Shown here one piece after another: positions 1-64,000 of a stretch of DNA of 64,000 nucleotides. The first letter of the stretch is position 1. Each line of letters begins with the position of its first letter. The stretch spans positions 1 to 64,000 of the forward strand of contig NZ_JAVBXD010000002.1 of NCBI RefSeq assembly GCF_030756675.1, read 5' to 3'. Made by a program: the position numbers and the translations under genes. Under the pieces are notes generated by a model. That model was not told the origin of the DNA, made no database searches, and was given only the letters and a program-made list of their open reading frames with translations. This DNA is from Bacillus multifaciens (GTDB taxonomy: Bacteria; Bacillota; Bacilli; Bacillales; Bacillaceae_G).

Positions 1-60
1 TCGCTCCTTTGCATCTTTTTTATCAGTGTTGACAGATAAAAAGATGTTCAGACACAAAAA

Positions 61-121
61 CAGGCTGTGGAGAAGGCTTTCTCCACAGCCTGAAAAAGAC
101 GGGATGATTCCCGTCTTTTTT
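61..121. terminator. Two adjacent terminator hairpins
   Basis: Two inverted repeats lie back to back. The first, 61-92, has arms CAGGCTGTGGAGAA/TTCTCCACAGCCTG. The second, 93-121, has arms AAAAAGACGGG/CCCGTCTTTTT and ends in a T-run in both directions. The second serves the Nudix gene that ends at 125 on the minus strand; the first probably ends a gene to the left of the window. Confidence 0.8.
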
Positions 122-124
122 CTG

Positions 125-556
125 TTATTTTTTTGAAAGTAGTTCGGTTAATCCGTTTGGGTATAATGTTTTTTCACCTTGTAAAAATGTTTCAGTCGGG
201 ACCCATACACCATAAGAGATGTTATCTCCTTCTGTTATTGTGAATCGATTCTGTTTATAAAGTTCTTTGTTTGAAAAGTGGGCAGAATATAATTGGACTA
301 GTTCATGACCAATTGTATTGCCTGTTTGAAAGATGTTTTCTAGACAGCCTAAGTATGTATCAATTTTTACAGTGACGCCAAGTTCTTCTTCAAATTCTCG
401 GATAACAGTTTGCGCCCCGTATTCCCCAAGTTCAATTGTTCCTCCAAGTGGTCGATAATAATATCCCTCACCAGTTTCATGTTCTCCATTGTATTCTTCA
501 ACGAGGATGCAATCATTGTGTTTAATAATGCCTAATGCTTTTGCACGCGGATACAT
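125..556 (-). CDS. Nudix hydrolase
   Basis: A 143-residue protein of the Nudix superfamily, which hydrolyses nucleoside diphosphates linked to another moiety. A complete Nudix box (GX5EX7REUXEEXGU) runs from G39 to V61, with E45, R53, E54, E57 and E58 all present, so the metal site looks intact. The ATG is preceded by GGGAGG at good spacing. The substrate cannot be read from the sequence; single-domain cytosolic proteins of this size include NTP sanitisers and ADP-ribose or CoA hydrolases. It stands alone, divergent from the EcsC gene and followed by a terminator at 93-121. Confidence 0.9.
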   Translation of the reverse strand: MYPRAKALGIIKHNDCILVEEYNGEHETGEGYYYRPLGGTIELGEYGAQTVIREFEEELGVTVKIDTYLGCLENIFQTGNTIGHELVQLYSAHFSNKELYKQNRFTITEGDNISYGVWVPTETFLQGEKTLYPNGLTELLSKK

Positions 557-680
557 AACATGCCTCCCTTTTCATTACGACTTATTTAAAAATAACATAT
601 TTTTCAGAAAAAAACAGGGCGTACGGCCTCTCGCAGCAAATATATTACAATGTAGAAAAATAATTCAAGGGGATGTTTGT

Positions 681-1508
681 ATGCTGTCAAAGGGCGAGGA
701 ACGAATTTTACATGAGCTAAAAAGCTGGGAGCAGCAACTGGTGCAACACGAATCAACGGATTTTCAGCAAATGTTTGATAAATGGTTAAATCGTACATTT
801 TCGAAGTTGTCAGAGAAGAAACGAAATGAATTTTTTTCAAAAGCAGATGGATGGCTCTTTCATTTACATGCGTTCATGCAAAGCTCGCAGTCTCAGCTTG
901 ATGCACGTGGGCGCATTTTAGGAGCGGCACGTGTGTTTAATGATTCCATTGAACATATTGAAGAAATGAGAGAACTCTCCATTTATCAATTAACATACAT
1001 AGCAGAACAACAAACAGCTCGTCATCGTTTATATTCTTTCGTGCAAGGAGGAGTAACAGGCATTGGCGGCTTTTTATTATTAAGTGCAGATTTTCCTGTA
1101 TTGATTGCTTTAAATGTGAAAGCTGTGCAGCTTATCGCCACATCATTTGGCCATGATGTGAATAAACCGTATGAAATGATGTTAGCGTTAAAAGTGTTTC
1201 ATGCGGCTATATTGCCAGCGCATTTGCAGCAGTATGCTTGGTACAATTTACAGCAAGAGTTAAAGCAAGAAGAATCAGCTCCATTCTTTTATGAGGGAGA
1301 AGAGGAAGTATTAAATCCAGCGTCTGTCCAAGTACTGCTAAAACAAATTTTGAAAACGTTCATTATTTATTCACTGCGCCGTAAGTTGTTTCAAGGTGTG
1401 CCAGTTCTTGGAATTGCGGTTGGATCGGCGGCGAATTACCGGTTAACGCGGAGCGTGACAGAATTTGCGAATCGATTTTATCAAATGCGTTATTTACGCC
1501 AAAAATAA
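681..1508 (+). CDS. EcsC family protein
   Basis: A 275-residue protein resembling the EcsC family (named after the third gene of the B. subtilis ecs ABC-transporter operon; biochemical role unknown). The N-terminal half is charged and helical. The middle (about residues 120-165, around GGVTGIGGFLLLSADFPVL) is glycine-rich and hydrophobic, as in EcsC proteins, suggesting membrane association. The reading frame is open upstream to 489, but the ATG at 681 has CAAGGGGA eight bases before it and is preferred. No ecsA or ecsB lies nearby, so this is a solitary paralogue. It converges on the YitT gene across a shared terminator. Confidence 0.85.
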   Translation: MLSKGEERILHELKSWEQQLVQHESTDFQQMFDKWLNRTFSKLSEKKRNEFFSKADGWLFHLHAFMQSSQSQLDARGRILGAARVFNDSIEHIEEMRELSIYQLTYIAEQQTARHRLYSFVQGGVTGIGGFLLLSADFPVLIALNVKAVQLIATSFGHDVNKPYEMMLALKVFHAAILPAHLQQYAWYNLQQELKQEESAPFFYEGEEEVLNPASVQVLLKQILKTFIIYSLRRKLFQGVPVLGIAVGSAANYRLTRSVTEFANRFYQMRYLRQK

Positions 1509-1510
1509 AA

Positions 1511-1534
1511 AGCGAAAGGCAGCTGCCTTTCGCT
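1511..1534. terminator. Bidirectional terminator (EcsC / YitT)
   Basis: A perfect 12-bp-arm palindrome, AGCGAAAGGCAG/CTGCCTTTCGCT, lies between two convergent genes. A-rich sequence on the left and T/A-rich sequence on the right allow use in both directions. Confidence 0.8.
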
Positions 1535-1535
1535 T

Positions 1536-2186
1536 CTAATTTGTTGCATGTTGTTTTGGTAACGGAATTGCCACTGTTTTCTTTTCCTTTGCTGGATAAT
1601 AAATTAAATCTAGTACTTTTGCCTGAACAGCAAAGGAAAGAATCGTAAAGGCAATCTGAGTCCATGTTAAATAGTATAGTGAAAGTGCAATGACAATTAC
1701 GTCAAAAGCGAAGAAAATTTGCCCAACTGTAAAGCGTGTTTTTTTACTCAATACAATTGTTAAAATTTCATCTCCGCCTGTTGCACCGCCGAATCGTAAA
1801 ATAAAACCAAGTCCAACCCCAGCTAAAGCTCCGCCTATTACTGCAGCTACAAATAAATAATTAGATAAATCAACCGTAAACGGAGAATAATTTTCCATTA
1901 AAGAATAAAACACTCCGAATGAAATTGAACCGATAAATGAATAGCCGACCATTTTTTTACCTAAAAATGTAGCGCATAGTAAAATGACTGGAATATCCAT
2001 TAAAACCGTTGAAATGGACGGTGAAATATCAAAAAAGTTTTGTAGAAACAGCGCCATTCCGACAAAGCCACCTTCAGTTAAGTGGTTTTGAAAATGAATG
2101 TGATATAGCACGGTAGCTAAAATAAATGAACCAAGTAAAACCATAAAAATTTCTTTAATAATTTGTCGACTTTGGATGTTCTCCAT
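1536..2186 (-). CDS. YitT family membrane protein
   Basis: A 216-residue integral membrane protein with about five hydrophobic segments (residues ~10-32, 50-70, 75-95, 103-130, 145-172) and the glycine-rich motif FGGATGGDEI, typical of the YitT/DUF161 family. Family members usually carry a C-terminal DUF2179 domain; this one ends soon after the last membrane segment, so it is the short form. Function is unknown; transport is a guess. The ATG follows GAGAGAAGGA. The ~450-nt region upstream is unusually structured (see the element at 2311-2620 and the hairpins at 2203-2288), which suggests leader-based control. Confidence 0.85.
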   Translation of the reverse strand: MENIQSRQIIKEIFMVLLGSFILATVLYHIHFQNHLTEGGFVGMALFLQNFFDISPSISTVLMDIPVILLCATFLGKKMVGYSFIGSISFGVFYSLMENYSPFTVDLSNYLFVAAVIGGALAGVGLGFILRFGGATGGDEILTIVLSKKTRFTVGQIFFAFDVIVIALSLYYLTWTQIAFTILSFAVQAKVLDLIYYPAKEKKTVAIPLPKQHATN

Positions 2187-2202
2187 CGTTATTCCTTCTC
2201 TC

Positions 2203-2288
2203 CGTAGTTAGTAGTTTTCTACTGTTCATAAATTAACTACGCCTATATAGCAGCAGTTAGTTTACGTACGTCTAACTCCGCTATATAT
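2203..2288 (-). promoter_or_regulatory. Two hairpins just upstream of the YitT gene RBS
   Basis: Read on the minus strand, a hairpin with arms CTATATAGC/GCTATATAG and inner AGTTAG/CTAACT lies at 2243-2288. It is followed by a perfect 8-bp stem CGTAGTTA/TAACTACG (2234-2241 with 2203-2210) that ends directly beside the Shine-Dalgarno sequence. No U-run follows either stem, so translation control or transcript stability is likelier than termination. This could be the expression platform for the tandem element upstream; that link is inference. Confidence 0.45.
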
Positions 2289-2310
2289 CACTGAAGAAAT
2301 AACGAATAAT

Positions 2311-2620
2311 CCTCTCGTCCATCAATTCTCCCTACTTTCGTTTTAGTTTAGGCCTAAATTAGACTAAACAAAACTTAGAGTAGGATTTTTTATTTAGCAA
2401 TCCTATTCTCTTCTAGGTTTTGTTTAGTAAGTGTCAAACAACCTAAACAAAACGCTACGTATAAGAAGAGTCTTTTCGCTGCCAAATTATCCTTCGGGCA
2501 ATCATAATTTCCCCACTTTCGTATTTTTTTCGCTAGACAAAGTATCTAGGCAAAAAAATACGCTACGTGTAAGATTCGTCTTTTCGATGCCACATGCTCC
2601 TTCGAGCGATCATGATATCT
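2311..2620 (-). ncRNA. Candidate tandem structured leader element
   Basis: Read on the minus strand there are two copies of a conserved block: ATGATYGCYCGAAGGA, then TGGCANCGAAAAGAC, then CTTAYACGTAGCG, then a variable stem-loop, then CGAAAGTRGGGA. Copy 1 is about 2620-2509 and copy 2 about 2508-2327. The variable stems differ completely in sequence but both pair: CGTATTTTTTT/AAAAAAATACG in copy 1, CGTTTT..TTTAGG/CCTAAA..AAAACG in copy 2, the latter with a nested AGGATT/AATCCT hairpin. Conserved single-stranded blocks around compensating stems are the hallmark of a structured RNA. I do not recognise it as a named riboswitch class. A repeat element without RNA function is the alternative. Confidence 0.5.
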
Positions 2621-2809
2621 AAATCCTTTCTGTAAAAGATTTTATACTATTATATCATACTTTTGAAAAATGTATGTTGTTGGAAACTGCAAATGGGCAA
2701 AGAAAAACCTACATACTTCGTAAATATGAGAGGATAAGGTGTAATAAACTAATATTTGCTGTCGAAGTTTTTTGTGATGAAAAATGAAATTTTGTGCACT
2801 GTAACAATT

Positions 2810-3004
2810 TAAATCCATTTTGATTTTTCGACATATAGATTGCTGCTATGCAGAAAAAAAGGAGCTTCCACTCGCTTTCTCCCTTTGTTTAAACTTCGCA
2901 TGTGGCAGAAAAAGGCCCTGACCGTTTCTATGCATGGTCAGATGCTCTCGCCAACTTAAAAAAAGATGGTTTTATGTCGTTTTTTAAAGTGAATTTATAT
3001 AGAA
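2810..3004 (-). repeat. Dispersed ~200-bp repeat, copy 1
   Basis: This matches four other stretches (12485-12682, 38637-38815, 49398-49509, 57181-57375). Read on the minus strand it begins with TATATAAAT and ACGACATAAAACC. It contains the shared core GAGAGCATCTG, GACCATGCATAGAAACGG and TCAGGGCC. It ends with CTGCATAGCAGCAAT and GTCGAAAAATCAAAATGGATTT. It has no coding capacity and looks like one of the bcr-type intergenic repeats of the B. cereus group; the family number was not assigned. Confidence 0.75.
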
Positions 3005-3092
3005 ATTTACTTTAATTAATTACATAATATTCATTTTAAAATGAATATTTCCTATAATTCGAGTCATATAAGGGATGACTGGAGAGATTCGT

Positions 3093-3308
3093 ATGAAAAT
3101 AATAGGTATACAAGCAAGCATAGAGAAAAAAAGAGAGGAACTAACTATTCTTGTAAGAATGTACGGATTTAATCATGAAAAGGTAGTTGTATGCAGCCAA
3201 GAATTAGATGATTTAGTCTATCGTTTGATGGAAAGAGCTACTTACCAAGAAAGTATGCATTCTATTTCTGTAAAGAAAAATACGAATGACAATATACATT
3301 CACCTTAG
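3093..3308 (+). CDS. Spo0E-type aspartyl-phosphate phosphatase
   Basis: A 71-residue protein with the SQELD signature (residues ~41-45, in CSQELDDLVYRLM), diagnostic of the Spo0E family. These small helical-hairpin phosphatases remove phosphate from Spo0A~P and so delay sporulation. An in-frame ATG at 3075 is possible, but GGAGAG at 3081-3086 is well placed for the ATG at 3093. It is monocistronic in an otherwise gene-poor stretch. Which paralogue it is (Spo0E, YisI, YnzD-like) cannot be decided. Confidence 0.85.
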   Translation: MKIIGIQASIEKKREELTILVRMYGFNHEKVVVCSQELDDLVYRLMERATYQESMHSISVKKNTNDNIHSP

Positions 3309-3398
3309 CTGGAAACAACATCATTATAATATTTCATACACTTTTTTATTTAAGTGCATCGTATTTGAAGAAGCTTTCTTTTTTTATTTAACTATCTT

Positions 3399-3412
3399 TG
3401 AAAGCGTTTGCG
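3399..3412. promoter_or_regulatory. cre-like site, weak
   Basis: TGAAAGCGTTTGCG resembles the CcpA catabolite-response element but deviates at the right end. No intact gene follows it on either strand, so it may be chance or the remains of a promoter for the decayed sequence downstream. Confidence 0.25.
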
Positions 3413-3545
3413 GAGAATGTAGTAGAAAAAAGAAGTCCGTAATAGTTTGATTGGTGGGAAATGTGTCTAGAGAAGTGTTAAAAATTTAAAAACAATGAAG
3501 TAATAAGATTATATAAATCTGCCAGCAGAAACGAATTAAGCAATT

Positions 3546-3671
3546 ATGAAGAACGTGTATGAAAACAGGAAATCATTCTTTGCCTCCATAGATCCTTCTA
3601 CTTTTACTGGCAGACCTTACATTCCAAAGTATATTAAAATCTCCTATGAAAGAAATTGTATTTCAGAATAA
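3546..3671 (+). pseudogene. Fragment resembling an IS200/IS605 TnpB protein
   Basis: A 41-codon open stretch reads through KSFFASIDPSTFTGRPYIP and PKYIK. This resembles the segment of TnpB/OrfB proteins that contains K-SFF-A-I followed by FTGRPK-PKY. No ribosome-binding site, no RuvC-like catalytic region and no flanking IS ends were seen, so at best it is a short relic of a transposon gene. The gap 3309-3694 otherwise holds only A/T-rich sequence and the weak cre-like site. The assignment is from memory of the family and is tentative. Confidence 0.4.
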
Positions 3672-3694
3672 AGTGTGTAAACTCCCAATAAGTA

Positions 3695-4012
3695 TTATTG
3701 ATGCGCCTTCCCTTCAGAAACATTTTGCGTGAGGCGATACCAAAGCCAAAGGTCGTTAATGATGGAGGCGAGATCAGCAATTTCTGTATTCAATTTACAG
3801 GAAAGCTCAAAATTTTCTTCGTTATTTAATTTATGTTGTTTCGTATTAATGATCTGTTCAAGCTCTTGAATTCGGTCAGGTATTTTTCCGCGAATTTGTT
3901 CCCACTTTAATAAAATAGCATGCTGCACAGCGGTAGGAATCTCTTCCCATTCTTCTTGTAAATCAGGTGTTTCAATGCCTAGATGCTTATTATATGTGAA
4001 ATATTGTTTCAT
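3695..4012 (-). CDS. Conserved hypothetical protein upstream of argG
   Basis: A 105-residue protein, acidic and largely helical, with tryptophan-rich stretches (EEWEEIP near residue 21; NDLWLWYRL near residue 85). No membrane segment, signal peptide or metal motif is visible. The frame is open five codons further upstream, but GGAGGGA sits correctly for the ATG at 4012. It is divergent from argG with about 170 bp between, so it does not share its promoter. I do not recognise the family. Confidence 0.75.
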   Translation of the reverse strand: MKQYFTYNKHLGIETPDLQEEWEEIPTAVQHAILLKWEQIRGKIPDRIQELEQIINTKQHKLNNEENFELSCKLNTEIADLASIINDLWLWYRLTQNVSEGKAHQ

Positions 4013-4126
4013 GCATCTTCCCTCCATTTTCTGTTTCTATTGTATCGAAAAAGGGAATGAACTTCGATGGAATTGTTTAAAAAATATTTGCAAATATCCC
4101 TTGCGCCATTTTTAAAAAGATGATAA

Positions 4127-4164
4127 ATTATGAATTAATATTAATAAAAATGAATAAATATTCT
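4127..4164. promoter_or_regulatory. Two ARG boxes upstream of argGH
   Basis: ATTATGAATTAATATTAAT (from 4127) and AAAATGAATAAATATTCT (4147-4164) both fit the ArgR/AhrC operator pattern TGAATWWWWATTCA, the second with only one end base off. They are adjacent and lie within 55 bp of the argG start, overlapping the likely promoter. This is the arrangement expected for arginine repression; binding itself is inferred. Confidence 0.7.
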
Positions 4165-4181
4165 TTTCGGGGGGATGTAAA

Positions 4182-5387
4182 ATGGAGAACAAGAAAGTGG
4201 TATTAGCATATTCCGGAGGCCTTGATACTTCCGTTGCGATTAAGTGGTTACAAGAAAAAGGATACGATGTGATTGCACTTTGTTTAGATTTAGGGGAAGG
4301 AAAAGATTTAGAATTTGTGAAAGAAAAAGCATTATCTGTTGGAGCGATTAAATCATATATGATTGACGTGCAAGAAGAGTTTGCGAATGAATATGCATTG
4401 AAAGCACTGCAAGCTCATACGTTATACGAAGGGAAATATCCACTTGTATCTGCATTGTCTCGTCCGTTAATTGCGAAGAAGTTGGTAGAAATCGCGAAGA
4501 CGGAAGGAGCAAGTGCAGTTGCGCATGGATGTACTGGAAAAGGAAACGACCAAGTGCGTTTTGAAGTTTCGATTCAAGCGTTAAATCCGTATTTAGAAGT
4601 AATTGCACCAGTGCGTGAATGGAAATGGTCACGTGAAGAGGAAATTGCGTATGCAAAAGAAAACGATGTGCCAATTCCGATTAACTTAGACAGCCCGTTC
4701 TCCATTGATCAAAACTTATGGGGACGAAGCAATGAATGCGGGATTTTAGAAGACCCATGGGCAGCGCCGCCAGAAGAAGCATATGAAATGACGGCAGCAC
4801 TGGAGAATACACCAAACACACCTGAGTTTGTAGAAATTGGGTTTGAAGCAGGAGTGCCAACGACATTAGATGGTGTATCGTATTCTTTGGCGGAGTTAAT
4901 TAAAACGTTAAATTCTCTTGCTGGTAAGCATGGGGTTGGCCGCATTGATCACGTAGAAAATCGTCTTGTCGGTATTAAGTCACGTGAAGTGTATGAATGC
5001 CCAGCAGCAATGACGTTACTTACTGCACATAAAGAATTAGAAGATTTAACGCTTGTAAAAGAAGTAGCGCACTTCAAACCGATGATTGAACAAAAATTAA
5101 CAGAGCTCATTTATAACGGTTTATGGTTCTCGCCTTTAAAAGATGCCCTTGCTGCCTTTTTACAAGAAACGCAAAAACATGTGACAGGTACAGTACGTGT
5201 CAAACTATTTAAAGGACATGCAATTGTAGAAGGACGTAAATCGGATTATTCTCTATACGATGAAAAATTAGCAACATATACAGTAGAAGATGAATTTAAT
5301 CACGATGCAGCAATTGGATTTATTTCATTATTTGGTTTACCAACAAAAGTATATAGTCAAGTGAGTCAAAAGAAGGTGGAGGCATGA
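4182..5387 (+). CDS. argG: Argininosuccinate synthase
   Basis: A 401-residue enzyme that joins citrulline and aspartate using ATP, the seventh step of arginine synthesis. The N-terminal PP-loop AYSGGLDTS (residues 9-17) binds ATP. The citrulline/aspartate-binding region follows at [15 protein letters not shown] (residues ~112-126), and length matches the bacterial family. The start follows a GGGGGG Shine-Dalgarno. It overlaps argH by four bases (ATGA), so the two are translationally coupled. Two ARG boxes upstream indicate control by the arginine repressor. No frameshift or missing key residue was noted. Confidence 0.98.
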
Positions 5388-6772
5388 GTAAACTTTGGGG
5401 CGGTCGCTTTACAGAGCAGGCTGAACAGTGGGTCGAGGAGTTTGGAGCTTCCATCTCCTTTGACCAGCAATTAGCAATAGAAGATATAGAAGGAAGTATC
5501 GCGCATGTGACGATGCTTGTGAAATGCGGCATCGTGACAACGGAAGAAGGAGAAAAAATTAAAAATGGCCTTCAGCATTTACTGGAAAAGGCGAAGAAGC
5601 AGGAACTTGCGTTTTCTGTTGAAGCAGAAGATATTCATTTGAACATTGAAAAAATGTTAATTCAGCATATTGGTGAAGTTGGCGGTAAGCTGCATACAGG
5701 AAGAAGCCGTAATGATCAAGTAGCAACCGACATGCATTTGTATTTGCGAAATGAAGTGCAGCTTATTATCGAGGCAGTGAAGCAAGTGCAGACTGTACTT
5801 ACAGTGCAAGCAGAAAAACATATTGAAACAATTATGCCAGGATATACGCATTTACAGCGTGCACAGCCAATTTCTTTTGCGCATCATCTTCTTGCGTATT
5901 TTTGGATGTTAGAACGTGATGCGAATCGTTTTACAGATTCACTAGGGCGTATTAATATTTCTCCGCTCGGAGCCGGGGCACTTGCTGGGACAACATTCCC
6001 GATTGATCGTGAATATAGTGCACAGCTGCTCGGATTTGATGGAATATATGAGAATAGTTTAGACGCAGTAAGCGACCGTGATTTCATTCTTGAATTTTTA
6101 AGTAATGCTTCTATATTAATGATGCATTTATCGCGTTTTTGTGAAGAATTGATTTTATGGAGCAGCCAGGAATTTCAGTTTATTGAAATGAGCGATCGTT
6201 ATGCAACAGGCAGTAGCATTATGCCGCAAAAGAAAAATCCGGATATGGCAGAGCTCATTCGCGGGAAAACAGGAAGGGTATACGGCAACTTGTTTAGTTT
6301 ATTAACAGTTATGAAAGGATTGCCTCTTGCTTACAATAAAGATTTGCAAGAAGATAAAGAAGGCATGTTTGATACAGTCCGTACAGTAAAAGGCTGTTTA
6401 CATGTAATGGCCGGTATGCTTGAGACGATGACAGTGAAAAAAGATAATATGGCGAAAGCTGTTACGCAAGACTTTTCAAATGCGACCGAAATCGCAGATT
6501 ATTTAGCGAGTAAAGGATTACCATTTCGTCAGGCGCATGAAATTGTAGGAAAGCTTGTCCTTCTTTGCATTAATAAAGGTGTATATTTACTTGATCTACC
6601 GTTAACAACTTATCAAGAGATGAGTCCATTATTTGAGGAGGATTTATACGAAGTCCTTTCGCCGTATGCTGCAGTAAAAAGAAGAAATAGTGCAGGTGGT
6701 ACAGGATTCGAACAAATTGGGCAAGCACTTCAAAAAGCGAAAGAGCGAGTAGAACCCCCCGTGAACATATAA
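5384..6772 (+). CDS. argH: Argininosuccinate lyase
   Basis: A 462-residue enzyme that splits argininosuccinate into arginine and fumarate, the last step of arginine synthesis; a homotetramer in the fumarase/aspartase superfamily. The signature [12 protein letters not shown] (around residue 280) is intact and carries the flexible catalytic-serine loop. The conserved [12 protein letters not shown] (around residue 105) and the HLQRAQP segment are also present. The start overlaps the argG stop. A terminator overlaps its last codons. It forms a two-gene operon with argG. Confidence 0.98.
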
Positions 6773-6790
6773 TATTTCACGGGGGTTTTT
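6753..6790 (+). terminator. argGH terminator
   Basis: A hairpin with arms AACCCCCCGTGAA/TTCACGGGGGTT followed by TTTTT. The left arm lies inside the end of argH. Confidence 0.85.
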
Positions 6791-6797
6791 ATGATTG

Positions 6798-7415
6798 TTA
6801 CATATATTTAATTAATGTACTTTCTAATGCTTTCATTCTTTGCAGAGATGTTGTTTGCCGTTTACGGGTTGTGGCAGTTCCAAACATAATATTTTTAGAA
6901 TCTAGACTATGTGTTCGATAAGAGTTTGTATCAGGATTTTTTCCTTGTAGTTTTCGATGAGCGTAGAATAAAATATGTCCGAGTTCATGCGCAAGTGTAT
7001 TTTCTAATGCAGATTTTGTGAGAATAATATGATTAAACCGGCTTTGTGTCATAAGGGAAGGGAATGATCGTCCTGTTGTATTACTTGAGAGGTGTCTTGC
7101 GTTTGTATAAAAGATTGAAATGCTGCTTGGGTTTGGAAAGAGGTATTTTCTTTCATTAAATAAGTGCTTTATGTTTTTACTTTGTTTTTTTCGAAATGAA
7201 GTATCATTCGTTCGAACTGAAAAATCTTTCAGCGTTGTGATGTTAGTAATAACAAATTGTATATTCCATATTTTTGTTGCTAACTCAACTTGCTGCTTAA
7301 TTTGTTTTTCTGTTACATTACAGCCGGGAAGAGTAAAGATACATAAGTTTATAAAGGGAGTAGTGCGTTTGCTTTTGACTGAAGTTTCGCTGTTTTGTTC
7401 CTTTTCGTTATTCAA
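6798..7415 (-). CDS. Metzincin-like zinc metalloprotease, hypothetical
   Basis: A 205-residue protein with the zinc-protease motif HELGHILFYAH at residues 143-153 (H143, E144, H147, H153). A candidate Met-turn, NIMFG, has Met177. The third ligand spacing (HExxHxxxxxH) and the Met-turn point to the metzincin clan, but the usual glycine after the second His is Phe. There is no signal peptide or propeptide cysteine switch, so it is probably cytosolic or leaderless. Start is TTG after AAAGGTG. It could be cargo of a mobile element or a self-defence factor; function is unknown. Confidence 0.7.
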   Translation of the reverse strand: MNNEKEQNSETSVKSKRTTPFINLCIFTLPGCNVTEKQIKQQVELATKIWNIQFVITNITTLKDFSVRTNDTSFRKKQSKNIKHLFNERKYLFPNPSSISIFYTNARHLSSNTTGRSFPSLMTQSRFNHIILTKSALENTLAHELGHILFYAHRKLQGKNPDTNSYRTHSLDSKNIMFGTATTRKRQTTSLQRMKALESTLIKYM

Positions 7416-7509
7416 AAATAATCACACCTTTATGCTTGGACATATATATAGTGTATGCATAAAGGAAAAGGTTGCTTGTATATTCTAAGCAACCTAGCGT
7501 CTATATTTT

Positions 7510-7689
7510 TCAGTCGTATTTGTGTTTTCCTTCTGTAATGCGAATATATTCGATGTCCATTAAGTCGCGAAAAAGGGCGCCATGACTTAATTCTACACCG
7601 TGTTTTTCTTTAAAGTGAGCACAAATTGTTTCTACCATGTCGATTTCTTGGCCATTTAGGTCAAGGATAATACGCTCAGAACTTTCCAT
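7510..7689 (-). CDS. Small conserved-looking hypothetical protein
   Basis: A 59-residue ORF from ATG at 7689 to TGA at 7510, beginning MESSERIILDLNGQEIDMVE and ending in EGKHKYD. GGGGGAAATAAC lies just upstream of the start. The composition is acidic and ordinary for a small cytosolic protein; the alternating pattern fits an alpha/beta fold. No family recognised. It sits between the protease and Usp genes with its own spacing. Confidence 0.6.
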   Translation of the reverse strand: MESSERIILDLNGQEIDMVETICAHFKEKHGVELSHGALFRDLMDIEYIRITEGKHKYD

Positions 7690-7760
7690 GTTATTTCCCC
7701 CATTCTTTTTTTCTTATCATAACCGCAGAAGACAAATTTATTTCAAATGAATGAAAAAAA

Positions 7761-7788
7761 CACCAAGCCATTACATAGAGGCTTGGTG
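7761..7788 (-). terminator. Usp gene terminator
   Basis: Arms CACCAAGCC/GGCTTGGTG; on the minus strand the stem is followed by a run of T. It ends the universal stress protein transcript. Confidence 0.8.
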
Positions 7789-7805
7789 CTGATTTATTAT
7801 AGTTA

Positions 7806-8264
7806 TTAAATTTCGCCTTGTTCTTCTTCGCCGCGAACAACAAGGACATCGCATTTCGCATAGCGAATAATATGTTCAGAAACGCTACCGATTAAGAAAC
7901 GTTCTACTGCATTTAAACCAGTTGCACCGCAAATAATTAAATCAACTTTGTTTTTTGGTGCAATATCTTTTGAGATTTTTGATTTTGGATTACCGAATTC
8001 TAATACAGTTTCTACTTTTGTAAGTCCTGCATCTAGTGCAACCTTTTTGTAGTCTTCTAACAAATCTTCAGCAAATAAATTTGCGCGCTCTGCGATTGCA
8101 CGGCTATATGCTTCTACTGCAGAATAAGCCTTGACGTCAACGATATGAGCGATTGTTAATGTAGCATCGTTACGTTTTGCAACTTGAATTGCTTTTTTAA
8201 ATGCTTTTTCAGCTTCCTTAGAACCATCAACTGCGATTAAAATATTTGTATATGTAGTATTCAT
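7806..8264 (-). CDS. Universal stress protein, UspA family
   Basis: A 152-residue single Usp domain. The N-terminal strand ILIAVDGS (residues 8-15) and the ATP-binding loop GATG(x9)GS at residues 113-127 are intact, so it belongs to the nucleotide-binding class. It acts in the cytoplasm in stress survival, with no defined reaction. A strong GGAGG precedes the ATG. It is monocistronic, divergent from the SDR gene, and ends in a clear terminator. Confidence 0.93.
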   Translation of the reverse strand: MNTTYTNILIAVDGSKEAEKAFKKAIQVAKRNDATLTIAHIVDVKAYSAVEAYSRAIAERANLFAEDLLEDYKKVALDAGLTKVETVLEFGNPKSKISKDIAPKNKVDLIICGATGLNAVERFLIGSVSEHIIRYAKCDVLVVRGEEEQGEI

Positions 8265-8444
8265 GAACGATTCCTCCCCGATTTATAAGCGTTATAACTC
8301 TTTACATCTTTATTATAAAGTAAATTATGGAAAAGTGTTTGACAGAAACGTTACAGAATTTCGAAAACTCTGTTTCAAACATATTAGTTGTAATTGTATA
8401 AAGAAGTTGTTACATATGAAGTATAGCAAGAAAAAAGGAGGCTT

Positions 8445-9215
8445 ATGTTTGTGAGACATGCGCTCATTACAGCCGGTACAAAAGGTTTAGGGAAGAAAGT
8501 AACAGAGAGTTTATTACATAAAGGATACTCGGTAACAGTGACATATCGCAGCGATGTACAAGCGATGGAAACATTAAAGCAGCAATATAAAAATCTTGCG
8601 CATCGCATGCAATTTGTGCAAGCGGATGTAACGAAACAAGAAGATTTACATACAGTAGTAACAAAAGCGATGGAACGTTTTGGCCGTATTGACTTTCTTA
8701 TTAATAATGCAGGTCCTTACGTATTCGAGCGTAAAAAGTTAGTTGAATATAAAGATGATGAATGGAATGAAATGATTCATGGTAATTTAACGGCCGTATT
8801 TCACTTGCTAAAGCTTGTTATTCCGATTATGCGCCAGCAAAAATTTGGTCGTATTGTGAATTATGGATTTCAAGGAGCAGATAGTGCGCCGGGATGGGTA
8901 TATCGCTCTGCTTTTGCAGCTGCAAAAGTCGGACTAGTTTCGCTCACGAAAACAATTGCTTATGAAGAAGCTGAATATGGAATTACATCAAATATGATAT
9001 GTCCCGGTGATATTATTGGTGATATGAAAGAAGCGACAATTGCGACGGCACGTACACTACCTGATTCTCGTACACCGATTGGGCGTTCTGGTACAGGGGA
9101 AGATATCGCTCGTACAATTTCTTTTTTATGTGAGGAAGATTCAGATATGATTACGGGGACCGTTATAGAAGTAACAGGAGCAGTTGATGTCATTCATCGC
9201 TATCGTCAAAATTAG
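8445..9215 (+). CDS. SDR family protein with altered active site (YtkK-like)
   Basis: A 256-residue short-chain dehydrogenase/reductase. The cofactor loop TAGTKGLG (residues 9-16) and the structural NNAG (87-90) are present. At the catalytic site the expected YxxxK reads FAAAK: Phe157 replaces the catalytic Tyr while Lys161 is kept, and the usual Ser region reads NYGFQG. A Tyr at 153 is out of register. It may bind NAD(P) but reduce poorly or use another mechanism. Position near ytkL matches B. subtilis ytkK. It has a GGAGG RBS. Confidence 0.85.
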   Translation: MFVRHALITAGTKGLGKKVTESLLHKGYSVTVTYRSDVQAMETLKQQYKNLAHRMQFVQADVTKQEDLHTVVTKAMERFGRIDFLINNAGPYVFERKKLVEYKDDEWNEMIHGNLTAVFHLLKLVIPIMRQQKFGRIVNYGFQGADSAPGWVYRSAFAAAKVGLVSLTKTIAYEEAEYGITSNMICPGDIIGDMKEATIATARTLPDSRTPIGRSGTGEDIARTISFLCEEDSDMITGTVIEVTGAVDVIHRYRQN

Positions 9216-9284
9216 ACAAATTTTATCGGACAACTTGTATTCTTTTTGTCAAAAAATGAAGATGTATGATAAAATATAAAGGTA

Positions 9285-9300
9285 TAGAAAGCGTTTTCTA
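9285..9300. promoter_or_regulatory. cre-like site upstream of ald
   Basis: TAGAAAGCGTTTTCTA is a perfect palindrome that matches 14 of 16 positions of the CcpA operator pattern WTGNNARCGNWWWCAW. It lies 219 bp before the ald start, separated from it by the bcr1 repeat, so either the ald promoter is upstream of the repeat or the site serves a long leader. Confidence 0.55.
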
Positions 9301-9336
9301 AGAGTATAGATGCTATAAAATTAGTCAGGGGTAATT

Positions 9337-9497
9337 TTTATCTCGCTTTAACGGGCAGTAAGTAATACTCCCACTTCAAAATTCAGCAAAGGCAAAGAAG
9401 TTAGGTGGGAGATAAACTGCCCGTAAAAGCCCGATTGGTTCAACTAATAATCAATGGGGGATGAAGAACCCCCCCATTGATTAAAGTTTCACTTTAT
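9337..9497 (+). repeat. bcr1-type repeat upstream of ald
   Basis: A ~150-bp element bounded on both sides by TTTAT (9337-9341 and 9493-9497), the target motif known for bcr1 elements of the B. cereus group. It contains the inverted segments ACGGGCAGT...ACTGCCCGT and CTCCCAC...GTGGGAG and a terminal CAATGGGGG/CCCCCCATTG hairpin. It inserts right before the ald Shine-Dalgarno, so it is part of the ald mRNA leader or separates it from its promoter. Confidence 0.85.
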
Positions 9498-9518
9498 CAT
9501 TTCAAGGGGGAATTTCCA

Positions 9519-10652
9519 ATGCGTATCGGTGTACCAACAGAAATTAAAAACAACGAAAATCGTGTAGCAATGACGCCAGCGGGTGTTGTTCATTTAGTTC
9601 ACAATGGTCATGAAGTTTTTGTTCAAAAAGGTGCTGGTTTAGGATCTGGATTTACAAATGAAGCGTATGTTGAAGCAGGCGCAACAATTGTAGAAACAGC
9701 ACAAGAAGCTTGGAATCAAGAGATGGTTATGAAAGTAAAAGAGCCAATTCCAAGTGAATACGGCTATTTCCGCGAAGGTTTAATTTTATTCACATACTTA
9801 CACTTAGCTCCAGAACCAGAATTAACAAAAGCATTAATTGACAACAAAGTAGTTGGTATCGCTTATGAAACAGTTCAATTAGACAACCATTCTTTACCAT
9901 TACTTGCACCTATGAGCGAAGTAGCAGGCCGCATGTCTGCGCAAATTGGTGCGCAGTTCCTTGAAAAAAATAAAGGCGGTAAAGGTATTTTACTTGCTGG
10001 CGTTCCGGGAGTAAAACGCGGCAAAGTAACAATTATCGGCGGTGGTCAAGCTGGTACGAACGCAGCGAAAATTGCTGTTGGTCTAGGCGCGGATGTAACA
10101 ATCATTGACTTAAGCCCAGATCGTCTTCGTCAATTAGATGATATCTTCGGCAACCAAGTAACAACATTAATGTCTAACCCATATAACATTGCAGAAGCTG
10201 TAAAAGAATCTGACCTTGTGATCGGTGCCGTATTAATTCCAGGTGCAAAAGCGCCAAAACTTGTAACAGAAGAAATGATTCAATCTATGGAACCAGGTTC
10301 TGTTGTAGTTGACATCGCAATTGACCAAGGTGGTATTTTTGAAACAACTGACCGCATTACAACACATGACAACCCAACTTACGAAAAACATGGCGTTGTT
10401 CATTACGCAGTTGCAAATATGCCAGGTGCGGTTCCACGTACATCAACAATTGCGTTAACAAACGTAACAGTACCATACGCAGTACAAATCGCAAACAAAG
10501 GTTATAAAAAAGCTTGCTTAGATAACACTGCCTTATTAAAAGGTATTAATACATTAGATGGCTACGTAACATTTGAAGCAGTTGCAGAAGCGCATGATTT
10601 ACAATATGCAGATGCAAAAGAGCTTCTTGAAAAAGCACCCGCTTTATCATAA
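9519..10652 (+). CDS. ald: Alanine dehydrogenase
   Basis: A 377-residue enzyme converting L-alanine to pyruvate and ammonia with NAD+, used for alanine catabolism in sporulation and germination contexts. It begins [13 protein letters not shown], with the Rossmann glycine motif [14 protein letters not shown] around residue 170, and length equals the Bacillus enzyme. An ATG with AAGGGGG sets the start; the frame is open upstream only because the bcr1 repeat reads through. A cre-like site and bcr1 element lie upstream, and a strong terminator follows. Confidence 0.98.
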
Positions 10653-10662
10653 GAAAGACTGT

Positions 10663-10696
10663 AAAGCGACTATCGGCTGATAGTCGCTTTTATTAT
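10663..10696 (+). terminator. ald terminator
   Basis: Arms AAAGCGACTATC/GATAGTCGCTTT followed by a T-rich tail; convergent with the DUF4188 gene. Confidence 0.85.
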
Positions 10697-11166
10697 TATT
10701 TCATACGTGCTCGAGCCGTTTCGTTTTTCTTATTTACAGGAACCAATTCCCCTGCCTTAGCTAATCCAAAACGCGGCATGTTTACATATACACTTTCATA
10801 TTGGCCTTTCTCAATCACATATGTTTCATGAAAAATACCAACTGTTTTCGTTTTTGAGGCTTTTAGATTGAAACTTTTCCATGCCTCTACATGTAAGGAG
10901 GCATGACGTGCATAATGTTCAAGGGCTTCAAAGGACTTCCAATATTGAATTTGTAAGATGGTGCGGCCGTTGAAGAAAGACTCTGTACCGAGAAAACCTA
11001 GTTCTTTATTTTCATATAACTCTTTCAGCATTCCACCCATTGCTCGGGCTATTGGTAACCACTTCGAAACAGCAAACAGTTTATTAATGCGCATACCAAT
11101 TACAAATACTACAAAGGAATCGGCCATCTGCGCGGTATAACGTCCATGCATTACAGGTTTCATCAT
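10696..11166 (-). CDS. DUF4188 family protein, monooxygenase-like fold
   Basis: A 156-residue protein resembling DUF4188 proteins, which have a ferredoxin-like, ABM-related fold. Characteristic are HGRYTA near the N terminus, FVIGMRINKL, and the central FFNGRTILQIQYW. No cofactor motif can be read. Two ATG codons in tandem follow GAGGG; the second (11163) has better spacing. It lies 11 bp after the TetR-family gene on the same strand, so they form a two-gene operon and it is the likely target or partner of that regulator. Possible role in detoxifying small aromatic compounds, by inference. Confidence 0.8.
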   Translation of the reverse strand: MMKPVMHGRYTAQMADSFVVFVIGMRINKLFAVSKWLPIARAMGGMLKELYENKELGFLGTESFFNGRTILQIQYWKSFEALEHYARHASLHVEAWKSFNLKASKTKTVGIFHETYVIEKGQYESVYVNMPRFGLAKAGELVPVNKKNETARARMK

Positions 11167-11177
11167 TCATCCCTCTT

Positions 11178-11813
11178 TTATTTTGGATTTAATATACGTA
11201 AATGAAGGTCGTACATGTCCATTACATGTTGGGTTTGAAAGACATGAGATGTTAAATAGGCGCCGTAAAAAATAGAGTGTAATAGTTTTGCAATCTGTGA
11301 AGTGTCCATCTTAAGCGTAATTTCACCTGCGGCTTTTCCTTCTTCTACGCAGTTTGCAAATACTTCATTCAAATTTGGAATGAGCTTTCGTACTTGTTCT
11401 TCTTTTTCGGGATATAATAGGTGAATTTCTGCATCGGTTAAATGAGGCAGACAAGGATGCATTTTTTCTTCAGCGAGGAAAGCAATTAAGCTCAGCATCA
11501 GTCCAGGTTTTTCTTTTGCATACTTTGAAACTGCTTCAAAAATATGGCGAAGTGCAGCCATTCCTTTTTTGTTTGTTTCTTGTAGTTCCAACATACGATC
11601 TGTTAACCATAACCTCATAAAATAAATAAGAATGTCTTCTTTTCGAGAGAACATTTTAAAAAATGTTACCTTCGAAATTTCTACTTGGTCGCATAATTCT
11701 TCTACGTATACTTCTCGAAAGGATTTCTCTCCGATGATGTCTAATGCCGTGTGAAATAGCTTGATTTTTGTTCGGGCTTTTTTGATTTCTCGTAGTGGAA
11801 TTTTCTCGTTCAT
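11178..11813 (-). CDS. TetR family transcriptional regulator
   Basis: A 211-residue regulator. The N-terminal helix-turn-helix covers about residues 14-60 (TALDIIGEKSFREVYVEELC, then EISKVTFFKMFSRKED), typical of TetR. The C-terminal half is helical and would hold the ligand pocket. A GGAGT Shine-Dalgarno precedes the ATG. A perfect inverted repeat at 11833-11874 lies 20 bp upstream of its start, the expected place for autoregulation. It is probably a repressor of itself and the DUF4188 gene; the ligand is unknown. Confidence 0.92.
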   Translation of the reverse strand: MNEKIPLREIKKARTKIKLFHTALDIIGEKSFREVYVEELCDQVEISKVTFFKMFSRKEDILIYFMRLWLTDRMLELQETNKKGMAALRHIFEAVSKYAKEKPGLMLSLIAFLAEEKMHPCLPHLTDAEIHLLYPEKEEQVRKLIPNLNEVFANCVEEGKAAGEITLKMDTSQIAKLLHSIFYGAYLTSHVFQTQHVMDMYDLHLRILNPK

Positions 11814-11832
11814 ACTCTACTCCTTGTTCTTA

Positions 11833-11874
11833 AAAAATTAACTCGTATTAATAAATTAACACGAGTTAATTTTT
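11833..11874. promoter_or_regulatory. Putative TetR operator
   Basis: A perfect inverted repeat with arms AAAAATTAACTCGT and ACGAGTTAATTTTT separated by 14 bp. It lies between the TetR-family gene and the divergent cupin gene, so it could control both. Confidence 0.65.
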
Positions 11875-11989
11875 AGGTCAATTCATTAGTTTGATTTTTC
11901 GGAATTTTTTTCGCTAAACTAGAAGAAGATTTGATATGATGAAATTAGAAGAAATTGTAATATATCATTTGGATAATGGAGTGATAAAT

Positions 11990-12346
11990 ATGAAGAATGA
12001 ACTGACAAAAGAAATGAATCTAGAAAAAATTAATTTATTAGAGATTACAAAACATATCACAGACAATCATAAAAATTTCGTTGTTTCCAATGTAAATAAT
12101 CACTGTTTACGCATTGCTGTTTTTACAGGAGAATATGACTGGCACTTCCATTCAAATTCTGATGAACTATTTATAGTATTAGAAGGAGAGCTCTTGATTG
12201 ATTTTCAAGACCGCGAAACGATTACTTTGAAGCCAAATGATACGTTGCGAATTCCAGCGGGAACGATTCACCGGACAAGAGCATTAAAACGTACTGTAAA
12301 CCTTTGTTTTGAAGATTTAGAGGCTGATACAGTTATCGTGGAATAA
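11990..12346 (+). CDS. Cupin domain protein
   Basis: A 118-residue single cupin. Motif 1 reads WHFHSNSDELFIVLEGE (about residues 49-65: His, His, Glu ligands) and motif 2 reads PAGTIHRTRA (about 92-101: His), so the metal-binding set looks complete. The frame is open to 11936, but GGAGTG sits correctly before the ATG at 11990. Its reaction is unknown; such proteins include isomerases, dioxygenases and sugar-binding sensors. It shares an intergenic region and palindrome with the TetR gene. Confidence 0.85.
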   Translation: MKNELTKEMNLEKINLLEITKHITDNHKNFVVSNVNNHCLRIAVFTGEYDWHFHSNSDELFIVLEGELLIDFQDRETITLKPNDTLRIPAGTIHRTRALKRTVNLCFEDLEADTVIVE

Positions 12347-12484
12347 ATCTCAACCTCCGGATAATTGATATGCAATGAAGTGATTGAAAAATATAAATAC
12401 TAATTTAGAGAAAATTTTAGGGGAATTGTTAATCGAGGAAGAAAATTACGTGGTATAATATGGATTTAGCGCTACTAATTTCAA

Positions 12485-12682
12485 TATATATAAATACGAT
12501 TTGAAAAACTAACATAAAAACCACTTTTTTTAGATGGGCGAGGGCGGCTGGTCATACTTGGAGCGGTCAGGGCCCTTTTCTGCCACAGGCAATGTTAAAA
12601 CAAAACGAGCAAACGAGTGCAGGTAACTTTTTGTTTTACATAACAGCAACTTTGATGTTGAAAAATTAAAATAGATCTATAT
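12485..12682 (+). repeat. Dispersed ~200-bp repeat, copy 2
   Basis: A full-length plus-strand copy of the family described at 2810-3004. It begins TATATAAATACGATTTGAAAA, has the core GCGGTCAGGGCCC, and ends GATGTTGAAAAATTAAAATAGAT. It fills most of the gap 12347-12711 before the lipoprotein gene. Confidence 0.75.
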
Positions 12683-12711
12683 ATAATTCATAATTAAGGA
12701 TGACACATAAA

Positions 12712-13110
12712 ATGAGGGAAAAAAGAATGGGTAGGACGTTTTTTAGATTTGCATTTACTGCTGCATGTACAGCTATGTTAAGTGCGTGTGGAAATGATGG
12801 AATAGACGGGACATGGGAACTGTCTCAAGAGAAACAAAATCAATGTCCGGTATACTATAAATTTGAAACGGTTACAAAAAAGGAAAAGAAAAAGGATATT
12901 ATTTATCATTTGGTAGAGATGTATACAAATGACCAGAAAAAAGAAGATAAATATAAAGGGGCATATAAACAAGAGAATAAAGGAGGTTCATATATTCTTG
13001 ATTACGGAGATTCCTTCATCTCAAAACAGCAAATGAAAAGAGATGGGAATGATTTAGAAGTGATTTTTAGCGATGTAAATAAACGATGTACATATAAGAA
13101 AAGTGCATAA
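12712..13110 (+). CDS. Putative lipoprotein
   Basis: About 132 residues with a lipoprotein signal peptide: positively charged N terminus (MREKRMGR), hydrophobic stretch, then the lipobox LSAC with the cysteine at about residue 26. The mature part is small, hydrophilic and lysine-rich, with DGTWEL, a beta-strand opening seen in small lipocalin-like lipoproteins. Start is uncertain: ATG at 12712 or at 12727 (with GAGGG at good spacing). It would be anchored on the outer face of the membrane. Function unknown. Confidence 0.75.
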   Translation: MREKRMGRTFFRFAFTAACTAMLSACGNDGIDGTWELSQEKQNQCPVYYKFETVTKKEKKKDIIYHLVEMYTNDQKKEDKYKGAYKQENKGGSYILDYGDSFISKQQMKRDGNDLEVIFSDVNKRCTYKKSA

Positions 13111-13111
13111 A

Positions 13112-13348
13112 AAAGGCGAGGGAACGAATGAAAGTTGAGTGGATGAGCTACTTAATGGGTCTCATATGAAGGAAGTTTTGTTGACATGAAACGACGGAAA
13201 AATGTACGTAGAGACAATTTTCCGGGAAATACGTGACGGAGAAGAATACTTATATTGATACTCCGTTCAAGGGGAAGTGGAGCCTTCTGTTGATATGAGG
13301 ACAGAAGTTGTAATGATTCTGGATAATGTCCGAGCTACTATGAAATAA
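13112..13348 (+). pseudogene. Decayed DUF6176-like gene
   Basis: A single frame reads VDELLNGSHMKEVLLT, stop, NDGKMYVETIFREIRDGEEY and LY, stop, YSVQGE, then VDMRTEVVMILDN and ends at TAA 13348. The sequence resembles DUF6176 proteins (KMYVETIFRE, EYLYWYSVQGE, then a C-terminal EVVM segment). It has at least three in-frame stops (one is TGA where a Trp is expected), no start, and an internal deletion after YSVQGE. It is therefore a relic. The family name is from memory; the decay itself is visible. Confidence 0.55.
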
Positions 13349-13382
13349 GAGAGTAGAATGTATTTTTTATAAAGGAGTTACC

Positions 13383-13583
13383 ATGAAAGGAATATACGTA
13401 ATTATTTATATAATCATATTCTTAATTGGAGTATCTTGCTATGTAGAGCGGTACTATGAAGGAGCCATAAGTGAGTTTATAAGCGGATTTTGTATGTCGG
13501 TAGCGATTGGTATACATGTCATATCAATCATTCTCGTACTACTTCAATTAAAAATTAGGGAAAGAAAAGAAGGTACTTTTTAA
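13383..13583 (+). CDS. Small two-helix membrane protein
   Basis: A 66-residue protein with two hydrophobic segments (residues ~4-20 and ~34-54) and a charged C-terminal tail (KIRERKEGTF). AAAGGAG precedes the ATG at good spacing. A terminator hairpin overlaps its stop codon, supporting a real transcript. No family recognised. Confidence 0.65.
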   Translation: MKGIYVIIYIIIFLIGVSCYVERYYEGAISEFISGFCMSVAIGIHVISIILVLLQLKIRERKEGTF

Positions 13584-13597
13584 GGTACCTTCTTTTT
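13568..13597. terminator. Terminator after small membrane protein
   Basis: Arms AGAAGGTAC/GTACCTTCT with a T-run on the plus side; it may also stop the convergent M24 peptidase gene. Confidence 0.75.
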
Positions 13598-13607
13598 TGC
13601 ACGATAA

Positions 13608-14705
13608 TTATTTCACAAACTGCAACTCTTTCGGGAACTTCGTTAAAATTTCTACGCCATCTTTTGTAATGTAAACATCATCTTCAATACGAACGCCGCC
13701 TACGTTTGGTACGTAAATACCTGGTTCGATTGTGAAGACCATTCCTTCACGCAATGGAGAGTTGTTACCTTCTTTTACGTCTGGAAATTCGTGAACACTA
13801 ATGCCAAGTCCATGACCAAGGCGGTGTGGGAAGAAGTCACCGAAGCCAGCATCTGCGATTACAGAACGAGCAGCACGGTCGATTTCACTAAATGTTGCGC
13901 CTGGTTTACATGATTCAACAGCGTTTAATTGACCTTTCAATACAGTTTCATAAATGTGCTTTTGTTCGTCGGAAATTTCGCCAAATGCAACTGTACGTGT
14001 AATATCAGAGCAATAGCCGTCAATAATGACACCTAGGTCAAATAGAACGAAATCACCGCGTTGCATTTTATTTGCACCAGGAACGCCGTGTGGAAGTGCA
14101 GAGTTTGCACCAGTTAGTACCATTGTGTCAAAGGACATTTTATGTATGCCTTTTTTCTTTAATTCATGCTCGATTGTTGCAAGCACTTCAAGTTCAGTGC
14201 GATTCTCTTGAATGGCATTTACCCCAATTTCAACTGCATAATCAGCCATCGCAGCAGCTTCGCGTAAAATCGCAAGCTCTTTTTCGTCTTTAATTAAGCG
14301 AAGTTCGCGTACTTTTTCTTCAGCAGATCTGAACGTTGCTTTTGGGAATAATTGTGATAAGAGCTCGTAACGTTCGACATTTAAATGTTCTTTTTCAATT
14401 GCTACTGCACCTGCATCAATGCCGCGTGCTTCAATTGCTTTTGCGATCATATCCCATGGGTTGTCTGTATCTGTATACCCAATAATTTCATGAGTCCAAC
14501 CAGCGCCTCTCGCATGGCCCTCTTCCATTTTTGGGCAAATTAACATCGGTTCTTTTTCTTGGAATACAAATAGGCCAAGTAGTCTTTCATGCGGTTCACA
14601 GTGGAAATTTGTCATATAGAAGACGCTCGGTGTAGAAGTTAAGAATGCAGCTTCTGTATTTTGTTCTTGCAGCCATTGCATTAATTTTTCTAATCTAGTA
14701 TTCAT
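13608..14705 (-). CDS. Xaa-Pro dipeptidase-like M24 peptidase
   Basis: A 365-residue metallopeptidase of family M24B (pita-bread fold) that cleaves the bond before proline in short peptides; cytosolic. An N-terminal creatinase-like domain (about 1-130) precedes the catalytic domain. Metal ligands are seen at FDLGVIIDGYCSDITR (two Asp), HRLGHGLGISVHE (His) and TIEPGIY...GGVRIEDD (two Glu). GGAGGTG precedes the ATG. Length fits the PepQ/YqhT group of Bacillus. Confidence 0.93.
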   Translation of the reverse strand: MNTRLEKLMQWLQEQNTEAAFLTSTPSVFYMTNFHCEPHERLLGLFVFQEKEPMLICPKMEEGHARGAGWTHEIIGYTDTDNPWDMIAKAIEARGIDAGAVAIEKEHLNVERYELLSQLFPKATFRSAEEKVRELRLIKDEKELAILREAAAMADYAVEIGVNAIQENRTELEVLATIEHELKKKGIHKMSFDTMVLTGANSALPHGVPGANKMQRGDFVLFDLGVIIDGYCSDITRTVAFGEISDEQKHIYETVLKGQLNAVESCKPGATFSEIDRAARSVIADAGFGDFFPHRLGHGLGISVHEFPDVKEGNNSPLREGMVFTIEPGIYVPNVGGVRIEDDVYITKDGVEILTKFPKELQFVK

Positions 14706-14852
14706 AGATTCGCACCTCCGAAATTTTCATTACATGTATAACTTTACATCGAGTGAAAGTATTCTGACAAGCGAATCGATGTTTGAAAAGACAGGAAATT
14801 GTGAAATCGTGTAGAATAAGAGGAGGAATATAAACAAAGGAGGAGTAAATAA

Positions 14853-15536
14853 ATGAAAGTATCGTATCACGGTCATTCCTTTGTAAAGATTGAAACAAAT
14901 GGAAAGATTATTTTAATTGATCCATTTCTTACCGGCAATCCGAAAACAGATTTAAAAGTTGAAGATGTAACAGTAGATGCGATTATCCTATCTCATGGTC
15001 ATGGTGATCATGTTGGAGATACAGTTGAACTAGCGAAGAAACATAATGCAGTTGTCATTGCGCCGTTTGAACTTGCGACATTTTTAGGTTGGAAAGGTGT
15101 TCAAACACATCCAATGCATATCGGTGGTTCTCATACATTTGATTTTGGAACAGTGAAGTTTACACAGGCATTTCATGGTTCTAGCTATGTGGATGAAGAG
15201 AATCAAACCATTACATATACAGGAATGCCAGCTGGAATTATATTTACGGCAGAAGGGAAAACAATTTATCATGCCGGAGATACAGCGTTGTTTTCTGATA
15301 TGAAATTAATTGGCTCTCGTCATGCGATTGATGTGGCATTTTTACCAATTGGAGATAACTTTACTATGGGACCAGAAGATGCCGCGCTCGCAGCTGAATG
15401 GATCGGGGCAAAAGTTGTTGTGCCGATGCACTATAATACATTCCCAGTGATCGAACAAGATCCGCATCAATTTGCCGAGAAACTAACGAGCGGTGTAGGA
15501 AAAGTATTAGAACCTGGGGAAGGCATTGAATTGTAA
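14853..15536 (+). CDS. ytkL: UPF0173 metal-dependent hydrolase YtkL
   Basis: A 227-residue protein of the metallo-beta-lactamase superfamily. The HxHxDH motif is SHGHGDH (H48, H50, D52, H53), with further ligands in [11 protein letters not shown] and at the C-terminal PMHYNTFP. Length and the start [10 protein letters not shown] match UPF0173/YtkL. The substrate is unknown. AAAGGAGG precedes the ATG. It sits close to an M24 peptidase and ytoI, as in related Bacillus. Confidence 0.92.
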
Positions 15537-15545
15537 AAAAGGAAA

Positions 15546-15577
15546 CCTTCATTTTGCACAGCAAAGTGAAGGTTTTT
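15546..15577 (+). terminator. ytkL terminator
   Basis: Arms CCTTCATTTTGC/GCAAAGTGAAGG followed by TTTTT. Confidence 0.75.
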
Positions 15578-15740
15578 AAATGTGAGAAGGGTATAATGTA
15601 AATGTTGTGTTTGTTATATCATTGTTATATTGTGATGTATCTGTTTCTATTTCTGCTGTTTCGTTTAATGCTAGCGCTACTTTCTTTCCGTCCACAAACG
15701 CTAACAATACCGCACCGATGATGTTTAAAATTTTTTTCAT
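15576..15740 (-). CDS. Small peptide with N-terminal hydrophobic segment
   Basis: A 54-residue ORF from ATG 15740 to TAA 15576. It starts MKKILNIIGAVLLAFVDGKK, then a polar, Thr/Asn-rich tail (ETDTSQYNNDITNTT). The N terminus looks like a signal or anchor sequence. AAAGGAGCG is well placed upstream. It could be a small secreted or membrane peptide. No family recognised. Confidence 0.5.
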   Translation of the reverse strand: MKKILNIIGAVLLAFVDGKKVALALNETAEIETDTSQYNNDITNTTFTLYPSHI

Positions 15741-15972
15741 ATCATATCGCTCCTTTTCTCTTATTTCTTGTTTTCATTGTACGATAAGGAAATGAAACGA
15801 ACCATCGAATGAAGTGACAAGGAAATTACATTATTGTAAGAAACTTGTATAGATTTGTTATAAAAAAAATAGTACAGATATAGAAACATGAAGTGTAACA
15901 GTTTTGGAAATATAGTATACTAAAAATACAACACATGAAGAATTTAGGGAAAAGAAAGTATGGTGAAATTAG

Positions 15973-17286
15973 TTGGCTACGAAACACAACCAAATTTTGG
16001 AGTATATCAACAGTTTGCCAATTGGGCATAAAATTTCTGTGCGCCAAATTGCAAAAGAGTTGAGCGTGAGTGAGGGAACGGCGTATCGTGCAATTAAAGA
16101 TGCGGAAAATAAAGGATATGTAAGTACAATTGAACGGGTTGGGACAATTCGCATTGAACAAAAAAAGAAAGAAAATATTGAAAAGCTAACATTTGCGGAA
16201 GTTGTTAACATTGTTGATGGTCAAGTACTTGGCGGAAGAGAAGGTTTACATAAAACGTTAAATAAATTTGTAATTGGGGCAATGAAACTAGAAGCGATGA
16301 TGCGCTATACAGAAGCCGGAAATTTACTTATTATCGGAAACCGTACACAAGCACATCAATTAGCACTTGAAGAGGGTGCAGCTGTACTTATTACAGGTGG
16401 ATTCGATACGGAAGAACATGTGAAGAAATTAGCAGATGAGTTAAAGCTCCCGATTATTTCGAGCAGCTATGATACATTTACAGTAGCCACGCTTATTAAC
16501 CGTGCTATTTATGATCAGCTTATAAAAAAAGAAATTGTTCTTGTTGAAGATATTTTAACACCAATTGAAGAGACGATATGTTTACAGCCGAATGATACAG
16601 CCGAAAGATGGCATAAGTATAATGAAGAAACGATGCATGGCCGTTATCCGATTGTAGATGAAACAAATAAAGTGCTGGGCATTGTAACGTCTAAAGATAT
16701 GATTGGTGTAGCAAAAGATACACCAATTGAAAAAGTAATGACAAAACAGCCGATTACTGTAAATGGAAAAATGTCTGTTGCAGCAGCGGCACGTATGATG
16801 GTGTGGGAAGGGATTGAACTTCTTCCTGTTGTTGACGATAGCAATACATTGCAAGGGATTATTAGTCGTCAAGATGTGCTCCAAGCACTGCAAATGATTC
16901 AGCGTCAGCCGCAAGTAGGGGAAACGATTGATGATATTGTAACAAATCAATTTGTGAATCAGAAAGAAGCAAAACAAGATCACGCCTATCATTTTTCTGT
17001 TACTCCGCAAATGACAAATTCGATTGGAACTTTGTCGTACGGCGTATTTACAACAATTGTGACAGAAGCGACCAATCGTGTCCTGCGCGCGCTGAAAAAA
17101 GGTGACATAATTGTTGAAAACTTAACGATTTACTTTGTAAAACCGGTTCAAATTGACAACATTGTATCCGTCCATCCGAAAGTATTAGAAATTGGCCGGA
17201 AATTTGGTAAGGTTGAAGTAGAAGTACATCATGAAAGTAGTGTTGTTGGAAAAGCATTACTGATGGTTCAGTTGATTGATCGTTAA
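15973..17286 (+). CDS. ytoI: CBS-domain protein YtoI
   Basis: A 437-residue multidomain protein. An N-terminal winged helix (HKISVRQIAKELSVSEGTAY, residues ~18-37) is followed by a DRTGG domain (~65-185), two CBS domains (~190-310) and a C-terminal hot-dog thioesterase-like domain (~315-437). This order is the YtoI architecture. CBS pairs usually sense adenine nucleotides, so it may be a nucleotide-responsive regulator, but its targets are unknown. Start is TTG after GGTGAAA. Confidence 0.88.
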   Translation: MATKHNQILEYINSLPIGHKISVRQIAKELSVSEGTAYRAIKDAENKGYVSTIERVGTIRIEQKKKENIEKLTFAEVVNIVDGQVLGGREGLHKTLNKFVIGAMKLEAMMRYTEAGNLLIIGNRTQAHQLALEEGAAVLITGGFDTEEHVKKLADELKLPIISSSYDTFTVATLINRAIYDQLIKKEIVLVEDILTPIEETICLQPNDTAERWHKYNEETMHGRYPIVDETNKVLGIVTSKDMIGVAKDTPIEKVMTKQPITVNGKMSVAAAARMMVWEGIELLPVVDDSNTLQGIISRQDVLQALQMIQRQPQVGETIDDIVTNQFVNQKEAKQDHAYHFSVTPQMTNSIGTLSYGVFTTIVTEATNRVLRALKKGDIIVENLTIYFVKPVQIDNIVSVHPKVLEIGRKFGKVEVEVHHESSVVGKALLMVQLIDR

Positions 17287-17292
17287 GTGGGG

Positions 17293-17321
17293 AAAGCTGC
17301 CAGTAAGAGCGGCTTTTCTTG
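17293..17321 (+). terminator. Weak terminator after ytoI
   Basis: An imperfect hairpin AAAGCTGCC/GCGGCTTT followed by TCTT. Confidence 0.4.
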
Positions 17322-17383
17322 TATAAATAAATATCTGAATTTTCTGTTGTGTGTTATAATGGAAGAAAAAGGGATTGATGTGT

Positions 17384-17614
17384 ATGTTATTTGCTAGTAT
17401 TGCACTTTGTTACTTTCTCATTATGATTCCAATTCAATACTCCTATATATCTGGTTTGAAAGAACGAATGAAAAGAACAGGCCTTACGCAAAATGAGTTA
17501 TATGAAAAGATGTCATTTGAAGAAGAACAGGCGCATTTCAATTTACAAGGAAACTTGTTTAACTTACCGTCGGCTCTTGTTGCGAGTTATATATATAAAT
17601 TGCGTCATCGGTAA
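17384..17614 (+). CDS. Small membrane-anchored protein, DUF3949-like
   Basis: A 76-residue protein with one N-terminal hydrophobic segment (MLFASIALCYFLIMIPIQY) and a polar, helical remainder containing RTGLTQNELYEKMSFEEEQ. It resembles DUF3949 proteins, though the name is given from memory. AAAGGG nine bases upstream favours the ATG at 17384 over nearby TTG and ATG codons. Function unknown. Confidence 0.7.
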   Translation: MLFASIALCYFLIMIPIQYSYISGLKERMKRTGLTQNELYEKMSFEEEQAHFNLQGNLFNLPSALVASYIYKLRHR

Positions 17615-17624
17615 TATAAAAAGA

Positions 17625-17677
17625 AGAAGGAGCTGACTCAAAAGACACATAAGTGCCTTTTGAGTCAGTCCTTCTTT
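17625..17677 (+). terminator. Strong terminator hairpin
   Basis: Long arms around GACTCAAAAG...CTTTTGAGTC, extended by GAAGGA/TCCTTC, ending in CTTCTTT. It ends the DUF3949-like gene. Confidence 0.75.
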
Positions 17678-17680
17678 CCG

Positions 17681-17800
17681 TTATCGACCGTTCTTTGCAA
17701 TATATCGGCGCTTTTCACGATATATCGACCGCTCCTTAGAATATATCGGCGCTTCGACACGATATAAAGACCATTCGGTGATATTCGACATACAAGTAGT
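17681..17800. repeat. ~41-bp tandem repeat
   Basis: Two near-identical units, TATCGACCGTTCTTTG.AATAT-ATCGGCGCTT and TATCGACCGCTCCTTAG.AATAT-ATCGGCGCTT, at 17682-17720 and 17722-17762. A more degenerate third unit follows. Each unit itself contains related halves built on ATATATCG. It is non-coding, in the gap between two hairpins; what it does is unknown. Confidence 0.65.
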
Positions 17801-17834
17801 CGATCCGCTGAGCTGAATCATACCGAAAAGTGAA

Positions 17835-17878
17835 AGGAGTTGACTAAAAAATGGACTTTTTAGTCAACTCCTTTTTTA
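17835..17878. terminator. Hairpin terminator
   Basis: Perfect arms GGAGTTGACTAAAAA/TTTTTAGTCAACTCC followed by TTTTTTATT. It abuts the acetyltransferase relic. Confidence 0.75.
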
Positions 17879-18080
17879 TTGAATAGTAATGCCAAACTCA
17901 CGCAAAGTAAGAACGTGAAAAGTTTGCATATCAATGGACGTTTTCGTTTTGGATAATGCTCATATTTTCAAATGGTATATGCTTCGCAAATTGAGATTGT
18001 AACGTACAAATATCTTCAAAAGTTACATCTTGTTTTTCATATTGAATCCGGTTGAAAAAATCGTTTAGAAAGGTGTTCAT
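17876..18080 (-). pseudogene. Arylamine N-acetyltransferase remnant
   Basis: An ATG at 18080 with GAGAGGAA upstream opens a 49-codon frame, MNTFLNDFFNRIQYEKQ.. to PFENMSIIQNENVH, then stops. FFxRI near the start and the PFEN motif match the N terminus of arylamine N-acetyltransferases. The next ~55 bp encode MQTFHVLTLREFGITIQ in another frame, possibly the former C terminus. The catalytic Cys-His-Asp region is gone, so roughly 200 codons were deleted. The relic keeps a good ribosome-binding site and might still make a short peptide. Confidence 0.55.
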
Positions 18081-18094
18081 TTCCTCTCACCTCA

Positions 18095-18397
18095 TTATTT
18101 TTGTAACTGCTCAGCTTCCTCAATCGCAAGCGGTAAGAAATGTTTATATTGGCGAATGCCGTTGTAGATGCTAGCGCCCCCAACGATTACAAATAAAACG
18201 CCAACGATAATACGCGCCGTTGAAATTTCTAGGAAAAATTGATTTACGCCAAATAAGGCAACAAATAACCCGAGTGCAATGGCTGATTTTCCTGCAAGCC
18301 ATCCTTTCTCCATAGAACGGTTTGTACGAAAATATTTTGTTTTGTAGAAGAGATACAACATAAATGTAACGATAATACAAAAGACTAATACTGGCAT
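18095..18397 (-). CDS. ytpI: YtpI family membrane protein
   Basis: A 100-residue membrane protein with three hydrophobic segments (residues ~2-18, 35-55, 60-80) and a cytosolic C-terminal tail. Length, topology and its place beside nrnA match YtpI of B. subtilis, a protein of unknown function. It is transcribed away from nrnA. Confidence 0.85.
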   Translation of the reverse strand: MPVLVFCIIVTFMLYLFYKTKYFRTNRSMEKGWLAGKSAIALGLFVALFGVNQFFLEISTARIIVGVLFVIVGGASIYNGIRQYKHFLPLAIEEAEQLQK

Positions 18398-18513
18398 GAC
18401 CTCAATCCCCCATCTATTAGCATGTTATTTCTTTATTGTAATTCAATTCTGTCCCTGTATGAAGTGTTTTGAGCTATAATAGGAATAAATTGGCCGAAAG
18501 GGAGATGTTACAT

Positions 18514-19446
18514 ATGCATGAGAAAATTTTAGGAGCAATTAAGCAATTTGATACAATTATTATCCATCGCCACGTTCGTCCAGATCCAGATGCATTAGGT
18601 TCGCAGTGTGGCCTTGGTACGATGCTGCAAGAGTCGTTTCCAGAGAAGAAGATTTATATGGTAGGATACAACGAACCGTCTTTAGCGTACTTACGCGTAA
18701 TGGATGAAATTGATGATGCTACGTATGAAGAGGCACTTGTCATTGTTTGTGATACAGCAAACCAAGAGCGTGTTTGCGATCAGCGTTATACAAAAGGAAA
18801 GCAGTTAATTAAAATTGACCATCATCCGAATGAAGATCCGTACGGTGATATTGTTTGGGTAGATACAACATCTAGTTCTACAAGTGAACTGATTTATGAA
18901 TTTTACTTATATGGTAAGGATAAAGGGTTAACGTTATCAAAAGAAGCGGCACGTCTTATTTTAGCTGGTATCGTTGGTGATACAGGACGTTTCTTATTCC
19001 CAAGCACATCTGCTAAAACACTTCGTTATGCATCTGAGCTTGTGGGAATGGGCGTTGAATTCCCAGCATTATATGATGAAATGTATAAAACGAATGAGCG
19101 TATTGCACGCTTAAATGGTCATATCTTACAAAACTTTACGATGACTGAAGAAGGCGCAGCATACGTTAAGTTAACAAAAGAAGTATTAAAGCAATTTGAT
19201 GTGCTTCCGAATCAGGCTTCAGGCGTTGTTGGAGCGCTTGGAAATATTGAAGGATTAAAAGCGTGGGTGTTATTCTTAGAGGAAGAAGATGTGATTCGTG
19301 TTCGCCTTCGTTCAAAAGGACCAGTTATTAATACGTTAGCAATGCGATATAACGGCGGCGGGCATCCGATGGCGTCCGGAGCAAAAGCTTTTTCTTGGGA
19401 AGAAGCGGACCGTATTTTTGCAGACTTACGTGAATTATGTAAATAA
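18514..19446 (+). CDS. nrnA: NanoRNase / pAp phosphatase NrnA
   Basis: A 310-residue DHH-DHHA1 phosphoesterase that degrades 2-5-nt RNAs to mononucleotides and dephosphorylates 3'-phosphoadenosine 5'-phosphate. Motifs: RPDPDALGS (D24, D26), IDHHP (D102-H104) and the DHHA1 loop GGGHPMASGA near the C terminus. An upstream-extended frame exists, but AAAGGGAG nine bases before the ATG at 18514 decides the start. It plays the role of oligoribonuclease in Bacillus. Terminator at 19448-19477. Confidence 0.95.
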   Translation: MHEKILGAIKQFDTIIIHRHVRPDPDALGSQCGLGTMLQESFPEKKIYMVGYNEPSLAYLRVMDEIDDATYEEALVIVCDTANQERVCDQRYTKGKQLIKIDHHPNEDPYGDIVWVDTTSSSTSELIYEFYLYGKDKGLTLSKEAARLILAGIVGDTGRFLFPSTSAKTLRYASELVGMGVEFPALYDEMYKTNERIARLNGHILQNFTMTEEGAAYVKLTKEVLKQFDVLPNQASGVVGALGNIEGLKAWVLFLEEEDVIRVRLRSKGPVINTLAMRYNGGGHPMASGAKAFSWEEADRIFADLRELCK

Positions 19447-19447
19447 G

Positions 19448-19480
19448 AAGAAAGGTAGAGGGAGCTCTACCTTTCTTGTT
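19448..19480. terminator. nrnA / ytrI bidirectional terminator
   Basis: Arms AAGAAAGGTAGAG/CTCTACCTTTCTT between convergent genes. Confidence 0.8.
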
Positions 19481-19967
19481 TTATTTTGACGCTAATTTCC
19501 AGTATGGTATCAAATGAAACAGTTTCGATTTCAAATCGATAGACACGGTCGTAATATTTATATACTTTATTCTCAATAACCTTCTTTAGTAGTTCTTTAT
19601 TGTTTGCGACGCTTTGAATGTTTTGGGTAAGCAAGTGGCGGAGATCATCGCGAATAGAAGTTTGTAATGTTTCCACTGTTAGCGTGTCTAAATTGTATTT
19701 TTCGTTATTTACAATCTCAATTTCAATTTCTTGAATGGTTAACAATTTTTTGTTTTTTTCATTTTCTTTTTTTTGATCTTCAATCAGTACGTGTAAATCA
19801 TCTGTTAGTTTTTTAATTATCGTTTGTTGTTTTTCGAGTGTTTTTGTTTGCTCTTCTTGAAATACGCCATATATGTACAAAAAAATAATCCAGCTCAAAA
19901 TCCCGCCCACAGCAGCACCGCCTAAAAAGAGTTTCCATCTATTAGAGACAGAGCTGGGGACTTTCAT
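19467..19967 (-). CDS. ytrI: Sporulation membrane protein YtrI
   Basis: A 166-residue protein with one transmembrane helix (residues ~11-33) and a long charged coiled-coil-like stretch (EEQTKTLEKQQTIIKKL...), then a small domain. Its order after ytrH and its length match YtrI, made in the mother cell under sigma-E and needed for efficient sporulation in B. subtilis. The ATG overlaps the ytrH stop (ATGA) and has CAGGAG upstream, so the genes are coupled. Confidence 0.88.
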   Translation of the reverse strand: MKVPSSVSNRWKLFLGGAAVGGILSWIIFLYIYGVFQEEQTKTLEKQQTIIKKLTDDLHVLIEDQKKENEKNKKLLTIQEIEIEIVNNEKYNLDTLTVETLQTSIRDDLRHLLTQNIQSVANNKELLKKVIENKVYKYYDRVYRFEIETVSFDTILEISVKIKQER

Positions 19968-20299
19968 ATGTGCTCCTGTGTAATCCATTTAATAATTGTA
20001 AGACCCGTTTGCATACCGCCTGTAGCGAAGAAAATAAGGAGAATTTGTTTCACAATATCTTTTGTATCTCCTCCAAAAAAGCTGCGTTCAAAGCTATAAA
20101 ATGTATCGAAAGTTCCGCCAATGGCAGCGACGAGAGCCCAAATTCGCAAGTTCTCTGCAAATTGTGTAATCATTGTGAGCGGTGGTTTTCCTACTAAAAA
20201 AGCACCGATTCCGCCAATTAATGATCCGCCAATCATAACACCAAGAGCGATAAAATAACTTGTAATGAGAAGAGAGAAAAAGCTTTGGTTCACTTCCAT
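19964..20299 (-). CDS. ytrH: Sporulation membrane protein YtrH
   Basis: A 111-residue membrane protein with three to four hydrophobic segments and the motif SYFIALGVMIGGSLIGG near its N terminus, as in YtrH. Three ATG codons are in a row; AAAGGAGA is best spaced for the third (20299). It is the first gene of the ytrHI sporulation operon. Its promoter region borders the composite bcr1 repeat. Confidence 0.88.
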   Translation of the reverse strand: MEVNQSFFSLLITSYFIALGVMIGGSLIGGIGAFLVGKPPLTMITQFAENLRIWALVAAIGGTFDTFYSFERSFFGGDTKDIVKQILLIFFATGGMQTGLTIIKWITQEHI

Positions 20300-20316
20300 C
20301 ATCATTCTCCTTTCTT

Positions 20317-20686
20317 TTCATCCCGCTATTCGCGGGCAGTAATACTCCCACCTCAAAATTCAGCGAAAGCAATGTCCAGTTCCAGTGGCTAGAATGTTCG
20401 GTGGCTTCGCTTCGTCCTACGAGGTAAAAAACACCTCTGCGTCAGAAGCTCCATCCCCCTCCCATTCTGGACGAGCCACTTCCACATTTCTTTGTTGTCC
20501 AGTTCCAGTGGCTAGAATGTTCGGTGGCTTCGGTTCTTCCTACGAGGTAAAAAGCACCTCTACGTCAGAAGCTCCATCCCCTTCACATTCTGGACGAGCC
20601 ACTTCTGCTTTTCTTAAGAAGTTAGGTGGGAGATAAACTGCCCGTAAAAGCCCGATTGGTGAGGGCTGATTAAAGTTTCACTGTAT
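20317..20686 (+). repeat. bcr1 repeat interrupted by two 123-bp tandem copies of another repeat
   Basis: Outer parts match the bcr1 copy at 9337-9497: CCCGCTATTCGCGGGCAGT and CTCCCACCTCAAAATTCAGC on the left, GAAGTTAGGTGGGAG and AACTGCCCGT with CCCGATTGG on the right. Between CAGCGAAAGCAA and GAAGTTAGG lie two direct copies (20374-20496, 20497-20616) that start GTCCAGTTCCAGTGGC and contain GTAAAA.ACACCTCT and CATTCTGGACGAGCCACTT. The flanking TTTAT motifs are degenerate (TTCAT, TGTAT). It fills the ytrH-dnaE gap. Confidence 0.85.
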
Positions 20687-20768
20687 GTATATGGACAAAG
20701 AAGGGGAAGTATGTTTTGATTTCACGTATAATAGGAAGTAGTCAAATAGGTAAAGAGAGGGTATAAAA

Positions 20769-23700
20769 GTGAAGTTTGTGCATTTACAATGTCAAACCGT
20801 TTATAGTTTATTGAAAAGTGCTTGTAAAATAGATGAGCTTGTTCATCAAGCGAAAGAACTTGGATTTTCAGCATTAGCAATTACAGATGAAAATACGATG
20901 TATGGTGTGATACCGTTTTATAAAGCTTGTAAAAAAGCGGGGATTCAGCCGATTATCGGTTTAACAGCTTCCATATGGAATGAAGAAGAGGAGCAGTCTT
21001 ATCCGCTTGTTTTACTGGCTGAAAATGAAACTGGGTATCGGAATTTACTTAAAATTTCTAGCAGCATTATGACAAAGTCAAAAGAGGGTATTCCAAAGAA
21101 ATGGCTTACGCGTTATGCAGGGGGATTAATTGCGATTTCTCCAGGAAAAGATGGGGAAATTGAAAAGCTTTTATTGCAAGGAAAATATGAGGCTGCTGCG
21201 GAAGTAGCAAATATGTATAAAAATATATTTGCCAGCTTTTATATAAGTGTGCAGCACCATGCCGTTCAAGAGGAAGTGTTGCTTCAAGAAGAGCTTCTAC
21301 CATTTGCGCAGCAACTTGAGATTCCGCTTGTAGCAACAAATGATATTCGTTATGTAAAACAAAATGATGCAATTGTGCAGGAGTGTTTATTATCTGTTCA
21401 TAATGGGACAAAAATGACTGATTCGGACAGACCACGCCTGCAGACTGATCAATACTATATGAAATCAGCATCTGAAATGGAGGCGTTATTTGCCTCAATG
21501 CCAGAAGCGATTCAAAACACATTACGTATTGCGGAGTGCTGCCGTGTAGAAATACTGTTTCATACAAATCAATTGCCGAAGTTTCCAGTACCAACAAATG
21601 AATCATCTGATCAATTTTTACGCCGCCTTTGTGAAGAAGGATTGAATACGCGTTATGAAACTGTGACCGATGTGCATAAAGTGCGTTTAAATCATGAGCT
21701 ACATACCATTTCTCGGATGGGATTTAGTGATTATTTTCTTATCGTATGGGACTTTATGAAATACGCTCACGAGCAGCGTATTTTAACAGGGCCAGGCCGT
21801 GGTTCGGCAGCTGGGTCACTTGTATCTTACGTGCTGGAAATTACAGACATCGACCCGATTCAATACAATTTACTATTTGAACGTTTCTTAAATCCAGAGC
21901 GCGTTACACTTCCTGATATCGATATTGATTTTCCAGATATTCGCCGCGATGAAATGATTCGTTATGTGAAAAATAAGTACGGAGAACTGCGCGTGGCTCA
22001 AATTGTAACGTTTGGAACACTTGCAGCAAAAGCGGCAATTCGTGATATTGCAAGAGTAATGGGACTGCCGCCAAATGAAATTGATATTTTTTCAAAACAT
22101 ATTCCGTCTAAAGTTGGGATTACATTGGAAGAAGCTTACGCAGAATCGCCATCATTACAAAGTTATCTACAAAGTAACCTAATTTTTCAAAGGGTATTTG
22201 ATATTGCAAAGCGTGTAGAAGGATTGCCGCGTCATACGTCTATTCATGCCGCCGGAGTGATTATGAGTGAAGAGCCGCTTACAAATAGTGTTGCCATTCA
22301 ATCAGGCCACGATGATGTATACGTCACGCAATATCCAGCAGAAGTATTAGAAGAACTTGGTCTGTTAAAAATGGATTTTCTTGGTCTGCGTAATTTAACA
22401 TTGCTTGAAAATATTCGCATGTTTATTGCGAAGACAACAGGGACAAGTTTAGATATACGGAAATTGCCTCTTCAAGATGCAAATACATTTGCACTCCTTG
22501 GACGAGGGGATACGACAGGAATTTTTCAACTCGAATCAAGTGGAATGCGGAATGTTCTGCGTTCGCTAAAACCGAATGAGTTTGAAGATATTGTTGCGGT
22601 TAACGCATTATATCGCCCAGGACCGATGGAGCAAATACCAGTTTTTATTGATTCGAAACATGGGAAACGTGCCATTCATTATTTACATCCTGATTTGAAA
22701 CCAATTTTAGAAAATACGTATGGTGTTATCGTTTATCAAGAGCAAATTATGCAAATTGCCTCTCGTTTAGCGGGATTTTCTCTTGGTGAGGCTGACTTAT
22801 TACGCCGCGCCGTAAGTAAGAAAAATCGTGATATTTTAGATGAAGAGCGCGCGCACTTTGTGAAAGGGTGCTTGCAAAATGGATATGATGAAGAGACTGC
22901 CCAGCAAATTTATGATTTAATTGTTCGGTTTGCCAATTATGGATTTAACCGAAGTCATGCAGTTGCTTATAGTATGATTGGATATCAGCTCGCTTATTTA
23001 AAAGCAAATTATCCGCTTCAGTTTATGACAGCGTTATTATCAAGCGCAATTGGAAATGAAGAGAAGATTGTACAATATGTCAGGGAAACGAAGCGGAAAG
23101 GGTTCCACGTTTTACCGCCGTCTCTTCATAAGAGCAGTTATGAGTTCCAAGTGGAAGGAAATGCAATTCGGTATAGTTTACTTGCAATTCGTAATGTAGG
23201 GATGGCGACGGTAAATGCTGTAATTGAAGAAAGAAATAAAAAACCATTTCAAGATTTATTTGAGTTTTGTTTGCGCATGCCGGCAAAATTTGTGACAGAT
23301 CGCAATTTAGATACGATGATTTGGGCCGGTTGTTTTGATGATTTTAACGTTTCGCGTCCCGCCTTATTTAACAGTATTAAAGGTGCGTTAGAATACGCGA
23401 GTTTAGCAAAGGAAATTGGTGAGGAGCTTGTGCCGAAGTCAGAGTATGCCGGGGAGGCAGAGCTAACTTTTATAGAGCAGTTAAATAAGGAAAAAGAAAC
23501 ACTAGGGTTTTATTTAACAAGTTATCCAACTGCACAGTACACAAAGCTTGTTAAGGAATTGGAAATCCCAACACTTGCAGGGGCGATGAAGCAGCAAAGA
23601 AAAGTACAGCGGGTCATTGTATATTTGACAAATATAAAAGTAATTCGGACGAAAAAATTACAAAAGATGGCGTTTATCACGTTCTGTGATCAAAATCATG

Positions 23701-24098
23701 AAATGGAAGGGGTTGTATTTCCTGAAACGTATATCCATTTTGCGGAGCGATTACAAGAAGGAGAAATTGTTTTAATAGAAGGAACAATTGAAAAGCGAAA
23801 CAATAAGCTCCAATGGATTGTAAATGGTTTGTATCCGTTAGAGGAGATGGATACTTACGAGGAAATGAAAGATGCTTCTATTTACGTGAAAATACCATCA
23901 CAGTATGAAAAAAGGCTGTTAAGCAATGTCACCAAAATATTGTTTAACTATTCAGGTTTTGCGAAAGTACTAATTTATTATGAAAAAGAGCATAAGATGG
24001 TACAATTATCTCGTAACTTATCCATTCATCCAAGTGAAGAATGTTTACAAGCGCTTTATGAGATAGTCGGCAAGGAAAATGTCGTTGTAAAAATATAA
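20769..24098 (+). CDS. dnaE: DNA polymerase III alpha subunit DnaE
   Basis: An 1109-residue error-prone replicative polymerase of the C family; in Bacillus it works beside PolC, extending primers on the lagging strand. The N-terminal PHP domain (about 1-200) is followed by the polymerase core with GPGRGSAAGSLVSY (~340) and the catalytic aspartates in PDIDIDFPD (~381-388). A helix-hairpin-helix region and a C-terminal OB fold (~990-1070) complete it. No proofreading domain. GTG start after GAGAGGG. Confidence 0.97.
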   Translation: MKFVHLQCQTVYSLLKSACKIDELVHQAKELGFSALAITDENTMYGVIPFYKACKKAGIQPIIGLTASIWNEEEEQSYPLVLLAENETGYRNLLKISSSIMTKSKEGIPKKWLTRYAGGLIAISPGKDGEIEKLLLQGKYEAAAEVANMYKNIFASFYISVQHHAVQEEVLLQEELLPFAQQLEIPLVATNDIRYVKQNDAIVQECLLSVHNGTKMTDSDRPRLQTDQYYMKSASEMEALFASMPEAIQNTLRIAECCRVEILFHTNQLPKFPVPTNESSDQFLRRLCEEGLNTRYETVTDVHKVRLNHELHTISRMGFSDYFLIVWDFMKYAHEQRILTGPGRGSAAGSLVSYVLEITDIDPIQYNLLFERFLNPERVTLPDIDIDFPDIRRDEMIRYVKNKYGELRVAQIVTFGTLAAKAAIRDIARVMGLPPNEIDIFSKHIPSKVGITLEEAYAESPSLQSYLQSNLIFQRVFDIAKRVEGLPRHTSIHAAGVIMSEEPLTNSVAIQSGHDDVYVTQYPAEVLEELGLLKMDFLGLRNLTLLENIRMFIAKTTGTSLDIRKLPLQDANTFALLGRGDTTGIFQLESSGMRNVLRSLKPNEFEDIVAVNALYRPGPMEQIPVFIDSKHGKRAIHYLHPDLKPILENTYGVIVYQEQIMQIASRLAGFSLGEADLLRRAVSKKNRDILDEERAHFVKGCLQNGYDEETAQQIYDLIVRFANYGFNRSHAVAYSMIGYQLAYLKANYPLQFMTALLSSAIGNEEKIVQYVRETKRKGFHVLPPSLHKSSYEFQVEGNAIRYSLLAIRNVGMATVNAVIEERNKKPFQDLFEFCLRMPAKFVTDRNLDTMIWAGCFDDFNVSRPALFNSIKGALEYASLAKEIGEELVPKSEYAGEAELTFIEQLNKEKETLGFYLTSYPTAQYTKLVKELEIPTLAGAMKQQRKVQRVIVYLTNIKVIRTKKLQKMAFITFCDQNHEMEGVVFPETYIHFAERLQEGEIVLIEGTIEKRNNKLQWIVNGLYPLEEMDTYEEMKDASIYVKIPSQYEKRLLSNVTKILFNYSGFAKVLIYYEKEHKMVQLSRNLSIHPSEECLQALYEIVGKENVVVKI

Positions 24099-24141
24099 TG
24101 GACAATTTCCTATCATTTCGATTATAGTAGTAATAGCATTT

Positions 24142-24154
24142 GTGGTCAGACCAC
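24142..24154. promoter_or_regulatory. FadR/GntR-type operator before the malic enzyme gene
   Basis: GTGGTCAGACCAC is a perfect palindrome of the TGGTNNGACCA type bound by FCD-class GntR regulators. It lies about 15 bp after a TATAGT -10-like box and 54 bp before the malic enzyme start. A GntR gene follows immediately downstream, so autogenous local control is likely. Confidence 0.6.
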
Positions 24155-24207
24155 TTTGGAGAATGAATAATGTAATGCAGCAAGAAAATATGAGGAGAGT
24201 GGATCAT

Positions 24208-25446
24208 TTGTCAACACTACGTGAGGAAGCACTTCACATGCATAGAGTGCATCAAGGAAAACTAGAAACAGTATCAAAAGTAAAGGTAGAAAATGCAAAA
24301 GATTTAAGTCTTGCGTATTCTCCAGGGGTTGCAGAACCATGTAAAGTTATTTATGACGATAAGAGCAAGGTATACGAATATACAATGAAGGGCAATATGG
24401 TAGCAGTTGTAACAGATGGAACGGCTGTATTAGGTCTTGGAAATATTGGACCGGAAGCATCACTTCCTGTTATGGAGGGTAAAGCTGTATTATTCAAGAG
24501 CTTTGCTGGTGTAGATGCATTTCCAATTGCGTTAAATACAAATGATGTAGATAAAATTGTTGAAACTGTAAAATTAATGGAGCCAACTTTTGGCGGCGTA
24601 AACTTAGAAGATATTGCAGCACCAAACTGCTTTATTATTGAAGAGCGTTTGAAAAAAGAAACAAACATTCCTGTATTCCACGATGACCAGCACGGAACAG
24701 CAATTGTAACAGTAGCGGGTCTTGTGAATGCATTAAAGCTAGTTGGAAAGAAAATGTCTGATATTAAAGTTGTTGCAAACGGTGCTGGCGCAGCGGGTAT
24801 TGCAATTATTAAGCTTTTATATCGCTACGGTGTACGCGACATTGTTATGTGCGATACGAAAGGTGCGATTTTTGAAGGACGCCCTGTCGGTATGAATCCT
24901 GTGAAAAATGAAGTAGCAAAATACACGAATAAAAATCGTGTAGAAGGTTCATTAGCAGAAGTGATTCAAGGTGCAGATGTGTTCATCGGTGTATCTGCAG
25001 AAGGTGCATTAACAGAAGAAATGGTTCGTTCTATGAACAATGATGCAATTATCTTTGCGATGGCGAATCCAAATCCAGAAATTATGCCAGACATGGCAAA
25101 AGCAGCTGGAGCGGCAGTTGTAGGTACGGGGCGTTCGGATTTCCCAAACCAAGTAAACAACGTGTTAGCTTTCCCTGGTATTTTCCGCGGTGCTCTTGAT
25201 GTACATGCAACGCAAATTAATGAAGAAATGAAAGTGGCAGCAGTACAAGCTATTGCTGAACTTGTATCAGAAGAAGAGTTAAATGCTAATTATATTATTC
25301 CAGCTCCATTCGATGCACGCGTAGCACCGCAAGTAGCAGCGTATGTTGCAAAGGCTGCGATGGAAACAGGTGTTGCTCGCCGTCAAGTTGATCCGCAGGA
25401 AATAGCTGAAAGAACGAGAAATCTAGCGATTATCGGCAAAGAATAA
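24208..25446 (+). CDS. NAD(P)-dependent malic enzyme, YtsJ-like
   Basis: A 412-residue malic enzyme that decarboxylates malate to pyruvate and makes NAD(P)H. The N-terminal catalytic domain has SLAYSPGVAEPC (~30-42) and the metal-binding FHDDQHGTA (~155-163). A Rossmann motif, ANGAGAAG, follows at ~190. TTG at 24208 with GGAGAG upstream gives the expected start STLREEALHMH; the longer frame is not needed. Length is close to B. subtilis YtsJ. It leads a two-gene unit with the GntR gene, behind a GntR-type operator. Confidence 0.92.
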   Translation: MSTLREEALHMHRVHQGKLETVSKVKVENAKDLSLAYSPGVAEPCKVIYDDKSKVYEYTMKGNMVAVVTDGTAVLGLGNIGPEASLPVMEGKAVLFKSFAGVDAFPIALNTNDVDKIVETVKLMEPTFGGVNLEDIAAPNCFIIEERLKKETNIPVFHDDQHGTAIVTVAGLVNALKLVGKKMSDIKVVANGAGAAGIAIIKLLYRYGVRDIVMCDTKGAIFEGRPVGMNPVKNEVAKYTNKNRVEGSLAEVIQGADVFIGVSAEGALTEEMVRSMNNDAIIFAMANPNPEIMPDMAKAAGAAVVGTGRSDFPNQVNNVLAFPGIFRGALDVHATQINEEMKVAAVQAIAELVSEEELNANYIIPAPFDARVAPQVAAYVAKAAMETGVARRQVDPQEIAERTRNLAIIGKE

Positions 25447-25460
25447 GCGAGGAATGTTCA

Positions 25461-26096
25461 TTGACATCATCACAAACAAAAGTATATCTAGAAATAGTGA
25501 AAAAAATCCGTTTGATCATACAAGAGGACGGACTGAAGGCGGGCGACCGCCTTCCATCTGAACGTGAGCTAAGTGCACGTTTAAATGTCGGACGCTCATC
25601 TGTTCGTGAAGCGCTCAGATCATTAGAACTAGTAGGTCTAATTGAAACACGGCGCGGTGAAGGGACGTTCATTCGAAACTTTTATGAAAACGGCCTGGTT
25701 CAATTAATTGCACCGTTCGTATTGCAAGATGAAAAGACACGGCGGGATTTGTTACAAATGAAAGAATTGCTTGAGAAAGACGCGATTCGTGTCTTATGTC
25801 AAACACAGGAAGAAAACAGCTTAAAGGCACTTCGTAACATTTTTTCTGATGAACAATCATCTATCGCAGTATTTCATCAAACTTTTCTAAAAACGCTTGT
25901 AGAACAAGTTGATAATTATTTAATGTATCGTGTTTGGATGATTGTACGTGACTACGCTTCGACGCTTTCTTGTGATGTTCATTTAAACGCGCGAGAGTTA
26001 CATGAAAAGCTATATATAGCATTACAGAATAAACAAGAACTAACAGCATTAGAGTTGTACGATGCAATAATGGGAAATATACAGTTTCATTTGTGA
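25461..26096 (+). CDS. GntR family (FadR/FCD) regulator
   Basis: A 211-residue regulator. The winged helix (about residues 8-73) contains GDRLPSERELSARLNVGRSS, typical of GntR. The C-terminal helical part fits a short FCD ligand domain; the usual metal-binding histidines are hard to place. TTG start with GAGGA. It lies 14 bp after the malic enzyme gene and likely controls it through GTGGTCAGACCAC; a keto- or hydroxy-acid effector is an inference. Confidence 0.88.
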   Translation: MTSSQTKVYLEIVKKIRLIIQEDGLKAGDRLPSERELSARLNVGRSSVREALRSLELVGLIETRRGEGTFIRNFYENGLVQLIAPFVLQDEKTRRDLLQMKELLEKDAIRVLCQTQEENSLKALRNIFSDEQSSIAVFHQTFLKTLVEQVDNYLMYRVWMIVRDYASTLSCDVHLNARELHEKLYIALQNKQELTALELYDAIMGNIQFHL

Positions 26097-26250
26097 GTTT
26101 ATCTTGCTTATACATGTATGAATAGGCAAGGTAAATGTTTACTTTATACAAAATTTGTCGAAATAACCATGACACGTTCTGACACAAATTCTGCAAGATA
26201 GCGTTTAAAGTTAAACGTAAAGAGACGGGTTATAAGGCAAATTGAGAAAA

Positions 26251-26295
26251 TAAGGCTAACACCAATTGATTTAGGTGTTAGCCCCATTTTCTTAC
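26251..26295 (+). terminator. Hairpin before accD
   Basis: Perfect arms GGCTAACACC/GGTGTTAGCC with a 10-nt loop, followed only by a short T stretch (CCATTTTCTT). It may end the malic enzyme-GntR transcript or act as an attenuator in front of accDA. Confidence 0.55.
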
Positions 26296-26338
26296 TCGTT
26301 AACCTTAGCTCTTTTATCACCTAAAGGAGGGTCAAACT

Positions 26339-27208
26339 TTGCTACGAGATTTATTCCTAAAGAAGAAAAAGTATGCTGCAATTCCTTCAGAGCAGGTACG
26401 AAAAGATGTACCGGACGGTGTCATGACAAAATGTCCGAAATGCAAAAAAATCATGTATACGAAAGAACTTCTGAAAAATTTAAAAGTATGTGTAAACTGT
26501 GGCTATCATCACCCGATGAATGCATGGGAGCGTCTTGAAAGTTTGTTAGATGAAAACTCATTTCGTGAATATGACAAAGAAATGATTTCGGCAAACCCGC
26601 TTCAATTCCCTGGCTATGAGGAGAAACTCGAGAGTGATCGTAAAAAAACTGGATTAAATGAAGCGGTTGTGACAGGAGAAGGAACAATCGAAAATATGCT
26701 GGTTGTTGTTGCGGTTATGGATTCAAGGTTTCGAATGGGAAGCATGGGCTCTGTTGTAGGTGAAAAAATTGCGCGTGCTGTTGAAAAAGCATATGAAATG
26801 AAAGTGCCGTTTCTTATTTTTACTGCATCAGGCGGAGCTCGTATGCAAGAGGGTATTTTAAGCTTAATGCAAATGGCGAAGACAAGTATAGCTTTGAAAA
26901 AACATAGCAATGCAGGTGGTTTATTCATTTCAATTATGACGCATCCAACGACGGGCGGGGTTTCTGCGAGTTTTGCTTCACTTGGTGATTATAATTTAGC
27001 GGAACCTGGTGCATTAATTGGATTTGCTGGTCGTCGTGTAATTGAACAGACGGTTCGTGAAAAATTGCCGGAGGATTTCCAAACGGCAGAATTCTTATTG
27101 GACCATGGACAATTAGATGCTGTTGTGCATCGCGATGATATGAGAGACACGCTCCGTAAGATTTTAGAAGTTCATCAAGGGGAGGAAGTGGCGTCATGGC
27201 AGAATTAG
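26339..27208 (+). CDS. accD: Acetyl-CoA carboxylase carboxyltransferase beta subunit
   Basis: A 289-residue subunit that with AccA transfers the carboxyl group from biotin to acetyl-CoA, the first step of fatty acid synthesis. The N-terminal zinc ribbon uses C32, C35, C51 and C54. The crotonase-like core has [10 protein letters not shown] (oxyanion-hole region) and [14 protein letters not shown] start after AAAGGAGG. It overlaps accA by 13 bp, indicating coupled 1:1 translation. Confidence 0.97.
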
Positions 27209-28170
27209 AATTTGAAAAACCAGTTGTTGAGCTAAGAAATAAAATTAGCGAGTTAAAAGAGTATACGAAAAACAGCCAGATGGACTTCAGTGAAGAGATT
27301 CATATCTTGGAAGGAAAATTAGAGCACTTAGAAGAAGAAATATACGGTAACTTGAAAGTGTGGGACCGTGTTCAAATTGCTCGTCATGCAGAAAGACCGA
27401 CAACACTAGATTATATTGAACACCTATTCACTGATTTTTTTGAATGTCACGGAGATCGATTATTTGGTGATGATGCAGCAATTGTTGGCGGGATTGCGAA
27501 ATATAACGGGATGCCTGTTACAGTAATCGGTCATCAACGCGGGAAAGATACGAAAGAAAATATTCGCCGTAATTTCGGAATGCCTCATCCAGAAGGATAT
27601 CGTAAAGCGTTGCGTCTTATGAAGCAAGCTGAAAAATTTAATCGCCCAATCATCTGTTTTGTTGATACAAAAGGTGCATATCCAGGAAAGGCAGCTGAAG
27701 AGCGTGGACAAAGTGAAGCAATTGCACGCAATTTATTTGAAATGGCTGGACTGACTGTACCTGTTATTTGTATCGTAATTGGTGAAGGAGGAAGTGGCGG
27801 TGCGTTAGGCCTTGGTGTAGGTAACTATGTACACATGCTAGAAAACTCCACATATTCCGTTATTTCGCCTGAAGGAGCAGCGACAATTCTTTGGAAAGAT
27901 GCTACGAAATCAAAAGAAGCTGCAGAAACGATGAAAATTACAGCAGCTAATTTGAAAGAATTAGGTGTCATTGATGAAATTATTCCAGAAGCTCGCGGCG
28001 GTGCGCATCGCAACGTAGTGAAGCAAGCGGAATATATGAATCGTACGTTGCAGAAAACATTCCAACAATTAGAAGGCGTTTCGAAAGAGCAGCTAGTCGA
28101 AAATCGCTACGAAAAATTTATGAAAATTGGGCAAGTTTCGTTTTCAAACGCTTCCATTGGGGTAAAATAG
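27196..28170 (+). CDS. accA: Acetyl-CoA carboxylase carboxyltransferase alpha subunit
   Basis: A 324-residue partner of AccD in the carboxyltransferase. An N-terminal helical region (~1-60) is followed by the crotonase fold, with [34 protein letters not shown] and [21 protein letters not shown] lies inside the end of accD. It is probably cotranscribed with accD; the pfkA-pykA pair follows after a weak terminator. Confidence 0.97.
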
Positions 28171-28176
28171 TAAAAG

Positions 28177-28209
28177 CGTGCGTTCCATCTCGCGAATGCA
28201 CGTTTTTCT
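28177..28209 (+). terminator. accDA terminator (imperfect)
   Basis: Arms CGTGCGTTC/GAATGCACG (one mismatch) followed by TTTTTCTT. Confidence 0.6.
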
Positions 28210-28294
28210 TATGAAAAAAGACACATCTTCTCCATTGTCATTTTATATTTTTTCATGTTATTTTATTATAGGGCAAATAATCTTTATGAGGTGA

Positions 28295-29260
<966 letters not shown>

Positions 29261-29279
29261 TTGGTGTAATATAAAGTTA

Positions 29280-29295
29280 TTGGTAACGTTTTCAT
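29280..29295 (+). promoter_or_regulatory. cre-like CcpA site between pfkA and pykA
   Basis: TTGGTAACGTTTTCAT matches every position of the pattern WTGNNARCGNWWWCAW. It lies inside the pfkA-pykA gap, 20 bp before the pykA start, where it could act by roadblock or serve an internal promoter. Confidence 0.5.
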
Positions 29296-29314
29296 AAATC
29301 TTTGGAGGTGCGGT

Positions 29315-31072
29315 ATGCGCAAAACTAAAATTGTATGTACAATTGGTCCCGCTAGTGAAAGTATTGAGAAATTAGAACAATTAATCGGAGCAGGTATGAA
29401 CGTTTGTCGTTTAAACTTCTCTCACGGTAGTCATGAAGAGCATGGATTACGTATTCAAACGATTCGTGAGGCTGCAAAGAAAACAGGTAAAACTGTAGCA
29501 ATCTTACTTGATACAAAAGGCCCGGAAATTCGTACACATGACTTTGTAGACGGACAAGCTGAATTAAAAACAGGTGCAGAAGTTGTTATTTCTACAGAGC
29601 AAGTGCTAGGAACTGCTGAAAAGTTTTCTGTAACTTACGCAGGACTTTATGACGATGTAGACCCAGGTTCTCGCATTCTAATTGATGACGGTCTTATTGA
29701 GTTAGAAGTAATTGAAAAAGCAAACGGCGATATCCGCACAAAAGTATTAAACAGCGGTATGGTAAAAAATAAAAAAGGTGTAAACGTACCAAACGTAAGC
29801 ATTAAGCTTCCTGGTATTACAGAAAAAGATATTCAAGATATCGTCTTCGGTATTGAGCAAGGTGTTGACTTTATTGCGGCATCTTTCGTACGTAAAGCAT
29901 CTGACGTATTAGAAATTCGTGAGCTATTAGAAGCACACGGCGCAGGATACATTCAAATTATTCCAAAAATCGAGAACCAAGAAGGTATCGATAATATCGA
30001 CTCTATCCTAGAAGTTTCTGACGGTTTAATGGTAGCGCGCGGTGACATGGGTGTAGAAATTCCACCAGAAGAAGTACCGTTAGTGCAAAAGCGTCTAATT
30101 AAAAAATGTAACGTACTAGGAAAGCCAGTTATCACTGCAACGCAAATGTTAGATTCTATGCAACGTAACCCTCGTCCGACACGCGCAGAAGCAAGTGACG
30201 TAGCGAACGCTATTTTCGACGGTACAGATGCAATCATGCTTTCTGGTGAAACAGCAGCAGGCTTATACCCAGTTGAAGCAGTAAAAATGATGGCAAATAT
30301 TTCACTTCGTGTTGAAAAATCACTACAATACGAAGATATGTTCCAAAAACGCCTGAAAGAGCAATCTTACTCAATCACAGATGCAATTAGTCAATCTGTT
30401 GCACATACAGCGCTTGCACTTGATGTAGCGGCAATCGTAGCTCCTACAGAAAGTGGATATACTGCAAAAATGATTTCTAAGTATCGTCCGAAATCTCCAA
30501 TTGTAGCTGTAACATCTAATGAACAAGTATGTCGTCGTCTTGCGCTATCTTGGGGTGTACAAGCGTTTATGGCAGAAGAAAAAGCAAAATCTACAGATGA
30601 AATGTTAGAAACAGCGATTCAAACAGCTATGGATGCAGAAATGATTGGTCTTGGTGATACAGTTGTAATCACTGCTGGTGTACCGCTTGCTGAAACTGGC
30701 ACAACAAACTTAATGAAAATTCATGTTGTTGGCGAACAAATTGCTAAAGGGCAAGGGATTGGTCGTAAAACAGCAAAAGGTAAAGTTGTTGTAGCAAAAA
30801 CAGCTGAGGAAGCATTAGCGAACGTAACAGAAGGTTCTATTCTTGTTACAGTAAGCACTGATAAAGATATGATTCCTGCGATTGAAAAAGCAGCAGCACT
30901 TGTTGTAGAAGAAGGCGGATTAACAAGCCATGCAGCGGTTGTTGGTGTATCAATCGGTATTCCAGTTATCGTTGGTGTAACAACTGCAACTGCTACGTTA
31001 AAAAGCGGCCAAGAAGTAACAGTTGATGCAGCGCGTGGAATTGTATATAATGGACATGCGGAAGTGCTATAA
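29315..31072 (+). CDS. pykA: Pyruvate kinase with C-terminal PEP-utilizer domain
   Basis: A 585-residue glycolytic enzyme making pyruvate and ATP from phosphoenolpyruvate. The TIM-barrel core has [12 protein letters not shown] and the signature [10 protein letters not shown]; the C-terminal kinase domain ends near residue 470. An extra domain (~480-585) has [10 protein letters not shown], the swivelling phosphohistidine motif of PEP-utilising enzymes. This extension is normal in Bacillus pyruvate kinases. GGAGGTG start; strong terminator after. Confidence 0.97.
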
Positions 31073-31087
31073 GTAATAAGATGTGGG

Positions 31088-31117
31088 GAAGGATGCAAAT
31101 CCTTCTCTTTTTTTTAC
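31088..31117 (+). terminator. pykA terminator
   Basis: Arms GAAGGAT/ATCCTTC with a 4-nt loop, then CTCTTTTTTTT. Confidence 0.8.
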
Positions 31118-31159
31118 AAAATTTGAAAATATAATGATTTAGAAAAAGAGGTGAGAGGA

Positions 31160-31549
31160 ATGAAGGTGTTTCTCTTTTTGTTTATTTTAATTCCAGCGTT
31201 AGAAATTACGGTGCTAATCGGATCGAGTCAGTGGGTTGGGTTATGGCCAACATTTTGTGTCATTATGCTAACGAGTATAATTGGAGCATATATAGCAAAG
31301 CGACAAGGGTTAGCTGTATGGAGAGATATTCAGTTTCGACTCGGTAGAGGTGAGATTCCAGGCGATGCGGTATTGGATGCAATTTGTATTTTTGCTGGCG
31401 GTATACTTTTAATGATTCCTGGCTATATAACGGATTGTGTAGGAATGGTTTTACTGATTCCGGTAGCGAGGAAGCCAGTGAAATATATAATCATCAAATG
31501 GATGGAACGAAAAATAAATCGAAACAATACAATTATTGTGCAAAAATAG
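31160..31549 (+). CDS. fxsA: FxsA family membrane protein
   Basis: A 129-residue inner-membrane protein with three hydrophobic segments. The family motif LEITVLIGSSQWVG is in the first loop, and IPGYITDCVGMVLLIP is at ~85-100. FxsA is best known for limiting F-exclusion of phage T7 in E. coli; its normal role is unknown. The ATG at 31160 with GAGGTGAGAGGA is preferred over an in-frame GTG. Position after pykA is conserved in Bacillus. Confidence 0.9.
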   Translation: MKVFLFLFILIPALEITVLIGSSQWVGLWPTFCVIMLTSIIGAYIAKRQGLAVWRDIQFRLGRGEIPGDAVLDAICIFAGGILLMIPGYITDCVGMVLLIPVARKPVKYIIIKWMERKINRNNTIIVQK

Positions 31550-31588
31550 CGCTTGAGAGAGAAAAACTCTTCAAGCGTTATTTTTTGT
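31549..31588 (+). terminator. fxsA terminator
   Basis: Arms CGCTTGA/TTCAAGCG around an A-rich loop, followed by TTATTTTTTG. Confidence 0.7.
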
Positions 31589-31666
31589 CGGAAAAACAGA
31601 TGGATATTTATTCACTTGTAGAAAAAAGAAGAAAATTATAGTATTTTTATTCATTTTTATAAATAA

Positions 31667-31695
31667 AAAAACAAGGAGGGGATTCTCCTTGTTTT
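31667..31695 (-). terminator. ytvI terminator
   Basis: Arms AAAACAAGGAG/CTCCTTGTTTT with T-rich sequence after it on the minus strand. Confidence 0.8.
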
Positions 31696-31709
31696 AGGTG
31701 ATTTAGCTA

Positions 31710-32816
31710 TTACCCTTTTATAAACTTCCAAAGGTCTTTAAATACATTTGCTTTATGCAATGTGTTTAATAAAACGAGTGTGACAGGACCGATAATTAAC
31801 CCTAAAAAACCAAATAGTTTAAATCCGATAAATAAAGAAAATAACGTTGGCAGTGGATCAAGTCCAATGTTAGATGATAATACCTTTGGTTCCATTAATT
31901 GACGCTGCACAATGACAACGATATATAAAATAAGTAAACCAAGCGCGAGGGCAGTATTTCCTGTAAAGAATACATAAAGGATCCATGGAACGAAAACAGT
32001 GCCTGTTCCTAAGTATGGAAGTAAATCTACAACTCCTGTAATAAGGGCAATTGTAATTGCGTACGGTACACGCAAAATTAATAGGCCAATTAGAACGATA
32101 ATGGTCGTCATAGATATGAGAGTAAATTGTGCTTTCACGAATCCAAACAAAGCTTTTCGTAAATCAACAAAAATTGTTTTTCCATAACCGTGTAATCGAT
32201 TAGGTAATAACTTCTCTATTTTACGAGCAAGGCGGTGCCAGTCATAGCTAATAAAGAAAGTAGCTAACAAGATGAATACAAGAACAGTTAAGGTGGTCGG
32301 AAGAGCGCTAATGAAGTTTGTTAATCCGCTAATAATGGCTGTCAAAATGGATTTCATTTGTTGCGTTGCTTCTGCACCAAGGTTTTGAATGTTTGTTGTA
32401 ATCGTACTTTGTTGTGTTGCACCGAGATGGTTAAATTTAGCAATTAAATCGTTGTAGAGTGGCATAATATTGGTAAGTGCAAATTCCTGTAAGTATTGAA
32501 CGAGAGACGGGAATTTTTCTGGTACGATTTGTAACAAATAGGTTGCTGCGGAAATAGCTTCTGTTACAAGATACGTAACGAGCCCAACGATAGCGCCAAA
32601 CACAAGAATGAGGCTAATTAGGACAGACAAAGCACGAGGAAATCGCAGTTTTCGATCGAGAAAGTTTACAACTGGATTAATCAAATATGCAATTGCAAAA
32701 GCGATAATAAATGGATAGACAAGACCTGCTATATACAGAAGCGCGCATATTCCTAATATAGTTGCTGCAATAACAAAGAGAAGTCGAAGTGCAATGTAGA
32801 GTGAATTTCGATTCAA
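31710..32816 (-). CDS. ytvI: AI-2E family transporter, sporulation protein YtvI
   Basis: A 368-residue membrane protein with about seven to eight hydrophobic segments, two at the N terminus and the rest after residue 150. The family signature DLLPYLGTGTVFVPW is at ~265-280 and a GLDPLPTLFSLFIGFKLFG stretch follows. This is the YtvI subgroup, linked to sporulation in Bacillus. TTG start after GGAGGG. It points away from ytwI. Confidence 0.9.
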   Translation of the reverse strand: MNRNSLYIALRLLFVIAATILGICALLYIAGLVYPFIIAFAIAYLINPVVNFLDRKLRFPRALSVLISLILVFGAIVGLVTYLVTEAISAATYLLQIVPEKFPSLVQYLQEFALTNIMPLYNDLIAKFNHLGATQQSTITTNIQNLGAEATQQMKSILTAIISGLTNFISALPTTLTVLVFILLATFFISYDWHRLARKIEKLLPNRLHGYGKTIFVDLRKALFGFVKAQFTLISMTTIIVLIGLLILRVPYAITIALITGVVDLLPYLGTGTVFVPWILYVFFTGNTALALGLLILYIVVIVQRQLMEPKVLSSNIGLDPLPTLFSLFIGFKLFGFLGLIIGPVTLVLLNTLHKANVFKDLWKFIKG

Positions 32817-32947
32817 AGGTGTTTTCCCTCCTCTATAAAAATGTCACGTATGAGCGAAGCTTGTGTAATTATTCACTTGAAAGTATACATCAAATGATGA
32901 GGTGCTTTCATGCCTCTTTTGTAAATGGTATGATGTAATATAGATTA

Positions 32948-32985
32948 TTTCTTTCTTATTTTACCTTGTTCTTATAAGAAAGAAA
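32948..32985. repeat. 12-bp-arm inverted repeat before ytwI
   Basis: Perfect arms TTTCTTTCTTAT and ATAAGAAAGAAA 14 bp apart in the ytvI-ytwI gap. No T-run follows. It could be an operator for the divergent pair or an mRNA hairpin. Confidence 0.4.
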
Positions 32986-33109
32986 AGGAAAGTGATCACT
33001 TTTGGTGTAAGTGGAAACGATTCTCTATTTGAAGGGTGAATTCCTTTTTTATTTTAGAAAAGGGACATATTTGAGAGCTCTTCATTATTTTCAGAAAGGA
33101 TGTGACATC

Positions 33110-33571
33110 ATGATTAGTCAGTCAACTTTATTTTTATTCATACTTCTTCTTGTTGGACTTATCGTGAAAAATCAATCTTTAACAGTAGCGGTTGGTGTTT
33201 TATTTTTGCTGAAGTGGACGTTTTTAGGAGATAAGATTTTCCCTTATTTGCAAACGAAAGGAATTAACCTCGGGGTTACAGTTATAACAATTGCGGTCCT
33301 TGTTCCGATTGCAACAGGAGAAATTGGATTTAAGCAGCTTGTAGAGGCGACAAAATCTTATTATGCTTGGATTGCTCTTGCTTCAGGTATTGCAGTGGCG
33401 CTTCTTGCAAAAGGCGGTGTACAACTTTTAGCACATGATCCGCACATAACGACCGCTCTTGTATTTGGAACAATTCTTGCAGTAGCACTGTTTAATGGAG
33501 TTGCGGTAGGACCGTTAATTGGAGCAGGAATTGCCTATGCTGTAATGAACATTATACAGCTGTTTAAATAA
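33110..33571 (+). CDS. ytwI: DUF441 family membrane protein YtwI
   Basis: A 153-residue membrane protein with four hydrophobic segments and the family stretch GINLGVTVITIAVLVPIATG. Length fits UPF0756/DUF441. The frame is open to 33011, but AAAGGATG before the ATG at 33110 and family length decide the start. Function unknown. It precedes citZ, as in B. subtilis. Confidence 0.9.
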   Translation: MISQSTLFLFILLLVGLIVKNQSLTVAVGVLFLLKWTFLGDKIFPYLQTKGINLGVTVITIAVLVPIATGEIGFKQLVEATKSYYAWIALASGIAVALLAKGGVQLLAHDPHITTALVFGTILAVALFNGVAVGPLIGAGIAYAVMNIIQLFK

Positions 33572-34016
33572 AAAAATTTATTTTAATATAAATTTTTTGA
33601 ATTCTTTCCATTCACAAAAGTCAGATAATTGTTTATAATGTACTTAAGGCACTTCTTCGAGTTACATAACAGCATAGACCTACACCAGATAAAATAAAAA
33701 TAACATGAAATAATTTTGTTAATTTCGTTAATTTTGTTAATATTGTTTTATGCTGTTTTTATAAGAAAGCTCTCCGAAATTATATTTCCTCACTATGTGT
33801 CGTTTTTGGCGTGGGGGTTCGGGGAGAAGCTCACGCCCATGCTACAAAGTGTGGGACGATAGATAGATGTAAAAATGGTAATGATTGTGCCATTGTGTAT
33901 TTCGCGTGTTTAAGAGGTGAACGGGTGCTCATTCACTTTCTTGAACAGTGGAACACATTTAATTGAGAAAAAAGTATTAGGTAGGGGAGAAATTTCGCGG
34001 AAAAGGAGAGATTATA
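33572..34016 (+). promoter_or_regulatory. Long citZ leader / promoter region
   Basis: No gene in 445 bp. Seen: three spaced GTTAAT direct repeats (33718-33745), a TATAAT-like box near 33635, and an inverted pair AAGCTCTCCGAA (33768-33779) with TTCGGGGAGAAGCT (33817-33830). The second flanks a GGCGTG/CACGCC stem. This suggests regulator sites and a structured 5' leader for citZ. I do not recognise a known riboswitch; a CcpA cre box was not evident. Confidence 0.4.
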
Positions 34017-35135
34017 ATGACTGTTATTCGAGGTTTAGAAGGGGTAGTAGCAACAACATCATCTGTAAGTTCTATTATTGATGATACATTAACTTATGTG
34101 GGATATAATATCGATGATTTAGCTGAAAATGCTACATTTGAAGAAGTTGTATATTTATTATGGCATCGCAAGCTTCCAAATGAAGTAGAATTAGAGGAAT
34201 TAAAAACACAGTTAGCCGAGCATGCGGCAGTGCCAAAAGATATTTTGGAATATTTAAAACACACAAACTTAACAGTTGCGCATCCAATGTCAGTTTTACG
34301 TACAGCAATTTCCATGCTATCATTGTATGATGAGAGTGCTGAATTAATGGATGGAGCGTCCAATTATTTGAAAGCGGTTAAATTACAGGCGCAAGTTGCA
34401 ACTCTTGTTGCAGCATATGCGAGAATTCGCAAGGGGTTACCTGTTATCGAGCCTCGTAAAGATTTATCATTAGCTGCAAACTTTTTATATATGTTAAATG
34501 ATCGTGAGCCAAATGAAGTTGAAATTGAAGCGTTTGATAAAGCGCTTGTCCTTCATGCGGATCATGAATTAAATGCATCTACTTTCACAGCACGTGTTTG
34601 TGTGGCTACACTTTCTGATGTATATTCCGGTATTACAGCAGCAATTGGTGCTTTGAAAGGACCACTTCATGGCGGAGCAAATGAAAACGTAATGAAGATG
34701 CTAATGGAAATTGGCGAAGAAGAAAATGTAGAATCATATATTCATAATGCACTTGACAATAAAGTGAAAATTATGGGCTTTGGTCATCGTGTATACCGCA
34801 ATGGTGATCCACGTGCAAAACATTTACGTGAAATGTCTAAGCGATTATGCGTGCTAAGTGGACAAGGGAAGTGGTATAATATGTCTATTAAAATTGAAGA
34901 GCTTGTAACTTCAGCAAAACAGCTTCCACCAAATGTAGATTTTTATTCTGCATCTGTGTATCATTGCTTAGGAATTGATCATGATTTATTTACACCAATC
35001 TTTGCAGTCAGCCGTATGTCTGGTTGGTTAGCTCATATTCTAGAACAATATGAAAATAACCGCCTAATCCGTCCGCGCGCAGATTATACTGGTCCGATTA
35101 ACCAACGCTATGTACCAATCGGACAAAGAGTGTAA
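34017..35135 (+). CDS. citZ: Citrate synthase
   Basis: A 372-residue enzyme condensing acetyl-CoA and oxaloacetate, the entry to the TCA cycle. Catalytic regions: GPLHGGANENVM (His) around residue 220, MGFGHRVYRNGDPRA (His) around 255, and the C-terminal Asp/Arg residues near 310. Length fits the bacterial short form. GGAGAG start. First gene of citZ-icd-mdh, with its own long leader and a terminator-like hairpin before icd. Confidence 0.97.
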   Translation: MTVIRGLEGVVATTSSVSSIIDDTLTYVGYNIDDLAENATFEEVVYLLWHRKLPNEVELEELKTQLAEHAAVPKDILEYLKHTNLTVAHPMSVLRTAISMLSLYDESAELMDGASNYLKAVKLQAQVATLVAAYARIRKGLPVIEPRKDLSLAANFLYMLNDREPNEVEIEAFDKALVLHADHELNASTFTARVCVATLSDVYSGITAAIGALKGPLHGGANENVMKMLMEIGEEENVESYIHNALDNKVKIMGFGHRVYRNGDPRAKHLREMSKRLCVLSGQGKWYNMSIKIEELVTSAKQLPPNVDFYSASVYHCLGIDHDLFTPIFAVSRMSGWLAHILEQYENNRLIRPRADYTGPINQRYVPIGQRV

Positions 35136-35204
35136 TGCGCTTTCATAAATCTGACTTTTTCGTAAAGAGATAATGATTGAAATATTTAAACTTAATTTGT
35201 GGTT

Positions 35205-35231
35205 TGAACTGAGGGATTTATCCCTCAGTTT
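35205..35231 (+). terminator. Hairpin between citZ and icd
   Basis: Arms GAACTGAGGGAT/ATCCCTCAGTTTC with almost no loop and no long T-run. It may reduce read-through from citZ to icd or stabilise the processed icd mRNA. Confidence 0.6.
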
Positions 35232-35267
35232 CATATATATGAAATTTCAAACATGGGGGTAATCACA

Positions 35268-36560
35268 TTGACTACAGGAGAAAAAATTACCGTAACAAAT
35301 GGTGTTATGAATGTACCTAACAATCCAATCATTCCTTTTATTGAAGGAGATGGAATTGGACCAGATATTTGGGCAGCAGCATCTCGCGTGTTAGAGGCAG
35401 CTGTTGAAAAAGCATATAATGGTGAAAAGAAAATTGTTTGGAAAGAAGTGCTTGCAGGGGAAAAAGCATTTAATCAAACAGGTGAGTGGTTACCAGAAGA
35501 AACATTAGAATTGATTCGCGAATATTTAATCGCAATTAAAGGACCGTTAACAACTCCTGTTGGCGGCGGAATTCGTTCTTTAAACGTAGCACTTCGTCAA
35601 GAATTAGACTTATACGTATGTTTACGTCCTGTTCGCTATTTTGATGGGGTTCCTTCTCCTATTAAGCGTCCAGAAGATACTGATATGGTGATTTTCCGTG
35701 AAAATACGGAGGATATCTACGCTGGTATTGAATATGCGCAAGGTTCTGAAGAAGTTCAAAAGCTTCTTGCATTTTTACAAAATGAAATGGGTGTGAAGAA
35801 AATCCGGTTCCCAGAAACTTCTGGACTTGGTATTAAACCAATTTCTGAAGAAGGTACAAAGCGTCTTGTTCGCGCTGCGATTCAATATGCAATTAATGAA
35901 AAACGTTCTTCTGTTACATTAGTTCATAAAGGTAACATTATGAAATTTACAGAAGGTGCTTTCAAAAACTGGGGTTATGAAGTAGCAGAACAAGAATTTG
36001 GCGACAAAGTATTTACTTGGGCTGAATATGATCGCATTGTTGAGAAAGAAGGAAAAGACGCTGCGAATAAAGCGATGGCAGACGCAGAAGCTGCTGGAAA
36101 AATCATTGTAAAAGATTCAATAGCAGATATTTTCTTACAACAAATCTTAACACGTCCACGCGAGTTCGACGTTGTAGCAACAATGAACTTAAATGGCGAT
36201 TATATTTCTGATGCACTTGCAGCACAAGTTGGCGGCATCGGTATTGCACCTGGCGCTAACATTAACTATGTTACGGGACATGCTATTTTTGAAGCGACAC
36301 ATGGTACAGCTCCAAAATATGCAGGTTTAGATAAAGTAAATCCTTCTTCAGTTCTTCTTTCAGGGGTATTGATGTTAGAACATTTAGGATGGAATGAAGC
36401 AGCGAAATTAGTTACTAATTCTGTAGAGAAAACAATTGCTTCAAAAGTGGTAACATATGACTTCGCGCGTCTAATGGAAGGTGCAACTGAAGTGAAATGT
36501 TCCGAATTTGCTGACGCCCTTATTAACAATATGGACGCAGCGGTTATTAAGAACGCATAA
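35268..36560 (+). CDS. icd: Isocitrate dehydrogenase (NADP)
   Basis: A 430-residue enzyme converting isocitrate to 2-oxoglutarate and CO2. The phosphate-binding region [11 protein letters not shown] (~22-32), [17 protein letters not shown] with the substrate-binding serine (~105-120), and [17 protein letters not shown] (~305) are intact. TTG at 35268 after GGGGG gives the expected N terminus [11 protein letters not shown]; the ATG at 35253 overlaps that Shine-Dalgarno and is less likely. Middle gene of citZ-icd-mdh. Confidence 0.97.
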
Positions 36561-36580
36561 TTTAAAGTGGGGGAGAAATT

Positions 36581-37519
36581 ATGACGATCAAACGCAAAAA
36601 AGTTTCAGTCATCGGTGCGGGATTTACAGGGGCAACAGCAGCATTCTTATTGGCGCAAAAAGAATTAGCAGACGTTGTATTAGTGGACATTCCACAACTT
36701 GAAAATCCAACAAAAGGGAAAGCGTTAGATATGTTAGAAGCAAGCCCTATACAAGGTTTCGATGCTAACATTATCGGCACATCTGATTACGCAGATACAG
36801 CTAATTCTGACGTTGTAATTATTACGGCAGGTATCGCTCGTAAGCCAGGTATGAGCCGTGATGATTTAGTAGCAACAAACTCTAAAATTATGAAAAGTGT
36901 AACGCAGGAAATTGCGAAATATTCTCCGAATACAATTATTATTGTATTAACAAATCCAGTTGATGCAATGACATATTCTGTATTTAAAGAAGCTGGATTC
37001 CCGAAAGAGCGCGTTATCGGTCAATCTGGTGTATTAGATACAGCTCGTTTCCGTACATTTGTTGCACAAGAATTAAATCTATCTGTGAAAGATATTACAG
37101 GATTTGTTCTTGGTGGACACGGTGATGAGATGGTGCCGCTTGTTCGTTATTCTTATGCAGGTGGTATTCCACTTGAAACATTAATTCCGAAAGAACGCCT
37201 AGATGCGATTGTTGAACGCACTCGTAAAGGCGGCGGTGAAATTGTAAATCTATTAGGAAATGGTAGTGCATACTATGCACCAGCTGCTTCTTTAGTAGAA
37301 ATGGCTGAGGCAATCTTAAAAGACCAACGCCGTGTATTACCAGCTATTGCATACCTTGAAGGTGAATATGGCTATAGCGATCTTTACTTAGGTGTTCCAG
37401 TTATCCTTGGTGGTAACGGAATTGAAAAGATTATTGAATTAGATCTTCTTCCAGAAGAAAAAGAAGGATTAGATCGTTCTGTAGAATCTATACGCAGTGT
37501 AATGAAAGTTCTTGCATAA
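36581..37519 (+). CDS. mdh: Malate dehydrogenase
   Basis: A 312-residue enzyme of the LDH-like malate dehydrogenase group, oxidising malate to oxaloacetate with NAD+. The Rossmann loop GAGFTGAT is at residues 12-19, [11 protein letters not shown] at ~123-133, and the catalytic His in [10 protein letters not shown] at ~180. GGGGGAGA RBS, 20 bp after icd. A strong terminator closes the TCA cluster. Confidence 0.98.
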
Positions 37520-37530
37520 AAAAAGAAAGA

Positions 37531-37559
37531 AAAAGATTCGGGGGCTCCCGAATCTTTTT
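37531..37559 (+). terminator. citZ-icd-mdh terminator
   Basis: Arms AAAAGATTCGGG/CCCGAATCTTTT with a GGCT loop and a T-run. Confidence 0.85.
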
Positions 37560-37591
37560 CCACTATTAGAAGGATATTTTTGTAAAATAAT

Positions 37592-37607
37592 TTGAAAGCG
37601 TTAACAA
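37592..37607 (+). promoter_or_regulatory. cre site upstream of the MaoC gene
   Basis: TTGAAAGCGTTAACAA fits all positions of WTGNNARCGNWWWCAW. It lies 120 bp before the MaoC-domain gene, in or just upstream of its promoter. Confidence 0.6.
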
Positions 37608-37727
37608 AGGGGTATCCTACACTATAAAACATAGACTTGTAGCGAATGTTCTCTCATCTTTATAAAGATTCGTATAATATACCACTTCGAGTAGGATAAT
37701 GAAAATATCGATCGGAGGGATTGTATC

Positions 37728-38201
37728 ATGTTAAAGAAAAGAAGCAAATTAGGTCGTAAAATGGATGAAATTACAGTAGGGGAAAAATTATCCGTTACAG
37801 AGAAAATAGAAGACAAAGATTTGTTATTATATTTAGGATTAACGAATGATTCGAATCCGTTATATATTCAGCATGATTACGCATCCCAAACTCCGTATGA
37901 GAAACCAATTGTACCAACGATTATGTTAACGGGGATCGTTACAACTGCGATTACAAAATACTTACCTGGCCCAGGAAGTCACGTCGTAAGACAAGAAATC
38001 GAATTTAAAAAGCCTGTATATCACTACGCAACGCTGCAAATTCATTTTGAAGTTGTTTCCGTTTCCCCAGAAGATCATTTAATTGAAATGCAAATGGCTG
38101 CGTACAATGAGCAGGAAGAAGAAGTTATAAAAGGGTTATTAACAGTAGCGCCGCCGCATCATTTAACGACGATATTTGAAAGATCGCTTGATAATTTTTA
38201 A
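37728..38201 (+). CDS. MaoC/hot-dog domain dehydratase-like protein
   Basis: A 157-residue single hot-dog protein. The hydratase motif region reads YLGLTNDSNPLYIQHDYASQ (residues ~38-57), matching the Asp...Asn-Pro-x-H pattern of (R)-specific enoyl hydratases, with His replaced locally (NPLYIQHD). It probably acts on acyl-CoA or acyl-ACP. GGAGGG precedes the ATG. A cre site upstream suggests carbon catabolite control, consistent with fatty acid metabolism. Confidence 0.85.
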   Translation: MLKKRSKLGRKMDEITVGEKLSVTEKIEDKDLLLYLGLTNDSNPLYIQHDYASQTPYEKPIVPTIMLTGIVTTAITKYLPGPGSHVVRQEIEFKKPVYHYATLQIHFEVVSVSPEDHLIEMQMAAYNEQEEEVIKGLLTVAPPHHLTTIFERSLDNF

Positions 38202-38207
38202 TGAAAG

Positions 38208-38245
38208 AAGCTGTCCTAAAAGTAGTGCTTTTGGGACAGCTTTCG
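38208..38245. terminator. Bidirectional terminator (MaoC / YnfA)
   Basis: Arms AAGCTGTCC.AAAAG/CTTTT.GGACAGCTT between convergent genes. Confidence 0.8.
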
Positions 38246-38250
38246 TTTTT

Positions 38251-38574
38251 TTATCCACGCGGCCATAACATAATAAATACGCCAATGATACAAACGGAAG
38301 CTCCAGCCCAGTCGAATAAGTCAGGAGTTTTCTTATCAACCCACAAGCCCCACAGTAAACTCATGACAATAAACACGCCGCCGTAAGCTGCATACACTCT
38401 TCCGAAGCTTGAGAATACTTGGAACGTAGCGATAACGCCATATAAAAATAAAATAACTCCACCAATGATTCCAATTCCAATAGAACTGCCTTCGCGCAGC
38501 CATTTCCAAATGAGGTAACCGCCGCTAATTTCAGCTAAGCCTGCAAGAAAAAAGATAATAAATGCTTTGAACAT
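38251..38574 (-). CDS. UPF0060 (YnfA) family membrane protein
   Basis: A 107-residue small membrane protein with four hydrophobic segments. The family pattern [20 protein letters not shown] (residues 10-29) and [19 protein letters not shown] are clear. UPF0060 is distantly related to small multidrug resistance transporters; substrate unknown. AAAGGAGC precedes the ATG. Terminator shared with the MaoC gene. Confidence 0.92.
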
Positions 38575-38636
38575 AAAAGCTCCTTTCTATTCTATATAAA
38601 TCCAAATTTAAAAAACGTAACTACTCAGTCACTCTA

Positions 38637-38815
38637 TGAAAAACCGATAGAAAAGCATTTTTTTAAGTGGTCGAGAGGGACTGGCTATGTATAGAAACGG
38701 TCAGTGCCTTTTCCTTTTTGTCAGAAAAAGGATTATGATTACTCCGCTAGATGCTCTCTATTTTTGAAAAGAACAGTGGTTTTTATATCGATTTTTAAAC
38801 TTGTATATATAAAAT
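38637..38815. repeat. Dispersed repeat, copy 3, rearranged head-to-head
   Basis: The left part (to ~38725) matches the plus-strand family: TTTTTTTAAGTGG, GAGAGGGACTGGC, ATGTATAGAAACGGTCAGTGCC. The right part (38751-38815) matches the same left end in inverted orientation: AGATGCTCTC, then GTGGTTTTTATATCG, then ACTTGTATATATA. So two partial copies face each other, making a large imperfect palindrome upstream of phoP. It accounts for most of the 38575-39015 gap. Confidence 0.6.
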
Positions 38816-39015
38816 GTATGTTCATGTTTTCTTGTATAAGGGTAACATAAAGTGAAACAGCGGTCAGTAGGAGACAGCTTATAAAATGCGGGGGAAAGTC
38901 ACGTTTTTCACAGCACAATTGTATTGAGAGGGGATTTGTTTTCTAGTATGATGGAAATATCGGGGAAGGATAGTAGGATGAGGAAGGTTTAGAGCCTATA
39001 ACTTGGAGGAATAGA

Positions 39016-39732
39016 ATGAGCAATCGAATTTTGGTCGTAGACGATGAGGAGTTTATTTTAACTTTAATTGAATTTAATCTGCAGCAAGCAGGGTTTGAGG
39101 TCATAACAGCGATGGATGGGGAAACAGCGCTGCATAAGGCGCAGACAGAACGCCCAGATCTCATTATATTAGATTTAATGCTTCCAAAGATGGATGGTAT
39201 GGAGGTTTGTAAAGAATTGCGTCTAGGGCGTATAATGACCCCTATTTTAATGTTAACTGCAAAAGACGATGAATTTGATAAAGTATTAGGTCTTGAGCTT
39301 GGGGCGGATGATTACATGACAAAGCCGTTTAGTCCAAGAGAAGTAGTTGCGCGTGTAAAAGCGATTTTGCGCCGTACGAAAATTAATGATGAACAAGCTC
39401 AGGAAGTAGAAGATGAAAATCGCATTATCATTGCTGAATTAAGAATTTTACCAGAATTTTATGAAGCGTATTTTAAAGGGGACAAGTTAGAACTTACACC
39501 AAAAGAATTTGAATTACTTGTATATTTAGCGAAACATAAAGGCCGTGTGTTAACGCGTGATCAGCTATTAAGTGCAGTGTGGAATTATGATTTTGCTGGT
39601 GATACACGTATTGTTGATGTTCATATTAGTCACTTGCGAGATAAAATCGAAAAAAACACAAAAAAACCAACTTATATTAAAACAATCCGCGGATTAGGTT
39701 ATAAATTGGAGGAGCCAAAGGGGGATGAATAA
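39016..39732 (+). CDS. phoP: Response regulator PhoP
   Basis: A 238-residue OmpR-class response regulator. The receiver domain (1-118) has the acidic pair DDEE (residues 9-12), the phospho-acceptor Asp in LILDLMLPKMDG (~53) and the conserved Lys in MTKPFSP. The winged-helix domain (~135-232) has RGLGYKLEE at its end. Its place after mdh and before a matching kinase is that of PhoP, the regulator of phosphate starvation. GGAGGAA RBS; overlaps phoR by 8 bp. Confidence 0.95.
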   Translation: MSNRILVVDDEEFILTLIEFNLQQAGFEVITAMDGETALHKAQTERPDLIILDLMLPKMDGMEVCKELRLGRIMTPILMLTAKDDEFDKVLGLELGADDYMTKPFSPREVVARVKAILRRTKINDEQAQEVEDENRIIIAELRILPEFYEAYFKGDKLELTPKEFELLVYLAKHKGRVLTRDQLLSAVWNYDFAGDTRIVDVHISHLRDKIEKNTKKPTYIKTIRGLGYKLEEPKGDE

Positions 39733-41485
39733 ATTTCGCTCAAGGCTTCTCCTTACGTTTATTTCTCTCATTGTACTTATTGTTGTTGGAACAGGGATAT
39801 TGATTGAAAAAGTATTTGAAGGATTTTATGTCGATCATGTCCATGAGAGAATTGAGAAAGAAACAATGTATATTGCTTCTATCGTTGAGGCGGAAGGAAT
39901 TGATCATGTTCTAAAGAACCCAAATGTATTTTCGAAATTAGAAGAGCATTTCGGTTTATACGTAACGTTTCTAGATGAACAAAAACAATTTCAATATAAT
40001 ACTCTAAAAGAGCAGACGGTGTTACAGAAAGAAGTGATGGGAGAACTTCTTCCTGAAGCAAAAAAACAAACGCATACAGTTGTGATGAAGGAAACAAAGG
40101 ATAAATATCCTTATTATTATGTGACTTTTATTCAAGATGCACAGGGGAAGAAAGGGTATCTCATTATTAACGCTTCTATAGAATCTTTGAAAACTGTACA
40201 TCCGAAAATGTGGGGCTTGTTAATTGTTGGCTTTATTAGTTCTTGTCTCGTTGTTATATTTCTTGGGATGAAAATTACGGCACATTACATTCGGCCGATT
40301 GAGTCTGTTACAAAAGTAGCGATTGAATTGGCGAAAGGGAACTATAAAGCGCGTGCTTATGAAAATCATTCAGATGAGACGGGAATGCTTAGTAAAGCAA
40401 TGAATGTTTTAGCGCGCAATTTACAAGAGATGACATTAGAGCAAGAAATGCAGCAAGATCGGTTGCATACGCTTATTGAAAATATGGGAAGCGGTATGAT
40501 TTTAATTGATAGCCGTGGTTATATTAGTCTTGTTAACCGCTCTTATAAAGAGATTTTTCATGTAACAGATGAAGAGTATTTGCAGCGTTTATATTATCAA
40601 GCGTTTATACATAAAGAAATTGTTGAACTCGTGGAAGAAATTTTTATGACAGAAGTTAAAGTACGAAAACAAATGTTATTGCCTCTTGAAATTGAAAGAA
40701 AACACTTTGAAGTGTACGGTGCTCCTATTATTGGAACGAACCATGAATGGAAAGGAATTGTCCTTGTTTTTCATGATATTACCGAGCTTAAGAAGCTTGA
40801 GCAAATGCGTAAAGATTTCTTGGCGAATGTTTCGCATGAACTGAAAACACCAATTACTTCTATTAAAGGATTTTCAGAAACATTACTTGACGGAGCGATG
40901 GAAAACCAGCAGTTTCGTGAGCACTTCTTACATATTATCTTGAAAGAAAGCGACCGAATGCAAGCGTTAATTGAAGACTTACTTGATTTATCGAAAATTG
41001 AGCAACAAGGGTTTCAATTAAATATAGGCGTTGTCGACTTAAAAGAGCTACTAGAAGAGGTTGGGATGATATTAAATAATAAAGCTGCCGATAAAGACGT
41101 TTGTTTGCATGTTGATGCAAATGAACATGTATCTGTCATAGGAGATGCAGTGCGGTTAAAACAAGTTTTTATTAATTTAATGAATAACGCAATTTTATAT
41201 ACACCAACTGGGGGAACTGTTTCTGTTCAGTTTTCTCATGATAGCGAAAACGTATATATAAAAGTGTCAGATACAGGTATTGGAATAGAAAAAGAAGAGA
41301 TTCCTCGTATTTTTGAACGTTTTTACCGCGTTGATAAAGCACGCAGTCGTAATACGGGTGGCACAGGACTTGGATTATCTATTGTGAAACATTTAGTTGA
41401 AGCGCACCATGGGATGATTACTGTAGAAAGTAAGATTGGGGTTGGAACGACATTTATTGTTACTCTTCAAAAGTACAATAAATAG
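39725..41485 (+). CDS. phoR: Sensor histidine kinase PhoR
   Basis: A 586-residue membrane kinase, partner of PhoP. Two transmembrane segments (~9-29 and ~162-184) flank an extracytoplasmic PAS-like domain. HAMP (~185-240), a PAS domain (~250-355), the H-box NVSHELKTPITSIKGF (~369, phospho-His) and the ATPase domain with GGTGLGLSIVKHL (~545) follow. Start is ATG inside the end of phoP, with GGGGG upstream. Full length, no missing motif. Confidence 0.96.
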   Translation: MNKFRSRLLLTFISLIVLIVVGTGILIEKVFEGFYVDHVHERIEKETMYIASIVEAEGIDHVLKNPNVFSKLEEHFGLYVTFLDEQKQFQYNTLKEQTVLQKEVMGELLPEAKKQTHTVVMKETKDKYPYYYVTFIQDAQGKKGYLIINASIESLKTVHPKMWGLLIVGFISSCLVVIFLGMKITAHYIRPIESVTKVAIELAKGNYKARAYENHSDETGMLSKAMNVLARNLQEMTLEQEMQQDRLHTLIENMGSGMILIDSRGYISLVNRSYKEIFHVTDEEYLQRLYYQAFIHKEIVELVEEIFMTEVKVRKQMLLPLEIERKHFEVYGAPIIGTNHEWKGIVLVFHDITELKKLEQMRKDFLANVSHELKTPITSIKGFSETLLDGAMENQQFREHFLHIILKESDRMQALIEDLLDLSKIEQQGFQLNIGVVDLKELLEEVGMILNNKAADKDVCLHVDANEHVSVIGDAVRLKQVFINLMNNAILYTPTGGTVSVQFSHDSENVYIKVSDTGIGIEKEEIPRIFERFYRVDKARSRNTGGTGLGLSIVKHLVEAHHGMITVESKIGVGTTFIVTLQKYNK

Positions 41486-41669
41486 ACATTTACATTATAT
41501 TAACAATAGCTTCATTTTATATTAATAAAGCTCTGTTACTATAATACATGAAAACCCCTTCATCCAAGGAGTAGTTTTGGACGAGGATAAGGAAGCTTAT
41601 TCTCGTCACTTCCCTTTTAAATGACAAAACAGTTTCCGCTTATTGTATTGAATATAGTTATAAAGAAAG

Positions 41670-41735
41670 CCGTTGTTTTTCTTCTCTCTTTGAGTCGTGG
41701 TAATATAGAGAGAAGAAAAGGAACGGTTTTTCTAT
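41670..41735 (+). terminator. Long hairpin between phoR and polA
   Basis: Arms CCGTT.TTTTCTTCTCTCT and AGAGAGAAGAAAA.GAACGG with a ~17-nt loop, followed by TTTTTCT. It lies only 46 bp before polA, so besides ending phoPR it may attenuate polA. Confidence 0.7.
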
Positions 41736-41780
41736 TGCATTGAGAAATCGTTTAAATTTTTTATGGGGAGGTTGTTTCAT

Positions 41781-44414
41781 TTGGAAAAGAAAGTTGTTTT
41801 AGTTGATGGAAATAACATTGCGTATCGCGCGTTCTTTGCGTTGCCGCTTTTAAATAACGATAAAGGTATACATACAAATGCCATTTATGGTTTCACGATG
41901 ATGCTAATGAGAATTTTAGAAGAAGAAAAACCAACGCATATGCTCGTTGCGTTTGATGCGGGGAAAACAACGTTTCGTCATAAAACATTTAGTGAGTATA
42001 AAGGCGGCCGCCAAAAAACGCCACCAGAATTATCAGAGCAGTTTCCATTCATTCGTGAATTGTTAGATGCATTTCATGTGCCTCGCTACGAATTAGAGAA
42101 CTACGAAGCGGATGACATTATGGGAACAGTGGCGAAAGAAGCGAGTGAGCAAGGTATTGAAGTAAAAGTGATTTCAGGAGATAAAGATTTGCTTCAACTC
42201 GTTTCAGATAATACGCGCGTTTGTATTCCGCGTAAAGGAATTACAGAAGTAGATGAGTATACGAAAGAAACGTTATTTGAAAAATACAGCTTATCGCCAA
42301 AGCAAATTATTGATATGAAAGGGTTAATGGGAGATCAATCAGATAATATCCCAGGTGTCCCTGGTGTTGGCGAGAAGACAGCTATTAAATTGTTAACACA
42401 ATTTGAAACAGTAGAGGCTGTATATGAAAACTTAGACAAAGTGAGCGGCAAGAAATTAAAAGAGAAGCTTGAAGAGAATAAAGAACAAGCATTGATGAGT
42501 AAAGAGTTAGCAACAATTATTACCGACGCACCAGTTACAATTCATATAGAAGATATTGCTTATAGCGGATATGAAAATAGCGATGTAATCCCGATGTTCG
42601 AGAACTTAGGGTTCCATTCTCTTTTAACGAAGTTAGGCGCACCAGTTGTAGAAACACCTGCCGCTGAGCTAGATGATATTTCATTTGAAATTGTAGAAGA
42701 AGTAACTGAGGAAATGCTGCAGCAGGATAGCGCAATCATTGTAGAAGTACAAGAAGATAACTATCACGAAGCGGATATTCAAGGGTTTGGTATTCAAAAC
42801 GAAAATGGATGTTACTTTGTCAAGGCTGATATTGCGCTTTCATCACAAGCGTTTACGGACTGGTTAGCGGATCCGGAAATGAAGAAGTATACATTTGACG
42901 CAAAGCGTGCAATTGTTTCGTTAAAGTGGAAAGGCTATGAAATAAAGGGAATTGATTTTGATTTATTAATTGCAGCATATTTACTTGACCCAGCAGAGAC
43001 AGATAAAGATTTCCGTGCTGTTGCGAAAATGAAAGATATGCATGCTGTGCAATCAGATGAAGAAGTGTACGGAAAAGGTGCAAAACGTGCTGTACCAGAG
43101 CAGGAAGTTGTCGCGGAACACGTAGCACGAAAAGTACATGTGTTATATGATGTACAGCAATCGTTTGCTGAAGAATTGAAAAATAATGAGCAGTACGAAT
43201 TATTTACTGAGCTGGAAATGCCGCTTTGTCGCGTATTAGCAGATATGGAATGTAAGGGCGTTGCAGTTGATACGAATCGTCTCCGCGCGATGGGGGATGA
43301 ATTGGCTACACAGCTTAAGGAAATGGAAAAAGAAATTTATGAGCTGGCAGGAACAGAATTCAATATTAACTCGCCGAAGCAGCTTGGTGTCATCTTATTT
43401 GAAACGTTAAACTTACCGGCTATTAAGAAGACAAAAACAGGTTATTCTACATCGGCTGATGTGTTAGAAAAATTAATGGAGCACCATGAAATTATTCCGA
43501 AAATCTTGCATTATCGCCAGTTAGGGAAATTAAATTCTACGTACATCGAAGGATTATTAAAAGTTGTGTATACAGACTCATCTAAAATTCATACGCGTTT
43601 TAACCAAGTGTTAACGCAAACAGGGCGTTTAAGCTCAACGGAACCTAACTTACAAAACATCCCGATTCGTTTAGAAGAAGGTAGAAAAATACGTCAAGCG
43701 TTTATTCCGTCAGAAAAAGATTGGGTCATGTTTGCTGCAGATTATTCTCAAATCGAATTACGTGTATTAGCCCATATTTCGAAAGATAACGGTTTAATTG
43801 AAGCATTCCAACATGATATGGATATTCATACAAAAACGGCGATGGATGTGTTTGGTGTTGAAAAGGATGATGTAACCTCTAATATGAGACGTCAAGCGAA
43901 AGCGGTAAACTTCGGAATTGTATATGGAATTAGTGACTACGGTTTATCACAAAACCTAGGTATTACGCGAAAAGCAGCAGCTGATTTCATTCAAAAGTAT
44001 TTAGAGAGTTTTCCGGGAGTAAAAGAATATATGAGTGATATTGTGCAAGAGGCGAAACAAAAAGGCTATGTAACTACATTGCTCAATCGTCGTCGTTACA
44101 TTCCAGAAATTACGAGCCGTAATTTTAATGTGCGCGGCTTTGCAGAACGGACTGCGATGAATACACCGATTCAAGGAAGTGCTGCTGATATTATTAAAAA
44201 AGCAATGATTATTATGGCGGATCGATTAGAAGAAGAAGGATTACAAGCACGTCTTCTTCTGCAAGTGCACGATGAACTTATTTTTGAAGTGCCGCAAGAA
44301 GAGGTAGAGAAGTTAGAAAAGCTTGTACCGGAAGTTATGGAGCATGCGATTGAGCTTTCCGTTCCATTAAAGGTTGATTATTCATACGGTCCAACGTGGT
44401 ATGACGCAAAGTAA
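41781..44414 (+). CDS. polA: DNA polymerase I
   Basis: An 877-residue repair and Okazaki-maturation polymerase. The 5'-3' exonuclease (1-~290) has LVDGNNIAYRAFFALP and YEADDIMGT. The central 3'-5' exonuclease-like domain (~300-470) lacks the DxE motif (the region reads IVEVQEDN), so proofreading is lost, as in other Bacillus. The polymerase part has DYSQIELRVLAH (~655), RRQAKAVNFGIVYG and LLQVHDELIFEVP (~825). TTG start after GGGGAGG; an in-frame ATG 18 bp upstream is less likely. Confidence 0.97.
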   Translation: MEKKVVLVDGNNIAYRAFFALPLLNNDKGIHTNAIYGFTMMLMRILEEEKPTHMLVAFDAGKTTFRHKTFSEYKGGRQKTPPELSEQFPFIRELLDAFHVPRYELENYEADDIMGTVAKEASEQGIEVKVISGDKDLLQLVSDNTRVCIPRKGITEVDEYTKETLFEKYSLSPKQIIDMKGLMGDQSDNIPGVPGVGEKTAIKLLTQFETVEAVYENLDKVSGKKLKEKLEENKEQALMSKELATIITDAPVTIHIEDIAYSGYENSDVIPMFENLGFHSLLTKLGAPVVETPAAELDDISFEIVEEVTEEMLQQDSAIIVEVQEDNYHEADIQGFGIQNENGCYFVKADIALSSQAFTDWLADPEMKKYTFDAKRAIVSLKWKGYEIKGIDFDLLIAAYLLDPAETDKDFRAVAKMKDMHAVQSDEEVYGKGAKRAVPEQEVVAEHVARKVHVLYDVQQSFAEELKNNEQYELFTELEMPLCRVLADMECKGVAVDTNRLRAMGDELATQLKEMEKEIYELAGTEFNINSPKQLGVILFETLNLPAIKKTKTGYSTSADVLEKLMEHHEIIPKILHYRQLGKLNSTYIEGLLKVVYTDSSKIHTRFNQVLTQTGRLSSTEPNLQNIPIRLEEGRKIRQAFIPSEKDWVMFAADYSQIELRVLAHISKDNGLIEAFQHDMDIHTKTAMDVFGVEKDDVTSNMRRQAKAVNFGIVYGISDYGLSQNLGITRKAAADFIQKYLESFPGVKEYMSDIVQEAKQKGYVTTLLNRRRYIPEITSRNFNVRGFAERTAMNTPIQGSAADIIKKAMIIMADRLEEEGLQARLLLQVHDELIFEVPQEEVEKLEKLVPEVMEHAIELSVPLKVDYSYGPTWYDAK

Positions 44415-44426
44415 GGAAGTGATAGT

Positions 44427-45257
44427 ATGCCAGAATTACCAGAGGTAGAAAATGTAAGGCGAACGTTAGAAGGGCTCGTCAAAGGAAAGACAATCGAAGA
44501 AGTGATTGTCACATACCCCAACTTGGTGAAAGAGCCAGATGACGCCGAACTTTTTAAAGAAATGCTGCGCGGCGAAACGATTGAAGAGATTAGACGCCGC
44601 GGCAAGTTTCTTCTTATATATGTAACCCGTTACGTCATTGTGTCCCATTTGCGAATGGAAGGGAAGTATATGCAAAGCGAAAGTGATGATCCGGTTGATA
44701 AGCACACGCACGTTCGTTTTCGTTTTACAGACGGTACAGAACTTCGTTACAAAGATGTACGGAAATTTGGTACGATGCACCTATTTAAAAAGGGTACAGA
44801 GTTTACAGTTATGCCACTTGCGGATTTAGGGCCGGAGCCTTTTTCAACTGAGCTAACATCTATGTATTTACAAGAAAAATTGCAAAAAACTGCTCGGAAA
44901 GTAAAGGTTGCCTTACTGGATCAACGTATTTTAGTGGGCCTTGGTAATATATATGTAGATGAAGTTTTATTTCGTTCACGTATTCACCCAGAGCGAGAAG
45001 CGTCTTCTTTAACAAATGAAGAATTTGAAACGTTGTATAAAGAGATTGTTGCAACATTATCGGAAGCGGTAGAACGCGGTGGAAGTACGATTCGTACGTA
45101 TGTAAATTCACAAGGAAAGATTGGTTCATTTCAAGAGCGTCTTTATGTATACGGAAGAAAAGGTGAGCCATGTGTAACATGCGGCACTTTGCTTGAAAAA
45201 ACAGTTGTCGGCGGGCGTGGTACACATTATTGTCCGGCTTGTCAGCCGAAAAGTTAA
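44427..45257 (+). CDS. mutM: Formamidopyrimidine-DNA glycosylase
   Basis: A 276-residue base-excision repair enzyme removing 8-oxoguanine and formamidopyrimidines. The N-terminal PELPEVENVRRTL provides the catalytic proline and Glu. The helix-two-turn-helix contains LLDQRILVGLGNIYVDE, and the zinc finger uses C249, C252, C269 and C272. It lies 12 bp after polA with GGAAGTG upstream; the pair is one operon for DNA repair. Confidence 0.97.
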   Translation: MPELPEVENVRRTLEGLVKGKTIEEVIVTYPNLVKEPDDAELFKEMLRGETIEEIRRRGKFLLIYVTRYVIVSHLRMEGKYMQSESDDPVDKHTHVRFRFTDGTELRYKDVRKFGTMHLFKKGTEFTVMPLADLGPEPFSTELTSMYLQEKLQKTARKVKVALLDQRILVGLGNIYVDEVLFRSRIHPEREASSLTNEEFETLYKEIVATLSEAVERGGSTIRTYVNSQGKIGSFQERLYVYGRKGEPCVTCGTLLEKTVVGGRGTHYCPACQPKS

Positions 45258-45301
45258 ACAAATGAAACAGCGGTAAAAAGAGTTATTGACAGCAATATCA
45301 C

Positions 45302-45440
45302 TTTATCCCGCTATTCTGAGCGAGCCGCTTCCGCTTTTCTAAAGAAGATAGGTGGGGGCTAACTGTCCATAAAAGCCCGATTGGGCGGGCTTTCCATCAG
45401 TGATGGATGAAAAAAACTACTGATGGAAGTTTCAATTTAT
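45302..45440 (+). repeat. bcr1-type repeat, internally deleted hybrid
   Basis: Perfect TTTAT motifs flank it (45302-45306 and 45436-45440). The left end is CCCGCTATTC; it then jumps into GAGCGAGCCGCTTCCGCTTTT, the tail of the 123-bp unit seen at 20374-20616, and continues with GAAGATAGGTGGG and CCCGATTGGGCGGG. It ends with a CATCAGTGATGG/TACTGATGGA region. It is therefore the product of deletion inside a composite bcr1 like the one at 20317-20686. Confidence 0.75.
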
Positions 45441-45512
45441 TTTTCACAATAACATCGGATAGGCTCTTGTCATATATATAAGCAAAGCTATATATAGGGA
45501 AGGAGCTTATTG

Positions 45513-46145
45513 ATGTATCATTATTTCTCTCTTATTTTATTGGCTTTTACGTTAAGTTTAGATAGCTGTAGTGTAGGGCTGACGTACGGGCTCCGGAATG
45601 TTCGTATTCCACTGAAATCAATTATTGTAATTGGGATTTGTTCAGCTGTTGTGATGATACTTTCAATGGGAATCGGACATATGATTGCTCAAATTTTTTC
45701 ACCGGTGCTGGCAAAAAGAATTGGAGGGTTCGTTCTTGTAGCAATTGGTGCGTGGGTTTTGTATCAATTTTTTCAAAGTGATAAAAAAGAGGATACGCTG
45801 CAAGAAGAAAAAGTATGGAACTTAGAAATTGCTTCTCTCGGTCTTGTTATTCAAATTTTACGAAAACCGACTGTTGCTGATTTTGATAAGTCTGGGATCA
45901 TTTCTGGAATAGAAGCGCTTCTCCTTGGAATGGCACTTTCATTAGATTCATTTGGAGCTGGGATTGGTGCATCTTTACTTGGATATTCCCCGTTCATGAT
46001 GGCAGGATTAGTTGCAGTAATGAGCTCGTTATTTTTGTTCAGCGGAATGAAAGTAGGGACCGTATTATCAAATATGCGATGGTTACAAAAATTCACGTTT
46101 TTACCGGGTGTATTACTTATTATTATTGGAATTTGGAAAATGTAA
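45513..46145 (+). CDS. ytaF: Sporulation membrane protein YtaF
   Basis: A 210-residue membrane protein with six hydrophobic segments arranged as two similar halves. Each half carries a motif of the type LSLDSxxxG (FTLSLDSCSVGLTYGLR at the N terminus, ALSLDSFGAGIGASLLG after residue 140). This fits the MntP/YtaF superfamily of small-cation exporters. YtaF is linked to sporulation; substrate unknown. GGAAGGAGC precedes the ATG at 45513. Confidence 0.9.
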   Translation: MYHYFSLILLAFTLSLDSCSVGLTYGLRNVRIPLKSIIVIGICSAVVMILSMGIGHMIAQIFSPVLAKRIGGFVLVAIGAWVLYQFFQSDKKEDTLQEEKVWNLEIASLGLVIQILRKPTVADFDKSGIISGIEALLLGMALSLDSFGAGIGASLLGYSPFMMAGLVAVMSSLFLFSGMKVGTVLSNMRWLQKFTFLPGVLLIIIGIWKM

Positions 46146-46146
46146 G

Positions 46147-46176
46147 AGACGTGAAACGATTGTTTCACGTCTTTTA
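46147..46176 (+). terminator. ytaF terminator
   Basis: Arms AGACGTGAAAC/GTTTCACGTCT with a GATT loop then TTT; it lies only 20 bp before coaE and may allow read-through. Confidence 0.75.
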
Positions 46177-46193
46177 TTATAAGGAGGATTATG

Positions 46194-46796
46194 ATGACAG
46201 TTGTAATTGGATTAACAGGCGGCATTGCTAGTGGAAAAAGTACGGTATCAAAAATGTTTCAAGGTTTTCACATTCCGGTCATTGATGCAGATATTATTGC
46301 AAGGGAAGTAGTGGAGCCTGGTAAGGAAGCATATAACGAAATTGTAAAAGCATTTGGAAAAGAAGTGCTTGAGGAAAATGGAGAGTTAAATCGCCCGAAA
46401 CTTGGCAGCATTGTATTCCATAATGAAGACAAACGGTTGCTGTTAAATGGTATTGTGCACCCAGCTGTCCGAAAGGAAATGAATGCACAAAAGGATAGAT
46501 ACATAAGAGGAAATGCGCAAGCGGTTGTGCTCGATATTCCACTCTTATTTGAGAGTAAATTAATAAGCCTTGTCGATCAAATTTTACTCGTTTATGTGGA
46601 CGGTGAAACGCAAATGACAAGGTTAATGGAACGCAATCATTTTACAGAAGAAGAGGCAAAGGCACGAATTGCTTCGCAAATGCCGCTAGAAGAGAAAATA
46701 GCATTAGCAGACAAAGTGATTAATAATAATGGCACAATAGAAGAGACGAAAGCACAATTAAGTAGTATTTTAAAGGAATGGAACATTAATAAATAA
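46194..46796 (+). CDS. coaE: Dephospho-CoA kinase
   Basis: A 200-residue enzyme that phosphorylates dephospho-CoA, the last step of coenzyme A synthesis. The P-loop [12 protein letters not shown] is at residues 6-17; [10 protein letters not shown] (~33-42) and LDIPLLFES (~105) are typical. Of two adjacent ATG codons the second has better spacing from AAGGAGG. Confidence 0.96.
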
Positions 46797-46841
46797 AAAA
46801 ATTTGAAAATGATGAAATTGTTTAGTGACATATCTTCTTTT

Positions 46842-46882
46842 TGTGTTATACTATTATTGGGATTTGAGATAAATAGTATAAC
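46842..46882 (+). promoter_or_regulatory. gapB promoter with CcpN-type inverted repeat
   Basis: TGTGTTATACTA (46842-46853) fits the CcpN pattern TRTGHYATAYTW. An inverted partner AATAGTATAAC (46872-46882) pairs perfectly with GTTATACTATT. The first site overlaps a TATACT -10 box. CcpN represses gapB and pckA during glycolysis in B. subtilis, so the same control is likely here. Confidence 0.65.
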
Positions 46883-46905
46883 GCAATCAAGGGGGATAAC
46901 ATATT

Positions 46906-47934
46906 ATGATTCGTGTGGCAATTAATGGATTTGGACGTATTGGGAGAATGGTGTTTCGTCAGGCAGTAAAAGAAAGCGCATTCGAAATTGTAGCGATTAA
47001 TGCGAGCTACCCATCTGAAACGTTAGCACATTTAATTAAATATGATACAGTTCACGGCAAATTTGATGGTACAGTAGAAGCGTTTGAAGATCATTTATTA
47101 GTAGATGGTAAAATGATTCGCCTTTTAAACAACCGCGATCCAAAGGAATTGCCTTGGAAAGAACTAGGGGTAGACATTGTAATTGAAGCAACAGGTAAGT
47201 TCAATTCTAAAGAAAAAGCAAGTCTTCACGTAGAAGCTGGTGCGAAAAACGTTATTTTAACTGCACCAGGAAAAAATGAAGACGTAACAATTGTTGTTGG
47301 TGTAAACGACGAACAACTTGATATTACAAAACATACCGTTATTTCAAATGCATCTTGTACAACAAACTGTTTAGCACCTGTTGTAAAGGTGTTAGATGAG
47401 CAGTTTGGAATTGAAAACGGTTTAATGACAACAGTTCATGCATATACAAATGACCAAAAAAATATTGATAATCCACATAAAGACTTACGTAGAGCACGCG
47501 CTTGCGGACAGTCTATCATTCCAACAACGACAGGTGCTGCGAAAGCGTTAGCGAAAGTTCTTCCGCATTTAAATGGAAAACTTCATGGTATGGCACTTCG
47601 CGTTCCGACGCCAAATGTATCTCTTGTTGACTTAGTTGTAGATGTAAAACGCGACGTAACAGTAGAAGAGATTAATGAAGCGTTTATGAATGTTGCGAAA
47701 GGTGCATTAAAAGGAATTGTTGCATTTAGCGATGAGCCTCTTGTATCTATCGATTTTAATACAAATACGCATTCGGCAATTATTGATGGTTTATCTACAA
47801 TGGTAATGGGTGATCGAAAAGTAAAAGTACTTGCTTGGTACGATAACGAATGGGGCTATTCTCGTCGTGTTGTAGACCTTGTAAAGCTTGTTGTAGATCA
47901 ATTTGCGAAACAAGAAAACGTACAACATATTTAA
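46906..47934 (+). CDS. gapB: Glyceraldehyde-3-phosphate dehydrogenase, gluconeogenic
   Basis: A 342-residue GAPDH. The NAD loop NGFGRIGR is at residues 8-15, the catalytic cysteine is in SNASCTTNCLAP (~150-161), and DNEWGYSRRVVDLV lies near the C terminus. Its position before speD, and a CcpN-type operator, identify it as GapB, which runs in the gluconeogenic direction and prefers NADP. GGGGG RBS. Confidence 0.95.
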   Translation: MIRVAINGFGRIGRMVFRQAVKESAFEIVAINASYPSETLAHLIKYDTVHGKFDGTVEAFEDHLLVDGKMIRLLNNRDPKELPWKELGVDIVIEATGKFNSKEKASLHVEAGAKNVILTAPGKNEDVTIVVGVNDEQLDITKHTVISNASCTTNCLAPVVKVLDEQFGIENGLMTTVHAYTNDQKNIDNPHKDLRRARACGQSIIPTTTGAAKALAKVLPHLNGKLHGMALRVPTPNVSLVDLVVDVKRDVTVEEINEAFMNVAKGALKGIVAFSDEPLVSIDFNTNTHSAIIDGLSTMVMGDRKVKVLAWYDNEWGYSRRVVDLVKLVVDQFAKQENVQHI

Positions 47935-47942
47935 TAGATGAG

Positions 47943-47972
47943 AAAAGGGCAGGCGTTAGCCTGTCTTTTTTC
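47943..47972 (+). terminator. gapB terminator
   Basis: Arms AAAAGGGCAGGC/GCCTGTCTTTT with a GTTA loop and T-run. Confidence 0.75.
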
Positions 47973-48110
47973 TTATTATAGTAGAAAAATATTACATATT
48001 TTTTTTGTGTAAATCACCTAGAACAGCTATGATTACTGCGGTTTTGAATCCTTTCTCTTTTTTTAGAAAAATAAAAGGAAAAGTGTCATCAAAAAAATAA
48101 AAAACTGTTG

Positions 48111-48139
48111 TTGCAAAATGAAAATAAACAAAGTATACT
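48111..48139 (+). promoter_or_regulatory. speD promoter
   Basis: A sigma-A type promoter: TTGCAA (48111-48116), 17-bp spacer, TATACT (48134-48139). Transcription would start near 48146, leaving a ~150-nt leader before speD. Confidence 0.65.
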
Positions 48140-48154
48140 AACATTCGTAAACTT

Positions 48155-48240
48155 AAGAGCTGAGGTGGTAGTCACTACTTAAAGGGTTAGGACCTCTCTG
48201 GACTAACTTTCCCCCGTGGTAGTGGAGCAAGCCAAATTGC
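48155..48240 (+). ncRNA. Candidate structured leader of speD
   Basis: The leader contains GGTTAG (48185)/CTAAC (48202) pairing around GACCTCTCTGGA. Outer segments GGTGGTAGTCACTAC (48164-48178) and GTGGTAGTGGAGC (48218-48230) share GTGGTAGT. A polypyrimidine-purine balance and GGACCTC/GAGGT complementarity suggest further pairing. There is no T-run terminator. It may sense a polyamine or SAM-related signal, but this is inference and I cannot assign a known class. Confidence 0.35.
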
Positions 48241-48294
48241 AAATTAGTTTTCAATTCGAACAGTTAAATTAAATTAACAAGGGGGAACTGTAGA

Positions 48295-48696
48295 ATGGAT
48301 ACTATGGATACTATGGATACTATGGGTCGTCACGTAATCGCGGAACTTTGGGATTGCGATTTCGACAAGCTTAATGATATGCCTTATATCGAAAAATTAT
48401 TTGTGGATGCAGCACTTCGAGCAGGCGCTGAAGTACGTGAGGTTGCTTTCCATAAATTTGCACCACAAGGTGTAAGTGGAGTTGTAATTATTTCTGAATC
48501 TCACTTAACGATTCACAGCTTTCCGGAGCATGGTTATGCAAGTATTGATGTATATACTTGTGGTGACCGCATTGATCCAAATGTTGCTGCAGAGTACATC
48601 GCTGAAGGTTTAGGAGCAAAAACGAGAGAGAGCATTGAACTTCCTCGTGGTACAGGTAGCTTCGAAATTAAGCAAAGAGAGACAAAAGCTCTTTAA
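48295..48696 (+). CDS. speD: S-adenosylmethionine decarboxylase proenzyme
   Basis: A 133-residue pyruvoyl enzyme that decarboxylates SAM for spermidine synthesis. It self-cleaves between E68 and S69 in [14 protein letters not shown], making the pyruvoyl group; H74 and C89 are the other processing and catalytic residues. The N terminus is unusual: the 9-bp unit ATGGATACT is repeated three times ([10 protein letters not shown]), so four in-frame ATGs exist. GGGGGAA is best spaced for the first. Follows gapB as in B. subtilis. Confidence 0.95.
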
Positions 48697-48722
48697 AAAA
48701 GAAGATAATTGATTTAAAATGT

Positions 48723-48750
48723 AAAGAGGTGTATAATACACCTCTTTTTA
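48723..48750 (+). terminator. speD terminator
   Basis: Arms AAAGAGGTGTAT/ATACACCTCTTT followed by TT. Confidence 0.8.
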
Positions 48751-48893
48751 GTTTTTTCATATCTATATATAAGAAGAAATTTGTTGATACATAAGTATAT
48801 TTGATTAAGGGTTTATAATATAGAAGAGAAAATTCTTGTTTATAATGTTTTAGTTTTGTTAAGATAAAATTAAATTGTAAAGGAGTGAATGGA

Positions 48894-49355
48894 TTGCGTT
48901 GTCCATCCTGTTTTCACAATGGTACGAGAGTATTGGATTCGCGTCCGGTTGACGAAGGACGATCAATTCGCAGAAGAAGAGAGTGCGAAAGCTGTTTCAA
49001 TCGCTTTACAACATTTGAACGCGTCGAAGAGCCGCCGCTTATTGTTGTAAAGAAAGAAGGGACGCGAGAAGAATTTAACAAAGAGAAAATTTTGCGTGGT
49101 TTAATTAAAGCGTGTGAAAAGCGCCCTGTAACGTTAAAACAATTAGAAGAAATCACGCAACATGTAGAACGGGAATTGCGTAACTTAGGAATGTCAGAAG
49201 TGAAAAGCGATATGATTGGTGAAATGGTCATGGAAGCGCTTCGTGATATTGATGATGTTGCATATGTGCGTTTTGCATCTGTTTACCGACAATTTAAAGA
49301 TTTGAACGTATTTATTGAAGAGTTGAAAGATATTCTTCAAAAAGAACGAAAATAA
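48894..49355 (+). CDS. nrdR: Transcriptional repressor NrdR
   Basis: A 153-residue nucleotide-sensing repressor of ribonucleotide reductase genes. The N-terminal zinc ribbon uses C3, C6, C31 and C34 (MRCPSC...CESC), and an ATP-cone (~49-139) senses ATP/dATP. TTG at 48894 after AAAGGAGTG places the first cysteine correctly; the upstream ATG is too close to the Shine-Dalgarno. It precedes dnaB, a conserved Bacillus order. Confidence 0.96.
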
Positions 49356-49391
49356 AAGAGCTAGAAGCGTAAGCTATTAGCTCTTTTTTCA
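49354..49391 (+). terminator. nrdR terminator
   Basis: Arms AAAAGAGCTA/TAGCTCTTTT with a 14-nt loop. Confidence 0.75.
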
Positions 49392-49397
49392 CTAATA

Positions 49398-49509
49398 TAT
49401 AAATACAAATTGAAAAAACGGCATAAAACCTCTGTCTTTTAGAGGAGGACGAGAGCATCTGGTCGTGCATAGAAGCGACTTATATGTTGAAAAATTAAAA
49501 TGGATTTAT
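49398..49509 (+). repeat. Dispersed repeat, copy 4, internally deleted
   Basis: Left end ATATAAATACAAATTGAAAA and GGCATAAAACC, core GAGAGCATCTGGTCGTGCAT with AGAAGCG, then a jump straight to ATATGTTGAAAAATTAAAAT, the right end. About 90 bp of the middle is missing compared with the copies at 2810 and 57181. Confidence 0.7.
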
Positions 49510-49590
49510 CCCGCTATTCGCGGGCAGTTAGATCTCCACCTTGAGATCCAAAGAGAAACGAGGAAGATAAGTGGAACTAACCATGAGAAT
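49505..49590 (+). repeat. Partial bcr1-type repeat before dnaB
   Basis: TTTAT followed by CCCGCTATTCGCGGGCAGT, the left end of bcr1, fused directly to the dispersed repeat copy 4. The sequence then degenerates (CTCCACC...GGAAGATAAGTGG) and no right TTTAT is found. Confidence 0.65.
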
Positions 49591-49614
49591 GGATGACAGA
49601 AAGGATTTGCAAGG

Positions 49615-51003
49615 ATGGAAAGACAGTCGTGGATGGAACTGTTGCCAATTGACCGTTATAAAGTAAGTGCAAGAGGGCTGCTTAGCAACTATGATCGTAA
49701 AGTGCTGACAATGTTATATCAACCGCTAATCGGCAGTAAAGCTTTTAGCTTATATATGACATTGTGGGGTGAGTTAGAGCAGGACCGTTTATTTGGAAAA
49801 GAAAATACACACCATTCTATTATGGTAACAATGCAAATGCAGCTCCCGGATATTTATGAAGAACGTCTAAAACTAGAGGCGATAGGACTTTTAAATGTGT
49901 ATGTGAAAAAGGAAAAAGATATTCGCATGTTTATTTATGAGTTACAGCCACCGCTTATGCCAAAGCAATTTTTTGATGATATTGTATTAAGTATTTTTTT
50001 ATATAACCGCTTAAGCAAGGCGAAATATAATCAAGTGAAGCAATATTTCTTAGAAGAAGAATTTGACTTTGCTTCTTATGAAAATGTAACACGATCCTTT
50101 AATGATATGTTTGGTTCTTTTAATCCAGGACAAGTTGAGCATGCCAAGGAAGAATTACTTATGCCAAGCGCAGCGATAATGCCAAGCAGAGCAGAGGGGA
50201 ATGTACCTCAGGTTTGGAATGATTTCTTTGACTTTTCATTGTTTGTAGAAGGGTTATCAGCGCTTGTGCCGCGCAAAGCAATCACAGATCAACTGCGTGA
50301 ATGTGTGATCATTTTAGCTTACGTATACGGCATTGATTCGTTATCTATGCAGAATATTGTTCTTGGTGCCGTTACGGAGCATAATACAATTGATATGGAA
50401 CGATTGCGAAAAGGTGCGCGTGACTGGTACCAATTTGAGAATGGACAAGCACTTCCTACGTTTAGTGAGCGGACGCAGCCATTGCATGCGCGGACGATGA
50501 AGGAGAAAGAACCGACAACACAAGAAGAAATGCTTATTAAACAGTTAGAGGAAATTTCACCAAGAGAATTATTAAAAGAAATTTCGGGCGGAGCTGAGCC
50601 GACGAAGGCTGATTTGCAAATTATTGAAGATGTGATGTTGAATCAAAAGTTAACGCCAGGTGTTGTCAATGTGCTTATTTATTATGTCATGCTTCGTTCG
50701 GATATGAAGTTAGCGAAATCGTATGTAGAGAAAATTGCTGGACACTGGGCCCGTAAAAAAATTACAACCGTAACGGAAGCGATGGGTCTTGCAAAAGAGG
50801 AAAATCGTCAATATCAAGAATGGGCAGAAACAAAGAAAAAAGGAAAGACAACGAAGAAAACGGTTCGTAAAGAACTTGTACCAGACTGGTTAAAGGAACA
50901 AACAGAAGATATTGAGCCATCACATCGTAGTGAAGAGCAGGGAAAATTAGAAGAAGAGCGTAAAAAGTTAGAGGAAGAGCTGAAAAAATATAAGCGAAAC
51001 TAA
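49615..51003 (+). CDS. dnaB: Replication initiation / helicase loading protein DnaB
   Basis: A 462-residue protein. In Bacillus, DnaB acts with DnaD and DnaI to load the replicative helicase DnaC at oriC and at restart sites, and helps attach the origin to the membrane. Two DnaD/DnaB-like winged-helix and YxxxIxxxW regions are seen; the C terminus is highly charged (KTTKKTVRKEL, then EEERKKLEEELKKYK). It is not the E. coli DnaB helicase. AGGATTTGCAAGG RBS; 29 bp before dnaI. Confidence 0.95.
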   Translation: MERQSWMELLPIDRYKVSARGLLSNYDRKVLTMLYQPLIGSKAFSLYMTLWGELEQDRLFGKENTHHSIMVTMQMQLPDIYEERLKLEAIGLLNVYVKKEKDIRMFIYELQPPLMPKQFFDDIVLSIFLYNRLSKAKYNQVKQYFLEEEFDFASYENVTRSFNDMFGSFNPGQVEHAKEELLMPSAAIMPSRAEGNVPQVWNDFFDFSLFVEGLSALVPRKAITDQLRECVIILAYVYGIDSLSMQNIVLGAVTEHNTIDMERLRKGARDWYQFENGQALPTFSERTQPLHARTMKEKEPTTQEEMLIKQLEEISPRELLKEISGGAEPTKADLQIIEDVMLNQKLTPGVVNVLIYYVMLRSDMKLAKSYVEKIAGHWARKKITTVTEAMGLAKEENRQYQEWAETKKKGKTTKKTVRKELVPDWLKEQTEDIEPSHRSEEQGKLEEERKKLEEELKKYKRN

Positions 51004-51032
51004 CAAAGGCGAGCTCCTTTTGAGGTGAAGAA

Positions 51033-51971
51033 ATGGAACCAATTCAAAATACATTTGCGAAATTAATGCAAAATGAAAATTTTAAGAATAGATATGAAGT
51101 ATTAAAAGAAGAAGTAATGGCGCATCCGCGTGTGAAATCATTTATAGAAGAACATCAAGGTGAAGTAACAATGTCGATGGTTGAACGCAGCCTTGTAAAG
51201 CTATATGAGTATATTGGACAAAGCGTTGGATGTGAAGATTGTTCGAACTTAGAATCATGTAAAAATATGATTCAAGGATACGAACCGAAGCTGATCATTC
51301 AAGGGAAGATGATTGACATTCAATATGATCGCTGCGTAAGAAAAGTAGCTTATGATGAACGGAAAAAGCATGAAAAACTTGTTCAAAGTGTATATATGCC
51401 AAGCGATATTTTGCAAGCTTCAATGGAAAGTTTAGATCTATCCGATTTAGAACCGCGCATTCACGCGATTCGTGCTGCAAATGAATTTTTAAGTGAATAT
51501 GAGGTAGGGAAAAAAGTGCAGGCGCTCTATTTCTATGGATCGTTTGGGGTAGGGAAAACATATCTTTTAGGGGCAATTGCCAATGAACTAGCACTGCGCA
51601 AAATTAGTTCTATGATTGTTTACTTGCCAGAATTTTTGCGTGAAATTAAAAGTTCATTGCAAAATAATACAATTAGCGAAAAAATTGATGCGGTAAAGCG
51701 TGTTCCAGTACTTATGTTAGATGATATTGGAGCGGAAGCGATGTCGAGCTTTGTGCGCGATGATGTACTTGGAGCGATTTTACAATTCCGTATGTTGGAG
51801 AACTTACCGACGTTTTTCACATCTAACTTTGATTTTAAACAATTGGAGCATCATTTAACGTATACACAGCGCGGAGAAGAAGAAGAAATGAAAGCAGCTC
51901 GCATTATGGAGCGTATTAAATATTTAGCAAAACCGATTCCGATTGGGGGAAAAAACCGCCGTCATACGTAA
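51033..51971 (+). CDS. dnaI: Primosomal protein / helicase loader DnaI
   Basis: A 312-residue AAA+ ATPase that loads the replicative helicase. The N-terminal helicase-binding domain has a zinc-type cluster (C67, C70, C76). Walker A is YGSFGVGKTY (K175), Walker B VLMLDDIGAE (~225-234). A GAGGTG RBS. The dnaB-dnaI pair is one operon, ended by a terminator at 51970. Confidence 0.96.
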   Translation: MEPIQNTFAKLMQNENFKNRYEVLKEEVMAHPRVKSFIEEHQGEVTMSMVERSLVKLYEYIGQSVGCEDCSNLESCKNMIQGYEPKLIIQGKMIDIQYDRCVRKVAYDERKKHEKLVQSVYMPSDILQASMESLDLSDLEPRIHAIRAANEFLSEYEVGKKVQALYFYGSFGVGKTYLLGAIANELALRKISSMIVYLPEFLREIKSSLQNNTISEKIDAVKRVPVLMLDDIGAEAMSSFVRDDVLGAILQFRMLENLPTFFTSNFDFKQLEHHLTYTQRGEEEEMKAARIMERIKYLAKPIPIGGKNRRHT

Positions 51972-52000
51972 AGAGCAAGCAGTGAGCTTGCTCTTTTTTT
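51970..52000. terminator. dnaI terminator
   Basis: Arms AAGAGCAAGC/GCTTGCTCTT followed by TTTTT; convergent with the DUF4177 gene. Confidence 0.8.
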
Positions 52001-52196
52001 ATATCGTTTGTTTTCGTTCAAAAATAAGTTCAAAATACGCAGATGATCCATACCCTACCGTACTAGGAGCGAAAATTTGTACGAAACGCCAACCTTCTTT
52101 AGCGTGTTCTGTAATGATTGTTTGATAATCTTCTTTTGGTTTAGATGCCATTAGACCGGATTTTAATTCGATTTTTACAAATTTATACTCGTACAT
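51999..52196 (-). CDS. DUF4177 domain protein
   Basis: A 65-residue protein fitting DUF4177: [12 protein letters not shown] at the start and the core [11 protein letters not shown]. It would form a small alpha-beta protein. AAAAAGGAGC precedes the ATG. Function unknown. It takes the place where ytxB lies in B. subtilis. Confidence 0.85.
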
Positions 52197-52345
52197 ATTG
52201 TATTGCTCCTTTTTAAATCTTTATAGTAAAATTATACAATAAAAATAGCTTATGAATATAAAAAATTCATATTGGCTTGTATCATTTTTTATACATCCCC
52301 CTAATATATATGGAAATAGCAAGAATTATAAAAGGGGGGATACAA

Positions 52346-53227
52346 TTGATTGAAATCTGCTTCGAAGAAAAAAATGATGCTATTGTTATATATAAAGAGC
52401 TTAAAAAAAGGACAGATCATATATATGAAGAAATAAGTATTTACTTGTACGAACAAATGGTAATTATTCATATACCGATACAAGAGTCGCGATATATTGA
52501 TAAAGTGGTTATTCCTGTATTTATGCAATATATTATCAATGCAAAACAAGATGAATGGATAAGCGCGATTTTAAAAGATAAATTTTATTATGAAGAGCGA
52601 GAAGAACGAAACCAAATTTTACATATGGCTCATTCTATTTTAAAAGGGAAACGAAAAGGATTAATAGATGCACCTTCGAAGGAAAGAGGGAAAGAATTGG
52701 TGCTTTCTTCTTTGCAAGGCTGGATGCATGATACAATGTCTTTTTCGTTTGGAGCATATATTCGTTTTCGTTTGAGAAAGTACAATGAATTTTTATATCG
52801 AACGGCGGAGATGGCGATCGATGAATATAAGTTAGAACAAGAGTATCAAATGTTCGTCGAAACACTTCGCCAACAAGTAAGTATTCGAAAATCACGTTTA
52901 TCTTGCTTGCATCTCGTGTTTAATGATAGTTGTATCTTTTATGATGAAAAGGGGCGACGTTTAAAACAAGAAAAACTTGTTCAATATATAGAAGAAGAAT
53001 TACTCTCTCAAAAAGATTTATACATTGATCCGAATGTTATGGCACCGCTTCTGTCAATCGCGCCTAAAAAAATTCATCTGTATGCGAAAGAACAAGATCA
53101 TAATATGATTGTAACGATTCAAAATGTATTTCAAGAGAGGGTGCAGTTATACGCGCTTCATGAATTTGAAAAGAATGTGACAAAATTTAAAAATAGAGGG
53201 AACGCTCTTGATTTTCTAAATTTTTGA
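52346..53227 (+). CDS. ytxC: Sporulation protein YtxC
   Basis: A 293-residue, highly charged, helical protein, matching YtxC in length and in position between dnaI and thrS. Central motif WMHDTMSFSFGAYIRFRLRKY (about residues 130-150) is characteristic of the family. TTG at 52346 with AAAGGGGGG upstream is the likely start. Its molecular role is unknown. Confidence 0.85.
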   Translation: MIEICFEEKNDAIVIYKELKKRTDHIYEEISIYLYEQMVIIHIPIQESRYIDKVVIPVFMQYIINAKQDEWISAILKDKFYYEEREERNQILHMAHSILKGKRKGLIDAPSKERGKELVLSSLQGWMHDTMSFSFGAYIRFRLRKYNEFLYRTAEMAIDEYKLEQEYQMFVETLRQQVSIRKSRLSCLHLVFNDSCIFYDEKGRRLKQEKLVQYIEEELLSQKDLYIDPNVMAPLLSIAPKKIHLYAKEQDHNMIVTIQNVFQERVQLYALHEFEKNVTKFKNRGNALDFLNF

Positions 53228-53264
53228 GCATATAATTACGTACATACACGAAAATACATCAAAA

Positions 53265-53506
53265 TGTTACGATGAGGACATGAGTAGTTATCTACGATTC
53301 TCAGAGAGAGAAGCCTTAGGCTGTGAGCTTCTTAATACGAGATTATTACTTACCACCTCTGAACTTCAGCAGTGAACGAATGTCTAGTAATTGCTGACGG
53401 CAAGTGCCGTTATCTTGAACTTGAGCAGTTAACAATGTGTTAGCTGGAACAAGGGTGGAACCGCGAATTCAACACTCGTCCCTTTTTATAGGGATGGGTG
53501 TTTTTT
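53265..53506 (+). promoter_or_regulatory. T-box leader of thrS
   Basis: The T-box core AGGGTGGAACCGCG lies at 53452-53465, followed by the terminator (ACACTCGTCCC/GGGATGGGTGT then TTTTT, 53471-53506). Upstream are stem-I features with AGAGA/GAGAGAAGCC and a specifier region containing ACC (Thr) around 53359-53362. Uncharged tRNA-Thr would bind and prevent termination, raising threonyl-tRNA synthetase. Confidence 0.92.
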
Positions 53507-53536
53507 ATTTTGACTATGAAAAAGGAGTGACGAAAG

Positions 53537-55468
53537 ATGGCAGATGTAGTAAAAATTACATTTCCAGACGGAGCTGTGAAGGAATTTCCAAAAGGAACAA
53601 CAACTGAAGACATTGCTGCTTCTATTAGCCCTGGCTTAAAGAAAAAAGCGATTGCAGGGAAATTAAATGAGGAAATGGTAGACTTACTTACACCGATTGA
53701 GCAAGATGGTGCAATTTCTATCATTACATTAGATTCTGAAGATGGGCTATACATTTTACGCCACTCAACAGCTCACTTATTAGCGCAAGCATTAAAGCGT
53801 TTATATAAAGATGTGAAGCTTGGAATTGGGCCTGTAATTGAAAACGGCTTCTACTATGATATCGATATGGAAGAAGCAATTACAGTTGAAGATTTCCCAA
53901 AAATCGAAAAAGAAATGCAAAAGATTGTGAACGAGAACTTAGAAATCGTTCGTCATGAAGTACCGCGTGCAGAAGCACTTCGTCGTTATGAAGAAATTGG
54001 CGATGAACTAAAATTAGAACTAATTAACGATCTTCCAGAAGATGCGGTTATTTCTATTTATGAACAAGGCGAATTCTTCGACCTTTGCCGCGGTATTCAC
54101 CTTCCTTCTACAGGGAAAATTAAAGTATTTAAATTGTTAAGCGTGGCAGGTGCTTACTGGCGCGGCGATAGCAACAACAAAATGTTACAACGTATTTACG
54201 GTACTGCATTCGTGAAAAAAGCAGAATTAGATGAGCACTTACGTATGCTTGAAGAAGCGAAAGAGCGTGACCATCGTAAATTAGGTAAAGAGTTAAAACT
54301 ATTTACAAATAGCCAAAAAGTGGGACAAGGCTTACCGCTTTGGTTACCAAAAGGTGCAACAATTCGCCGTATTATCGAGCGTTACATTGTTGATAAAGAA
54401 GTAAGCTTAGGATATGACCATGTATATACTCCAGTATTAGGAAGCCGAGAGCTTTATGAAACTTCTGGTCACTGGAATCACTACCGAGATGGCATGTTCC
54501 CATCAATGGAAATGGATAATGAAGAATTAGTACTTCGTCCGATGAACTGCCCTCACCATATGATGGTGTATAGAAATGATATCCACAGCTACCGTGAGTT
54601 ACCAATCCGTATTGCGGAGCTTGGAACAATGCACCGTTATGAAATGTCTGGTGCTCTATCTGGCCTGCAGCGTGTCCGCGGGATGACTTTAAATGATGCG
54701 CACATTTTCGTACGCCCAGACCAAATTAAAGAAGAATTCAAACGAGTTGTAAATTTAACTTTAGAGGTATACAAAGACTTCGATTTAGAAGATTATTCAT
54801 TCCGTTTATCTTATCGTGATCCAGCAGATACTGAAAAGTACTATGATGACGATGAAATGTGGGGAAAAGCACAATCAATGTTAAAAGAAGCTATGGATGA
54901 AATGGGTCTTGAGTACTATGAAGCAGAAGGTGAAGCGGCATTCTACGGTCCGAAACTTGACGTGCAAGTTCGTACTGCGCTTGGAAAAGACGAAACACTT
55001 TCAACTATACAACTAGACTTCTTACTTCCAGAACGCTTTGAGTTAACTTACATCGGTGAAGATGGTAAGCATCATCGCCCAGTTGTTATTCACCGCGGTG
55101 TTGTATCAACTATGGAACGCTTTGTTGCCTTCTTAATTGAAGAGTACAAAGGTGCATTCCCAACATGGTTAGCGCCGGTTCAAGTACAAGTAATTCCAGT
55201 TTCTCCGCAAGTACATTTAGACTACGCGAAGAAAGTACAAGAAGAATTACAACGTGCTGGCATTCGTGTTGAAGTGGATACTCGTGACGAGAAAATTGGT
55301 TACAAAATCCGCGAGGCACAAATGCAAAAGATTCCGTATATGCTTGTAGTGGGTGACAATGAAGTTGCTGAAACTGGTGTAAACGTCCGTAAATACGGTG
55401 AACAAAAATCAGAAACAATCTCATTAGATGCTTTCGTTGACCTAATTAAAGTTGAAGGAAAACGATAA
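53537..55468 (+). CDS. thrS: Threonyl-tRNA synthetase
   Basis: A 643-residue class II synthetase. The TGS domain (1-62) and the editing domain with [11 protein letters not shown] (~74-84, editing histidines) precede the catalytic core with [10 protein letters not shown] (motif 2 region, zinc Cys) and [11 protein letters not shown] (motif 3). The anticodon-binding domain (~540-643) has [32 protein letters not shown]. Controlled by the T-box upstream. Confidence 0.98.
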
Positions 55469-55469
55469 G

Positions 55470-55499
55470 AAAAAGTCGCGGCTTGTCCGCGACTTTTTT
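55470..55499 (+). terminator. thrS terminator
   Basis: Arms AAAAGTCGCGG/CCGCGACTTTT followed by TT. Confidence 0.85.
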
Positions 55500-55654
55500 G
55501 TGCACTTTGAATTGGTAATAAGAACTAAAGTTTGCTTTATATAAAAAACTGTTGCATGTATTCATTTTGTTTGTTACAATATTTTTTGTTGCTACTTAAG
55601 AAGTTTGGCTTCTTGACACGCATCATGTCCTATGATAAAATCATCAAGGATAAT

Positions 55655-55785
55655 AGAATACGGATTTGTGGAACAAGTAGAAGCACCCGCTTCTCACCTG
55701 ATTGACGCGAAAGCAGTTGGCAGGTAAGTATTTCTTACTAGAGATATTATAAGTGTGGGTGTCATATGCCCGCACTTTTTTGTTT
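55655..55785 (+). promoter_or_regulatory. L20-type leader of the infC operon
   Basis: Upstream of infC-rpmI-rplT lies a structured leader: GAAGCACCCGCTTCTCACC, ACGCGAAAGCAGTTGGCAGGT, then a terminator GTGTGGG/CCCGCAC with T-run at 55752-55782. This is the plan of the Bacillus L20 leader, where ribosomal protein L20 promotes premature termination. The call rests on operon context and layout. Confidence 0.8.
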
Positions 55786-55837
55786 GGGTTCTTCTTTCCC
55801 AAAACGTATTCCCATAAAACCTTGGAGGTGGCTTACT

Positions 55838-56353
55838 ATTAGCAAGGACATGATGATTAACGAGCAAATTCGTGCACGTGAAGTACGTTTAGTTGGTGCA
55901 AATGGTGATCAACTTGGAATTAAGTCTCGTCAAGAAGCATTAGATATGGCTGCAAACGTAAATCTTGATCTAGTATTAGTTGCTCCAAATGCGAAACCAC
56001 CAGTATGCCGTATTATGGACTACGGAAAATTCCGCTTTGAGCAACAAAAGAAAGAAAAAGAGCAGCGTAAAAATCAAAAAATCATTAGTATGAAAGAAGT
56101 TCGTTTAAGTCCAACAATTGATGAACATGACTTTAACACAAAACTTCGCAATGCTATTAAATTCTTGGAGAAAGGCGACAAAGTTAAAGCGTCTATTCGC
56201 TTTAAAGGTCGTGCTATTACTCATAAAGAAATCGGTCAACGTGTTTTAGATCGCTTCTCTGAAGCTTGTGCTGAAGTTAGTACAATTGAATCTAAGCCAA
56301 AAATGGAAGGACGCAGTATGTTCTTAGTTTTAGCACCGAAAAATGATAAGTAA
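55838..56353 (+). CDS. infC: Translation initiation factor IF-3, AUU start
   Basis: A 171-residue factor that keeps 30S subunits free and checks the start codon. N domain with [11 protein letters not shown] and [19 protein letters not shown] domain with [16 protein letters not shown] and [17 protein letters not shown]. The perfect GGAGGTGG at 55824-55831 is nine bases before ATT (55838), which reads [10 protein letters not shown]; the next ATG (55850) is too far. AUU start gives IF-3 autoregulation, as known for infC in bacteria. First gene of infC-rpmI-rplT. Confidence 0.93.
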
Positions 56354-56374
56354 TAAATAGAGGAGGAAATCACT

Positions 56375-56572
56375 ATGCCTAAACAGAAAACTCACCGCGG
56401 CGCTGCAAAGCGTTTCAAAAAAACAGGATCTGGTAAACTAAAGCGTTCTCACGCTTACACAAGCCACTTATTCGCTAACAAATCTACAAAAGCTAAACGT
56501 AAATTACGTAAAGCTGGTGTAGTAAGCGCTGGTGACTTCAAACGTATTCGTCAAATGCTTGACAACATGTAA
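56375..56572 (+). CDS. rpmI: Ribosomal protein bL35
   Basis: A 65-residue, strongly basic ribosomal protein starting [19 protein letters not shown], the bL35 signature. GAGGAGG precedes the ATG. It lies between infC and rplT in the standard operon. Confidence 0.97.
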
Positions 56573-56612
56573 TTCATATTTTGTTCAGATAGATATCTAG
56601 GAGGGAAATAAT

Positions 56613-56972
56613 ATGCCAAGAGTAAAAGGTGGTACGGTTACTCGTCAACGTCGTAAAAAAATTATTAAATTAGCAAAAGGTTACTACGGTTCTAAACATA
56701 CATTATACAAAGTTGCTAACCAACAAGTAATGAAATCTTTAATGTATGCATTCCGTGACCGTCGTCAAAAGAAACGTGACTTCCGTAAATTATGGATTAC
56801 TCGTATTAACGCAGCTGCACGTATGAACGGTCTTTCTTACAGCCGTTTAATGAACGGTCTTAAGCTTGCTGGTATCGAAGTAAACCGCAAAATGCTTGCT
56901 GACTTAGCTGTTCATGACGAAAAAGCTTTCGCTGAATTAGCAACAGCTGCTAAAACTGCTTTAAACAAGTAA
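56613..56972 (+). CDS. rplT: Ribosomal protein bL20
   Basis: A 119-residue basic 50S protein needed early in assembly, and the repressor of its own operon. Typical segments: [39 protein letters not shown] and the C-terminal [25 protein letters not shown] strong terminator follows. Confidence 0.98.
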
Positions 56973-56979
56973 TTGATCA

Positions 56980-57014
56980 AAAATCCTTAGGACATTGTTC
57001 CTAAGGATTTTTTT
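56980..57014 (+). terminator. infC-rpmI-rplT terminator
   Basis: Arms AAAATCCTTAGG/CCTAAGGATTTT with an 8-nt loop and T-run. Confidence 0.85.
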
Positions 57015-57017
57015 ATT

Positions 57018-57110
57018 GAAACGCGTCACCTTCATGAAATTAATGATGTTTTTGCTGAAATGGAAGAAGGAAAGATTAATGGACGTGTTGTGTTAGATAT
57101 GACAAAGTGA
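57018..57110 (+). pseudogene. C-terminal fragment of a zinc alcohol dehydrogenase
   Basis: An open stretch of 30 codons reads ETRHLHEINDVFAEMEEGK and INGRVVLDMTK, then stop. This matches the extreme C terminus of medium-chain zinc alcohol dehydrogenases (L-x-x-I-N-x-V-F-x-x-M-x-x-G-x-I-x-G-R-x-V-L-D). Nothing upstream remains: the fragment starts right at the rplT terminator. It is a remnant left by a deletion, with its own downstream hairpin at 57140-57180. Confidence 0.7.
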
Positions 57111-57139
57111 GAATAAAAGATACTATAATATAGAAGAAT

Positions 57140-57180
57140 AAACATAAAAAGTCGGAGAGGTTCTCTGGCTTTTTATGTTT
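57140..57180 (+). terminator. Terminator after the dehydrogenase fragment
   Basis: Arms AAACATAAAAAG.CGGAGA/TCTG.CTTTTTATGTTT. Probably the original terminator of the lost alcohol dehydrogenase gene. Confidence 0.65.
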
Positions 57181-57375
57181 ATTTATATATACAAGTTAAA
57201 AGTAAGAAAAAACCTCTTTTTTAGGGGGAACGAGAGCAACTGGCCATGCCTAGAAGCGGTCAAGTCCTTTTCCTACCACGTGCAAGGTTTAAAACAATAG
57301 GAGAAAGCAAGTAGTGGTCATGCTGTATTCTGCATAGCAGCGATTTATTATGTAGAAAAATTAAAATGGATATGG
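57181..57375 (+). repeat. Dispersed ~200-bp repeat, copy 5
   Basis: A full-length copy: TATATATACAAG at the left, core GAGAGCAACTGGCCATGCC, AGAAGCGGTCAAGTCC, GGAGAAAGCAAGTAG, CTGCATAGCAGCGATT, and right end TATGTAGAAAAATTAAAATGGA. With the dehydrogenase fragment it fills most of the 569-bp gap before the dUTPase gene. Confidence 0.75.
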
Positions 57376-57541
57376 ATGAAATGTGTTGTGAAAAGAGACC
57401 TTGACTTTAGACATTCTTGTCTTTCCACAAGAAACTGACGCTGTTATAATGTAAGAATATAACTTGGTTATTTGTTCATATTTACCATTAGAATGGAGCA
57501 ATGTCGAGTAAGTTTATTCGATGTTGAAGGAGGATTACGCT

Positions 57542-58033
57542 TTGGATTTACTACAACTATTTAAATTACAAAAAGAATTAGATGATCGCATTGCGAAAGA
57601 ACATAATTTAGAACCGAAAAAATTATTAAAAGAAAAAATGCTAGCGCTTCTTGTAGAAATTGGTGAACTTGCAAATGAAACACGCTGCTTTAAATATTGG
57701 AGTAGCAAGCCAGCTTCTGAGCGCCAAGTTGTACTAGAAGAATACGTAGATGGGCTGCATTTTATTTTATCTATTGGAATCGATTTAGGAATTGATAAAA
57801 ATTTCTTGTTTTATAAATGTGCACTAACAAATAAAACGCAAGTAGAAATTTTCTTAGATGCATATGCGAAAGCAATTCGTTTTAATGAGCAGCCATCTAT
57901 TACAAATTATATTGAATTATTTACGAGCTACCTTCGTTTAGGACAAGCGCTTGATTTTGGACAAGAAGAGATTGAGAAAGCGTATTTAGATAAAAATGAA
58001 GTGAATCATCAACGTCAAACAGAAGGATATTGA
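57542..58033 (+). CDS. Dimeric dUTPase (all-alpha NTP pyrophosphatase)
   Basis: A 163-residue helical enzyme that hydrolyses dUTP to dUMP and pyrophosphate. The two metal-binding helices read VEIGELANETR (E39, E42, E46) and EEYVDGLHF (E67, D70), the pattern of dimeric dUTPases/MazG-like proteins. TTG at 57542, nine bases after AAGGAGG, is the start; the frame is also open seven codons upstream. It is followed after 71 bp by the M42 peptidase. Confidence 0.9.
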   Translation: MDLLQLFKLQKELDDRIAKEHNLEPKKLLKEKMLALLVEIGELANETRCFKYWSSKPASERQVVLEEYVDGLHFILSIGIDLGIDKNFLFYKCALTNKTQVEIFLDAYAKAIRFNEQPSITNYIELFTSYLRLGQALDFGQEEIEKAYLDKNEVNHQRQTEGY

Positions 58034-58104
58034 TGAAATTTTTTGAACATTCTTTTCTGCTCTTGTATAATTGAAGAGATGAAGAAAAAGGAGGACATTG
58101 TCCA

Positions 58105-59190
58105 ATGACAAAACTAGATGCAACGTTGACGATGCTAAAAGAATTAACAGATGCACGCGGGATTGCTGGAAACGAGCGCGAGCCTCGTGAAGTAATGAAG
58201 AAATATATCGCACCGTTTGCTGATGAAGTATCAACAGATAACTTAGGAAGCTTAGTTGCGAAAAAAATTGGTGACGGCAATGGTCCAAAAATTATGGTAG
58301 CCGGTCATTTAGATGAAGTCGGTTTTATGATTACGCAAATTGATGATAAAGGTTTCTTGCGCTTTCAAACAGTTGGCGGCTGGTGGTCACAAGTTATGTT
58401 AGCACAGCGCGTAACAATTGTTACGAGCAAAGGTGATGTAACGGGTGTCATTGGTTCCAAACCACCGCACATTTTACCAGCTGAAGTTCGTAAAAAACCA
58501 GTTGATATTAAAGATATGTTTATTGATATTGGTGCTTCTAGTAAAGAAGAAGCATTGGAGTGGGGCGTACGCCCAGGAGATCAAGTTGTACCATATTTCG
58601 AATTCCAAGTAATGAAAAACGAAAAAATGTTACTTGCGAAAGCTTGGGACAACCGCATTGGCTGCGCAATTGCAATCGATGTTTTAAAACAATTAAAAGA
58701 TGAAAAACATCCAAACATTGTATACGGTGTTGGAACAGTACAAGAAGAGGTAGGTCTTCGCGGAGCGAAAACATCTGCACATTATATTCAACCAGATATC
58801 GCATTTGCAGTAGATGTTGGAATCGCTGGTGATACACCAGGAGTAAGCGAAAAAGAAGCACAAGGAAAAATGGGTGATGGCCCGCAAATTATATTATATG
58901 ATGCATCTATCGTTGGACATAAAGGTCTTCGTGACTTCGTTGTTGGCGTAGCAGATGAATTAAATATTCCATATCAATACGATGCGCTTCCTGGCGGGGG
59001 AACGGATGCAGGAGCAATCCATATTTCTGTAGACGGTATTCCAGCGATGGCAATTACAATTGCAACTCGCTATATTCATTCTCATGCAGCAATGTTGCAT
59101 CGTGATGACTATGAAAATACAGTGAAGTTAATAGTAGAAGTTGTGAAACGTCTTGATGCTGAGGCTGTACATAACATTACATTTGATTGA
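58105..59190 (+). CDS. M42 family glutamyl/aminopeptidase-like hydrolase
   Basis: A 361-residue dinuclear metallopeptidase of family M42, forming dodecamers that trim peptides. Metal ligands: AGHLDEVGF (His), AWDNRIGC (Asp), QEEVGLRGA (Glu-Glu, catalytic base), FAVDVG (Asp) and the C-terminal [10 protein letters not shown] (His). Resembles YsdC-type proteins that lie near rplT in Bacillus. GGAGG RBS, shared terminator with the TetR gene. Confidence 0.95.
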
Positions 59191-59196
59191 TATTTG

Positions 59197-59228
59197 AAAG
59201 AGCGAAAGGACATTCCTTTCGCTCTTTT
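59197..59228. terminator. Bidirectional terminator (M42 / TetR)
   Basis: Arms AAAGAGCGAAAGGA/TCCTTTCGCTCTTT with a 3-nt loop. Confidence 0.85.
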
Positions 59229-59849
59229 TCATTTAAACGGTGATTCTAATCCAGCGGCTGTATACGGACCTAAAATGATTAAACGAGATAGCTGCAAGGC
59301 CATGTAATGGGGCGTATACGGCATGTTTCGTTTTAACCAAGAAATAATCATACCTAAATGCGCACCTGCTATATAACTAGCGAGAATATCACGAGGCACA
59401 ATCAATTCTTCTTCATTTGGTTGTGAAAGAGAAAGGGCGATAAGCAAATTCGCTTGAATCGCTTTCATCATTTGCGAGGAAAACTTCGGAATCCCATTAT
59501 CTCCGAGCATCACTTGATAAAAGAAAGCATGTTCAGCAATATGGCTAAACAAAGATAAAAAGATAGGGTGGGGAGTATCAAAGGTAAGTTCAAACTCCTT
59601 CTTATCTAATTTCTTCGACTTGAGAATATCCGCTAATGCTGTTAACATTTCTGCAATGCTTTTGTCTAATAAATCATATTTGTCATGATAATGACTATAA
59701 AAGGTAGCGCGGTTTACAGTTGCCTTTTCAGCGATATCCTGAACCGTAATACTATCAAAACCTTTTTCATGTATTAAAGATATAAGAGCATCACGTATCG
59801 CTTGCCTCGTTCGTTTTACGCGTGGATCATTTGAATTTTTAATAGACAT
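59229..59849 (-). CDS. TetR family regulator of the efflux genes
   Basis: A 206-residue TetR regulator. The HTH covers ~residues 12-58 (RQAIRDALISLIHEKGFDSI then TVNRATFYSHYHDKYDL). The C-terminal domain resembles the TetR_C33/YxaF-like type. AAGGAGA before ATG 59849 decides the start over an upstream in-frame ATG. It is divergent from an EmrA/EmrB-like pair; two palindromes in between are probable operators. Likely a drug- or lipid-sensing repressor. Confidence 0.92.
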   Translation of the reverse strand: MSIKNSNDPRVKRTRQAIRDALISLIHEKGFDSITVQDIAEKATVNRATFYSHYHDKYDLLDKSIAEMLTALADILKSKKLDKKEFELTFDTPHPIFLSLFSHIAEHAFFYQVMLGDNGIPKFSSQMMKAIQANLLIALSLSQPNEEELIVPRDILASYIAGAHLGMIISWLKRNMPYTPHYMALQLSRLIILGPYTAAGLESPFK

Positions 59850-59988
59850 TTTTGTTCTCCTTGCTTTGTTTTTCATACTTTTTCAACATATATATGAAGG
59901 ACTGTTGGAAAAACAACATATCGCAATAAATTGTCGGTTGTCACTCAAACTGAATTATTTATAATTATAAACGATATTCTTTTTCTTA

Positions 59989-60015
59989 GCACAAAATAAG
60001 GATAGTATTTTGTGC
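59989..60015. promoter_or_regulatory. Putative operator palindrome 1 (efflux promoter)
   Basis: Arms GCACAAAAT/ATTTTGTGC separated by 9 bp, between the TetR gene and the HlyD-family gene. Confidence 0.55.
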
Positions 60016-60044
60016 CCGGAAAAGAGTTATTTTTTGATTAGTCC

Positions 60045-60073
60045 TTAATAATATGAATGGTCAATATTATTAA
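60045..60073. promoter_or_regulatory. Putative operator palindrome 2 (efflux promoter)
   Basis: Arms TTAATAATAT/ATATTATTAA separated by 9 bp, 60 bp before the HlyD-family gene; A/T-only arms make chance more likely than for palindrome 1. Confidence 0.45.
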
Positions 60074-60132
60074 CTAAAAAAAGAGGGCTTGTTAGAAAAC
60101 AATCTAAAATTAAAAATAAGGAGAGGAAAACA

Positions 60133-60786
60133 ATGAGTCAAATTCGGAGAATGATTATCATCAATATTGTTACGCTGATTGTATTAGTTGGCGGTGGGTT
60201 TGCTGGTTATTATTATTACAATCAATCAACAAATTATTTAAAAACGGATAATGCAAAAATAGATGGGAAAGTAGTTCCTATTGCCTCTCCAGTTGCAGGG
60301 AAGTTAACAGATTGGAAAGCGGAAGTAGGAAAAAATTATAACGCTGGTGACAAAGTAGGTTCTGTAATGAGTAACGCTGGTAATGCTGCGCAAGAAGTAG
60401 ATATTACAGTTCCGGCAAATGCAACGCTTGTACAATCAAATGCGACGCAAGATTCATATATTGCACCGGGAACACCGCTTGCGTATGCCTACAATATGAG
60501 TGATTTATGGATAACGGCAAACATTAAAGAAACAGACGTAGATGAGATTCAAAAAGGGCAAGAAGTAGATGTATATGTAGATGCATATCCTGATACGACA
60601 TTAACAGGAAAAGTAGAACAAATTGGATTAACAACAGCAAATACATTCTCTATGTTACCATCTAGCAACGCAACAGCAAACTATACGAAAGTAACACAAG
60701 TTATTCCTGTTAAGATTTCATTAGATCATAGTAAATCATTAAATATTGTCCCAGGCATGAATGTCACAGTTCGGATTCATAAGTAA
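60133..60786 (+). CDS. HlyD/EmrA-like membrane fusion protein
   Basis: A 217-residue adaptor anchored by one N-terminal transmembrane helix (residues ~8-28), with the biotinyl-lipoyl-like halves (TDNAKIDGKVVPIASPVAGK; then VPANATLVQSNA) and a beta-barrel (DLWITANIKETDVDEIQKGQ). The long coiled-coil hairpin of Gram-negative EmrA is missing, as expected where no outer membrane must be bridged. AAGGAGAGG RBS; 13 bp before the transporter gene. Confidence 0.9.
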   Translation: MSQIRRMIIINIVTLIVLVGGGFAGYYYYNQSTNYLKTDNAKIDGKVVPIASPVAGKLTDWKAEVGKNYNAGDKVGSVMSNAGNAAQEVDITVPANATLVQSNATQDSYIAPGTPLAYAYNMSDLWITANIKETDVDEIQKGQEVDVYVDAYPDTTLTGKVEQIGLTTANTFSMLPSSNATANYTKVTQVIPVKISLDHSKSLNIVPGMNVTVRIHK

Positions 60787-60799
60787 GGGGGAATAAAAT

Positions 60800-62530
60800 A
60801 TGTCCTCGATCTTTATTGTAGGATACGCTCTTTTATGTATCGTCGTGTTCATTATTGTAAATCGTGTATTTAGAAAAAAAGGAAAAGAGATAGAAGAACC
60901 AGTTCAAGCACAAGGGGTTTTAGAGAATAAAAAAGAGGCAGTAAGAACAGAAGAAATACCGGAAGATACGGAACCGAAAGCTTCTCGTTCTCAAACAGTG
61001 CTTCCTGAATTTAATGTGAAAGTTGTCTTAGCTGTTCTTGTTTTCGGGATGTTCGTTTCGATTTTAAACCAAACGTTAATTAACGTTGCTTTGCCAGCAT
61101 TAATGAATGAATTTAATGTATCGACATCTACAGCACAGTGGCTTACAACAGGATTTATGTTAGTGAACGGGGTATTAGTGCCAATTAGTGCATTTTTAGT
61201 CTCGCGGTTTACGTACCGAAACTTATTTCTAGCGGCTATGTTGTTCTTTACAGCAGGTTCGATGATTTGTGCGATATCTGGAAGCTTTACGATGATGATG
61301 ACAGGACGTGTTATTCAAGCTGTTGGTGCGGGTATTTTAATGCCGGTTGGAATGAATATTTTCATGACAATCTTCCCGCCTCATAAACGCGGGGCTGCCA
61401 TGGGACTGCTTGGTATTGCAATGATTTTAGGACCTGCCATTGGACCAACAATTACAGGATGGGTTATTCAAAACTACACATGGAATGTTATATTCTATGC
61501 TATGTTTATCATTGGTTTAATTATTATCGTATTAGCACTAAAATATTTTACGCTGAAACAACCTGTGACGAAGGCAACACTAGATACTTTCGGTGTAGTT
61601 GCTTCTAGTATCGGACTTGGAAGTTTACTTTATGGTTTTAGTGAGGCAGGGAATAAAGGTTGGAGCAGTGCGGAAGTTATCATTACGATTGTAATCGGTA
61701 TTATCGGAATCAGTCTATTCGTCTGGAGACAGTTAACGACTGACAATAAAATGTTAGACCTGCGTGTATTCAGTTATTCGGCATTTGCTTCAACGCTTTT
61801 AATCAATGTAGTTGTCACGATGGCATTATACGGCGGGATGATATTGTTACCTGTATATTTACAAAACATCCGTGGATTTACACCGATTGATTCAGGATTA
61901 CTCCTATTGCCAGGATCTTTAATCATGGGAATGATGGGGCCATTTGCCGGGAAATTATTTGATAGATACGGCATTCGACCACTTGCTATTTTTGGATTAA
62001 TCCTTACAACATATGCAACATATCAATTTACACATTTAACTTTAGAGACACCTTATAGTGAGATTATGAGAGACTATATTATTCGTTCATTTGGGATGTC
62101 CTTTATCATGATGCCAATTATGACAGCAGGGATGAATGCTTTGCCAATGAAACTTATTTCTCATGGAACAGCAACGCAAAATACATCAAGACAAGTTGCG
62201 GGCTCCATTGGAACTGCGCTTTTAATCACAATTATGACGCAGCAAACGACGAATCATATGGCAGACTATGCAAATGCAATTACAACGACAAACCCGATTA
62301 TCGTAGGCAAACTAGCACAAATGGGCCAAAGCGTTGCTGCAATGACAGGATCAGCTCAGGCAGGAAACGCATTAGGCTCACAAATGCTGTTTGGGCAAGT
62401 TTCGAAGTTATCCGTTATTAACGGAATTAATGATGCATTCTGGATTGCAACAATCTTAACGGCCATTGCATTAGTCTTATCGTTTTTCTTACAACCAGGA
62501 AATAAGGCGAACAAAAAAGCAGAGAGATAA
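60800..62530 (+). CDS. DHA2-type MFS multidrug transporter (EmrB/QacA family)
   Basis: A 576-residue proton-driven exporter. After residue 75 there are 14 hydrophobic segments, with motif D1-like LNQTLINVALPAL, motif A-like region and the motif C stretch LGIAMILGPAIGPTITGW. An extra N-terminal transmembrane helix (~4-22) and a charged linker (~25-70) precede the canonical start, an unusual extension for the family. It pairs with the HlyD-type adaptor and the divergent TetR. Terminator overlaps its end. Confidence 0.92.
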   Translation: MSSIFIVGYALLCIVVFIIVNRVFRKKGKEIEEPVQAQGVLENKKEAVRTEEIPEDTEPKASRSQTVLPEFNVKVVLAVLVFGMFVSILNQTLINVALPALMNEFNVSTSTAQWLTTGFMLVNGVLVPISAFLVSRFTYRNLFLAAMLFFTAGSMICAISGSFTMMMTGRVIQAVGAGILMPVGMNIFMTIFPPHKRGAAMGLLGIAMILGPAIGPTITGWVIQNYTWNVIFYAMFIIGLIIIVLALKYFTLKQPVTKATLDTFGVVASSIGLGSLLYGFSEAGNKGWSSAEVIITIVIGIIGISLFVWRQLTTDNKMLDLRVFSYSAFASTLLINVVVTMALYGGMILLPVYLQNIRGFTPIDSGLLLLPGSLIMGMMGPFAGKLFDRYGIRPLAIFGLILTTYATYQFTHLTLETPYSEIMRDYIIRSFGMSFIMMPIMTAGMNALPMKLISHGTATQNTSRQVAGSIGTALLITIMTQQTTNHMADYANAITTTNPIIVGKLAQMGQSVAAMTGSAQAGNALGSQMLFGQVSKLSVINGINDAFWIATILTAIALVLSFFLQPGNKANKKAER

Positions 62531-62543
62531 TCTCTGCTTTTTT
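62515..62543. terminator. Efflux operon terminator
   Basis: Arms AAAAGCAGAGA/TCTCTGCTTTT with a GATAA loop that includes the stop codon. Confidence 0.85.
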
Positions 62544-62557
62544 GTGTATTTACTATA

Positions 62558-62899
62558 TTAAAAGATAAAAATACCGACCAGAGCGGTTGTGCAAATTAAC
62601 CCACCAATATTTCGGATGCTACTCATTTGACTACGTGCACCAGCAAGGAGTGTAAGGAATCCAGTGAGAGCTAATAATCCGAAGTATAGACCAGTTGCAA
62701 AGGTAAAAAAACTTCCTAGATGGATGAGTAGAACCGACACATAAGGCATGCAAGTGAATAGGCAAGTAAATAAGCCAAGTAGACTAATAAGAAGTTTTTT
62801 ATGTATGAATCCTTTTATGATTAAAAAGATACCTGCGATAATTCCAGTAAGTACAAGAGCTGGAAGTAACAGCATCCACAGTAAGCTAAGTATATTCAT
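62558..62899 (-). CDS. Small membrane protein, paralogue A
   Basis: A 113-residue protein with about four hydrophobic segments. It starts MNILSLLWMLLLPALVLTGI, has GIFLIIKGFIHKKLLISLLG, and ends in AGARSQMSSIRNIGG plus a last hydrophobic segment. It clearly resembles the gene at 63608-63961 (same length, same LLW...P.L.L.GI, FIIKG..HKK and SGAR.Q..SI motifs). GAGGAG precedes the ATG. No family recognised. Confidence 0.7.
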   Translation of the reverse strand: MNILSLLWMLLLPALVLTGIIAGIFLIIKGFIHKKLLISLLGLFTCLFTCMPYVSVLLIHLGSFFTFATGLYFGLLALTGFLTLLAGARSQMSSIRNIGGLICTTALVGIFIF

Positions 62900-62923
62900 A
62901 CAAACTCTCCTCTATTTTATAGA

Positions 62924-63268
62924 TCACCAAAGGATTACAAAAGTAGCGAATAAAACGGAAACAAGAATGATAATACTTTTTCCTTTCCTGTTTTGCCACG
63001 TTCGAACAGCATATACCACGCCGCCTATTATGAAAGGGATACAACCGATTACTTGTAAAACAATGATAGATAGTAAACGCCCTAAAGTTGCTAGAAAAAG
63101 TCCTAGTAGAATAATCCCGCGTGTGAAAAGAAATTGAGGAGATTTGAGAGTAGTAAGAGCTGCATTTTTTTCCTCTTTATCCATTTTGAAATATCTTCGT
63201 AAAACGGAAAATAGAGGGATTAACCATATGATTAAAAAACTCACTAACTTATCAATATTTATGTGCAA
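62924..63268 (-). CDS. Small membrane protein between the paralogues
   Basis: A 114-residue protein with about four hydrophobic segments and a central basic region (LRRYFKMDKEEKNAAL). The frame is open to an ATG at 63286, but AAAGGAGC inside that stretch points to TTG at 63268. It lies 24 bp upstream of paralogue A on the same strand, so the two are likely cotranscribed. No family recognised. Confidence 0.65.
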   Translation of the reverse strand: MHINIDKLVSFLIIWLIPLFSVLRRYFKMDKEEKNAALTTLKSPQFLFTRGIILLGLFLATLGRLLSIIVLQVIGCIPFIIGGVVYAVRTWQNRKGKSIIILVSVLFATFVILW

Positions 63269-63435
63269 AGATCGTGCTCCTTTCATGAAAGGGTAATATG
63301 TATAATTATCTACTAAAAACCATTATTTGTCATTATGTTATGTGAATTTATGTATGAGTTAAGAAAAGTTACTCGATTAACAAACGATTGAAATAATTGA
63401 AACGCTAGTATGGGATTATAATGATTATTAGTTGT

Positions 63436-63498
63436 TTCGTTCAACTAGCCATTGGTGAGGGTGGGGAAGACCCCCCACAGATGGAAATTTCACTTTAT
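63436..63498 (+). repeat. Right-end fragment of a bcr1-type repeat
   Basis: GTTCAACTAGCCATTGG, then a GGTGGGG/CCCCCCAC hairpin and ATTTCACTTTAT, matching the right end of the bcr1 copy upstream of ald, including the closing TTTAT (63494-63498). The left half is absent. Confidence 0.65.
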
Positions 63499-63607
63499 TC
63501 TACTTTTACAGTCATTTTTGGAAGAGTTTCTTGCCTGCAACTTACTAAAAATAATAAGCCAAAAAACAAGAGGAATTTTTTCAAGTTACGTTCTCCCTTC
63601 AAGAGAA

Positions 63608-63961
63608 TTACATCATTTCATAAAAAAATATCCCTGTTACAACAAGTGAACATACCGTAATCCCTACACGCTTAATGCTAGTTAGTTGATGGCGTGCCCC
63701 GCTAACGCCTGCTAATAAACTAGCAATAGCTAAAATCCCCCAGTACATAGACGTCGAAAGTGGGAGAGACTGTTGTGCATCTTTTCCAATCCCTGCAAAA
63801 ATAAGCGGCAGAAGAACGAGTGACAAACAAATGATGCCCATTAGAAGAATAAACCATTTTTTATGTACACTTCCTTTTATGATAAAAAATAATCCCCCGC
63901 CAATGCCGCATAGAGCAAGAACGGGTACGAAAAAAATCCAAAGTAAGCTGAAGATTGGCAT
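63608..63961 (-). CDS. Small membrane protein, paralogue B
   Basis: A 117-residue protein with about four hydrophobic segments, similar throughout to the gene at 62558-62899: N terminus MPIFSLLWIFFVPVLALCGI, then FFIIKGSVHKKWF, then SGARHQLTSIKRVG. ACAGGAGG precedes the ATG with slightly long spacing. The two copies arose by duplication and now flank an unrelated small membrane gene and a bcr1 fragment. Function unknown. Confidence 0.7.
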   Translation of the reverse strand: MPIFSLLWIFFVPVLALCGIGGGLFFIIKGSVHKKWFILLMGIICLSLVLLPLIFAGIGKDAQQSLPLSTSMYWGILAIASLLAGVSGARHQLTSIKRVGITVCSLVVTGIFFYEMM

Positions 63962-64000
63962 GTGTAAGAAAACCTCCTGTGAAAATTAGTGCAATTTTAT

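Follow-up and report, generated by a model that had tools for sequence, protein, structure and literature searches.

The leader of a YitT-family gene

The window analysed here, i.e., a stretch of 64,000 nucleotides from Bacillus multifaciens (contig NZ_JAVBXD010000002.1), carries at positions 1536–2186 of the minus strand a gene for a 216-aa YitT-family membrane protein (PF02588, E 1.1e-43), the putative controlled gene of the leader described below. Pfam returned only the YitT_membrane domain for this protein, its structure model was unusable (mean pLDDT 41) and solved structures gave nothing better than E 0.24.

An earlier note had described a duplicated element upstream of this gene, with invariant blocks and a perfect 8-bp stem at the YitT Shine-Dalgarno, and had proposed a riboswitch-like RNA. 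Both copies with these blocks are indeed found at that place on the minus strand, and so is the 8-bp stem (2241–2234 paired with 2210–2203), which is conserved as helix 5 of our last-module alignment. The blocks themselves are codons, a stop and the next Shine-Dalgarno: each copy contains an ATG...TAG frame, a 16-codon upstream open reading frame (uORF1) with its own Shine-Dalgarno, and several differences between copies (ATC/ATT, GCT/GCC, TAC/TAT) are synonymous. The sequence TGGCANCGAAAAGAC matches exactly only at 2470–2484 and 2578–2592; three further matches carry three mismatches each, and the total of five is close to chance expectation (mean 6.4).

Read 5′ to 3′ along the minus strand, the leader starts with a promoter-like extended −10 recognised by eye (TGaTATAAT, 2649–2657), comparable to CATATGATAAAAT at a promoter-like site in relatives. 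The first uORF1 copy (MIARRSMWHRKDESYT, 2563–2613, from sequence and homologous loci) ends in TAG, and a hairpin supported by covariation over 17 segments starts at the base after that stop (2520–2562). RNAalifold models the Shine-Dalgarno of the second copy (GTGGGG, 2511–2516) as pairing with codons 14–15 of the first (2569–2574). The second copy (MIARRIIWQRKDSSYT, 2455–2505, same basis) also stops at TAG and is followed by a longer structured spacer (2339–2454, by eye) that ends beside the next Shine-Dalgarno and was kept out of the covariation alignment. Between this copy and YitT lies a third short ORF, hereafter the last uORF (MDERIIRYFFSDI, 2322–2281, ending in ATA-TAG), again delimited from sequence and homologous loci. 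Pairing tests place within it an anti-Shine-Dalgarno (TCGTTATTTCTTC, 2293–2305) that would form 13 bp with 2186–2198, i.e., the YitT Shine-Dalgarno through the start codon, which fold and pairing analysis assigns to the 3′ strand of helix P1. The intervening RNA holds hairpin P3 (2251–2280), immediately 3′ of the last uORF in the last-module alignment, and hairpin P4 by the YitT Shine-Dalgarno (2203–2241, from sequence and the same alignment), which includes the 8-bp stem. At the level of sequence analysis this architecture is well supported. A four-segment switch resembling that of ermC (1:2 and 3:4 versus 2:3) was noticed by eye and is a candidate.

Divergent from the YitT leader is a gene for a Spo0E-like sporulation regulator (3075–3308, plus strand, 77 aa, E 1.2e-11). 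Two inverted repeats, seen by eye and the second followed by a T run, occupy 2850–2950 of the minus strand between this gene and the leader; these may encode a small RNA or act as a terminator, and the segment had no Rfam match. Elsewhere in the window Rfam identifies a T-box leader (53260–53486, plus strand, 109.6 bits) and a ribosomal protein L20 leader (55669–55787, plus strand, 84.9 bits).

Distribution of the leader in relatives

A scan for the pattern W.RKD.SYT-stop over the genome contigs of a collection described as 84,980 species returned 13 stretches, 11 of which precede YitT (Gottfriedia, Bacillus sp. and Priestia taiwanensis), the other two being chance matches. Locus L003 was rejected since its match lies inside a longer open frame and ends in TGG, and L007 for a stop codon within the match. 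Two pattern matches in viral contigs were judged from their sequence to be chance as well, and a longer pattern had no match there.

A protein search for YitT, which ignores the leader, yielded 37 loci (20 + 1 + 6 + 10). The look upstream of other YitT genes that the earlier note had suggested found a homologous leader, with uORF1 and its Shine-Dalgarno, at all 37 of these orthologues as well as in the window. TAG followed by C ends every uORF1 copy in this set (40/40); the 110 pattern-selected copies described below had TAG built into the pattern and are not counted for stop invariance.

Two groups of leaders can be told apart. In the first, the last uORF has 13 codons and ends in ATA-TAG in all 21 loci, window included, and 19 of the 21 leaders hold a single uORF1. 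Kinship is close, with 11 distinct last-uORF sequences among the 21 and 13 distinct sequences among 22 16-codon uORF1 copies. Codons 3–6 of uORF1 in this group (GCTCGAAGGAGC) have the capacity for a 4-bp hairpin close to where uORF1 begins; at the DNA level first copies show almost no variation in this segment, and the second copies in the window and in locus L016 have lost it. Gottfriedia-type leaders such as L017 have, after the promoter-like site and 5′ of uORF1, an additional hairpin (AATAAGTTC...GAACTTATT) that the window lacks. In the second group, uORF1 has 21 codons and ends in [VI]WKRYDLSY[TI]-TAG at the 16 loci from the protein search; this group's second uORF is unlike the last uORF of the first group. 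The leader looks to span two orders, which we take as distinct because their genome samples are disjoint.

Leader and YitT orthologue co-occur in the samples compared. Among 397 genomes of the order of G002, 17 have the orthologue (E ≤ 1e-45) and the same 17 have uORF1, against a single match for a reversed-pattern control. Both are present in 19/19 genomes of the corresponding family; each genome has uORF1 at one place, the only additions being the tandem copy of G002 and a match in G017 that is put down to chance. A phylum sample of 249 genomes has uORF1 in five, all of them orthologue carriers, and one reversed-pattern match. No reversed match was seen in the 19 family genomes or in the sample of the second order (that of G423), where 158 of 324 genomes matched the pattern and none showed more than one match. 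We fetched 110 of these 158 (30 + 80): YitT lies downstream in 109, in 108 of them as the first long ORF and at locus L212 behind another frame. From 50 second-order genomes with no exact match, 40 lack an orthologue at E ≤ 1e-32 and the remaining ten, which have one, all carry a variant uORF1. A second uORF is present in 107/107 second-group loci tested (three of the 110 were omitted by the script), and in several second-order leaders it comes near the YitT start or extends into it. The neighbouring genes differ between the lineages looked at. A dispersed bcr-like repeat was considered and is ruled out by the single place per genome and by the lack of a plasmid match.

In the one fetched locus without YitT downstream, L108 (3033 bases), a uORF1 copy (MEPHRRNTCFIIWKRFDLSYT, TAG, C) at 1468–1533 precedes a gene at 1764–2993 for a GNAT acetyltransferase with Acetyltransf_9, Acetyltransf_17 and SCP2_2 domains. 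Only L108's own genome out of the 104 in its family matched the pattern; a looser reversed pattern gave three matches there. L108 is possibly a case of the same sensor on another gene.

Coding constraint and RNA structure

Codon statistics separate the two kinds of uORF. In first-group uORF1, parsimony steps are distributed 12/9/30 over the three codon positions, and in-frame codon differences are synonymous in 54% of cases, versus 14% and 23% out of frame; third positions hold 12 of the 23 variable columns and 30 of the 51 steps, GCTCGAAGGAGC being the exception. The last uORF gives 15/9/24 steps and 23% synonymous differences in frame versus 11% and 16%. In second-group uORF1 the synonymous share is 78% in frame over the final 11 codons (5% and 21% in the other frames) and only 10% over codons 2–10 (24% and 20%). 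From the in-frame excess it follows that the C-terminal end of uORF1 is selected as a peptide and the last uORF much less so. With amino acids so weakly constrained in the last uORF, RNA pairing may explain much of its conservation.

The stem that the earlier note saw between its last two blocks corresponds to the hairpin after the uORF1 stop, and its sequence does differ with pairing kept. We aligned 17 of 18 distinct homologous segments, the window segment 2320–2472 (second copy) being left out because of its long insert. Five of 15 pairs are changed on both sides; doubly changed cells number 22 versus 8.0 in shuffles and the covariation score is 0.310 versus 0.183, neither value being reached in 500 shuffles, a test that related sequences can beat. 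Pair 21–75, for instance, is GC in eight segments and UA in eight, and pair 20–76 is GC, GU, AU or UG. The C after the uORF1 stop is the first base of this stem in 16/17 segments and therefore need not be a termination signal. Scattered copies detached from leaders, or an absence of covariation, had been named as marks of a simple repeat; what we find is an element tied to YitT that covaries. For the second group, single folds of eight leaders also give a long post-stop hairpin, and a consensus fold of 82 segments printed no pairs, probably through an alignment fault.

RNAalifold run with no structure supplied pairs uORF1 codons 14–15 with the next Shine-Dalgarno. Changes in this pairing fall on one side only, and the duplex energy was better than shuffles in none of 14 distinct pairs.

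In the last uORF it is codons 6–11 that pair with the YitT initiation region over 10–15 bp in 21/21 loci, with an energy below all 300 shuffles in nine of 12 distinct pairs (0.04–0.09 in the other three), and codon 9 varies between TTC and TCC in concert with the opposite base (pair 11–165: UA 14, CG 6, UG 1). Taking the last module in its entirety, pairing cells make up 98.2% versus 96.7% in shuffles and doubly changed cells number 11 versus 3.2; the three doubly changed pairs were equalled in 129 of 500 shuffles and the 12 further pair types fall under the shuffle mean of 12.9, covariation being limited here because of low divergence. A synonymous-recoding null (400 draws) was clearly exceeded in only three of 11 loci: the fraction of draws reaching the observed score was 0.000–0.003 in L055, L057 and L061, 0.06–0.12 in six loci, 0.185 in L048 and 0.37 in L016. 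When uORFs and YitT starts were swapped between clades the scores were 18.0 (A × B) and 14.1 (B × A) versus 23.6 and 21.3 at home, and a clade B uORF set against the YitT start of the window showed no lowering (26.3).

We also computed with ViennaRNA the unpaired probability of each Shine-Dalgarno, free or with a ribosomal P site placed on uORF codons. Over 21 loci the YitT Shine-Dalgarno has a mean of 0.25 when free and 0.25–0.26 with the P site on last-uORF codons 2–3; it rises to 0.49 at codon 4 and 0.88 at codon 5 and is 0.60 at codon 13, so that a ribosome anywhere on codons 5–13 is predicted to raise it to 0.60–0.89. The weakest openings are those of L016 (0.46) and L061 (0.38), with the P site on codon 13. 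For the uORF1 step (23 copies) the next Shine-Dalgarno has a mean of 0.17 when free; the highest value, 0.61, comes with the fourth-last codon in the P site, and the last codon there gives 0.36. In silico the relay is therefore strong for its last step and partial for its first.

A putative relay of leader peptides and its alternatives

We favour, at a probability of roughly 55%, the reading that leader peptides here form a translational relay, uORF1 being a nascent-chain sensor whose translation pauses close to its UAG stop. The short mRNA leader would be ordered uORF1 (duplicated here), last uORF and YitT, each downstream Shine-Dalgarno being masked by a structure that contains the end of the preceding uORF. 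A ribosome at the end of uORF1 would displace codons 14–15 and the stop-codon hairpin and thereby free the Shine-Dalgarno of the uORF that follows. The 10–15 bp helix masking the YitT initiation region would in turn be broken by a ribosome positioned on the last uORF. The C-terminal part of the uORF1 peptide, IW...DxSYT before the UAG, would behave as a nascent-chain arrest sequence, such that under a particular condition ribosomes pause at or near the UAG, the next Shine-Dalgarno stays open long enough for initiation and YitT is switched on. A pause at or near termination is suggested jointly by the constrained uORF1 end, an invariant UAG stop and the hairpin that begins right after it. Translation of the uORFs, the pause, the direction of control, its trigger and the function of YitT are what we infer from these features.

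The same helix geometry would also serve constitutive translational coupling, in which each uORF only opens the next Shine-Dalgarno, YitT output follows general initiation and elongation capacity and the peptides are irrelevant. The simulated opening by a ribosome anywhere on codons 5–13 of the last uORF, its weakly constrained amino acids and the several second-order leaders whose second uORF ends near the YitT start or overlaps it all agree with this. However, both groups keep the amino acids at the end of uORF1 although synonymous sites vary, which counts against coupling alone since coupling has no need for it, and we regard this reading as less likely than the sensor relay.

Attenuation by amino-acid starvation, with ribosomes held on the uORFs wherever Arg, Trp or Tyr codons are decoded slowly, is less probable still. 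It draws on the invariant Trp and frequent Arg/Lys codons of uORF1 and on the nearby presence in the window of putative argG and argH genes. Yet the listed uORFs contain no run of a single amino acid, unlike trp or his leaders, and Arg is interchangeable with Lys and Gln at uORF1 positions 10–11. Moreover, argG and YitT share a contig in only 4/19 relatives (G008, G010, G012 and G018), at 0.28–1.8 Mb, and lie on separate contigs in 15/19, so the neighbourhood is not conserved.

That the uORF products are small proteins acting in trans would fit a conserved peptide with a conserved start and Shine-Dalgarno, but the uORF stands upstream of YitT in all loci read but one, its RNA pairs into the next cistron and the head of the second-order peptide lacks coding constraint (the 10% given above); we find this quite improbable. 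Two tandem ligand-binding aptamers, i.e., a riboswitch, would explain tandem copies, conserved blocks and a covarying stem, but are hardly credible given that the blocks are mostly codons with synonymous variation and that almost all first-group leaders have a single uORF1. What remains of the earlier cis-regulatory claim is a tandem leader with compensating stems tied to YitT; the aptamer with conserved loops is not supported. Rfam at gathering score had no match in the leader or in nine related loci, and a search of 2150–3060 at E up to 10 gave only snoRNA, miRNA and osmY models at E 1.5 (the best) to 8.6.

Within the favoured relay we speculate further, and tentatively, that IWxxxDxSYT-UAG is a previously undescribed ligand-sensing arrest-peptide family of two orders that blocks RF1-dependent release once an antibiotic or metabolite has bound at the ribosome, that YitT is an exporter or protector switched on through the uORF relay and that in L108 this sensor is connected to a second protective gene, that of the GNAT acetyltransferase. 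Missense changes in a YitT-family gene are reported for macrolide-selected Mycoplasma pneumoniae mutants (PMC10240068), and metabolite transport has been suggested for YczE, which is similar to YitT (PMC4944035); together with the L108 acetyltransferase these faintly hint at a role for YitT. A conserved leader peptide that apparently controls one YitT orthologue group would offer a direct route to the inducer and hence to function. If the arrest peptide is real it adds a widely distributed nascent-chain sensor, and a chain of uORFs in which the codons of one mask the initiation site of the next would set a threshold in a manner that is unusual and open to experiment.

Leader-peptide translational attenuation and termination-arrest peptides are known kinds of control; the peptide family, the YitT target and the multi-uORF relay appear new. 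None of the three was reported among the matches listed from open-licence literature (a report elsewhere is possible), and six uORF peptide strings had no match in it. The leader shares with erm-type attenuators (ErmBL, ErmBL2) a short ORF that has a ribosome site of its own, two leader peptides being described for ermB, and a stem that sequesters the main initiation site until a ribosome occupies the leader ORF (PMC8274638); for the present leader this last point is an in silico result. It differs from them in that the gene is a YitT-family membrane-protein gene, that the codons of the last uORF themselves would mask the main initiation region and that uORF1 can be duplicated.

UAG is read by RF1, and the distance from Asp to the stop is longer in TnaC than in uORF1. 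As in systems of the TnaC and SpeFL type, the C-terminal end of uORF1 is constrained and its UAG invariant (40/40 copies), arrest being putative here. Like TnaC and SpeFL, uORF1 would act as a small peptide at a stop codon, and its W and D are four residues apart as in TnaC, where W12R and many D16 changes abolish stalling; SpeFL is described as inhibiting RF1 (PMC8429421). No homology to either is claimed, and the output here looks translational.

The conserved uORFs described with uORF4u likewise stand in front of orthologous genes, and that paper's text makes no mention of YitT (PMC10219788). YczE, which has the DUF161 region in common with YitT and is devoid of the C-terminal DUF2179, is under a predicted transcription factor of the MocR type (PMC4944035), whereas for the present YitT gene we propose control through translation of its leader.
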